33,971 bases of DNA from a virus, in IMG/VR virus record IMGVR_UViG_3300046697_000117, positions 1 to 33,971 of that record; one strand, written 5' to 3'. Below are positions 1 through 33,971 of the stretch, piece by piece. The notes beneath the pieces are model-generated. The model ran no database searches and had not been told where the DNA came from. It was given only the letters and a program-made list of their open reading frames with translations. Made by a program: the position numbers and the translations under genes. Each line of letters begins with the position of its first letter. Within the stretch, counting starts at the first letter, position 1.

Positions 1-517
1 AGAAAGCTTGCCCGTCGGAGCGGAAAGGACCGTTGATGGCAAGAATGGATGACCCCATTTGAGTAATTGAACCTCCCGTCACGACCCATATGGAGGCAGT
101 GGCGTTATAGGTCGATGTTGCCGTAAAAGGGAGGTTGGTGCATACCAGCAAGCCTCTACCTTCTAAAACTGCCGCTGCATGAGCCGCCTGAAAAGTCGCA
201 AACCCGAAGGATGAAGCCCATCCGCTTATAGGGAGATTCCCGTTAGTTGGCGTCGGGACGACATATTGATACAGCTTAGGAACTAATCCTGTTCCTGTTA
301 CCTGCACATCGTATACGACAGTGCCGTCATCGTTGACAAAGAACATAAAAGAACCGTCGAGGGCATCGCTCGTGACGCTCGTCGTCGGCAAGGTGCAAGC
401 CAAGTCCGTGTAGATGGTCGAGGGCGTCGCGGACCCGTGGATGTAGCATGTCACGTTCCCGCCCTGGATGATGTTCCCGGCTCCGTTTCTCGCAGTTCCC
501 CACACGACTCTTATCAT
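1..517 (-). CDS. Tail fibre/spike-like protein, N-terminal part (cut by left edge)
   Basis: The reading frame starts at an ATG (MIRVVWGTARNGAG) and is open to the window edge, giving 172 residues without a stop. Residues 1-95 form a Gly/Thr-rich beta domain. Residues 115-172 (FQAAHAAAVLEGRGLLVC, then alternating short strands and glycines ending in LAINGPFRSDGQAF) resemble the start of a right-handed beta-helix of the pectate-lyase type found in phage spikes. It is the last late gene in the window, and its ATG overlaps the stop of the preceding gene (ATGA). A host-recognition or depolymerase role is inferred from fold and position only. The C-terminal part, where an active site would be, is missing. 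Confidence 0.6.
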   Translation of the reverse strand, partial: MIRVVWGTARNGAGNIIQGGNVTCYIHGSATPSTIYTDLACTLPTTSVTSDALDGSFMFFVNDDGTVVYDVQVTGTGLVPKLYQYVVPTPTNGNLPISGWASSFGFATFQAAHAAAVLEGRGLLVCTNLPFTATSTYNATASIWVVTGGSITQMGSSILAINGPFRSDGQAF

Positions 518-912
518 TTCTCACCCCATGCCTTGTCTATGGCGTCGTTGTACTCTTTCTGCGTGATGCCCATTTCGTACAGGTAGATGTTTTCCACGAT
601 GTTCGATACCTCATGTTCACGGCGGTAAGGCGCTCGCGGATCGTCTCCTGCTTCAGCCTCATTCGTGCCGTGCGTCACCCTTTGCTCTTTTTCAAACAGC
701 CGGTCGAACGCCAAGATATCAGGCTCTTCAATCCCTCTATTGCGGCATAACAGATATTCGAGAAGCTCGTGCTGAATGATTGCCATACTCTTCTGCCAGT
801 CGCCAAGATCGGTAGCCCGAACCTGAAGCGTGGCCCCCTCGTCCTCTTCCCAATAGTCCCCAACATAGAACCTTTCCCGGTGCTCTTTCTGCGGGATAAT
901 CTTGATATGCAC
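514..912 (-). CDS. Small conserved phage protein with HExxE motif
   Basis: The conserved part reads VHIKIIPQKEH, GDYWEEDEGATLQVR, LGDWQKSMAIIQHELLEYLL, GI-EPD-AFD-LFE and EAGDDPRAPYRREHEVSNIVE. From memory this is a widespread phage/bacterial hypothetical family with an invariant HELxE and a GDDPRAPYxxEH segment. The histidines and acidic residues suggest a metal site, but no activity is known to me. I chose the GTG at 912, which puts the family N-terminus at VHIKII, behind AAGAGG. A TTG at 933 that overlaps the stop of the upstream ATP-grasp gene (TTGA) is the main alternative. The frame is open further upstream, but that part is antisense-like shadow of the neighbouring gene. About 132 residues. 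Confidence 0.65.
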   Translation of the reverse strand: MHIKIIPQKEHRERFYVGDYWEEDEGATLQVRATDLGDWQKSMAIIQHELLEYLLCRNRGIEEPDILAFDRLFEKEQRVTHGTNEAEAGDDPRAPYRREHEVSNIVENIYLYEMGITQKEYNDAIDKAWGEK

Positions 913-929
913 GTCCGTCAAAGGCCTCT

Positions 930-2171
930 TCAAAACATCAACCCCATCTTGTTTCCATCCTTGATCGCTTTCAAAATCTCCTGAAAAGGCGTCATGTTGA
1001 CTTCTTTGTCGATGTACTTCATCCGTTCCGTGAGAGTCTTTATCTTCCCGATCACCTCCGGCACGCTGTTTCCTATGGCGATGAGGTCGAGGACGATGTC
1101 TTGCCCTCGTGGAGCCCAATACTGGTCCCCATACCGACATCCGCAATGGAGCTTTACCCATTGCTTGTCGCGCTCGTCGATCACGAGCCGGACCCAATTC
1201 GTCATCGCCGCCTGAGAGTACATCGGCAGGCACGCCACATATTTGCCTCTCACGTCGAGTTCAGCCTTCTCGCCGTTGGCGATCTTCCAAACGACTTCTG
1301 AAAAGTTCTTGACTGCCTCCGTATAGACGAGCCCCAGGGGGAGAGGGGAGCGCATCGTCATGTCGATGATGATCGATTTCTTCCGGCTCAGGATCCGCTC
1401 TTCGTCGGAAATGAGGCCGCGATAATCCATCTTCTTCAATAGAGGTGCGAGCTTCCGCATTGACGTGGCGATAGGCTCCGGCGGTTCCATTTCCCATTTT
1501 CCGATATAGGCGTGGCTGCATTCATACCCCCGGAGATAGGGGAAGAGAAAGCCGCCTGCCCCGTGGAAGGCATCAAAGCCGGTTTCGAGTTCGGCGCTGA
1601 TCGGCGCTTCTACGATAAATTTATACTCTTCCTTTTTTGGGCCGAGGTTGGTCGCCCATTCGTCAAGAAGGGTCTCGTGAGTATCGTAATCGAAAGTCCG
1701 GTAGCTCTCCCTATCGCCGCGGAAGACGTTGTGCTTCACAATATATCCCGGATGGTCCTTGAGATACTTTTTCAGGGCTTCCATGCCAATAACAACTTCA
1801 TAGTCCGGCGTGGGGAGTTTGAGTGCCTTCTGTATCTCCCGGAACTTGTCGCGGGACTCTTCCATTACGTCGGCCTTCGCATCCGAGCCGAAACAGGGAA
1901 TGCCCTGCCGCCGGTAATCGGTAATCTCGTCGCCAAAGCCCACGTCGAACGAGGCGATCATATCGACCTTGCGGGCTGTCTGCTTCGGCTTCGCTACCTT
2001 CTCAACCTTGCCTAAGCCTTCGCCATAAGAGAAATTCACGTACTTAGGGTCAATATCGTTGAAGGTGGTATGAAAGTACGTCGAGCCAAAGTCTTGAGAG
2101 AGCCGGGCGGCGAACTCCGCTTCCGCCCCCGTGCCGATGATAAGAATTTTCTTGGAAGAGAGGCCTGTCAT
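930..2171 (-). CDS. ATP-grasp (PurD-like) enzyme in the tail module
   Basis: A 413-residue protein. The N-terminus (SKKILIIGTGAEAEFAARL) is a Rossmann-like preATP-grasp domain. Near residues 140-165 KYLKDHPGYIVKHNVFRGD matches the lysine/glycine strand pair that binds ATP. Later come an acidic strand (EYKFIVEAPI) and IIIDMTMRSPLPLG, which lines up with the metal-binding D/E-x-N-x-R segment of ATP-grasp enzymes such as PurD. ATP-grasp enzymes join a carboxylate to an amine or thiol through an acyl-phosphate. The substrate here is unknown; modification of a virion or host peptide or metabolite is speculation. I chose the ATG at 2171 because GGGAGG lies 9 nt upstream; the longer ATG at 2198 lacks such a site. 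It sits between internal virion proteins and tail genes. Confidence 0.6.
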   Translation of the reverse strand: MTGLSSKKILIIGTGAEAEFAARLSQDFGSTYFHTTFNDIDPKYVNFSYGEGLGKVEKVAKPKQTARKVDMIASFDVGFGDEITDYRRQGIPCFGSDAKADVMEESRDKFREIQKALKLPTPDYEVVIGMEALKKYLKDHPGYIVKHNVFRGDRESYRTFDYDTHETLLDEWATNLGPKKEEYKFIVEAPISAELETGFDAFHGAGGFLFPYLRGYECSHAYIGKWEMEPPEPIATSMRKLAPLLKKMDYRGLISDEERILSRKKSIIIDMTMRSPLPLGLVYTEAVKNFSEVVWKIANGEKAELDVRGKYVACLPMYSQAAMTNWVRLVIDERDKQWVKLHCGCRYGDQYWAPRGQDIVLDLIAIGNSVPEVIGKIKTLTERMKYIDKEVNMTPFQEILKAIKDGNKMGLMF

Positions 2172-2172
2172 C

Positions 2173-2201
2173 TTGACAATCCTCCCGCGGGTGTGCATAG
2201 T
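2173..2201 (+). promoter_or_regulatory. Sigma70-like promoter for a plus-strand microgene
   Basis: TTGACA at 2173-2178, a 17-nt spacer and CATAGT at 2196-2201 (4 of 6 to TATAAT). It points away from the surrounding minus-strand operon, directly into the small ORF at 2219. The expected start of transcription (about 2208) leaves a very short leader that still contains most of the ribosome site. It lies within or upstream of the start of the ATP-grasp gene on the other strand. Confidence 0.4.
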
Positions 2202-2218
2202 AAAGGAAAGGAGGGATT

Positions 2219-2299
2219 ATGATTATTGCGCTTATCTTTCTGGTAGCAATCTTCGCCGTGGTTGTCCATTATGAAGAAAAGAGGCGAAACCGGTTTTAA
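2219..2299 (+). CDS. 26-residue single-membrane-span peptide, opposite to its neighbours
   Basis: The ORF encodes MIIALIFLVAIFAVVVHY followed by EEKRRNRF and a TAA stop. Residues 2-17 are a continuous hydrophobic span and the last eight are charged, so a type of small single-pass inner-membrane peptide is likely. AAAGGAGGG lies 4-5 nt upstream of the ATG, and a promoter-like pair lies just before it. It occupies the only gap between two minus-strand late genes (930-2171 and 2305-3822) and reads the other way. Small phage membrane peptides of this sort may be lysis, exclusion or regulatory factors; none of these can be assigned here. Confidence 0.45.
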   Translation: MIIALIFLVAIFAVVVHYEEKRRNRF

Positions 2300-2304
2300 C
2301 GTCT

Positions 2305-3822
2305 TCATCGGGACGCGTCCTTCATCGCCCGGTCCACGTTGGAAAACATCGCATTTATGTGCGTGTTTGGGTTGTTCTTCCATTTAATCCAGCTCTTTAC
2401 GGCATACATGGCCCCTGCTGCCGCCGCATTCGCGGGACTTAATGTAACCAATGCTTTTGCGGCTTCTGCGCCGGTCGCTATGTTGCTGATATCAAAAAAG
2501 CCTAGCGGCCTTTTTCTTGCATCCACAGCGTTTCTCTTGGCTACGTCGTCCTCTATGGCTTTCAGAGCGCCATACTTGTTTTTAAATTGTTGATACCCCG
2601 GCCCTTCTTCTGCTTCGATAGAGGCATCGAGCGTTTTTCTCATCTGATTCGCCACAATATTCTCTAGTGTTGCTTCTGATGCTGTTTCAAAGGTTGGGTT
2701 CCTATAAAACGCCTTTAACCTCTCGTTTGCTCGCGCTATTGCTCTTTGCGCCTGATCGACCGTGTAAACGCCCCTTTCTATCAATGAAGTTGCCGTTGCC
2801 TTGGCCTTTTTCACAAGTACAGATTCAAAATCCTGCATCACGGGGTCGTCTGCAAATGCCTGAAGCTCCTTGGCTGCCAGGGACAAGTCTATCGTGGCCC
2901 CTTTGTCTCCCGCCGCTTTTTTCATAGCATCGTAACGAGCAAAGACCGATCTCTTTGATTGATCTACCGCCTGCGAAAACTCATCAAGGGTCTTCGGAAC
3001 TTGTCCTATTTTCACGTTGCCTTTAGAATCCGTTAATTTCAGGTTGTCTTTATTCGAGACTATCTCTTTTACGGCCTCTGTCGCCCTGCTTAGATATTGT
3101 TCTGTTTGAACGCTGGTAAGCTGCTTAGCTACCGTGGGGGCAATACCTTTTTGCACTCCCTGTTTTACAGAATTTCTTATCTTCAATTCTGCTTGGACTT
3201 CAGATGGACGATAAGCTATCCCTTCGCTCGTTCTTTTCGCTATTTCCGGCATCGCCATCATTGTTACGTCTTCAGCCGCTTCTTCCGCGACGTACGCAGC
3301 ATTGGGGTAGCCTTTTACTCTAAGGTAAGAGCCTAATTTCTGAGACGGGACAAAAGGAAGACTGAGAGTATCGCCTATCATTTTAAGAGCGCGCTTGCCC
3401 GATTCTGTTCTAGGCTGATAGGTAAACATCTGAGATATAGTGTCTTTCAGGTTTTGTGCTTTAGTGCCCGAGTCTACTTCACCTGTTACAGAGCCATAGG
3501 CTCCGCGCACCGCTCCGGCTACTTTCCCCGCCGCTGCCGCAACAGTACCAGTCGCAAGCCCCGCCGCCACATCCATCGCATTGGACGGCGCTTCAAGAGC
3601 TTCATTCGCAGCTCGTCCTACGCCACCGGCTACCGCTCCGGCGATCTTCTGACCAGTCGTGCGGGTGTCGGGGGGGAGAGTAGCCGGCTGCTTCACCTTG
3701 CCCGGTAAATCTCCGTAGGCATCGGGATATTTAGCCGCGAGTTTGCCCGCAAGAGTGGCGTCGTCCATGTCACCATAGTCGGGGTATTTCTGCCTGAAAG
3801 TTTCAAGTTCCGACACTGGCAT
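2305..3822 (-). CDS. Putative internal virion / DNA ejection protein, 505 aa
   Basis: The N-terminus has two copies of a short motif (FRQKYPDYGDMDDATLAGKL and AKYPDAYGDL) that is common at the start of phage internal and tail-associated proteins. Residues about 55-115 are Ala/Gly-rich with amphipathic or membrane-active character (GAVAGGVGRAANEALEAPS, AAGLATGTVAAAAGKVAG). A long helical, charged middle follows, and the C-terminus has a hydrophobic Ala-rich helix. Its ATG overlaps the stop of the 480-residue gene (TAATG), so the two are translationally coupled. By position after the tail nozzle gene and by composition I infer an ejection protein like P22 gp7/gp16/gp20. No enzymatic motif is visible. 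Confidence 0.5.
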   Translation of the reverse strand: MPVSELETFRQKYPDYGDMDDATLAGKLAAKYPDAYGDLPGKVKQPATLPPDTRTTGQKIAGAVAGGVGRAANEALEAPSNAMDVAAGLATGTVAAAAGKVAGAVRGAYGSVTGEVDSGTKAQNLKDTISQMFTYQPRTESGKRALKMIGDTLSLPFVPSQKLGSYLRVKGYPNAAYVAEEAAEDVTMMAMPEIAKRTSEGIAYRPSEVQAELKIRNSVKQGVQKGIAPTVAKQLTSVQTEQYLSRATEAVKEIVSNKDNLKLTDSKGNVKIGQVPKTLDEFSQAVDQSKRSVFARYDAMKKAAGDKGATIDLSLAAKELQAFADDPVMQDFESVLVKKAKATATSLIERGVYTVDQAQRAIARANERLKAFYRNPTFETASEATLENIVANQMRKTLDASIEAEEGPGYQQFKNKYGALKAIEDDVAKRNAVDARKRPLGFFDISNIATGAEAAKALVTLSPANAAAAGAMYAVKSWIKWKNNPNTHINAMFSNVDRAMKDASR

Positions 3823-5264
3823 TATCGCAATCCCAACGGGTCTTTGGCGCTATTTGTTCCCCCGCCTAGCATGCCCTTTACTTCCTCGATCTGCTTATTG
3901 TATCCGGCCTTTCTGTTGCCCATTTCCTGCCGCAAGAGCTTTGTCACCGCTGTTACCTGTTCCGGCGTTTGCGCGCTGTTGAGCATGGATTCTACTTCTT
4001 TTCGGGCCGAATCGGAGGTAACCGAGCCGCCCGTTGCGGAAGATGTAACTTTGGCATACTCATTGATTGCGGTTCTCACGGCTGCATCAAACTTCGCCAC
4101 TTCTGGATCGCCGGCAAGACTGCGTTTTCCAGCAAGAAGCCACCTGTTGACTACCGGAACGCCTGTTCTACCGACCTGAGACGAAAGCTGGTCTACAAGG
4201 CTCAAGTTTTTCTCTGCGGTGTTCGCAAAAGACATGACTATGCCGCGTTGCTTCTGGATGGTGGTAAGTTCAGTCTGGGCGGCTTTAATCGTTGATTGCG
4301 ATAGCACGCGGGCTTCTACCGTTTGCCCTTCTGCGCTTGCCTGACGCGCCGCCTCGTTTATAATGGCTATTTTCCCTTTACCGCTCATCCCTGTTGCGGG
4401 AAGTTGACCGGTCATCCGGTATTTCTGAGCTTCCTGAGAGAGAGCTTCGGGGGTCAGCGTCGCGTCAGTTTTCGTCTGTTCTTTTTCTTTTGCCGCTCCC
4501 CTTATGTCTACGCCTACTTGAATCTTGTTTCTCGCCCTGCGCTCCATATCATCAAGGATAGCCTTGGCTTCCTTGTCTCCCTTCAATGCCTTTGCGGTAA
4601 GCTGCTCCTGGGTCTGATTCCCTTGTTCTTTCGGGTTCGTGTAGCTCGGTTGCGTCTGCCCTGGAGGGATATACGCCCCGCCGGAAGGCACTACCTCGCC
4701 TTTTTCCTCTTTCGGGGTAAGCTGTTTCCTCAATTGCTCGCGCTGCTCGTCCAAGGTCTTCATCTTGTCAGAGATGCCTTTCAGCGCCTTTTTGCTTTTA
4801 TCGTCGCCCTTCTCCTGTAGCTCTGCTGCCTGCTTCTTGAGGTTTTCTATCTGAGCCACCGTATCCTGGTAGAAGGCGCTGCCCATTTTTGTTTCGAGCG
4901 TCTTCTCGCTGCTGAACATCTTCATGACGTTCTGCGCGTCTTCGGTGCGGATAAACTTTTTTCCGGCAGGGTCGGACTGCATATACGGCATAGATGCCTG
5001 CTGCATAAGCGCATACGTGGCAGGGTGATCTTTAGCGAAGCCCTGAAAATCATCTTCATACATGGGCTTGTCTGCTCTTTCGGCCTTGGCCTTCGCCTGG
5101 GTTAATTGAAATTGAGAAAGCGCCTGCTGCGTCTTGGCCTGATCTTGCACCGCCTGATTGGCCTTAATTTGGTCAATGCCGCCTATCGCATCCATAGCAG
5201 TCTTTGTCGCATCCTGGATGCCTGCCGCCGCCCCGCCCCACGCGCCGCCGCTGTAATCAGGCAT
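3822..5264 (-). CDS. Putative internal virion protein, coiled-coil rich, 480 aa
   Basis: The start MPDYSGGAWGGAAAGIQDATK is a Gly/Ala-rich segment typical of phage ejection proteins. Residues 30-75 and about 130-195 are Gln/Lys/Glu-rich long helices with coiled-coil character (QALSQFQLTQAKAKAERAD, KKQAAELQEKGDDKSKKAL). A second helical block lies near the C-terminus and ends in a glycine-rich tail (MLGGGTNSAKDPLGLR). GGAGGTAAGCA precedes the ATG, which overlaps the end of the upstream 351-residue gene by 8 nt. Function is inferred from order in the late operon: adaptor, nozzle, then three internal proteins. No catalytic motif is seen. Confidence 0.5.
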   Translation of the reverse strand: MPDYSGGAWGGAAAGIQDATKTAMDAIGGIDQIKANQAVQDQAKTQQALSQFQLTQAKAKAERADKPMYEDDFQGFAKDHPATYALMQQASMPYMQSDPAGKKFIRTEDAQNVMKMFSSEKTLETKMGSAFYQDTVAQIENLKKQAAELQEKGDDKSKKALKGISDKMKTLDEQREQLRKQLTPKEEKGEVVPSGGAYIPPGQTQPSYTNPKEQGNQTQEQLTAKALKGDKEAKAILDDMERRARNKIQVGVDIRGAAKEKEQTKTDATLTPEALSQEAQKYRMTGQLPATGMSGKGKIAIINEAARQASAEGQTVEARVLSQSTIKAAQTELTTIQKQRGIVMSFANTAEKNLSLVDQLSSQVGRTGVPVVNRWLLAGKRSLAGDPEVAKFDAAVRTAINEYAKVTSSATGGSVTSDSARKEVESMLNSAQTPEQVTAVTKLLRQEMGNRKAGYNKQIEEVKGMLGGGTNSAKDPLGLR

Positions 5265-6312
5265 TGCTTACCTCCATTTGCTTTCTCGTACCGCCTACAA
5301 AAGCGCAAAAAGGCACCCCAAAGGCGAGGATAAGAGAGCCGAGTCTTGACCCGCCTATCCCGTCAACGGATCTGTGGGCCATTTCTTTTATCACGGGGTA
5401 GGAAAGTACCCGGACGATACCCGTAAGCGCCCTGGATCGACGCATGGCTCTCGATAGTGGGACGCCCCAGGCATGATATCCGGCCATGCACTCATCGGAA
5501 AGCGTCTTTCCATAGGCGCTGTCGGCTCGGTAAATATCGTCGGGAAGAATTCCCTGCCGATGAAGCTCGGTACAGATGACGGAATCGCCGCTTACTACGG
5601 CTACCACTACCCCGACGATTGCGCCGACCACCATCCCCACCGGACCACCCGCCGAGCCTATCGCCGCATCGGTGGCTATTTCAGAACCGCCGTAAAATGC
5701 CGCATCCGCGGCTTCACCTTCAAGGAGCCCAGTTCCTGCCGCCGCCGCCCCACCTGCTTCCGCGCCACCTCCGTAAAAGGCTGTGTCGGCGGCTTCCCCT
5801 TCAAGAAGACTGTCCCCTGCCCCAGCACTCTCGCCGGTTGTTGCCGAGGCTTGTCCCCAATTTGATACGCCGGAAAAGCCAGGTCCTGCCCCGGTTCCTG
5901 AATCGGTAGTCCCTCCTGCTCCCCACAGCCCAGCCGCCTTGCCCTTGCCGTAAATGCTCACTGCGCTTGCCGGCGCTGAAATGCCGGACTGTATCATCGC
6001 CCCTGTTTTCGCCCACTGCGCCGCCTTGCTTGCCTGGTTTATCTTCTGCTGGTCAAGCCCCGAATTTGTGGCAAGGGCCTGGTTCTGGTAGGCAAGTTCC
6101 CCGGTCTGATAGGCCCCCTGCTGATTTACCGATTGCTTCTGTATAGCAAGCCCTTCCTCTGTATTCGATTGATTGTATTCGGCCTCAAGCCCCGCCGTTT
6201 GGTAAGCCGCAAGCTCTTGAGGCGTGGGCTGTCTACCCGTCGTCGCCGAGCTTTGATTAAGAAAATCCTTCCATGATTTCGTGTACTGCGAAGGATCAAG
6301 CGCCATCGCCAT
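5257..6312 (-). CDS. Putative internal virion protein with 27-residue repeat, 351 aa
   Basis: Residues 1-110 are a Gln/Ala-rich helical segment (SKAAQWAKTGAMIQSG). The middle is a low-complexity Gly/Ala/Ser region with a duplicated LLEGEAADTAFYGG unit. A hydrophobic span follows (GPVGMVVGAIVGVVVAVVSG), and then a compact domain with CTELHRQGILPDDIYRADSAYG, a motif I recognise from phage virion proteins. The span and Gly/Ala composition fit a protein that enters or crosses the host envelope during ejection. The first of two in-frame ATGs is preferred (GGGAGG 7 nt upstream). It follows the large nozzle-like gene by 1 nt and overlaps the next gene. Confidence 0.5.
   Translation of the reverse strand: MAMALDPSQYTKSWKDFLNQSSATTGRQPTPQELAAYQTAGLEAEYNQSNTEEGLAIQKQSVNQQGAYQTGELAYQNQALATNSGLDQQKINQASKAAQWAKTGAMIQSGISAPASAVSIYGKGKAAGLWGAGGTTDSGTGAGPGFSGVSNWGQASATTGESAGAGDSLLEGEAADTAFYGGGAEAGGAAAAGTGLLEGEAADAAFYGGSEIATDAAIGSAGGPVGMVVGAIVGVVVAVVSGDSVICTELHRQGILPDDIYRADSAYGKTLSDECMAGYHAWGVPLSRAMRRSRALTGIVRVLSYPVIKEMAHRSVDGIGGSRLGSLILAFGVPFCAFVGGTRKQMEVSNA
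5690..5811 (-). repeat. Two 27-codon tandem-type repeat units inside the 351-aa gene
   Basis: CCGTAAAA starting at 5690 and again at 5771 marks two similar stretches (5690-5730 and 5771-5811) that both encode LLEGEAAD-AFYGG. The offset is 81 nt, so the frame is kept. Base differences between the copies are mostly silent or conservative, which suggests an older duplication under protein-level selection. Confidence 0.7.
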
Positions 6313-6313
6313 A

Positions 6314-9061
6314 TCAGTACCTCCCGTATACGTCTTCCCTGGTGTATTCCCAGGTGCCGCTTATCATGACAGGCTCAAGGCCTATGGTCTCTCCCGTAGT
6401 CGAGGCTTTCGCCTCGAACGAATGAAAAACGGCTTCCATCTTTGAAGGGTCGGCCATGACCGGCGAATATACCCGAGCCTTGCCATATTGCGTGCTCTGG
6501 TCGAGTTGGCGAACCTGTATTGCCGTGAGACTTGTATCTCCGTACCAGTTGAATGTGACAGTCGAAGCCGATTGTTTCGGTTTTGCCACGAGCTTCACAT
6601 GACGCACCGCGACGACCGCCATGCCGTTCTTTGCGAGGGGCGTGTCGCCGGTCCTCATGGTATAATCGATAGGATTGCCGTCCATCGTCGTGCCTTTTTC
6701 CAAGCATTCTATTGAGCCGTCAGACGTTCCCGCATAACAATAACTAAACCCGTTGCCGTCCTTTGTTATCCACCCGCAGTTGAGGGCCTTTCCTTCCCCT
6801 CTGTCGGCCTGCCACCACTTCTTTTTATTCACGTCATAGACCCACTCCATGCCGTCAAAAAGCAGATGCCATTCTCTGAAAACAGCGTCATAGAAGGCAG
6901 AGGCAAGCGCCATTGTCGCCGGGGCTACATAGTAGCTGCTGCCAGGGTCCCAGAAGCATTTTATGTCGGCCTCGATGGGGATTATCCCATTGCCGTCGAA
7001 CATAACCGGGCCGCCCGCGCTCACCCACGCGGCAATGTGTTTCGTCAGACCTGGTGCAAGTTCATACCCAGTGTCGCAGATCGTGAAGGTCTTGGGCGCG
7101 GTAATGCCCACGTTGGGCGCAATCGTGTAAATTACCCAGTTCGACGGGCTCGTGCCGTCCACAAGGTAGGTCTGGTAAGCTTTCACTATAATAAGATCGT
7201 CGTAGAGACTACCGCCGTATCTGCTGTAGAGTGCGCCAGCCGCGAGAATGGGCGTGTTGTCGCCAAAGTAAAAAGTAAGTGAATCTGACCCGTTGAAAAC
7301 ACAATTTGTATTTGCGGACGAACATAACGCTTCGTTCACTTGCCCTTGTGGGTTATTTATCAGCCAAAGGCGGTCTTGCCAGAGAATAGGCAGCACGTGG
7401 GGAAGAATAGGCGTTTGCACGGGAATACCCGCCACGTAATAAAGGTGCGGCCCCGCCACGACGAAAGTGTTAAGAGTGCTACTCGGGTTTACCCCGCCGC
7501 CAGTTATATACCAAGACGAAAATGTTCCGCTTCCAGTATAGCTCGTTATGTTGAGAACAATACTGGTTCCGCTTTGGTCCAACACAACGCCAGTTGCGGT
7601 TACAGTGGGGTTCGTGACGGCTGTCAAAGCAATGGCCGTTCCCACTTGATAGCCAGTTTCTCCAGTTGTAACGACATTAAGAGTCCCTAATACGCCGGGA
7701 AAAGTTCCACTGAAGACTATTTTGTAATAATAGAATGGACCCTCCCCTGTAATCATAGTCATGTGCTCTGAAGCCAAGGGAGGCGATATCCATGTTATAT
7801 TTCCGGCATAAGAAAACCCACTTGTACCATCGGATAACGTGGAAACTGCCACCCAGTCTGTTCCGTTCCAATAATAGGCTGCCAGGGTAAGACTCGTGGT
7901 AACAGTAGCAGACAGCGCTATTTTAATGCCGCACATTCTTTCAGAAAAGCCCGCATAGATAATCGTTGAGGCGGGCTGATTGCTGAAGTCGAGGAACGCA
8001 TACCCGCTGCTGGCATCACTCGCCGGAGGAACATTGTTTATAACAATTGATGCATAATCGGTGGAAGTCCCTGCGGCTGTTAACTCTATGAAAGACGCTA
8101 TCGACCGGTCTATCCCGTCCCAAATGTCCTTTATTGATTGGGGAGCCGCGCCCACCGAGCATGAGAAAATAGCCACCGGAGAAGGAGAAACGGCGCACGA
8201 TATTGTAATTTGATACCAATAAAGAAATTCGTTATTGACCATTGAGGCGGAATGAACGCTTTCTGTACTGGCAAAAGAGCTTAAACCGGTCTGCGCCAGG
8301 GTGACACCACCGACCGCAGTTCCATCAGACAAACTCGTAACCGCGTGCCATGCTCCATCAAAACCCTGGTACTTGATTCCCATTGTGGACGCCGTAGCGA
8401 AAGCAACGGAAATATAAAACTTAATGCCAGTGAGGGGCCGTACAGAACCCACATAGAAAATAGACGTATAACCGCTGCTCGACTTCCATTGGAGAGTCGC
8501 TACGTTATTTGAGTCGGCCAGGGAATTATTCACTTCTGCCGTGAAATTCAGATAACCCGTTTGAGCGGCGTTTGTGCAAAGAAAAGCGGCGCACCTGAAC
8601 TCATCGCCGCCCCATATCCAGTTTGTGACTCCGTCACAGGCGGCAAAAGCTCCATCGGGAGCCGTGGTCATTTCTATGGAACCATAATTCATGCCGGAAA
8701 GGAGTGCGCTGTAGGTGTCCGCGTTCGGCGGGGAGGACGTATTGTCTGAAACAACCAGCGTAGACGAAGATACCCCGTCCGTCACATGAGCGATATTATA
8801 ACTGAAGGCAGCAATAGGCAAATACTTGTTGAATTGCTGCCCGTCCGTGATCTTGTTTGCGGGTAGGGTGTTGCTGTTTATCTTAGTCATGCCGGAAATG
8901 CCCCGGATACCCTGAGAGGTATAGCGCATATTGACAAGCGCCTGAAAATCGGAGTCTCCTATCTTAATAGGGTCTTCCGCGCCGGGATGAATGAGCTTTC
9001 CGTTGAGCGGGTTATCAAAAGGCGCTTCCTTGATGTCTTTCGCGGTCTTGGGAGCTGCCAT
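6314..9061 (-). CDS. Large tail nozzle/stabilisation-like protein, 915 aa
   Basis: The N-terminus has LVNMRYTSQGIRGISGMTKI, which resembles the VNM...R-x-x-G-TK start of P22 gp10-like and T7 gp12-like (tail tubular B) nozzle proteins. The rest is almost all beta structure: Ser/Thr/Gly-rich with many aromatic residues and repeated YYWNG / FYYYKI / WYGDT elements, fitting a beta-propeller nozzle. At 915 residues it is longer than T7 gp12 (about 790) and about twice P22 gp10, so it may carry extra domains. It starts directly after the stop of the adaptor-like gene (TAGATG), with AGGAG 10 nt upstream. This adaptor-then-nozzle order is the usual podovirus order. Confidence 0.55.
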   Translation of the reverse strand: MAAPKTAKDIKEAPFDNPLNGKLIHPGAEDPIKIGDSDFQALVNMRYTSQGIRGISGMTKINSNTLPANKITDGQQFNKYLPIAAFSYNIAHVTDGVSSSTLVVSDNTSSPPNADTYSALLSGMNYGSIEMTTAPDGAFAACDGVTNWIWGGDEFRCAAFLCTNAAQTGYLNFTAEVNNSLADSNNVATLQWKSSSGYTSIFYVGSVRPLTGIKFYISVAFATASTMGIKYQGFDGAWHAVTSLSDGTAVGGVTLAQTGLSSFASTESVHSASMVNNEFLYWYQITISCAVSPSPVAIFSCSVGAAPQSIKDIWDGIDRSIASFIELTAAGTSTDYASIVINNVPPASDASSGYAFLDFSNQPASTIIYAGFSERMCGIKIALSATVTTSLTLAAYYWNGTDWVAVSTLSDGTSGFSYAGNITWISPPLASEHMTMITGEGPFYYYKIVFSGTFPGVLGTLNVVTTGETGYQVGTAIALTAVTNPTVTATGVVLDQSGTSIVLNITSYTGSGTFSSWYITGGGVNPSSTLNTFVVAGPHLYYVAGIPVQTPILPHVLPILWQDRLWLINNPQGQVNEALCSSANTNCVFNGSDSLTFYFGDNTPILAAGALYSRYGGSLYDDLIIVKAYQTYLVDGTSPSNWVIYTIAPNVGITAPKTFTICDTGYELAPGLTKHIAAWVSAGGPVMFDGNGIIPIEADIKCFWDPGSSYYVAPATMALASAFYDAVFREWHLLFDGMEWVYDVNKKKWWQADRGEGKALNCGWITKDGNGFSYCYAGTSDGSIECLEKGTTMDGNPIDYTMRTGDTPLAKNGMAVVAVRHVKLVAKPKQSASTVTFNWYGDTSLTAIQVRQLDQSTQYGKARVYSPVMADPSKMEAVFHSFEAKASTTGETIGLEPVMISGTWEYTREDVYGRY

Positions 9062-9982
9062 CTATCGGTAACTCCTATCATCGTAGGCGCGCTTTATCAT
9101 GTTCACCCGAAAGCCTATCCGGTTCATCCCTTTTTGCTGGTCCCTCACACCTTCCCGCACCTGAGCGTCCCAATACTTATAGAAGGCGTCGCCAAGTTGC
9201 GGCTCCATGTCCTGATACTTCGCAAGCCACGCTGCATAATAGACGAGGGCAAGGGCGTACTGAGAATCGAAGGGGTAAGAATCGTACGGCGCGTAAACTG
9301 GCGCGGGGCGCTTTATGTATGACGGGATGGTGACGGTGCACCCCGACGCCAGGGGGGGAGGGTCAAGAATAAGCTGTTTTCTGCCCTGCGGAACGATCAC
9401 ATAAGAATCGCCGATGTTCCACGAGCCCACATTGCCGCTGTCATCAAGAATCGCCGTGGCGAGAGTCGAGGAGGATGTGACCGCCGTGACGAGGCCGTAA
9501 TCTCCCGTGGTCGTGTTGTGGACGATATCCCCGGCGAAAGCCTTTCCAAAAGGCGCAGCGCTGTCAGTAAGGGCGGGGCCGGTGCTGCCCGCGCTGCCCG
9601 TAATGTTCGCCGCGGGGCCGGGCTTGTCGTTGTTCGTGAAGTTGAACGGCAAGGGGACCGCCTGCGTCTGGTTGCCATAAATTATCGCGGAATAGTCCCG
9701 GAAATAGATGCTGTTCGTGTTCGTTCCGTCATAGAACAGCACGAAATAGCGGTTATAGCTGTCCATGAGATTGAATTGAAGGAAGTCGGGGTTCATGTCA
9801 TAGGCGGCCTGGCCGGCAACAGTCGTAATGACCTGATTGCCGCTCATGCACCGCGTTTTCTTCACGAACTGCGTGGCAGCCTTCCAAAGATAGTCGTAGA
9901 GCGTCCGCAGGGGGAACGCCGAAGAAAGGCTGTTCTCCCTGAGCATCGTCATCAACATGCCCGTGAGATATGCGCCGTCCAT
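9062..9982 (-). CDS. Head-tail adaptor / tail tubular protein A-like
   Basis: A 306-residue protein with an N-terminal helical segment (TLYDYLWKAATQFVKKTRC), a beta-rich insert at residues 75-205, and a conserved helical C-terminus (LALVYYAAWLAKYQDMEPQ, FYKYWDAQVREGVRDQQKG). The P-x-Y-x-x-YD-YPFDSQYALALVYYAAWLAK arrangement matches T7 gp11-like/adaptor proteins, where a proline-rich strand is followed by two long helices. Its ATG overlaps the stop of the lysine-rich peptide gene (TAATG). The role would be to join the portal ring to the tail nozzle. Assignment rests on residue pattern and position. Confidence 0.55.
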   Translation of the reverse strand: MDGAYLTGMLMTMLRENSLSSAFPLRTLYDYLWKAATQFVKKTRCMSGNQVITTVAGQAAYDMNPDFLQFNLMDSYNRYFVLFYDGTNTNSIYFRDYSAIIYGNQTQAVPLPFNFTNNDKPGPAANITGSAGSTGPALTDSAAPFGKAFAGDIVHNTTTGDYGLVTAVTSSSTLATAILDDSGNVGSWNIGDSYVIVPQGRKQLILDPPPLASGCTVTIPSYIKRPAPVYAPYDSYPFDSQYALALVYYAAWLAKYQDMEPQLGDAFYKYWDAQVREGVRDQQKGMNRIGFRVNMIKRAYDDRSYR

Positions 9983-10071
9983 TATTTCTTAACCTTTGGC
10001 TTCTCCGCCTTCTTCACCTTCGACTTCTTGGTCTTTGATTTGGGGGGTTCGGGGCCAAAATGAGTTTTCAT
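9982..10071 (-). CDS. 29-residue lysine-rich peptide
   Basis: MKTHFGPEPPKSKTKKSK is followed by VKKAEKPKVKK and a TAA stop. Twelve of 29 residues are lysine, like a short histone-H1-type tail. It is real rather than chance: AGGAGG lies 5 nt before the ATG, the ATG overlaps the stop of the gene upstream (TGATG), and its stop overlaps the ATG of the adaptor gene (TAATG). A nucleic-acid-binding or capsid-packaged basic peptide is possible. No family is recognised. Confidence 0.6.
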   Translation of the reverse strand: MKTHFGPEPPKSKTKKSKVKKAEKPKVKK

Positions 10072-10649
10072 CAGTCCCTCCTAAGCCTTTCGAGGTTCGT
10101 GTCTTCATTTAAAGCCGCCCGCGAGAACTTCCATAGTTTCCCGGCGTCGATCTCGTTGATGAGGCCGCCGCTCCCCGATTTCTTGACTTTCATGCCATTT
10201 GTCAAAGCTACCTTGGCCAATTCACCGCTGATTTCGATACAGGGCGTCGACCAGTGCTCAACGATATCTTCCGGGTTGACAAGGCCCTTCGCCTCATCGG
10301 AACGCCGGTACATCACGTCCGAGAGCTTGCCGGAAAGCTCATCGATGATTGTAGAGAGCCTGTCCCTATTGGGCTTTAGGTTCTCTTTCGCCTCAAGAAT
10401 GGCTTCGAGGCGGTCTTTCATCTTCTTTATTTTCGCCCGCTTGATAGGGATATTCTGAGGCGGAATGTTGTCGGATTTGAGTTCTCGTTCCTCGTTCTCG
10501 ATGTTCGTGTTGAGAAAACGAAGCTGCGCCTTGAGATACCACGCGGGGTAAGATGATCCCACCGTGCCGGGGTTTTTCGTATTCATATCGGTCTCGGAAA
10601 AGAAGCGTATCTCGTCGTCTCCTTGGGGCGTTAACTTTGTTCGCGGCAT
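10071..10649 (-). CDS. Conserved-looking late protein of unknown function, 192 aa
   Basis: The protein is mainly helical. Residues 40-105 (AQLRFLNTNIENEERELKS, AKIKKMKDRLEAILEAKE) have coiled-coil character, followed by KPNRDRLSTIIDELSGKL. The C-terminal third is more compact (PCIEISGELAKVALTNGMK). No catalytic motif or signal peptide is visible. A strong AAGGAGGAGTT precedes the ATG at 10649. It lies between the capsid genes and the tail adaptor, the position of head-completion proteins in podoviruses, but sequence does not confirm that. Confidence 0.6.
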   Translation of the reverse strand: MPRTKLTPQGDDEIRFFSETDMNTKNPGTVGSSYPAWYLKAQLRFLNTNIENEERELKSDNIPPQNIPIKRAKIKKMKDRLEAILEAKENLKPNRDRLSTIIDELSGKLSDVMYRRSDEAKGLVNPEDIVEHWSTPCIEISGELAKVALTNGMKVKKSGSGGLINEIDAGKLWKFSRAALNEDTNLERLRRD

Positions 10650-10658
10650 AACTCCTCC

Positions 10659-10901
10659 TTATTTTATTCCCGTTGTTGCTTTTGCGGCATCCGCCCTGGC
10701 CTCTTCGTCTGATTTTACGGCGGCATCCGCTCTGGCTTTTGCTTCTAAATCGGCTTTAGTTTTTGCATCCGCCCTGGCCCTTGCTTCTGCTATGGCTTTC
10801 GCTTCTGCTATGGCCTTTTCATTTACCGACTTCAACATCGATCCACACGTAGGGCATTCTCCCGAAGCGTTGATCTCTACATCACACTTATGACAATACA
10901 T
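10659..10901 (-). CDS. Zinc-ribbon protein with Ala/Lys-rich coiled-coil tail, 80 aa
   Basis: The N-terminus MYCHKCDVEINASGECPTCG holds two CxxC pairs 8 residues apart, a zinc ribbon. From residue 24 the protein is a repetitive charged helix made of A-x-A-x-A-x-A units (AIAEAKAIAEARARADAKTK, then ADLEAKARADAAVKSD) with almost no other residues. It ends in KATTGIK. GGGAGA precedes the ATG, just 3' of a stable hairpin. Ribbon plus long alanine helix suggests a small structural or bridging protein. No known family is recalled. Confidence 0.6.
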   Translation of the reverse strand: MYCHKCDVEINASGECPTCGSMLKSVNEKAIAEAKAIAEARARADAKTKADLEAKARADAAVKSDEEARADAAKATTGIK

Positions 10902-10914
10902 AATTTTCTCCCAT

Positions 10915-10932
10915 GGGGGGCCGAAGCCCCCC
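10915..10932 (-). promoter_or_regulatory. Very stable cUUCGg hairpin between capsid-region genes
   Basis: On the minus strand the 18-nt sequence is GGGGGGC, loop TTCG, GCCCCCC: a perfect 7-bp stem closed by C-G around a UUCG tetraloop. No U-tract follows on the minus strand, so it is not a canonical terminator. An mRNA-stabilising or processing hairpin at the 3' side of the beta-helix gene is more likely. The ribosome site of the next gene starts about 8 nt after it. Confidence 0.6.
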
Positions 10933-10940
10933 GAATTTCT

Positions 10941-11924
10941 TTACGCTGCTTTGACGCCCTTGCCTGAGGTCAGACCTGTTGCCACGGCGCCGATAACATA
11001 GACCCTGTTATTCGTGGTATCAGGAGCGTTGAAGCCGACATACCCGCAGCAATTAAGGACCACGACGCCGTTGTTCGGCGCGGTGCCTACCACAAGATAT
11101 GCAGGCGGGCTTGAGTCGAGCGCCCCGGCCTTGTAGTTGACGAAGAGGCAGTTGTTGAAATAGACAGGCCTCGTAATGCTGTCGCCCGCACCGACGTGGA
11201 GTATCGCCCCAGAAGTGGCGGCTGACGTGCTGTAATACGACAATACGGTGCACTGATCGAAGGTTACTCTTTCAACGCCGCTTTGGAAATTGATGACGCC
11301 ATTAATTGTCGCGCCGCCAGCCTGGTCTACTGTATCGGTTCCTATGACGCATTTACGAAAAGTGGTTTCCTGAGAACCTACAAGAGACAGAGAGTTTGCC
11401 CCTTGCGTTTGCGCTGGGGTCGCGCTTCCCGCCCCGACGATCTGACAGTTTTCAAAATAATTCCGATACCCGGTGACGATTACCCCGCCAAGCGCGGCGG
11501 CATCGGTCCCGAAGTTACCGACATTTAGGTTGTAGAAGGAATTATTGATTCCTGTCACGTTCATTAGCGAAGGCAGATTAGTGGACGTGCTTTTGTTCGT
11601 AATGCGAGATCTCTGCCCGATCATCGTGGGAGCGCACACGCCATAGACCGTGATGCCGTTCTTGGCCCAAGTGAGCGATGCCGTGAGATACGAAGACGTG
11701 GCGGCTGTCGTGCTGCCGTAAGACCAGACCACAACCCCGTCTCCCGTGCCGTCGCCGCAGAGATTATATGCCGTGGCAAGACTATCGACAGGGCTATCGA
11801 TTTTGCCGCTGTTATCGGATTTCCCAAGATTGGGGTTTACGTGATAATATTCGCCCATGATAGGGGGAAGCCCTACCGGAGCGCCGAAACTCGTAATGCC
11901 GTAGGGAAAGTGAGAATATCCCAT
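10941..11924 (-). CDS. Right-handed beta-helix virion protein, 327 aa
   Basis: Residues about 90-300 have the repeating turn pattern of a parallel beta-helix, with asparagine/cysteine ladders (SFYNLNVGNFG, NYFENCQIVGAG, TTFRKCVIGTD, VTFDQCTVLSY, VYFNNCLFVNY, VVVLNCCGYVG). The N-terminal part (GEYYHVNPNLGKSDNSG and SPVDSLATAYN) is a short entry motif also seen in phage structural proteins. AAGGAGACATAAGA precedes the ATG at 11924. It follows the major capsid gene by about 65 nt. I infer a capsid decoration or capsid-borne adhesin. A catalytic lyase role is not supported, because no conserved acidic cluster is obvious. Confidence 0.6.
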   Translation of the reverse strand: MGYSHFPYGITSFGAPVGLPPIMGEYYHVNPNLGKSDNSGKIDSPVDSLATAYNLCGDGTGDGVVVWSYGSTTAATSSYLTASLTWAKNGITVYGVCAPTMIGQRSRITNKSTSTNLPSLMNVTGINNSFYNLNVGNFGTDAAALGGVIVTGYRNYFENCQIVGAGSATPAQTQGANSLSLVGSQETTFRKCVIGTDTVDQAGGATINGVINFQSGVERVTFDQCTVLSYYSTSAATSGAILHVGAGDSITRPVYFNNCLFVNYKAGALDSSPPAYLVVGTAPNNGVVVLNCCGYVGFNAPDTTNNRVYVIGAVATGLTSGKGVKAA

Positions 11925-11989
11925 TCTTATGTCTCCTTTTTGTAGGGCCGGTTTCGCTCCTCACTATTCCCGGCCCCTGATTTTCTTAC

Positions 11990-12943
11990 CTACGTCACTT
12001 GATTTCCGTAGCCGAATCTCCAATTATCCCATCCCGCGCCGAACCTTGCATAGACGGAATGCTTGGTCATGAAGTTCTCAAAGTCGACCGTCATGTGATA
12101 CTCGCGGGCGATCCTGTTCAGCCAGTAAAGGTGTTTCTTCATCTGGCGGGAGTCGACCATGTACCACGACTTCGTGCTGTAATCGTCCAGGCGAAGCCAA
12201 GGAATAACCTTGAACCGCTTGTACTGCGTGTTGATTCTGCGATCTCCACTGTTGGGGTCCATGCTGGACGTTGCCCCACTCCGGGGATCGTAGCCGACGA
12301 TCTCGCAAGCCGTATCATAGAGGGCGTCCGGCACGATAATTGTGTCGGGATCGATTTCAATACGCTGTCCTATGCTGCCCCGGAACCGCCTCATGGTGAG
12401 GTAGGTGGCCGCAACGTTGCTTTTGGAGAGCGCCGCAGTGCCATTGTTCGTAAAGCCGGACGTGTACTGAGCCGACGCGCCTGACTTCTCCGTATGCGCG
12501 CCGAAAAGCGCTACGCCCTCTTCCGAATACTGGAAGGTAAAGGCGTTGCTCCACCCGTTTACGAAGGTCTCAACGGCATACCGCTCGCGAGTCCGTACGA
12601 GAGCTTCACCGAGCCCTTCCACCCAGGATTCCATAACGTTGTACTTCTTGTCGTCGTGAAGCTTCCTTTCCATCTGGATGCCCGCCGCAAACTCTTTGGG
12701 CTCGATGCGAGTAAGCCATTCGGGAGAGACGCCCAAATAATCGAGGACGCCGGTAAACTCCGGCACATCGGGAATAGACGAGATGCCGAAGAATTCCTCC
12801 CAAGCGCTATCGCTTCCTATGACGTTGTAAATCTGCGGAACCATCTCGTTTAGTTCCGAGAAAGGCCGCTCCCATGCCTTGCGGAGCCTCTTGTCGAGGA
12901 GCCGCATGTATTGTTCGGAAAGTATCGGGCTCATTGCTGGCAT
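11990..12943 (-). CDS. Major capsid protein (HK97-type, gpT-like)
   Basis: A 317-residue protein with a helical N-terminus (SPILSEQYMRLLDKRLRKAW), then EWLTRIEPKEFAAGIQMERK and DDKKYNVMESWVEGLGEALVRTRERYAVETF, as in Mu gpT-like major head subunits. It continues with FGAHTEKSGASAQYTSGFTN and NVAATYLTMRRFRGSIGQRIEIDPDTIIVPDALYDTA, which is the P-domain/loop order of HK97-fold capsids. The C-terminus WDNWRFGYGNQVT is typical. It lies downstream of the scaffold and decoration-like genes. The start ATG has AAGGAGACAAGACA upstream. Confidence 0.75.
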   Translation of the reverse strand: MPAMSPILSEQYMRLLDKRLRKAWERPFSELNEMVPQIYNVIGSDSAWEEFFGISSIPDVPEFTGVLDYLGVSPEWLTRIEPKEFAAGIQMERKLHDDKKYNVMESWVEGLGEALVRTRERYAVETFVNGWSNAFTFQYSEEGVALFGAHTEKSGASAQYTSGFTNNGTAALSKSNVAATYLTMRRFRGSIGQRIEIDPDTIIVPDALYDTACEIVGYDPRSGATSSMDPNSGDRRINTQYKRFKVIPWLRLDDYSTKSWYMVDSRQMKKHLYWLNRIAREYHMTVDFENFMTKHSVYARFGAGWDNWRFGYGNQVT

Positions 12944-12955
12944 TGTCTTGTCTCC

Positions 12956-13798
12956 TTATGCTCTTGCGTTGCAGAAATGATCAGCGTTGAATCTAAAGTA
13001 CACCGCTTCCTGCCCGGCGATTCTGAGGTCGAGCCTCAAGATGTCGATGACGTAGTAGCTGCTCGCGTAGTCGCCCGCTGCGTCCACAAACATAGCCTTG
13101 CTGTCGAACTGCGCCTCACACGTCCCCACTTCTTTCAGGGGCGCAAAAGCGTATGTATCGCCTATGGCGACGGTGAAAGGCCAGTAGACATGAAAAGTGT
13201 GCGCGGTCGTGCTCGCGTCATAGGCTTGCCGTTGAAGCCCCGCGTTGGCCCCGGACCGGCACATCCACGTATGGTTATATGCGGTAGGGGTCTGAGCAAG
13301 GGCGGCAGAGGTCGTGAACCCCAGGCCGGCCGTCGCGTTGACCGCGCTTGCCGTGTAAACCGTGGGCGCCGTTCCCCAGGTGCTTTGAAAGATGGGGGCT
13401 TTGATGACCGTCGAAGGGCCGATGAGGGCGACCCTCAAAAACAGCCGGGGGTCGTTCTTCGGATAGGTGCCTTCAACGAGCCTCCAATCTCTCGCCTTCT
13501 GTAACGCCCCGGTATTGACGGATGTTCCATATTCCAGGCCCGAGCTATAAGAAAGGCCGGTAGATGCGCCGTCGAAGCTCTTAGTGTAGTTGTTGGTGCC
13601 GACGATAACGCCAAAGGGAACTATTTTCCCCGTGGTGTCTACCGCGCCGGCTGCTGCGACCATCGTGCTTAGTCCGTCCGTCCCTATCGTGTTCGAGCCG
13701 GTCTTGCTGCTCACGAGTTGGCCGATTTCAAAGGTCGTGACTGCGGTGTAATCCGCGGGCGCCCAAATAACGTCTATGGGGTGTCTCACTACTTCCAT
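12956..13798 (-). CDS. Capsid-associated/decoration-like virion protein, 280 aa
   Basis: A beta-rich Ala/Thr/Ser/Gly-rich protein. The start (MEVVRHPIDVIWAPADYTAV, then FEIGQLVSSKTG) resembles a small beta-barrel head protein, with GDTYAFAPLKEVGTCEAQF near the end. The start has GGAGGACACCA upstream of ATG. It precedes the major capsid gene by 12 nt, the usual place of a decoration protein in such operons. No enzymatic motif is visible. The assignment is positional and compositional. Confidence 0.5.
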   Translation of the reverse strand: MEVVRHPIDVIWAPADYTAVTTFEIGQLVSSKTGSNTIGTDGLSTMVAAAGAVDTTGKIVPFGVIVGTNNYTKSFDGASTGLSYSSGLEYGTSVNTGALQKARDWRLVEGTYPKNDPRLFLRVALIGPSTVIKAPIFQSTWGTAPTVYTASAVNATAGLGFTTSAALAQTPTAYNHTWMCRSGANAGLQRQAYDASTTAHTFHVYWPFTVAIGDTYAFAPLKEVGTCEAQFDSKAMFVDAAGDYASSYYVIDILRLDLRIAGQEAVYFRFNADHFCNARA

Positions 13799-13856
13799 TG
13801 GTGTCCTCCAAGTCTCAAAATTCCCCGGTTGCGTGAGTCTCCGGGGGTGCTACCGA

Positions 13857-14237
13857 TCAGAAATTCGTCAAGCCGCACATGGGGCAGCCTTGAGCGGCTA
13901 TAGATTCCCGGGGCGTATAATAATCCGTCACCCCTTCTTCGACCGCCGTTCCTATGACCCCAAGCCCGCCAAAAAAATCAAGCGTGGCCTGCGAATAACT
14001 CGCGTTGTCGTACCCTTCCATCCCTGGTGCATCCGTGTAGGGAACGGGGAAGTCGAGAAGCACTATCCCGGTCCTGTCGGGGTTGCCAAGACTCTTTGTC
14101 GTATCCACGATGAACCCGCAACGCCAGCAGCGGATGTATTTTCCGGTATCGTCATCGACGCCCCACACCTTAATACGTCTTTTCTGGCGCACGGCGGGGG
14201 ATCGAAGATATTTCCGGTATCTGCTGGTGTCGCCCAT
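13857..14237 (-). CDS. CxxC zinc-binding late protein of unknown function, 126 aa
   Basis: Two cysteine pairs lie far apart: CWRC at about residue 38 and CPMC near the C-terminus (AQGCPMCGLTNF). They could form one zinc site bridging the ends. The N-terminus is basic (SRYRKYLRSPAVRQKRRIKVW). The middle is beta-rich with several proline/tyrosine turns. AAAGGGATGTAGCG precedes the ATG. It sits between the scaffold and the decoration-like gene. No family is recognised. Confidence 0.6.
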   Translation of the reverse strand: MGDTSRYRKYLRSPAVRQKRRIKVWGVDDDTGKYIRCWRCGFIVDTTKSLGNPDRTGIVLLDFPVPYTDAPGMEGYDNASYSQATLDFFGGLGVIGTAVEEGVTDYYTPRESIAAQGCPMCGLTNF

Positions 14238-14239
14238 CG

Positions 14240-15031
14240 CTACATCCCTTTGCGGCCAAACATGAACGTCGCCGGGCCCTCCATTGCTTCCTTGATCTCT
14301 GCGTCGGTCAAGCCGCTGTTTTTCAGAAGGGCTTGCGCATGTTCGTCAAACTGATAAGTCGGCTGTTCCGTCGCCTTATCTCGGTTATTCACGGTTATTC
14401 CAGTGGGCAGGTCGGTCTTCGTTTCGGAAAGACGCGGGGTTGGCTTCCCGGCCTTCTGCATGAAGACATGCGCTTTCGCGTTGGCGAAGTTGATCTTCGC
14501 GTCGGCGCTGGCATTGCCCGTGGGCCTCTGGTTAAACTCGTTATGCCCGTTGTTGGACAGCATCGTCTCGAAGATTTCGGGAAAGACTTCTTTGTCGACC
14601 GTCGCCACAAGCTGCGCGAGGCTCGCCTCATAGGACTGCTGATAAACCGCGTTGGCCTCGGTAATCTGCCATTGTTTCGCTTGCTCACGCTTTGTGAGCA
14701 CTTCGTCGAGGTTCTTGCTGGTGACAAACGTCTCTTCGTCGTCCTCGACAACGGGCTCTTCGACGGCAGGCTTCACACCCTTCAACTTCTCATTCTCCGC
14801 AACCAGGGCGTCTATACGCTCCTGAAACGCCTTAAATTCGGGGTTGACAACGGGCGGCTCTTCGGTCTTCGCTTCGACGGCAGGCTCTTCCTTCTTCTCT
14901 TCGACCGGTTTTACTTCGTCCTTTCCTGAGATAGCGGCATAGGCGGCTTCAAGCTGTTCGTCCGTGACCATATCGTCATCCTGCGGAACAGTCTCTTCCT
15001 GCTTATCCACTGTCTTTTCGAGTTCTTCCAT
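14240..15031 (-). CDS. Capsid scaffolding protein
   Basis: A 263-residue acidic helical protein. Residues 1-85 are Glu/Lys/Pro-rich (VKPVEEKKEEPAVEAKTEEP), and a coiled coil follows (FKAFQERIDALVAENEKLKG). A helical C-terminal half ends in a basic tip (ATFMFGRKGM) that could bind the coat protein. This composition and the position between portal and capsid genes are typical of phage scaffolds. I chose the ATG at 15031 (AGGAGGCAGTC upstream). An upstream in-frame codon would extend the protein across a terminator-like hairpin and is unlikely. Confidence 0.7.
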   Translation of the reverse strand: MEELEKTVDKQEETVPQDDDMVTDEQLEAAYAAISGKDEVKPVEEKKEEPAVEAKTEEPPVVNPEFKAFQERIDALVAENEKLKGVKPAVEEPVVEDDEETFVTSKNLDEVLTKREQAKQWQITEANAVYQQSYEASLAQLVATVDKEVFPEIFETMLSNNGHNEFNQRPTGNASADAKINFANAKAHVFMQKAGKPTPRLSETKTDLPTGITVNNRDKATEQPTYQFDEHAQALLKNSGLTDAEIKEAMEGPATFMFGRKGM

Positions 15032-15042
15032 GACTGCCTCCT

Positions 15043-15110
15043 GAAAATAAAAAGCCGATAACCTCATCCTTTCGGATTGGCTATCGGCTTGCAAAACTCC
15101 CTTTCGGGTT
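15043..15110 (-). terminator. Terminator-like structured leader before the scaffold gene
   Basis: On the minus strand AAGCCGATA and TATCGGCTT (plus positions 15052-15060 and 15082-15090) form a 9-bp stem. It encloses an inner hairpin ATCC-GAAA-GGAT and is followed by TTTTATTTT. Just before it is a second small hairpin, CCC-GAAA-GGG (15099-15108). The long stem plus T-tract is a standard intrinsic terminator for minus-strand transcripts, placed between the portal-side gene and the scaffold ribosome site. It could also work as an attenuator. Both loops are GNRA tetraloops. Confidence 0.6.
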
Positions 15111-15128
15111 ACACAAGGACCGTATGGG

Positions 15129-15470
15129 TTAAATTATCGCATGGCGTCTATTCTCCTCTTCGACGGTCCTTTCGATGCCTTTCAGCGCCTTGAGATACCG
15201 ATCATATCTTTCTGACCAGTACAAAAGCCATTCATGAACGAGGCCATAGGCGATCTTCGCCTTATCGTCGGCCTCGATATTCGCTATCTTGGTGAGCAAT
15301 TCTTCGTGTTTTCCTTGTAGCCACCCGAAAAGCTCCTGGCCCATTTCTGTATCGAAAAAAGCCGTCAGCGCAGCATGGTCCTTTCCCATGAGCTTGAGCG
15401 TATTCGCCCGGCGCTTCGTAAGGCTCGACACGTATTGTTTCATGGCGTCGGCGTTTATGCCTTCCATCAC
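15129..15470 (-). CDS. Small helical late protein of unknown function, 113 aa
   Basis: The protein is predicted all-helical with charged heptads (MKQYVSSLTKRRANTLKLMG, GKHEELLTKIANIEADDKAK) and a Trp/Tyr-rich segment (HEWLLYWSERYDRYLKALKG). Translation can begin at GTG 15470 or at ATG 15467, which overlaps the portal stop (TGATG). It follows the portal directly and precedes the terminator-like leader of the scaffold. No family is recognised. Positions like this often hold head-assembly cofactors. Confidence 0.6.
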   Translation of the reverse strand: MMEGINADAMKQYVSSLTKRRANTLKLMGKDHAALTAFFDTEMGQELFGWLQGKHEELLTKIANIEADDKAKIAYGLVHEWLLYWSERYDRYLKALKGIERTVEEENRRHAII

Positions 15471-17407
15471 ATCCCCGGTCTAACGCCCATTTCCGCCGTA
15501 CTCATCTCGCCTCCAAACTGATTCTGCATCGGGTCATCCTTCGCATCCGCTCCCTTCTCGCCGCCCTGATCAACGGGCGCTTTGGCGAGGGCTTCGAGCA
15601 TTTTCTGGACCTGCCGGTACTCCGCGCCTTGCAGTTCGCACATCTTTCCGATGATATAGGCGATGATCGGCGGCGTGGCGGGCGACTTCATCCCGATAAT
15701 GCTATTCAAGATTTGCTGCCACGTCCCAACCTTCTTGCTTTTGTTCGCTTCCATCTCAATATTGCTGCTCACGGGCTGATATACGTAATCGCTGTCGGGG
15801 TCAAAATGCTGCGCGTCATCGCCCATGAGGAGCATCGCAGTTTCCGGCTCGGCAAACTGAAAAATCATTTGCTGGATCATCCAATAGAAGTCGAGGTTGT
15901 AGGTGAACTCAAAGGTGAGAGACTTGTAATTTGACCGCAGGTTCGTCCGGTTCTCCGTCGTGGAGACTGCCGTCGCCGTCTCTTTCCGCCCGGGCTGGTT
16001 ACCCATCGTCGTCGGCCACACGGCAGGAAGCTGTTGGAGCTTGCCAGTGAGAAACGCCGCCTGTGCCATCGCGCCCTGCACGTTATCAGTGATCCTGAAT
16101 TCTCTTATGTCGTGTTCAGGGTCATCAAGAAGCATCATGTGTTCGGGCTCGAAATAGACGGAGTCATTGTCTTCCGCCACGTACCGCTTCACGGCAAGAG
16201 TGGGGAATGTCGCCATATGAACCCGGTCATTGCTCATGTTAATTGTGTCGTCAATGGACACCTGCAAGTCTCGGCTGTACTTGCCGTCGCCCACGCCCAC
16301 GTCCCTGGTCGGGTGAATGTAGCAGAGACCGCGAAGCACGGGGCGGTAAGGCACGCCTTTCGATGTCCGGCAAAACTGAGGTTGAAAGCGGATGATGATT
16401 CTTGTGGAGCCCATTAAAGCCTCTTCTATAATGCCCTCTATAAGTTCCGCGTTTTCCTTGAGATTGCCTACTTCGTCGAAGCCGTTTTCTATCTTCTCGG
16501 GATAGCCGCTTGCGTCCCTCGTCTTAATGACCGCCCATATCTTGCCCATAAAGAGGAGCTTGTCGAAGTATTTGACAATAGGCCGGGGATCTTTGTTCTG
16601 CTGGTCCTCCCGGTTGTAGGTCTCTCGGGATGTATCGGTTTCGTGGACCGAGGGGCTCTGGCCGTAAGCCATTTCCTTGATCTTGTCTAAGTCAAAATAC
16701 CCGTTCTGCTTCTCCGTCCCTTTCAGCGTCTCGTATGTCTCTTCCGAGCGAAAAATGAGGTAATCTTTCTCCTGGATGGAATAGCAATAGTTGTTTGAGT
16801 AGAAGACGTTCCGATTGTCGATCACATCATAGTTGAACCGATCCTTGCGAATGATCTTCTCGGTGATGCTTTGTTTCTTGGGGCGTATGGCGCGGACGTT
16901 CGTGGGGTTTGCCGATTCTTTGCCCATCTCGTCAATCCAGACAACGGCGGGTATTTCCTTTTCTCCCCGGTCTTTCATCTCTACGTCTTTTTCCCAATAG
17001 CAGATAGCATGAACGCTGCCGGCGAGAGCGTTAAGGGTCCTGGCCTTCATATACTTCTGAAAGTGGTAGATGCCCCGGTCATTAAGGCTCTTATTGATGC
17101 ACTTCTTGGCCGCCCGGCACTTAACCGCGTCTTCCGGCTTGTCGCCTTCGAGAATAGGGTCGACGAAGTCGCGAGATTGAAAATACTGATTCGCCCACAA
17201 TGACGCCTCAGTGATGAAAATGGCCGCATAGTCGTGAGTAGAAATGTCGCTCATCCACTCATAATCTTTCTCGGTTCTCTTGCCGTCGAACAGGTCGATG
17301 TTCGCCTCGAACTCAGCCATGTCCACGTCGCGGTTAGACTTTGAATTGAGATAATTCTGATAGACCAGGTCGGCAAGGAATGAATTTTTGGTCTGTTTAT
17401 CGGCCAA
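15467..17407 (-). CDS. Portal protein
   Basis: A 646-residue protein with the residue pattern of podovirus/P22-type portals. It has an N-terminal helical segment (EFEANIDLFDGKRTEKDYEW), GRVHMATFPTLAV-type stem helix text (DTINMSNDRVHMATFPTLAV), long beta stretches, and the region QQLPAVWPTTMGNQPGRKET with ATAVSTTENRTNLRSN. The C-terminal barrel/helix part is Gln/Ala-rich (LEALAKAPVDQGG). It starts at TTG 17407, with GAGG about 8 nt upstream, and overlaps the zinc-ribbon gene by 11 nt. It forms the dodecameric DNA channel at one capsid vertex and docks the terminase encoded upstream. Confidence 0.75.
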   Translation of the reverse strand: MADKQTKNSFLADLVYQNYLNSKSNRDVDMAEFEANIDLFDGKRTEKDYEWMSDISTHDYAAIFITEASLWANQYFQSRDFVDPILEGDKPEDAVKCRAAKKCINKSLNDRGIYHFQKYMKARTLNALAGSVHAICYWEKDVEMKDRGEKEIPAVVWIDEMGKESANPTNVRAIRPKKQSITEKIIRKDRFNYDVIDNRNVFYSNNYCYSIQEKDYLIFRSEETYETLKGTEKQNGYFDLDKIKEMAYGQSPSVHETDTSRETYNREDQQNKDPRPIVKYFDKLLFMGKIWAVIKTRDASGYPEKIENGFDEVGNLKENAELIEGIIEEALMGSTRIIIRFQPQFCRTSKGVPYRPVLRGLCYIHPTRDVGVGDGKYSRDLQVSIDDTINMSNDRVHMATFPTLAVKRYVAEDNDSVYFEPEHMMLLDDPEHDIREFRITDNVQGAMAQAAFLTGKLQQLPAVWPTTMGNQPGRKETATAVSTTENRTNLRSNYKSLTFEFTYNLDFYWMIQQMIFQFAEPETAMLLMGDDAQHFDPDSDYVYQPVSSNIEMEANKSKKVGTWQQILNSIIGMKSPATPPIIAYIIGKMCELQGAEYRQVQKMLEALAKAPVDQGGEKGADAKDDPMQNQFGGEMSTAEMGVRPGM

Positions 17408-17549
17408 TCTTAAACCTCACAGGGCAAACGTGAAGGGACAAGGGCTTTCCACAATGAGGACACTTCACCTCTTCATCAAACTTCGACAGGGGCCGCTGCA
17501 CCTCGTACACTTTCTCACATTCGTAGCAGGTCATCTCATAGAGCGGCAT
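17397..17549 (-). CDS. FmdB-like zinc ribbon protein, 50 aa
   Basis: MPLYEMTCYECEKVYEVQRP, then VKCPHCGKPLSL: the MPLYE-x-x-C-x-x-C start and second CxxC (C8, C11, C30, C33) are the signature of the FmdB regulatory-protein zinc ribbon family. GAGGAGATAGT lies before the ATG. It sits between terL and portal and overlaps the portal start by 11 nt. The role is unknown; small FmdB-like ribbons next to terminase genes recur in phages by my recollection. Confidence 0.75.
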   Translation of the reverse strand: MPLYEMTCYECEKVYEVQRPLSKFDEEVKCPHCGKPLSLHVCPVRFKIGR

Positions 17550-17550
17550 A

Positions 17551-20133
17551 CTATCTCCTCGCCCCTGCGTTGAAATACCTCTTCCCTTGTCTGAGCGCGG
17601 GTTTGTCGGCCTCGTTCCTAAATCTCGCCATCGCCAGTTCGGGGCACTTTAAAAGACATTCAATGGTGATCGGAAAATGGCTGTACCGCTGTTCCCGTTC
17701 TCCGAGCTTGTTGCCCTTGGGGTCGTTCGAGACGAGCTTATCCCTGTCGCCCCATTCGGCCCATTTCCATTTTTTCATCGACTCAATGACGACAGGGCAG
17801 GCATTTGAGAACCATATCGTGGGCAGCAGAACCTTCTGGTTATTCTCCACGATCTCATTGTTGAACGGCCGGCCGACGCGCATGGAATTTGAAAGCCTCC
17901 CGCGAAAGTCCTCAAGCCCCTTCGATGATTTTGTGTCCCAAGGGGTCCAGTAGCCGCCCGAGCCGATGCCGTCGCGCTTCAATTGCGCAAAAGCCCGGTT
18001 GAGATCGTCTATGGTCGAAAGACCTGTATTGCCCTGCTTTTCGTTCGCATAAGGGTCGATCTTGCTCAAGACGTAATGATAATCCCCGCTCGTCTCCGCT
18101 ATGGCGCGGGCAATGTCGTGGGTGACCATCTTGTCGGGGTCGGGCTTTAATTCCGCCCACACGAATAGCTCGTTGAAGGGCGACAATGCAAGCCACACGC
18201 AGGCCCAGGGGTTTTTCGAGTGGTAATCGACGCCCCGGAAAAATTTATAGGAATGAGGCAGGCCATCAGGGAAAAAGTCACCAAGGCTGACGACATGGAC
18301 TTGAGAAGTAAAGTTCTTCATGACTTTACCGCTGATCTGCCGGAAAAGCCCCCATATGCGGGCGTCCTGCACGTCCTCGTCGGCATAATCGTTCTTGATC
18401 TTGTCAACCGTTGACTTGCTGAAGGTCGGGTTGTCATAAGTCGAAGCCATGATGACGGCGATATCGCTTTCCACGTCCGTTTTTTGGACGGTAGGGTATC
18501 GTTCTTTCTTTCCCGATCTTGCATAGATGCGCCGAAGCACCGAATGAGAGCGCATAATAACTTGCGCCCGGTCATAGATGTTGTCGAATATCCAGCCCGC
18601 TTGCGTCTCTGTCGGCGTATAGGTCAGAATAAGGTCGCCGCCGCGCTCCTGTTCCGCCGCAGCCAGTCGGGGGCGCTGTTCCTCGTAGAACTCGACAGAG
18701 GGGCCCTCGTCAATCCATATCGCTTTCCTCTGGACGCCCGCTTGAGCCTGCGTGCTCTGGCCGTAAGAAACATACTCGATGTAGATGTCTGGGCCGCCCT
18801 GCGGATCTCGCCATGTCTGCACGGGGTTCCTGATCGTCACGTCCTTCTTGAGATACTGTCGGGGGAAACGCCGCATGATCGCGGGGTAGGTGGAGCACTT
18901 TTTTTCTGCGTCGGACTTGTCTGTCGGGAGGACTTCGCCGCATATCCGATACGTCCTAATTCGATCTTCGGGATGAATATTTTTCCAGGCCACGGGATGG
19001 CGGCCCATGAATCTCCACCACCAATCCATTGCCACGCAATCGTTTTTTCCCGTGTTATGATTAATCAAACCACCCGCATAATAATTATGAAACAACGGTA
19101 CGGTTAGATCGTAGACATATTGACTTGAAACCGGTACGCATGATACAATCTGATTACAACTATTAGATATGGAGGGCACGAATGACGAAAATCGCTCACA
19201 ATAAGACGCCTGATCATGTGGTAAACGAGATTCGCCAATTGATTGAGGTTGATAAGATGACCCAAAAGCAAGTCGGACAGTCTCTTGGAATTCACGAGAC
19301 AACAGTCTACCACCTCTGTAAGATTCGTGGCATAAAAACGCAGAGAACGGGGCCTCGAAGTGGCCCAGGGCATCCCGACTGGAAAGGGGGGAGAACAAAA
19401 ATGAAGGGATACTGGCATGTATGGGTTGAAGACCACCCATATCCGAAAAAAGGAACCCACTACGTTGCTGAACACCGGCTTGTGATGGAAAAGAAGCTTG
19501 GGAGACATCTACTTCCATTCGAGGTTGTACATCACATCGACGGGGATAAAGAGAATAACTCCGAAGACAATCTAATTGTTTTTCAGACCAATGCAGCTCA
19601 CCTGAAAGAAGAATTGAAGGGTAGGGTTCCAAATTGGACGCCCGAAGGCAAAGAGAGGAGACGTAAATCGAATGAAGGGATAGCCAATCGCCGTCGTGGA
19701 AAAAAACCTTGTGATTGGTCGCGCCTTCAATCCAACGACCATCTGAAAAAGTAATCCTATAACACGGATATGGGCCTTTCTTCACGGGTGCAGAGGACCA
19801 TGTTTTTATTTTAGCCTCTCCATTCCATGCATAGAGAGATATTGACTTTCCTTGATCGTATAGCATCCCTATTTTTTGGGATCCTCCGGTTGTTTCTATT
19901 TCAGTATTGTAACTCAAGCATTGATTTCCAGTCGCAAGAAGAACGGTGCGGTAAGAAGCGGTGATAAGCCAGTTGAAGAGGATGGAGCTATATCGAAAGC
20001 ACGCTGGGTTTGGGTTGATCTCCTCATCCCAAGGAAGCCAGGTGATGTTCTCCTGTAGAAATTTCTCCGCAGCGGCCTTTTCGGCGTCGTTGGAGAATTT
20101 TAATTCTGAGAGAACGGACTTGAAGTCGATCAA
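17551..20133 (-). CDS. Terminase large subunit precursor interrupted by an intein
   Basis: TerL powers DNA packaging and cuts the concatemer. The 860-residue precursor consists of an N-extein (1-71), an intein (72-360) and a C-extein (361-860); splicing would give 571 residues, a normal TerL size. Exteins join as LLATGNQ|TGKNDC, restoring a Walker A-like loop (the last position is N instead of S/T). AIWIDEGPSVEF is the Walker B. FRGVDYHSKNP and LSKIDPYAN are acidic segments of the RNase H-like nuclease. I chose TTG 20133, which overlaps the upstream stop (TTGA) and gives a family-like MIDFKSVLSELKF start. ATG 20211 would add 26 residues inside the previous gene. An HNH gene lies antisense within the intein. 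Confidence 0.8.
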   Translation of the reverse strand: MIDFKSVLSELKFSNDAEKAAAEKFLQENITWLPWDEEINPNPACFRYSSILFNWLITASYRTVLLATGNQCLSYNTEIETTGGSQKIGMLYDQGKSISLYAWNGEAKIKTWSSAPVKKGPYPCYRITFSDGRWIEGATNHKVFFHDGDWLSLHSIYVSSLCLRASNLEPYPSILLSGELHWSEKQLDCLRSYSLYPRRCDVQPRMEVDVSQASFPSQAGVQQRSGFLFSDMGGLQPIHASIPSFLFSPLSSRDALGHFEAPFSAFLCHESYRGGRLLSREFQETVRLAFGSSYQPQSIGESRLPHDQASYCERFSSFVPSISNSCNQIVSCVPVSSQYVYDLTVPLFHNYYAGGLINHNTGKNDCVAMDWWWRFMGRHPVAWKNIHPEDRIRTYRICGEVLPTDKSDAEKKCSTYPAIMRRFPRQYLKKDVTIRNPVQTWRDPQGGPDIYIEYVSYGQSTQAQAGVQRKAIWIDEGPSVEFYEEQRPRLAAAEQERGGDLILTYTPTETQAGWIFDNIYDRAQVIMRSHSVLRRIYARSGKKERYPTVQKTDVESDIAVIMASTYDNPTFSKSTVDKIKNDYADEDVQDARIWGLFRQISGKVMKNFTSQVHVVSLGDFFPDGLPHSYKFFRGVDYHSKNPWACVWLALSPFNELFVWAELKPDPDKMVTHDIARAIAETSGDYHYVLSKIDPYANEKQGNTGLSTIDDLNRAFAQLKRDGIGSGGYWTPWDTKSSKGLEDFRGRLSNSMRVGRPFNNEIVENNQKVLLPTIWFSNACPVVIESMKKWKWAEWGDRDKLVSNDPKGNKLGEREQRYSHFPITIECLLKCPELAMARFRNEADKPALRQGKRYFNAGARR
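19120..19149 (+). promoter_or_regulatory. Promoter of the antisense HNH gene, inside intein block F DNA
   Basis: TTGACT at 19120-19125, an 18-nt spacer and TACAAT at 19144-19149: five of six matches to each sigma70 box. It reads into the HNH gene. GGAGGG at 19171-19176 is its ribosome site, 5 nt before the ATG. On the other strand the same bases encode part of intein block F (around QYVYDLTV). Confidence 0.6.
19182..19754 (+). CDS. HNH homing-type endonuclease nested antisense in the terL intein
   Basis: A 190-residue protein. Residues about 12-50 are a helix-turn-helix (MTQKQVGQSLGIHETTVYHL). GHPDWKGGR at 64-71 and the segment EHRLVMEKKLGRHLLPFEVV, HHIDGDKENNSEDNL (98-131) form the phage-type HNH motif with H117/H118, D120 and N130. 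The C-terminus is a basic tail (KERRRKSNEGIANRRRGKK). HNH nucleases of this class nick or cut DNA and drive mobility of introns, inteins or themselves. The gene lies wholly within the intein DNA, on the opposite strand, with its own promoter-like site and ribosome site. Its last ~15 codons lie opposite intein block B, so this stretch is coding on both strands. Confidence 0.85.
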   Translation: MTKIAHNKTPDHVVNEIRQLIEVDKMTQKQVGQSLGIHETTVYHLCKIRGIKTQRTGPRSGPGHPDWKGGRTKMKGYWHVWVEDHPYPKKGTHYVAEHRLVMEKKLGRHLLPFEVVHHIDGDKENNSEDNLIVFQTNAAHLKEELKGRVPNWTPEGKERRRKSNEGIANRRRGKKPCDWSRLQSNDHLKK

Positions 20134-20705
20134 AAATTTATTCCCACGTTCAGTAGAGGCGAACTTCCCGACACGGCGGCTATCCACGAAAACATCTTGA
20201 CGGAAGACCACCCGGCTATTGTCATGTTCGCGTTTGCCGGAAGCGCCTGTCCGAAGTTGGCCGGGGTTCCCGCGCTGTTTGTCGGAGCCACGCCGGACAC
20301 GGTAAACCTCATAGCATTTGTCTCACACGACACGGACACAGACTTTGCCGGGTTCATTGGGCATGTCTGAGGAAGACCCTGCATAGTGAAATAGGTGAAG
20401 GTATCGCCCGATGCGATGGTCCCAGAAACCTTGTTGAAGAAGATGACGCCCCGGGCCGTGCTGTCGCCAAGAGTGCCGGCCGTGACGACGACGGCGACAA
20501 TGGCAATTACCGCCCCGCTGCCCATGGCTATCGCTCGGGTATTGGCCGCAAGTCCGGTTGCGCCCCCGGTGAAGTTCATGAAGTTTCCGGTAGGCGGCTC
20601 TAAAAGGTTTCCGTCAAGCGTCATGGCGCTGTTTTGAAGGGTGTCGCTATACTGGACGTTGATTTCCCCTTCGCCGGCAGATTGAAAGACCAGAGTCGGC
20701 TGCAT
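20130..20705 (-). CDS. Putative virion protein, beta-rich, 191 aa
   Basis: The protein is Gly/Ala/Thr/Ser-rich with alternating hydrophobic strands (AMGSGAVIAIVAVVVTAGTL, ARGVIFFNKVSGTIASGDTF) and ends in SPLLNVGINF. This composition fits a capsid or tail decoration-type beta protein. The hydrophobic strand at about 62-80 could be mistaken for a membrane span. GGGAGAG precedes the ATG. Its stop TGA overlaps the TTG start chosen for terL. No family is recognised. Confidence 0.55.
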   Translation of the reverse strand: MQPTLVFQSAGEGEINVQYSDTLQNSAMTLDGNLLEPPTGNFMNFTGGATGLAANTRAIAMGSGAVIAIVAVVVTAGTLGDSTARGVIFFNKVSGTIASGDTFTYFTMQGLPQTCPMNPAKSVSVSCETNAMRFTVSGVAPTNSAGTPANFGQALPANANMTIAGWSSVKMFSWIAAVSGSSPLLNVGINF

Positions 20706-20708
20706 GGG

Positions 20709-20822
20709 TTACGCTCTCCCTCTTTTGCCGGAAGGAGGCAGGGGGGCGGTCTTCTTTTTCTCTTTTCCCTTCTTCTTTCCCGGCTTCGCGTGTTTGTCTT
20801 CGACAATCATTTTCTTCTTCAT
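20709..20822 (-). CDS. Lys/Arg-rich 37-residue peptide
   Basis: MKKKMIVEDKHAKPGKKKGK, then EKKKTAPLPPSGKRGRA. Fifteen of 37 residues are Lys or Arg and there are several Pro/Gly, so it is likely unfolded and nucleic-acid-binding. GGGGTG lies upstream of the ATG, and the stop lies 4 nt before the next ATG, fitting a packed operon. It is one of three tiny basic peptides in the late block. Confidence 0.45.
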   Translation of the reverse strand: MKKKMIVEDKHAKPGKKKGKEKKKTAPLPPSGKRGRA

Positions 20823-20826
20823 GTTG

Positions 20827-20907
20827 TCACCCCTTTAGCTTTTTCCCCTTCTTCTTTTTCTTCCGCCGCTTTTCGGCTTCTGATTCGGAGCGATCTTTCT
20901 TGCTCAC
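20827..20907 (-). CDS. Lysine-rich 26-residue peptide
   Basis: GTG start: MSKKDRSESEAEKRR, then KKKKKGKKLKG. The second half is nearly all basic. GGGAG is about 8 nt upstream of the GTG, which overlaps the stop of the preceding gene (GTGA). Given the small size the call rests mainly on overlap with neighbours and on similarity in composition to the two other basic peptides. Confidence 0.4.
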   Translation of the reverse strand: MSKKDRSESEAEKRRKKKKKGKKLKG

Positions 20908-21038
20908 TTGACAATCTCCCGACGCTCGATCTGCGTAATGCCGCCCTGCGAGAGATGAACGGTAATGCTCCCCGTCTGCTTCTCTTTCTCCGCGTCCTGG
21001 AGGACCTTTAAAAGCTTCTGTTTCTTGTCGTCGTTCAA
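20904..21038 (-). CDS. YezD/DUF2292-like small protein, 44 aa
   Basis: The C-terminal half SITVHLSQGGITQIERREIVK has the pattern of the DUF2292 (YezD-like) family, I-x-V-x-x-GG-I-x-x-IER-E. The N-terminal half is a charged helix (KQKLLKVLQDAEKEK). Start is TTG 21038 with AGGTGAG upstream, overlapping the stop of the zinc-ribbon gene (TTGA). Function is unknown. Confidence 0.6.
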   Translation of the reverse strand: MNDDKKQKLLKVLQDAEKEKQTGSITVHLSQGGITQIERREIVK

Positions 21039-21202
21039 TTCTCACCTATGAGGACGGTAGGACGCTTGCACAAAAAGCAATGACCGAACGCCTCTTTATC
21101 TTCTTTGGGGACAATGTAAACAGTACGGCAAGAGCCGCATGAAAGGACTACGCTGCCGGGAAGGGCATGATCGATCTCTCGCTGTCGGTCTGATCTCGTC
21201 AT
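21035..21202 (-). CDS. Small zinc-binding protein, 55 aa
   Basis: CGSCRTVYIVPKEDKEAFGH followed by CFLCKRP: two CxxC pairs about 18 residues apart make a compact zinc ribbon. The start ATG at 21202 has only a weak ribosome site. The stop overlaps the TTG of the next gene. No specific function can be assigned. Confidence 0.6.
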   Translation of the reverse strand: MTRSDRQREIDHALPGSVVLSCGSCRTVYIVPKEDKEAFGHCFLCKRPTVLIGEN

Positions 21203-21237
21203 GTAGAATACATTCTTTCACATTAACGATGAGGTTG

Positions 21238-21438
21238 TCAAGTAGTTTCGATAAATCGCAACGATGCAATATCGAAACCTGCGGAATCAAGCCCCTCGTT
21301 CCACTCGCACATCACCCGATCATCTGAAAGCCGGTGGTCGATCACGACCATAGGCCCGCCATTCCGGGGAGACTTGAGGCAAACCGTATCGCCGGATTGG
21401 AGGATAGGGACAAGAAGCGGGACGATGCGGGGAATCAC
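21238..21438 (-). CDS. YodC/DUF2158-like small protein, 66 aa
   Basis: The core SGDTVCLKSPRNGGPMVVID, with VMCEWNEG, matches the YodC (DUF2158) pattern GD-V-LKSGGP-M-V ... C-W. These are small SH3-like beta proteins of unknown function. I chose GTG 21438, with GGAGCAACTGAC upstream and its start 1 nt from the stop of the preceding gene. The frame is open upstream but overlaps another gene there. Confidence 0.6.
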   Translation of the reverse strand: MIPRIVPLLVPILQSGDTVCLKSPRNGGPMVVIDHRLSDDRVMCEWNEGLDSAGFDIASLRFIETT

Positions 21439-21439
21439 G

Positions 21440-21724
21440 TCAGTTGCTCCCGCTCGATGCCAGCACGAGGCCCGTAGTGGATCGCAGATAGGCGTCAGCC
21501 AATGCCGCGTCGTCCGGCGCGTAATAAGCGTTGGAACTCGGGATAAAAAGCAAGGAGGGGTTGCCGGGGAGCCGTTGAAGCCCAAGAGCCGTTTGCCCTG
21601 TTTCGGGATTCTGGACCGGGAAGACAATGCGGGGGTCTTTCAAATAAAACCCGTTCTTCCCCTCTTTCTGTTTTCCGATGATAGTTCCCATAGGCGTAAC
21701 TGCGATGATAAGGTCGTCGGTCAT
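21440..21724 (-). CDS. Unknown late protein, 94 aa, Lsm/beta-barrel-like
   Basis: MTDDLIIAVTPMGTIIGKQK, then NGFYLKDPRIVFPVQN and LQRLPGNPSLLFIPSSNAYY. A row of beta strands with an LKDPR motif suggests a small Sm-like barrel as found in uncharacterised phage proteins. The C-terminus ends in LVLASSGSN. AAAGGAGGGCCA is a strong ribosome site. No catalytic residues stand out. Confidence 0.55.
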   Translation of the reverse strand: MTDDLIIAVTPMGTIIGKQKEGKNGFYLKDPRIVFPVQNPETGQTALGLQRLPGNPSLLFIPSSNAYYAPDDAALADAYLRSTTGLVLASSGSN

Positions 21725-21736
21725 TGGCCCTCCTTT

Positions 21737-21883
21737 TTACCCCGCTTTATTGCTCATGGCCTGGGTCAGCAGGTCCACGACGTATCGGTTTAAGCTTTTG
21801 CCCTGGTCGGTCGCCGCATGCTTGAGGGCGCGGTGGACAGATGCGGGCACTTTACGAATTTGGATGATCGTGGTGTCGGTCAT
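21737..21883 (-). CDS. Ribbon-helix-helix DNA-binding protein, 48 aa
   Basis: TIIQIRKVPASVHRALKHAA, then TDQGKSLNRYVVDLLTQA: a strand (IIQIRKV) followed by two helices with the S-x-N-x-Y/F turn, as in Arc/FitA-type RHH proteins. Such proteins bind DNA as dimers and often control their own operon. The nearest candidate operators are the direct repeats at the late promoter at 22305-22342. AGGGAT precedes the ATG. A FitA-like antitoxin is possible, but no PIN toxin gene is adjacent. Confidence 0.7.
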   Translation of the reverse strand: MTDTTIIQIRKVPASVHRALKHAATDQGKSLNRYVVDLLTQAMSNKAG

Positions 21884-21884
21884 G

Positions 21885-22058
21885 TTACATATCCCTATCG
21901 AGCGTATAGGCGCGCTTGCGGTCGATCTGCCGTTGCGCCGCCGCCACGGCGTCGGCTTTGGTCGCGTATCCCATTACTCTCACCAGCGCCCCCCAGGGGA
22001 AATGTACGAGCGCCGTCCATCCATTTGTCCTTTTGGCGGTCTTGATTGTCGTCATCAT
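21885..22058 (-). CDS. Small unknown protein, 57 aa
   Basis: MMTTIKTAKRTNGWTALVHF, then PWGALVRVMGYATKADAVAA and a basic helical end. The pattern (two or three strands, GYATKADAVAAAQRQI helix) resembles small beta-beta-alpha proteins of phage, possibly nucleic-acid-binding, but no family can be named. The first of two ATGs is chosen (GGAGGCGACATT upstream). It overlaps the preceding gene by 4 nt and is followed after 1 nt by the RHH gene. Confidence 0.55.
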   Translation of the reverse strand: MMTTIKTAKRTNGWTALVHFPWGALVRVMGYATKADAVAAAQRQIDRKRAYTLDRDM

Positions 22059-22270
22059 AATGTCGCCTCCGTGACTGTAGCTCCTGCTGCTCTCATTTTG
22101 TCAAGGGCCGCCGTGAACTGGCTGGTCGTCCAAAATTGCGAGGATCCTGCGGGATACACGTTGCCGTTTGCCGCTGTCTTAAAAACTTGGGTCTTGCCAT
22201 TGGGCAGCGTGACCGTGGTCTCTGTTACGTCGTGGTTGGGATTGTTGTCAGTGCCGTGATTCTGGTTCAT
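22055..22270 (-). CDS. First gene of the late operon, unknown, 71 aa
   Basis: MNQNHGTDNNPNHDVTETTV, then TLPNGKTQVFKTAANGNVYP, ending with QFTAALDKMRAAGATVTEATL. Asn-rich start, beta middle and a helical end. Start at ATG 22270 with GGAGGAGGATGAA immediately upstream. It is the promoter-proximal gene of the minus-strand late block. The frame is open further upstream, but that part crosses the promoter and is not coding. Function unknown. Confidence 0.6.
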   Translation of the reverse strand: MNQNHGTDNNPNHDVTETTVTLPNGKTQVFKTAANGNVYPAGSSQFWTTSQFTAALDKMRAAGATVTEATL

Positions 22271-22304
22271 TTCATCCTCCTCCGTTTGATTTTGTGTTTG
22301 ATCT

Positions 22305-22342
22305 ATCCTTATCATACCTATAATATAACCCATGCTTATCAT
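22305..22342. promoter_or_regulatory. Direct-repeat operator candidate over the late promoter
   Basis: ATCCTTATCAT at 22305-22315 and ATGCTTATCAT at 22332-22342 are 10 of 11 identical and 27 nt apart. One lies at the expected transcription start, the other inside the -35/-10 spacer, so a bound protein would block the polymerase. Candidate binders are the RHH proteins encoded at 21737 and 23747 or the Xre protein at 27466. Confidence 0.5.
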
Positions 22343-22350
22343 CGTGTCAA
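22322..22350 (-). promoter_or_regulatory. Late-operon sigma70 promoter
   Basis: On the minus strand: TTGACA (plus 22345-22350), a 17-nt spacer, TATATT (plus 22322-22327). A perfect -35 box and five of six -10 matches with ideal spacing make it the best promoter in the window. It drives the minus-strand genes beginning at 22270. Confidence 0.75.
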
Positions 22351-22408
22351 GAGTTATTTTCATCTCCACAAAAGATTTTTTGGCATAGTTGCGAAAGATC
22401 GAAACTAC

Positions 22409-22437
22409 TTGACAAAGATGCGGAAAAGGCGTAAACG
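22409..22437 (+). promoter_or_regulatory. Promoter upstream of the TerS-like gene
   Basis: TTGACA at 22409-22414, a 17-nt spacer and TAAACG at 22432-22437 (3 of 6). The -10 box ends 5 nt before the ATG of the TerS-like gene, so transcription would begin at or next to the start codon. That would give a leaderless mRNA. The weak -10 makes this tentative. Confidence 0.35.
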
Positions 22438-22442
22438 AAGGG

Positions 22443-22928
22443 ATGACGCAGGTTGAGGCGCAGATCATAGAGAGGACGGCAGCGGGGGAGTCTACCAGGG
22501 AGATTGCGCCCCATGTAGGTGTATCTCCGGCAACCGTGCAGCGCCGTCTTCGCAACCCCGAGGTAAGGGCCGCCATTGAAGCTGTCCAGGCGCAACTTAC
22601 CGAGCAATGGTTGTCTAAGTCGGCCGGCAATATAGCTCATGCAATAGAGCACTATCGGGATAAGGCGGAGATTGTGATCGATGGTAAGGGTAAACCTCAT
22701 ATTCAGACGGATTTTCAACTCAGGGAGCATGGGTATCGGGCGTCGATAAAGGTGCTTGAGAGTGTGGGTATTCTCGCTTCGCCCGCACCGTCAATTTTTG
22801 TCCAGCAGATCTTCAATACCCAAGTCAACAACTTCTCGGATGCAGCCGCTCAATCAATCCTTGATCGCCTCTCAGGTTCATTCACCCCCCCTGTTGAGGG
22901 AGAGATCATCGATTATGATGAGCGGTAA
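22443..22928 (+). CDS. Terminase small subunit-like protein, 161 aa
   Basis: The N-terminal helix-turn-helix (VEAQIIERTAAGESTREIAP, HVGVSPATVQRRLRN, residues 4-40) recognises DNA. A long helical middle (AIEAVQAQLTEQWLSKSA, IAHAIEHYRDKAEIVI) would form the ring, and the C-terminus is Ser/Pro-rich and acidic (PPVEGEIIDYDER). This order fits small terminases that select the packaging site and activate TerL. It is on the strand opposite to terL and more than 2 kb away, which is unusual. AAGGG touches the ATG, with no spaced ribosome site. Confidence 0.6.
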   Translation: MTQVEAQIIERTAAGESTREIAPHVGVSPATVQRRLRNPEVRAAIEAVQAQLTEQWLSKSAGNIAHAIEHYRDKAEIVIDGKGKPHIQTDFQLREHGYRASIKVLESVGILASPAPSIFVQQIFNTQVNNFSDAAAQSILDRLSGSFTPPVEGEIIDYDER

Positions 22929-23086
22929 GGCTGTGTCATCCTTCTAATAGACGACGTAAGCCCCCGTTATCATTAACCTTTACGATTCTTCATAATCATA
23001 CATACCCCCAGATAGACCCCCAAAAGAAGATAGTAGGGGGGTGCTTGGTTGTCGTCGGAAAATTCCGGCATGGCTGGTAGGGGGGA

Positions 23087-23111
23087 GGGGGGGAGCGTCG
23101 GGCTCCCTCCC
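23087..23111 (+). terminator. GC-rich hairpin downstream of the TerS-like gene
   Basis: A 10-bp stem (GGGGGGGAGC paired with GCTCCCTCCC, one G-T pair) around the loop GTCGG. It is about 160 nt after the TerS-like stop. The stem is very stable but no T-run follows, so termination would be weak or Rho-assisted. Confidence 0.4.
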
Positions 23112-23603
23112 CTGGGTCCCATACACGTACATCCTCTCAACACACAAGCCTATTTTTCAACTTTCGCTGATTATCACTTTATTCTTGACTTCTTCTATCC
23201 CCTTGTGATATTCAATAATCCTATGTCTTCATCGGCAGTGCAACATAGTTTCACCGAAACCTTGCAGGCGGGTCTCACCCGACCGCCGAACGGCCCGACT
23301 GACCGGGTCAACGGAACAAACAGCCACCTTTCTTTAAAACGATCCTTAACGGCCTGTACTCGCAGTCGGCAGGGACAACCGGGATCAAAGACGCGGCAGA
23401 GCGCACGGTAGGGCTGATAATTTCTGTAAGGGTAGTCAGAGAGTAGTAGGTTCTTTACGGGTGTAGGGCTACGCCCAAGGCAAAGAGACAGAAGGAGCAG
23501 AAAAAAAATGATCTCCGCAGTGGACATGTTGTCGGCTATATAGCTCGTGAGCATACATGCTGAATTGGTAACCAGCTTACCTATCATGTATAGGCAAAGT
23601 TAC

Positions 23604-23627
23604 GGGGCCGTCTTTCGGGGCGGCTCC
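23604..23627 (+). terminator. 9-bp hairpin before the early promoter
   Basis: GGGGCCGTC pairs with GGCGGCTCC (two G-T pairs) around the loop TTTCGG. It stands about 50 nt upstream of the early promoter and may insulate the early operon from upstream reading. Only TGCATTTG follows, not a clear T-tract. Confidence 0.4.
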
Positions 23628-23675
23628 TGCATTTGAACCTCTCAGAAAAATCTTCATCTCCCCTAAAAATAATTC

Positions 23676-23704
23676 TTGACTTTATCTCTAAGCCCTGCTA
23701 TTAT
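23676..23704 (+). promoter_or_regulatory. Early-operon sigma70 promoter
   Basis: TTGACT at 23676-23681, a 17-nt spacer and TATTAT at 23699-23704: five of six in each box with ideal spacing. It precedes the RHH gene at 23747 by about 36 nt of leader. Confidence 0.7.
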
Positions 23705-23715
23705 TACGTTTAGCG

Positions 23716-23735
23716 GTTATAGATTGCTATATAAC
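23716..23735. promoter_or_regulatory. Palindromic operator candidate in the early leader
   Basis: GTTATA and TATAAC form an inverted repeat with 8 nt between, just downstream of the expected transcription start and before the AAGGAGGG ribosome site. A symmetric site here fits autoregulation by the RHH protein encoded immediately downstream. Confidence 0.45.
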
Positions 23736-23746
23736 AAGGAGGGAAA

Positions 23747-23905
23747 ATGCAGACAACAATAGTAGATTTGCTTTATGAAACGAAAGAAAGGCTCAGGGAA
23801 ATAAGTAGGGAAGAAAACACGACGATGTCGTCTCTTATCCGCGAGGCGGTGGACAAGCTGATAAAGGCGCGGGACCGGCAAAAGGCGAAGAAGGCGACGC
23901 CATGA
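23747..23905 (+). CDS. CopG-like ribbon-helix-helix regulator, 52 aa
   Basis: MQTTIVDLLYETKERLREIS, then REENTTMSSLIREAVDKLIK: a short strand, helix 1 and helix 2 with the T-x-S-S-L-I-R-E-A signature of CopG/MetJ-like RHH proteins, plus a basic tail (RDRQKAKKATP). AAGGAGGG lies before the ATG. It is first in the early operon, behind a strong promoter and a palindrome, so it is a likely autorepressor. Its stop overlaps the next start (ATGA). Confidence 0.7.
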   Translation: MQTTIVDLLYETKERLREISREENTTMSSLIREAVDKLIKARDRQKAKKATP

Positions 23906-23985
23906 TCGCTATAATCGTCGAGTGCATCATCTGCCTATCGGTTGCAGGCGGGCTATGGTTGAGGGAGAAGAGAGGTGGACGATGA
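23902..23985 (+). CDS. 27-residue membrane peptide
   Basis: MIAIIVECIICLSVAGGLWL, then REKRGGR. Residues 2-20 form a hydrophobic span, with a basic C-terminal end, so it is a single-pass membrane peptide with positive-inside character. It overlaps both neighbours by 4 nt (ATGA at each side), which supports it as real. It has the same layout as the peptide at 2219. Confidence 0.5.
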   Translation: MIAIIVECIICLSVAGGLWLREKRGGR

Positions 23986-24260
23986 GCCGAGACTACGAAA
24001 CGGAAGATTACCCCAAGGACTTCGAGGAGGCCGTGACCACGTATGCCCACAAGATCACGCCCTTTTGGGACAAGACGCGGTTCCCCTGGAAGATCGCTCT
24101 GTTCTTCTTCGAGAAGGGGAAAGAAGCGAGTTGCAGAGACAACTGGACCCAGATTGCTGAGGACCTGCTGGCGATCTCGCAGAATAGGCCGCCCAGGAAA
24201 GTTGTGTCCTTCACCCCTCTTGACCCCTCGATCCTGCCGAAAGTGGAGGTGAAGAAGTGA
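23982..24260 (+). CDS. Unknown early protein, 92 aa
   Basis: The frame starts at ATG 23982, overlapping the previous stop. It is acidic at the N-terminus (SRDYETEDYPKDFEEAVTTY) and rich in aromatic residues (FWDKTRFPWKIALFFFEKGK), and its C-terminus (VVSFTPLDPSILPKVEVKK) is basic/hydrophobic. One Cys only. No motif or family is recognised. The gene is coupled at both ends by short overlaps. Confidence 0.55.
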   Translation: MSRDYETEDYPKDFEEAVTTYAHKITPFWDKTRFPWKIALFFFEKGKEASCRDNWTQIAEDLLAISQNRPPRKVVSFTPLDPSILPKVEVKK

Positions 24261-24640
24261 GCGAGAAATGTAAACAAACGGTGAAGGGCGTGGGACAGTG
24301 GGGAGCTTTCAAAATGTGTCAGTGTTCCTTTCCTGTTTGGACGGAGCATCCCGAAGACGGTTATTGCAAGATGCACCACCCCGTAACGGTTGAGGCGCGC
24401 CGCGATAAGTCCCAGGCTGCATGGGATAAGAAGTGGGCCAACAGGCCGGAGGTGCGGCTTGTCGAGATGACGAAACAGAGAGACGCGCTGTATGAGGCGC
24501 TGGGAGAAATTCTATCCTTGGCAGTTGCCTGGGCCGCTTACTATCAAGCGGTGTATGAGGCCGGCGGCACTTTTGACCCTGAACACAAGAGCATCATAGA
24601 CAAAGCTAAAGTCGCCCTCGCCCTCGTGGAGAAACCATGA
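24257..24640 (+). CDS. Cys/His-containing early protein, 127 aa
   Basis: The GTG start has GGAGGTGAAGAA upstream. Cysteines at about 5, 21, 23 and 37 with HH at 40-41 (MCQCSFPVWTEHPEDGYCKM) suggest one small zinc site. The rest is helical (RLVEMTKQRDALYEALGEIL and AWAAYYQAVYEAGG). It overlaps the stop of the preceding gene (GTGA). Function unknown. Confidence 0.55.
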   Translation: MSEKCKQTVKGVGQWGAFKMCQCSFPVWTEHPEDGYCKMHHPVTVEARRDKSQAAWDKKWANRPEVRLVEMTKQRDALYEALGEILSLAVAWAAYYQAVYEAGGTFDPEHKSIIDKAKVALALVEKP

Positions 24641-24786
24641 AGCGATTCCGGCTATGGCTGGCCCGTAAGATCCTGCCGGGGGGATACAAATTGGTGCGCG
24701 TGGCTTCGGGCTGGCACAAGAAGCGGAAGACGCCCTTGGAGGATATCGTAAATAAAAACAAGGAGAATATCAATGAAAAGGTTTGA
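24637..24786 (+). CDS. Small basic protein, 49 aa
   Basis: MKRFRLWLARKILPGGYKLV, then RVASGWHKKRKTPLEDIVNK. A strongly basic, amphipathic N-terminal helix that could attach to membranes or nucleic acid. It overlaps the upstream stop (ATGA) and the next start by 14 nt. No family is recognised. Confidence 0.45.
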   Translation: MKRFRLWLARKILPGGYKLVRVASGWHKKRKTPLEDIVNKNKENINEKV

Positions 24787-25408
24787 CGAGTATACGAAAG
24801 AAGAGGTTGCACAGTGGACCGACGAGGACATTCAGCGCCTTATTGAAGTCGAATTGATGATTGAAGGCGTCGCTACAGTGCCGCCGCCTGCTCCGCTCAA
24901 CACAACGAAGCCAGATATCAAGCCCACAACCATCGTCTACAAGGTTAAAGATTTGTACGTAAAGAGCATAGAGGATGCCAAGACGATCCTGGAAATCCAA
25001 ACGTTTGACCAAGATTACGACAGTTCCATCGGGTACAATTTTATGTGGCTGAAGCCTTGCGCGTCATACAAAGAACAGATTACCGAGGTAGCCTTTTATG
25101 CCGAGGCCGATGTTCGGGCCATAGGCACAGAATTAAAGGAGAACGAGCGGAAACAGAAAGAATACGACGAGGACAAGAAGAAATATAACGACTTCATCAA
25201 AGCAACTGACGGCGTTCGCTCTGATGTCCGTGTTTGCTACCGAGAAGCCTGCCAGTGGATGAACGCAATCGAACAGGCGACGCAAATACTCAACAAATAT
25301 CGGGGTCTTGCCGGGGACGAAGAAACAGCCATCAAGTTTTTCCGTGACGCCTACAAAGAAAAACCGGAGATCGTCGGGGCGGTGCTCGGGGAGGCAAGCG
25401 TAGAATGA
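24773..25408 (+). CDS. Unknown early protein, 211 aa
   Basis: It begins MKRFDEYTKEEVAQWTDEDI, then QRLIEVELMIEGVATVPPPA: the helix-plus-proline start is shared with a set of uncharacterised phage early proteins. A beta-rich core follows (TTIVYKVKDLYVKSIEDAKT, NFMWLKPCASYKEQITEVAF) and then a charged coiled coil (LKENERKQKEYDEDKKKYND). No nuclease or ATPase motif is visible. AAGGAGAATATCA precedes the ATG. Confidence 0.6.
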   Translation: MKRFDEYTKEEVAQWTDEDIQRLIEVELMIEGVATVPPPAPLNTTKPDIKPTTIVYKVKDLYVKSIEDAKTILEIQTFDQDYDSSIGYNFMWLKPCASYKEQITEVAFYAEADVRAIGTELKENERKQKEYDEDKKKYNDFIKATDGVRSDVRVCYREACQWMNAIEQATQILNKYRGLAGDEETAIKFFRDAYKEKPEIVGAVLGEASVE

Positions 25409-25548
25409 GCGATTTCAGTTTCACGACAACCTGCTCTTTCTGCGGTCGGCGTTTCTGCCCAGATGACGGACCGTGCGAGTGCGTTGAGATAGCTGATTAT
25501 GAAGAGGGGGATGACAAGGAGGAATTGTGCAATACGAGCGAAGAATAG
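25405..25548 (+). CDS. Cys-rich small protein, 47 aa
   Basis: MSDFSFTTTCSFCGRRFCPD, then DGPCECVEIADYEEG. CxxC, a third Cys and a CxC give five cysteines within 17 residues, likely a zinc ribbon/treble clef. The C-terminal part is acidic. It overlaps the nuclease start by 22 nt. The ribosome site is GGGGAGGC, about 8 nt upstream. Confidence 0.5.
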   Translation: MSDFSFTTTCSFCGRRFCPDDGPCECVEIADYEEGDDKEELCNTSEE

Positions 25549-26276
25549 TTGATGCCGAGAAGGGGATCGTCCAGATCACTACCGAAGATGAGAGGTTTTA
25601 TTCCAAACACGTTGACGGTAAAGAAATATGGATTCCGAGCATCACCTGGATTTGCGATTTTTTACCGAAGTCAACGCCGTTTTACAAGTGGTTGGCAAAT
25701 CACGGCTGGGATGAAGCCCAGGCCCTCAAAGAGGCTGGCGGTGAACGCGGGACCTATGTCCACAATGCGGTGAATGTCCTTCTCCGCGGCGGTACAATCG
25801 CCTACAACACGATTGTCGGTGACCGGGAACTTACCACAGAGGAGTATGTCTGCGTCATGTCCGCAGTGGACTGGTACAACGAGTATAAGCCAAAGGCCAT
25901 CTTTACCGAGCATACTGTCTTTTCACCCGATGACAGGTTTGCGGGAACACTTGACCTTTTATGCGAAATTAAGGGACAAGACTTTATAGTTGATTTTAAG
26001 ACCAGTTCTGATATCTGGCCGCCCCACAAAATCCAAGTAACAGCGTACCGGATGGCTTTAGGAATTGATGCGAAATTGGCAATAGTTCAATTAGGTTATC
26101 GCCGGAACAAAATCAAAAAGTTTAAAATGACCGAAATTAATCCCGATGAAGTGCTTTTTGAAGCCGCATATACTATTTGGAAATCTGAAGTTTCTGAAAA
26201 AACACCTCTGCAAAAAGACATGCCCCTTGAATTAAAACTTGACAATCTTACTTATAAGGGGTACACTAAGGGATGA
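25527..26276 (+). CDS. PD-(D/E)XK exonuclease-like protein
   Basis: A 249-residue protein. The core is FTEHTVFSPDDRFAGTLDLL followed by IVDFKTSSDIWPPHKIQVTA: D143, then D156-x-K158, then Q170 and Y174. This is the RecB/Cas4-like phage exonuclease pattern, and GERGTYVHN (about residue 72) supplies the upstream H. Such nucleases process double-strand ends for recombination or replication. Starts at GTG 25527 with GGAGGAATT upstream. It lies close to the SSB-like gene, consistent with a recombination module; an annealase was not found here. Confidence 0.75.
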   Translation: MQYERRIVDAEKGIVQITTEDERFYSKHVDGKEIWIPSITWICDFLPKSTPFYKWLANHGWDEAQALKEAGGERGTYVHNAVNVLLRGGTIAYNTIVGDRELTTEEYVCVMSAVDWYNEYKPKAIFTEHTVFSPDDRFAGTLDLLCEIKGQDFIVDFKTSSDIWPPHKIQVTAYRMALGIDAKLAIVQLGYRRNKIKKFKMTEINPDEVLFEAAYTIWKSEVSEKTPLQKDMPLELKLDNLTYKGYTKG

Positions 26277-26425
26277 AAGTAACTCTAAAAAAAGTAATGT
26301 GCAAGAGGTGTCAACATGAATGGTTCCCCCGAAGCGAAGAAATCAGAAGATGCCCCGCCTGCAAATCCTATTATTGGGACAAGGAAAAGAAGCAGAAGCG
26401 AGACAATGAAAGAAAGGAGGATTGA
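26273..26425 (+). CDS. Zinc-ribbon protein, 50 aa
   Basis: MKVTLKKVMCKRCQHEWFPR, then SEEIRRCPACKSYYWDKEKK: two CxxC pairs in the layout of small phage zinc ribbons. A basic tail follows. The ATG overlaps the stop of the exonuclease gene (ATGA). Possible DNA or RNA binding. Confidence 0.6.
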   Translation: MKVTLKKVMCKRCQHEWFPRSEEIRRCPACKSYYWDKEKKQKRDNERKED

Positions 26426-26543
26426 AAATTTAGTTGCAATGCCGCGAAAAAGCCATTCTCCAAAATCAATAACCGAACCATATAAAATACGGATTCTTGA
26501 GTTAGAAAGACAATTAATAGACCTTAAAGGAGGTAAGAAATGA
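26406..26543 (+). CDS. Short basic protein of unknown function, 45 aa
   Basis: MKERRIENLVAMPRKSHSPK, then SITEPYKIRILELERQLIDL and KGGKK. The C-terminal part is helical with leucine spacing. It starts inside the zinc-ribbon gene and has no clear ribosome site, so only translational coupling supports it. The SSB-like gene overlaps its stop (ATGA). It might be only an accidental open frame. Confidence 0.4.
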   Translation: MKERRIENLVAMPRKSHSPKSITEPYKIRILELERQLIDLKGGKK

Positions 26544-27025
26544 GTCATTATCCGCCGGTAAGAAAAGTAACCGACTTTGAAAAAGTCGCGTGCGGCGACT
26601 TCATCACGGGCACTATCAGCAAAATCGAGTACGACGATACCCACAAATTCAAAGGGTTCGAGGGGAAAGAGGACCGGATATCTGAGGCCGTCAGACTTGT
26701 CTTTACCCTTGACGGGTATGAATATCCGCATCGGTCGCGCTGGATGTCGTTTTCGCTTGGGGAGAAAAGCAATTTGTACAAAAAATACGTCGCCAAGTTA
26801 GTGAACAACGCCAAGCCCGATATGCATTTCGACCTCGACGCCCTTCTCGGTATGAAGGTAAAAACGATTTGGGAGGACAACGGGGACTTCCAAAATCTCG
26901 ACAGCATTTATCCCAATGGCAAGAAACTTGAAGTTGATGCGACCGCGCCGGATGAACATCCGCCGGCAGACGACGATTTTCCTGTCGAACACGAAACGTT
27001 TGAAGACGACGACATGCCGCTGTAA
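26540..27025 (+). CDS. SSB-like protein with acidic C-terminal tip, 161 aa
   Basis: A beta-rich core (GDFITGTISKIEYDDTHKFK, EAVRLVFTLDGYEYPHRSRW, MKVKTIWEDNGDFQNLDSI) that could be an OB fold, followed by a very acidic Pro-rich tail ending FEDDDMPL, reminiscent of the DDDIPF tip of bacterial SSB that recruits partners. AAAGGAGGTAAGAA is a strong ribosome site. Next to the exonuclease it would fit a single-strand DNA-binding role. It could also be another phage DNA-metabolism protein with an OB domain. Confidence 0.5.
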   Translation: MSHYPPVRKVTDFEKVACGDFITGTISKIEYDDTHKFKGFEGKEDRISEAVRLVFTLDGYEYPHRSRWMSFSLGEKSNLYKKYVAKLVNNAKPDMHFDLDALLGMKVKTIWEDNGDFQNLDSIYPNGKKLEVDATAPDEHPPADDDFPVEHETFEDDDMPL

Positions 27026-27083
27026 ACCGGACGAGCGATCTATAACCGGCGTACCGACCTACGCCGCATAAAAGGAGGACAGT

Positions 27084-27299
27084 ATGTTGCTTGACAAAAA
27101 TGATCGGCCCATAAAGAGCATTTACTGCCAAGAGGATTGTCGCGCTGATTATATCGTAGGGATCCAAGGCGTCACCGAGATCACGGTTGCTCTTGAGTCG
27201 GAGCAGTTTTCCGAAGTGCCATGGTTTGAAATCCACGCTGGCGACAAGATAATGGCCCGCATCAATGCAGCGTATGTTACGGAAGTTGAATATTTGTAG
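27084..27299 (+). CDS. Unknown small beta protein, 71 aa
   Basis: IYCQEDCRADYIVGIQGVTE, then ITVALESEQFSEVPWFEIHA and ARINAAYVTEVEYL. Mainly beta strands with one C-x-x-x-C. AAAAGGAGGACAGT is a strong ribosome site. No family recognised. Confidence 0.55.
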   Translation: MLLDKNDRPIKSIYCQEDCRADYIVGIQGVTEITVALESEQFSEVPWFEIHAGDKIMARINAAYVTEVEYL

Positions 27300-27358
27300 G
27301 GCTATCTCGCCTATTCCGTCCTGAAAGGAGGGCGTTGAAGCAAAAAGGAGGAAGAAGG

Positions 27359-27493
27359 ATGAAAATTGACGAATTGACCATCGGAGAGGCGAAAGAACTG
27401 GCGGCTCACGGGATAGAGGTACAGCACGTGCCGAATGCTCCGCCTTTGGGGCCGGAGGTACTGGTGTGGAAAACTGGAGCGGGAAAATCATAG
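27359..27493 (+). CDS. Small unknown protein, 44 aa
   Basis: MKIDELTIGEAKELAAHGIE, then VQHVPNAPPLGPEVLVWKTG. The start MKIDELTIGEAKEL is a recurrent phage small-protein motif. GGAGGAAGAAGG precedes the ATG. It overlaps the Xre repressor start by 28 nt. Confidence 0.5.
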   Translation: MKIDELTIGEAKELAAHGIEVQHVPNAPPLGPEVLVWKTGAGKS

Positions 27494-27834
27494 CCCTGGG
27501 CGCAAGGCTAAAAGAACTAAGGATGCGGGCAGGGGAATCCTTACAGAAGGTGGCTAACGCGATCGGTTCCTCAAAGGCCCACATATGGGAACTGGAGACT
27601 GGCAAAAACAAAAACCCTGGTGCCGATTCACTAACCAAACTTGCGGACCACTTTCATGTATCGGTCGGATACCTGGTCGGCGAGGACCCCGAAGCGGCGG
27701 ATCAAAAACCTGAAGTCATTGCAATGTTCCGTCAACTTAAAAACCTCTCGGAGCAGGATCGCGAGACAATTAGCAACATTATGAAAACCCTAAGCGAACG
27801 AGCTGCAAAGGAGAAACGTGATCACGATAAGTAG
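27466..27834 (+). CDS. Xre-family repressor, 122 aa
   Basis: Residues 10-65 form the Xre helix-turn-helix (LGARLKELRMRAGESLQKVA, NAIGSSKAHIWELETG, LTKLADHFHVSVGYLVGED). The remaining part is a short charged helical tail. Such proteins are phage regulators, CI/Cro-like. The GTG start has GGAGGTACTG upstream. It is directly coupled to the truncated ImmA/IrrE start at 27818, which matches the common Xre-ImmA pairing of mobile elements where the ImmA protease degrades the repressor. Confidence 0.75.
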   Translation: MENWSGKIIALGARLKELRMRAGESLQKVANAIGSSKAHIWELETGKNKNPGADSLTKLADHFHVSVGYLVGEDPEAADQKPEVIAMFRQLKNLSEQDRETISNIMKTLSERAAKEKRDHDK

Positions 27835-28024
27835 AATTGATCTCGCCGACCTTACTACACCTGAGCGGATCGCGGGTGCAATTATCCGCGAGATATCTGA
27901 TCTTCCAATCCCCGTCCCGTGGGCACGCACCCGTAGGGCGCGCGAACGCGGGCGGGTAGCGGGGGGGCGGTCGCCTTGTGGGCTTGGTAATAGACACATA
28001 TCTCAACGCGATTCTTTTTCTTGA
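27818..28024 (+). pseudogene. ImmA/IrrE-like N-terminal remnant
   Basis: GTG start with AAAGGAGAAAC upstream. The first 33 residues, IDLADLTTPERIAGAIIREI, then SDLPIPVPWA, fit the beginning of ImmA/IrrE metallopeptidase genes that follow Xre repressors. After that the frame turns Arg/Gly-rich and stops, with no HExxH. The break coincides with a GC-rich stretch (27925-27975) right before the methyltransferase promoter. I infer that the protease gene was lost when the methyltransferase segment came in. Alternatively it is a short peptide that still acts with the repressor. Confidence 0.5.
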
Positions 28025-28050
28025 CAGCCACTGGGAAATACTGATATCGT
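28021..28050 (+). promoter_or_regulatory. Promoter of the methyltransferase gene
   Basis: TTGACA at 28021-28026, an 18-nt spacer and TATCGT at 28045-28050 (4 of 6). It stands just before the methyltransferase start region and within the 3' part of the remnant, suggesting that the methyltransferase unit is independently transcribed. Confidence 0.5.
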
Positions 28051-28091
28051 GTGATAGCAAAATGTCCCCCCGGCGAAATGGAAGGGTTTTA

Positions 28092-29270
28092 ATGACTTCG
28101 ATGCTTATACGCGATATCTCGGGAAAGTTACGCTCATGGATCAGCGAAGAATGCGACCGTCTGAAGGTTTCACGGCAGGAATTTCTTCTCTCGCTGCTCA
28201 CGAAGGCATGCGACGTGGACGAAAGGCTTCCACTTTTTGAGGGCGCTCCGGCACAACCGGATAGAGCACAACAGGGGGCCGGACGTTCTTTACCGTTCAG
28301 CTTTGTAGACCTGTTCGCAGGTATCGGGGGACTCAGGCTCGGGTTGGAGGCGGTTGGCGGACGCTGTCTGTTTTCTTCTGAATGGGACCGCTATTCTCAG
28401 AAGACGTACAATGCTTGGTTCAATGAGGTCCCAAAGGGAGATATCACCAAGATCGAACCTTCGGAGATTCCGGACCACGACGTGCTTGCGGCAGGGTTTC
28501 CATGCCAGCCGTTCTCAATCGCGGGGGTCTCGAAAAAGAATGCGTTGGGACTTCCCCATGGATTCAAAGACGTCACGCAGGGAAATCTGTTCTTCACGCT
28601 TGCCGCCATTATCCGGATCAAACGGCCAGCGGTCATCATGCTTGAAAATGTGAAGAATCTACAGTCTCATGACCAGGGGCGGACTTGGGAAGTGATCCGC
28701 ACCACGTTGGAGGAAATGAAGTATCGGATTTTCACTAAAGTGATCGATGCGGCGGCATGGGTACCACAGCATAGGGAACGGGTAATCATTGTTGGTTTTG
28801 ACAGCTTTCTTTTCGGGTGTGATCCGCCTTTCAATTTCCCGAAGGAGCCTGAAAAGCGTTGCTCGAAGTTCAGAGATATTCTGGAATCGTACCCCGATGA
28901 AAGATACACGCTGAGCGATCATTTGTGGGGCTATCTAAAGGAGTACGCACAGCGCCATAAGGAGAAGGGAAACGGCTTCGGCTACGGAATGGTTGATCTG
29001 GACGGGGTAAGCCGCACTCTTTCGGCTAGATATTTCAAGGACGGATCGGAAATTCTCATTCCTCAAGGCAACAAGAACCCTCGGAGACTGACGCCGCGGG
29101 AAGCTGCGCGTCTGATGGGTTTTCCTGACAGGTTGCCGATTGTGGTGTCCGACACGCAGGCGTATCGTCAGTTCGGCAATGCAGTGGTGCCCCCGGTTGT
29201 GGAAGCGGTAGCCAAGCAAGTCGTAAAGGTTTTAGAGTGGCATTTCAAAACGAACATGGGGGAATTATGA
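28092..29270 (+). CDS. DNA (cytosine-5) methyltransferase with N-terminal RHH domain
   Basis: Transfers a methyl group from AdoMet to cytosine C5. In the 392-residue protein: motif I DLFAGIGG (73-80), motif IV PCQPF with catalytic Cys about 138, motif VI ENV (185-187), motif VIII QHRER (226-230), motif X QFGNAVVPPVVEAV near the C-terminus. The target-recognition region is short, with KGNGFGYGMVDLDGVSRTLS. Residues 1-40 (MTSMLIRDISGKLRSWISEE, then CDRLKVSRQEFLLSLL) look like a ribbon-helix-helix. I chose ATG 28092 because GGAAGGG lies 5-6 nt upstream; ATG 28062 is another candidate. No cognate restriction gene is adjacent, so it is probably an orphan used for anti-restriction. Confidence 0.85.
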   Translation: MTSMLIRDISGKLRSWISEECDRLKVSRQEFLLSLLTKACDVDERLPLFEGAPAQPDRAQQGAGRSLPFSFVDLFAGIGGLRLGLEAVGGRCLFSSEWDRYSQKTYNAWFNEVPKGDITKIEPSEIPDHDVLAAGFPCQPFSIAGVSKKNALGLPHGFKDVTQGNLFFTLAAIIRIKRPAVIMLENVKNLQSHDQGRTWEVIRTTLEEMKYRIFTKVIDAAAWVPQHRERVIIVGFDSFLFGCDPPFNFPKEPEKRCSKFRDILESYPDERYTLSDHLWGYLKEYAQRHKEKGNGFGYGMVDLDGVSRTLSARYFKDGSEILIPQGNKNPRRLTPREAARLMGFPDRLPIVVSDTQAYRQFGNAVVPPVVEAVAKQVVKVLEWHFKTNMGEL

Positions 29271-29452
29271 CCGCCGAACAGCGCCGCCACGCCCGCTTGG
29301 TTTTCTTGGCCCTTCTCTTTGAGGGTGTGACGGAGGAGGAGGCGGAGAAGGCGGTGAGGGAGTTTGAAAAAAAGGAAGGGATAAGCCATGAAAAACGATC
29401 TGAGAGAGAAAGCGGCAAAAATTTTAAGGGATTTTATTTATGCGTCCACTAA
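29267..29452 (+). CDS. Small helical protein, 61 aa
   Basis: MTAEQRRHARLVFLALLFEG, then VTEEEAEKAVREFEKKEGIS. The protein is helical and the last third is basic. The start overlaps the methyltransferase stop (ATGA). The 3' part overlaps the next gene in another frame by 65 nt. No family is recognised. Confidence 0.45.
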   Translation: MTAEQRRHARLVFLALLFEGVTEEEAEKAVREFEKKEGISHEKRSERESGKNFKGFYLCVH

Positions 29453-29765
29453 GCATCCCGGGTGCGAGTATGTGGCGCTCGACGAGCTCTTCGCCCTTCG
29501 CCCTGCCGTCATATGGGTGGAGAAAAGTAAATGTCTCACATGCTGGGATGATGTTTGCCAGGGAGCGGCAGATTGTAGATTTGATGTCATCCGCACTCCC
29601 TTACCTCTCTCCGCCTGGGGGGAGAAGTTGAAAGAGTGCGTAGATGCGCTGCGGCAGACCTGCGTAGATTGCGAGAACGAGAAAGGCAGGAGGTTTAATT
29701 GTGATGTATGTCTTATCAATAAGGCTCTCTCGTTCGACGGCGGAAAGATCGTGTGCGACGAATAG
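29388..29765 (+). CDS. Cys-rich protein of unknown function, 125 aa
   Basis: A helical start (KNDLREKAAKILRDFIYAST), then KCLTCWDDVC, and near the end CVDCENEKGRRFNCDVCLI: about ten cysteines in CxxC-like groups, likely two zinc sites. GGAAGGGATAAGCC precedes the ATG. Its neighbours give no functional clue. Confidence 0.55.
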   Translation: MKNDLREKAAKILRDFIYASTKHPGCEYVALDELFALRPAVIWVEKSKCLTCWDDVCQGAADCRFDVIRTPLPLSAWGEKLKECVDALRQTCVDCENEKGRRFNCDVCLINKALSFDGGKIVCDE

Positions 29766-29842
29766 CCATGGCCTTAACGTCTCACAAGGCGGTTAGGGCT
29801 TCGATTGTTTATTTCGTTAAGAATTGAAGTACAGGAGAACAC

Positions 29843-30676
29843 ATGCCAATAACCGAAGTTTTTCCAAATTCAACCGTTAAGCAAGTCTTTTTCCAAATTC
29901 AGTTTCCTAATCTTTTTTTTATTGAAAGTAAGATTGGTGATCTTCAACTGAAAATCATGGATAAGTTTCCAGAATCGTCGCTTCTGTTTCAGCGTCAACT
30001 CGTATTTGCCCCTGGCGCAGAGAAAATAGAAGACCTCCAACAAAAACTTCCCCAAGAACAAGGGGTCAAGCTTTGGCAGTTTAAAAATCAAGCCCTTGGT
30101 TATCAGCTGGATGTATCTAGCAATTATCTTACTATCACTTCAACGTCGCACAAAACGTACAATAACCAAACGGCAGATAACCGATTTCGTGATATTATTG
30201 CCCACGTCTTGAAACCTTTCCTTGATTTAACTAAACTGCCAACATTGAATAGAGTTGGATTGCGCTATATTGACGAATGTCCGTTTAAAGAAAAAACAAC
30301 AACCTCATTTCTTGCCTATTTCAATTCTTGCCTTTCAACGACACGATTCACGATTGAGGATTCAGTTGAGCATCAGTACGTTGCTTTTGTAAAACGCGAT
30401 CAATACTTTATGCGCTATGTTGAGACTTATAATGCCAACATTAATCCTACGTCCCTTACCCTCGATTTCGATGGATCGGCAAATAATATCTTATCATCGG
30501 CATGGCTTGATACGACCGATCAACTTCATATCCTTATCGCAAAAGAATACGAAGCAACCATTAAAGCGCCCCGTGGTGGTCAAAATCACCTCGAAGCTTG
30601 GGGACATACCCGTCATTGCGCGCGCAGGATGGTGTGGGGCGACGGGCAGTGTGAGTGTTGGAGGGGGGGGGAATAA
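29843..30676 (+). CDS. TIGR04255-family protein, AT-rich, chimeric C-terminus
   Basis: The pattern FPNSTVKQVFFQIQFPNLFF, then IESKIGDLQLKIMDKFPESS, the LWQFKNQALGYQLDVSSNYL core, NRVGLRYIDECPF and the closing IAKEYEATIKAP agree with the TIGR04255 family, whose function is unknown. DNA from 29843 to about 30570 is visibly richer in A+T than the neighbours. At IKAP the composition switches and the last ~34 residues (GGQNHLEAWGHTRHCARRMV onward) are Cys/Trp/Arg/Gly-rich and unlike the family. AGGAGAACAC precedes the ATG. This looks like an acquired cargo gene fused to a bit of resident phage DNA. Confidence 0.65.
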   Translation: MPITEVFPNSTVKQVFFQIQFPNLFFIESKIGDLQLKIMDKFPESSLLFQRQLVFAPGAEKIEDLQQKLPQEQGVKLWQFKNQALGYQLDVSSNYLTITSTSHKTYNNQTADNRFRDIIAHVLKPFLDLTKLPTLNRVGLRYIDECPFKEKTTTSFLAYFNSCLSTTRFTIEDSVEHQYVAFVKRDQYFMRYVETYNANINPTSLTLDFDGSANNILSSAWLDTTDQLHILIAKEYEATIKAPRGGQNHLEAWGHTRHCARRMVWGDGQCECWRGGE

Positions 30677-30826
30677 ATGGCAAAAGAAAAAGCTTGCCCT
30701 TATTGCAATCAGCCTATGCAGCCGGGGATGGAAGACAGCCAATATGTCTACTTTCGTTGCCGCAATAAGGCATGCGCCGAGTCGAAGGACAAGGAGTTCT
30801 TGGAGAGGAAGGAGGTCAACCGATGA
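30677..30826 (+). CDS. Zinc-ribbon protein, 49 aa
   Basis: MAKEKACPYCNQPMQPGMED, then SQYVYFRCRNKACAESKDKE: CxxC and C-x4-C ligands in a small ribbon, then a charged tail. It starts directly after the stop of the TIGR04255 gene. The ribosome site is part of a nine-G run at 30663-30671. Confidence 0.6.
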   Translation: MAKEKACPYCNQPMQPGMEDSQYVYFRCRNKACAESKDKEFLERKEVNR

Positions 30827-31302
30827 GCCGCCCTCGCCTATATGACGACCAGGACTTCACCGCCCCGCCGCCGAAGAAGCATTCATGTCCGGTCTGTGAA
30901 TTTGAAACACCGGTAAGAAGCGGCGACTTTTTATGCTGGCGCTGTGGAAAACGTATTTATTTCCCCCTTGCCCCAGATCCGCCCTCCAACCTTGCCGAAC
31001 TCTTCCCGGCAGGTGAGAATACGGAAAGGGACGCGAATTCGAGAATCTGTGTGATGTGCGGCGCGGAACTTACCGGATATCAGACAAAGTATTGTGGGCT
31101 TTGCGGGAAAAAGAAAGATAACGAGCGAAAAAAAACATATGCCTTCGGGGTGGAGATCAAGAAAAAGATTTTGACGCTGTATAGGCAGGGTTGGAAGCCC
31201 GACGAGATCGCCCGGCATCACCGGATGAGCAAACGAGCAGTGGAGGAATTCATTGAGGCGCGGCGGAAATCCTCTTGTACTGCATCTAAATGTGTAGTAT
31301 GA
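30823..31302 (+). CDS. Double zinc-ribbon protein with C-terminal HTH, 159 aa
   Basis: Zinc ribbon 1: SCPVCEFETPVRSGDFLCWR then CGK. Zinc ribbon 2: ICVMCGAELTGYQTKYCGLC then GKK. The C-terminal segment IKKKILTLYRQGWKPDEIAR, HHRMSKRAVEEFIEARR is a helix-turn-helix of the kind found in phage replication/transcription regulators. The ATG overlaps the preceding stop (ATGA). The combination suggests a DNA-binding regulator acting on the adjacent replication promoter, but that is inference. Confidence 0.6.
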   Translation: MSRPRLYDDQDFTAPPPKKHSCPVCEFETPVRSGDFLCWRCGKRIYFPLAPDPPSNLAELFPAGENTERDANSRICVMCGAELTGYQTKYCGLCGKKKDNERKKTYAFGVEIKKKILTLYRQGWKPDEIARHHRMSKRAVEEFIEARRKSSCTASKCVV

Positions 31303-31307
31303 TTATA

Positions 31308-31413
31308 TTGCGAGGCTGATAATGTTAGTTGTCCCTTTTTTAGTTCCCTATAAAAATAAAAATGTAGGCGGGCTTTTCGGTCTACCCTCAACGACTACGT
31401 TATCGCCTCGCAA
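31308..31413. other. Inverted repeat with inner hairpin in the replication leader
   Basis: TTGCGAGGCTGATAA at 31308-31322 pairs with TTATCGCCTCGCAA at 31400-31413 (14 bp with one bulged T), enclosing about 77 nt. Inside it, GTAGGC (31364) pairs with GTCTAC (31380). The centre is AT-rich (TATAAAAATAAAAATG). It could be a structured leader RNA, or a DNA element such as an origin. Confidence 0.45.
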
Positions 31414-31424
31414 CGATTACGTGA
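31390..31424. repeat. Iteron-like direct repeats upstream of the replication genes
   Basis: AACGACTACGTTA (31390-31402) and AACGATTACGTGA (31412-31424) are 11 of 13 identical and 22 nt apart, two helical turns. The second ends 21 nt before the DUF1376 gene ATG. This arrangement is typical of initiator or repressor binding sites. Confidence 0.45.
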
Positions 31425-31445
31425 CCGGGAGGTCCGCCACTCAAT

Positions 31446-32246
31446 ATGTCTAAAGCTCCTGCTTTTCAATTTTACCCTTCTGATTGGCAGCGCGACATGG
31501 ACGATTATCCTCTTGAAATTGAGGGAGCATGGATACGTATATGCTGTCGGTTGTACTGGTCTGGAGGAACGGCAACAAAAACTTTGAAGCAATGGTCAGG
31601 CATTTTGCGTGCAGATTTGCGACAAACTCGACGCATTTTTGCTTTCTTTTTGTTGCACAATATCTGCGATTTGGTTAACCAAAAAGATAACGTAACAATC
31701 ACTTCTCGGAGAATAGTAAGAGACGAATACATAAGGAAAATAAGGAAAGAATCAGGAATTAAGGGCGGCAATCCTGTACTAAAACATGGTAAAGACGCCG
31801 AAAACTTGGTTAACCAAAATGACAAGCAAAAGCCAACCCCTTCTTCTTCTTCTTCTTTTAAAGAAGAATCTTTAGTAAAAGATTCTTTGTCTGCTGAGGA
31901 GTCAGCCGACGTAAAAATACCACCTTGTCCTCATGAAAAAATTATAGAACTGTATCACGAGATACTCCCCATGATGGCCAGAGTGAGAGAACCTTACGGC
32001 GTCTACTGGAATGGAGTAAGAAAAAAGCATTTAGCGACTCGCTGGAAGGAGTCAGAGGAACATCAGGATTTAGACTTTTGGACAACGTTTTTTACGTGGG
32101 TAAAAAGTGACTGTCCATTCCTGCTGGGACAAGGAAGGGATGGGTGGAAGGCGGATATAGGATGGCTTATCTGTCCTGGAAATTTTGTTAAGGTTTTAGA
32201 AGGTGGTAATAGATATCGACTTCAAAAGCAAAGAGGGAGAGAGTAG
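31446..32246 (+). CDS. DUF1376-type phage replication protein, 266 aa
   Basis: The N-terminus PAFQFYPSDWQRDMDDYPLE, then IEGAWIRICCRLYWSGG, is the DUF1376 pattern of phage replication proteins. Linker: Ser/Lys-rich low complexity (PTPSSSSSFKEESL). The C-terminal region (HEKIIELYHEILPMMARVRE, GVYWNGVRKKHLATRWKE, DGWKADIGWLICPGNFVKVL) matches the small helical module of phage helicase-loader proteins, with the W-DI-WLI-P-NFVKVLEG signature. It likely brings a helicase to the origin. GGGAGG is about 12 nt from the ATG. The primase-helicase follows directly. Confidence 0.65.
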   Translation: MSKAPAFQFYPSDWQRDMDDYPLEIEGAWIRICCRLYWSGGTATKTLKQWSGILRADLRQTRRIFAFFLLHNICDLVNQKDNVTITSRRIVRDEYIRKIRKESGIKGGNPVLKHGKDAENLVNQNDKQKPTPSSSSSFKEESLVKDSLSAEESADVKIPPCPHEKIIELYHEILPMMARVREPYGVYWNGVRKKHLATRWKESEEHQDLDFWTTFFTWVKSDCPFLLGQGRDGWKADIGWLICPGNFVKVLEGGNRYRLQKQRGRE

Positions 32247-33971
32247 ATGAACAGCGACTTTTTGATATGGCTTAATACGTGGCTGTCCATGCTCACCAAC
32301 TACATGGAAATTCGTTTGTTGCCAAGCAGAAAACAGTTTTGGAGCAAGGACCACACGGAAATAACCCGGATAGTTGAAACAGCCCTCGCTGAGAAAGAGA
32401 ACGTGTACTTTGGCGTTTTGGGGCGTGACGATAAGCTCGGGACGAAAGAAACCGTGAAGCGGGCGCACTGTTTGTGGGCCGACATTGACTTTAAAGACCT
32501 TGCGGAAGGGCAGCTCGAAGCCGATGGGCTTGTGGCGACATTCGATCTTCAGCCGACATTTCAAATTGGCTCAGGCGGCGGGTACCACCTGTACTGGATT
32601 CTTGACGAGCCCATTGGCGATATTGACCGCGTGGAAAGGATTCTCAAGGGGCTCGCAATACGGCTCAGGGCGGACCTCAAGGCGGCGGAAGCAGCGCGCA
32701 TACTTCGAGTCCCAAGTACGACTAATTGGAAATATGACCCGCCCCGCGCAGTGGAAGTACTTTCGTTTGAGCGGGAAAATACTTATTCCATCGATGATTT
32801 TAAAGAATGGGAATTACCGAAAGAGCCGGAGCGCGTTGTTGATTTTGGCAGAGAGTCGGAAGACCGCATCGATGTGCGACGCTATCTTAAGCAATACAAA
32901 GTTCCCGTGGTGAAGATAAAGCCCCAGGGCACGGCAACAATGTTTTGTCTCAAGCTTTGTTTATTTGATGAAAATCATACGGAGCGGGGCAAAGAGAACG
33001 AGGCCGCCATAGTCCAAGCGGAAACTGGAAAGCTGTCTTATCAGTGCTTCCATGCTTCATGTGCAGATCGCAAGTGGGTAGAGGCGCGAGAGAAAATAAG
33101 CGGCAAGGACCCAATGGCCCCTTTTGTCCTTCGCGATCTTCGTCCTCTCGTGGAGAAATATGTAAAAGAGCTTACCGGGGAAACGTCGATAGGCGCGCTT
33201 CACGCCTGGTACGAGGTAAAAAGCATCACGGAGAGACAAGAGACGCTGGATATCCTTACGGATATGGCGGCTAAAAGAGATATAACATGGGTAGGCCGTA
33301 AGCATGGTGTATTTCGCCCCGTCGATAGAGACCCGCATATTATGATTTTAGGATTGCCGAAAGAAAAAGCTCTCAAGATAGAATTGCCTTTTGCTCTTCA
33401 CACGCTCGTCAACCTTTATCCTCGGAACGTAGTTCTCGTGGCCGGAGAGAAAGATTCCGGGAAGACGACCTTTGCGGCCAACGTTGCTTATGCCAACAGG
33501 GACCGCATGCCGGTCAGATACTTCAATTCTGAAATGGGCGCGGCAGAGTTGGAATCCCGGCTTGCGTTGTTTCCCGACGCCAGACTGTCCGAATGGAAAA
33601 AGATTACCTGGATTGAGAGGGCGACGCGCTTTGAGGACTTTATCGACCCGAACGGTTTTAATATTATCGATTTTTTGGAAGTCGGGGCGGACGCCTATGC
33701 GATAGTAGAGGACATCAAGCGCGTCTTTGATAGGCTCGTGGATGGCCTATTGCTTATTGTTATGCAAAAGAGATCGTATAAAGAGTGGGCGGTAGGCGGT
33801 GAGGGGACGCTTGAAAAAGCGCGTCTTGCGGTCAACTTGGAGCGCAGGCAGGGCGTCGGAAATATTTGCCGGATAACCGTCGCAAAAAACTGGACCGGCG
33901 TCATCCGGCATCCGCGAGGATATGAGTGCGCTTACAAAATCTACAACGGCGGTAAAATGGAAATATCAGGC
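32247..33971 (+). CDS. AEP-type primase fused to RecA-like ATPase/helicase, partial
   Basis: 575 residues to the right edge, no stop. Primase motifs: WADIDF (77-82, acidic pair D79/D81), SGGGYHLYW (109-117, His114) and RILRVPSTTNW (151-161). These are the three signatures of archaeo-eukaryotic-type primases. A zinc knuckle (C234/C238, H244, C267, C272) follows. Then VLVAGEKDSGKTTFA (398-409) is Walker A of a RecA/AAA_25-like ATPase. The fusion would make primers and unwind DNA for phage replication. The gene starts 1 nt after the DUF1376 stop, with GGGAGAG upstream. The C-terminal end is outside the window. Confidence 0.75.
   Translation, partial: MNSDFLIWLNTWLSMLTNYMEIRLLPSRKQFWSKDHTEITRIVETALAEKENVYFGVLGRDDKLGTKETVKRAHCLWADIDFKDLAEGQLEADGLVATFDLQPTFQIGSGGGYHLYWILDEPIGDIDRVERILKGLAIRLRADLKAAEAARILRVPSTTNWKYDPPRAVEVLSFERENTYSIDDFKEWELPKEPERVVDFGRESEDRIDVRRYLKQYKVPVVKIKPQGTATMFCLKLCLFDENHTERGKENEAAIVQAETGKLSYQCFHASCADRKWVEAREKISGKDPMAPFVLRDLRPLVEKYVKELTGETSIGALHAWYEVKSITERQETLDILTDMAAKRDITWVGRKHGVFRPVDRDPHIMILGLPKEKALKIELPFALHTLVNLYPRNVVLVAGEKDSGKTTFAANVAYANRDRMPVRYFNSEMGAAELESRLALFPDARLSEWKKITWIERATRFEDFIDPNGFNIIDFLEVGADAYAIVEDIKRVFDRLVDGLLLIVMQKRSYKEWAVGGEGTLEKARLAVNLERRQGVGNICRITVAKNWTGVIRHPRGYECAYKIYNGGKMEISG

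Follow-up and report, generated by a model that had tools for sequence, protein, structure and literature searches.

The terL (large terminase) gene in the window, as we call the whole 33,971-nucleotide stretch of IMG/VR virus record IMGVR_UViG_3300046697_000117 analysed here, carries a predicted intein whose DNA encloses an HNH endonuclease gene on the opposite strand. We consider it very likely that the two form a composite selfish element, a mobile TerL intein whose homing nuclease is the separately expressed antisense HNH protein. A search of databases for antisense HNH ORFs in TerL inteins, a check proposed in the initial annotation of this DNA, recovered the same arrangement in the same phase at no fewer than 89 non-redundant loci. 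With less assurance, we think it probable that these loci represent a widespread and previously undescribed class of mobile inteins, residing in phage P-loop NTPases, whose antisense nuclease has its own promoter within the C-terminal splicing codons, both strands being under selection. The features of the terL frame are the following.

17551-20211, minus strand: terL open frame with the intein, stop codon included; the start is uncertain (GTG at 20211 or one nearer 20130)
19921-20211, minus strand: N-extein, ending ...ATGNQ, the first half of Walker A
17554-19053, minus strand: C-extein, beginning TGKND, the remainder of Walker A
19054-19920, minus strand: predicted intein of 289 aa, with C1, block-B H70, C-terminal H288 and N289, and a +1 Thr
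19636-19920, minus strand: N-terminal splicing region, residues 1-95, predicted folded (pLDDT mostly >90)
19150-19635, minus strand: intein middle, residues 96-257, mostly predicted disordered (pLDDT ~40-60), antisense of most of the HNH gene
19054-19149, minus strand: C-terminal splicing region, residues 258-289, placed by intein-model match and AlphaFold

The junctions read ATGNQ/CLSYNTEIET...GGLINHN/TGKND (slashes mark the ends of the insert), so that Walker A is split, and terL runs through the insert in a single uninterrupted frame of 886 codons counted from the GTG at 20211. The insert passes the NCBIfam models intein_Nterm (31.3 bits, cut-off 24.5) and intein_Cterm (15.8-16.7 bits, cut-off 15.6); it scores 32 against Pfam Intein_splicing, under the cut-off of 35.8 (E=1.3e-7). 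AlphaFold models residues 1-95 and 258-289 with pLDDT mostly >90 and the middle at ~40-60, and Foldseek matches the model to NpuDnaE and other inteins with probability 1.0, as a Hint fold. Neither profile matches nor the AlphaFold model revealed an endonuclease domain in the intein's own frame, where the middle is predicted to be disordered; the HNH lies on the other strand only. By every feature tested the insert is a putative intein, but not one of the classical kind with a homing endonuclease in frame. The initial annotation had placed complete splicing motifs at exactly these coordinates and had seen no endonuclease domain in this frame; its 289-residue intein and its ATGNQ/TGKND site agree with the translation. 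The 571 residues that it gave for the spliced TerL are possible, since the length depends on the start: the GTG at 20211 gives 597 aa, and a start nearer 20130, where the overlapping upstream ORF ends, gives somewhat fewer. The PHROG terminase match of terL falls mainly on the C-terminal end of the intein, and relatives of the window TerL were found by means of the C-extein. GC content is 44% in the intein and 47% in the HNH gene, nearer to the N-extein (49%) than to the C-extein (55%). An assembly artefact was rejected because the locus recurs in two further IMG/VR contigs at 100% and 99.84% identity; the three contigs agree.

On the opposite strand, the nuclease gene and its expression signals are arranged as follows.

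19182-19754, plus strand: HNH endonuclease gene, 190 aa, N-terminal helix-turn-helix (HTH) and HNH_3; codon position 1 faces intein codon position 1
19473-19601, plus strand: HNH catalytic core H98...H118...N126/N130...H140, invariant in at least 89 non-redundant loci
19120-19149, plus strand: sigma-70-like promoter TTGACT-18-TACAAT, 10/12 matches with a TG before the -10, inside the C-terminal splicing region of the intein
19171-19175, plus strand: Shine-Dalgarno GGAGG, 6 nt upstream of the HNH ATG

The HNH gene lies wholly within the intein DNA, as had been reported from the sequence, and its product matches Pfam HNH_3 (32.8 bits, cut-off 24.8) and PHROG HNH families (best E=4.5e-21). The core residues of HNH homing endonucleases are present in it and in its relatives. 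Its AlphaFold model is confident (87.9), with an N-terminal HTH; Foldseek against the PDB returned no significant match, that to I-HmuI (1u3e) being weak and below significance. Like I-HmuI-like HNH homing endonucleases (Pfam HNH_3, PF13392), the protein joins an HNH core to a helix-turn-helix DNA-binding domain, but its HTH is N-terminal and its fold match to 1u3e only weak. When the window HNH was recoded synonymously with TerL codon usage, 6.98 stops were expected in the antisense frame and none is seen (P=0.0003). A chance ORF was rejected on the HNH profile matches, this simulation and the conservation of the family.

The element may be pictured to work as follows. TerL would be translated whole, as one frame, through the antisense of the HNH gene, and a Hint fold built from intein residues 1-95 and 258-289 would excise itself; the ~160 residues between, mostly antisense of the HNH gene, would serve as a passive, disordered linker where ordinary inteins hold their nuclease domain. 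The HNH would be expressed from the opposite strand, probably early, by means of the Shine-Dalgarno sequence and a host-type promoter lying in the C-terminal splicing codons. In co-infecting phages or prophages that lack the intein, the HNH would cleave the P-loop sequence at the insertion site, and repair would then copy the entire composite, completing homing.

Relatives were sought from three kinds of query: the HNH, the intein and TerL. The collection searches were pattern-seeded, so that all locus totals are lower bounds and the numbers of loci should not be read as prevalences. A search of phage collections with the window intein gave no matches, and its relatives surfaced via the HNH only: tblastn led to Pectobacterium phage Ymer, Dickeya phage Setonix and Pseudoalteromonas phage PHS3, each with an HNH ORF antisense inside the TerL frame, intein motifs and the same P-loop site. 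HNH-seeded profile searches yielded at least 60 loci in which both ends of the intein could be placed; a redundancy threshold of 90% HNH identity leaves 44 of these. In the intein-seeded search a nested HNH in the same phase was present in 80/80 loci among the matches listed. The two surveys pooled comprise at least 140 loci, at least 89 non-redundant. In a third intein subgroup of at least 79 loci, 60 have a strong nested HNH profile match; the rest consist of two HNH remnants, 13 HNH-less mini-inteins (130-142 aa) plus L314, and three partial matches. The TerL-only search added one locus with the arrangement, L017. The antisense phase is identical in every intact locus, and the HNH start codon usually lies 113-149 nt from the C-terminal end of the intein. 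Carriers include isolated Pectobacterium, Dickeya and Pseudoalteromonas phages and Enterobacter, Acinetobacter and E. coli chromosomes. At four loci (L054, L055, L056 and L092) the HNH has ~305 codons and starts 65 nt from the intein C-end, overlapping the C-terminal splicing block too.

The host gene is mostly TerL, of the Terminase_6N and Terminase_3 families, with insertion before [ST]GK; at L026 and L028-L032 the insertion is after GK instead. The element also occupies a SNF2-type helicase (L052), a strawberry-notch-type helicase (L307/L308) and an AAA_33/zeta-like kinase (L309), likewise in or adjoining the P-loop. Some variant loci were also noted. At L088 an antisense HNH (2914-3726, plus strand) lies in a TerL gene (1766-4306, minus strand) whose intein ends in Gln, not Asn, and apparently sits near Walker B (VNAQ/SWIGFDE). 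One TerL ORF (L305:2701-5991) apparently holds two inteins, the first with an antisense HNH and the second, downstream, with no HNH profile match. In a second, sense-strand form of uncoupled nuclease, intein-like stretches of a DNA polymerase (L010:4683-5228, plus strand) and of TerL (L011:2507-3070 and L012:4851-5414, both plus strand) contain HNH ORFs on the same strand but in another frame.

Empty, mini and full states of the insertion site were all found. The element is present in Enterobacter cloacae DSM 26481 and E. coli MEI003, and E. coli ET729 has an uninterrupted GFG/SGKT between flanks that share ~84% identity with those of Enterobacter. Of 781 E. coli genomes with a match to the query region, only one covers the intein. 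Intein-free relatives of the window TerL read GNQGGKT (L015) and GNQAGKS (L018), and two closely similar TerLs differ in that one has a mini-intein (L314) and the other a full composite (L315). Distances between HNHs correlate with those between splicing blocks (rho 0.84), and either correlates less with TerL (0.50); in 124 pairs the splicing blocks are >=55% identical and the TerLs <30%. Thus the element has the sporadic distribution, empty sites and lateral spread of a homing endonuclease. Since HNH-less mini-inteins exist, the HNH can be lost with splicing motifs intact, and the empty-site TerL genes, mini-inteins and remnants suggest a homing cycle.

These distributions bear on the possibility that the HNH is a TerL packaging co-factor parked in the intein rather than a homing nuclease. 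The gene does lie in terL, and in other phages HNH proteins near TerL can have a role in packaging; those beside TerL in cos phages were reportedly characterized as packaging components by Kala and co-workers in 2014. The HNH nevertheless accompanies the intein and is absent from the HNH-less mini-inteins, no HNH is annotated within ~5.5 kb around terL of the intein-free E. coli ET729, and the same inteins occur with the HNH in SNF2, strawberry-notch-type helicase and AAA_33/zeta-like kinase genes, which have no packaging role. We therefore judge a packaging function very improbable, and a homing nuclease remains our preferred reading.

Selection was measured in relatives, because the window alleles are near-identical. 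In the shared antisense phase, third bases of HNH codons stand opposite second bases of intein codons, and vice versa. Synonymous recoding of the HNHs of 44 loci with TerL codon usage predicted 286 stops in the intein frame, where none is seen; the other two antisense phases of these loci hold 379 and 428 stops, and the equivalent phase is interrupted by one or more stops in each of the 28 other HNH relatives examined. Differences at HNH codon positions 1/2/3 number 193/145/506 opposite the linker and 67/86/79 opposite the N-terminal splicing block (Fisher P=4e-13, from nine chosen pairs that are not formally independent). Constraint therefore falls on the HNH where the intein forms a loop, and on the intein where only the tail of the HNH lies opposite; the substitutions show selection on the HNH opposite the linker predicted to be disordered, and a balance of constraint between the two frames at the splicing block.

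The window promoter is the only promoter-like site found in 2.66 kb, and its score was equalled by 0/100 synonymous recodings. Promoters with >=10/12 matches lie between the intein C-end and the HNH start in 28/89 loci, four of which have a perfect TTGACA/TATAAT; 100 synonymous recodings of the intein gave such promoters in 4.2 loci on average and in at most nine. Synonymous recoding replaced dinucleotide shuffles as the null, because conserved intein codons (I-I/I-L) can mimic a -10 box, and the signal persisted. Putative sigma-70-like HNH promoters in the C-terminal splicing sequence are thus commoner than intein coding explains. Shine-Dalgarno sequences are also enriched upstream of the HNHs, but this count is inflated, and is weaker evidence, because HNH starts were picked partly by their presence. 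The HNH is transcribed in the direction opposed to the late genes, which together with the host-type promoter points to early expression. The initial annotation proposed a nuclease decoupled from the splicing frame and separately expressed; at the level of sequence this is well supported by the promoter, the Shine-Dalgarno sequence, selection and the HNH-less mini-inteins.

Slightly less probable than a packaging role is the notion that the HNH is an untranslated relic that once fell into a mini-intein, so that the intein frame alone matters. That the gene can decay is seen from its remnants in two loci and its absence from at least 14, yet opposite the linker its third positions vary 3.5x more than its second, a sign of selection on the HNH protein; its catalytic residues are kept in 89/89 loci and promoters are enriched. 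For the family, this reading is already contradicted. The conserved residues (H98, H118, N126, N130 and H140) were read from alignment columns, as a strict HNH regular expression missed 34 loci and another matched none.

On the intein side, block-B His and the terminal HN are invariant across the at least 89 non-redundant loci, C1 is present in all save one, which is clipped by a contig end, and every resolved junction has S, T or C at +1. Least probable of all is a non-splicing insert, with which TerL works or through which it became a pseudogene, as the PGAP call of an incomplete terL in E. coli MEI003 and the supposed retention of the ShiLan insertion in its protein (PMC11855218) might suggest, for these invariant residues and the probability-1.0 fold matches to solved inteins speak against it, as does the splitting of Walker A, which TerL needs.

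A mobile intein with an antisense nuclease departs in several ways from known elements. Like mobile inteins with in-frame LAGLIDADG or HNH nucleases, it has a Hint domain with C1, block-B His and HN+S/T, inserts at a conserved active site, holds nuclease-coding DNA between blocks B and F, and exists in full, mini and empty states. Unlike them, it has no endonuclease domain fused in the intein frame; the nuclease is outside the intein polypeptide, encoded on the opposite strand by a gene of its own that has a separate promoter and Shine-Dalgarno sequence. Fractured genes and split inteins with a free-standing endonuclease, in which host gene and intein are broken into two genes, were reportedly described by Dassa and co-workers in 2009. 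There, too, the nuclease gene is separate from the splicing polypeptide, but the TerL frame is single and continuous through the antisense of the nuclease and is not divided between two ORFs. Group I introns can contain a homing endonuclease gene, in some rDNA introns on the opposite strand. They likewise hold a nuclease gene with its own expression signals within a self-splicing element, but an intron insert need not be translated, whereas the TerL intein requires both strands to be coding.

The closest published analogue that we found is the ShiLan domain, in which an HNH is hidden out of frame, on the same strand, in a phage methylase insertion without splicing motifs (PMC11855218). Both elements have an HNH in an alternative frame of an insertion, keep the host frame open and show a homing-like distribution (PMC11855218). 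Unlike ShiLan, whose HNH lies in a same-strand insertion with no splicing domain and no detectable ribosome-binding site, the TerL HNH is in antisense phase, inside a proper intein with intein motifs, and has a promoter and Shine-Dalgarno sequence. An antisense intein nuclease was not found in the literature searched, a scope that excludes an actinobacteriophage preprint on inteins of "non-canonical architecture" (10.1101/2025.01.02.630785); the initial annotation had likewise taken it as the strongest candidate for something new, and we provisionally regard the antisense-nuclease intein as novel.

The antisense nuclease would break the rule that an intein's mobility enzyme belongs to the spliced protein, and its expression could therefore be controlled independently of the host gene. 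With ~500-900 bp of antisense overlap, evidence of selection on both strands, one phase and at least 89 divergent loci, the family offers a test system for the evolution of overlapping genes, and it may yield new small inteins with tolerant linkers and new P-loop-targeting nucleases. The nested gene also explains recurrent misannotation in public records. In E. coli MEI003 (L155:3739-5043), PGAP called the HNH and marked the intein-bearing terL as incomplete and pseudo, apparently because it had called the antisense gene, and prophages annotated in this way may be wrongly scored as defective. In the record of phage PHS3 terL is truncated, and in that of Ymer it is "hypothetical" and the HNH is missed. 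Elsewhere in the window, a C-5 cytosine DNA methyltransferase gene (27978-29270, plus strand; Pfam E=6.5e-84) lies on the strand opposite the head genes.
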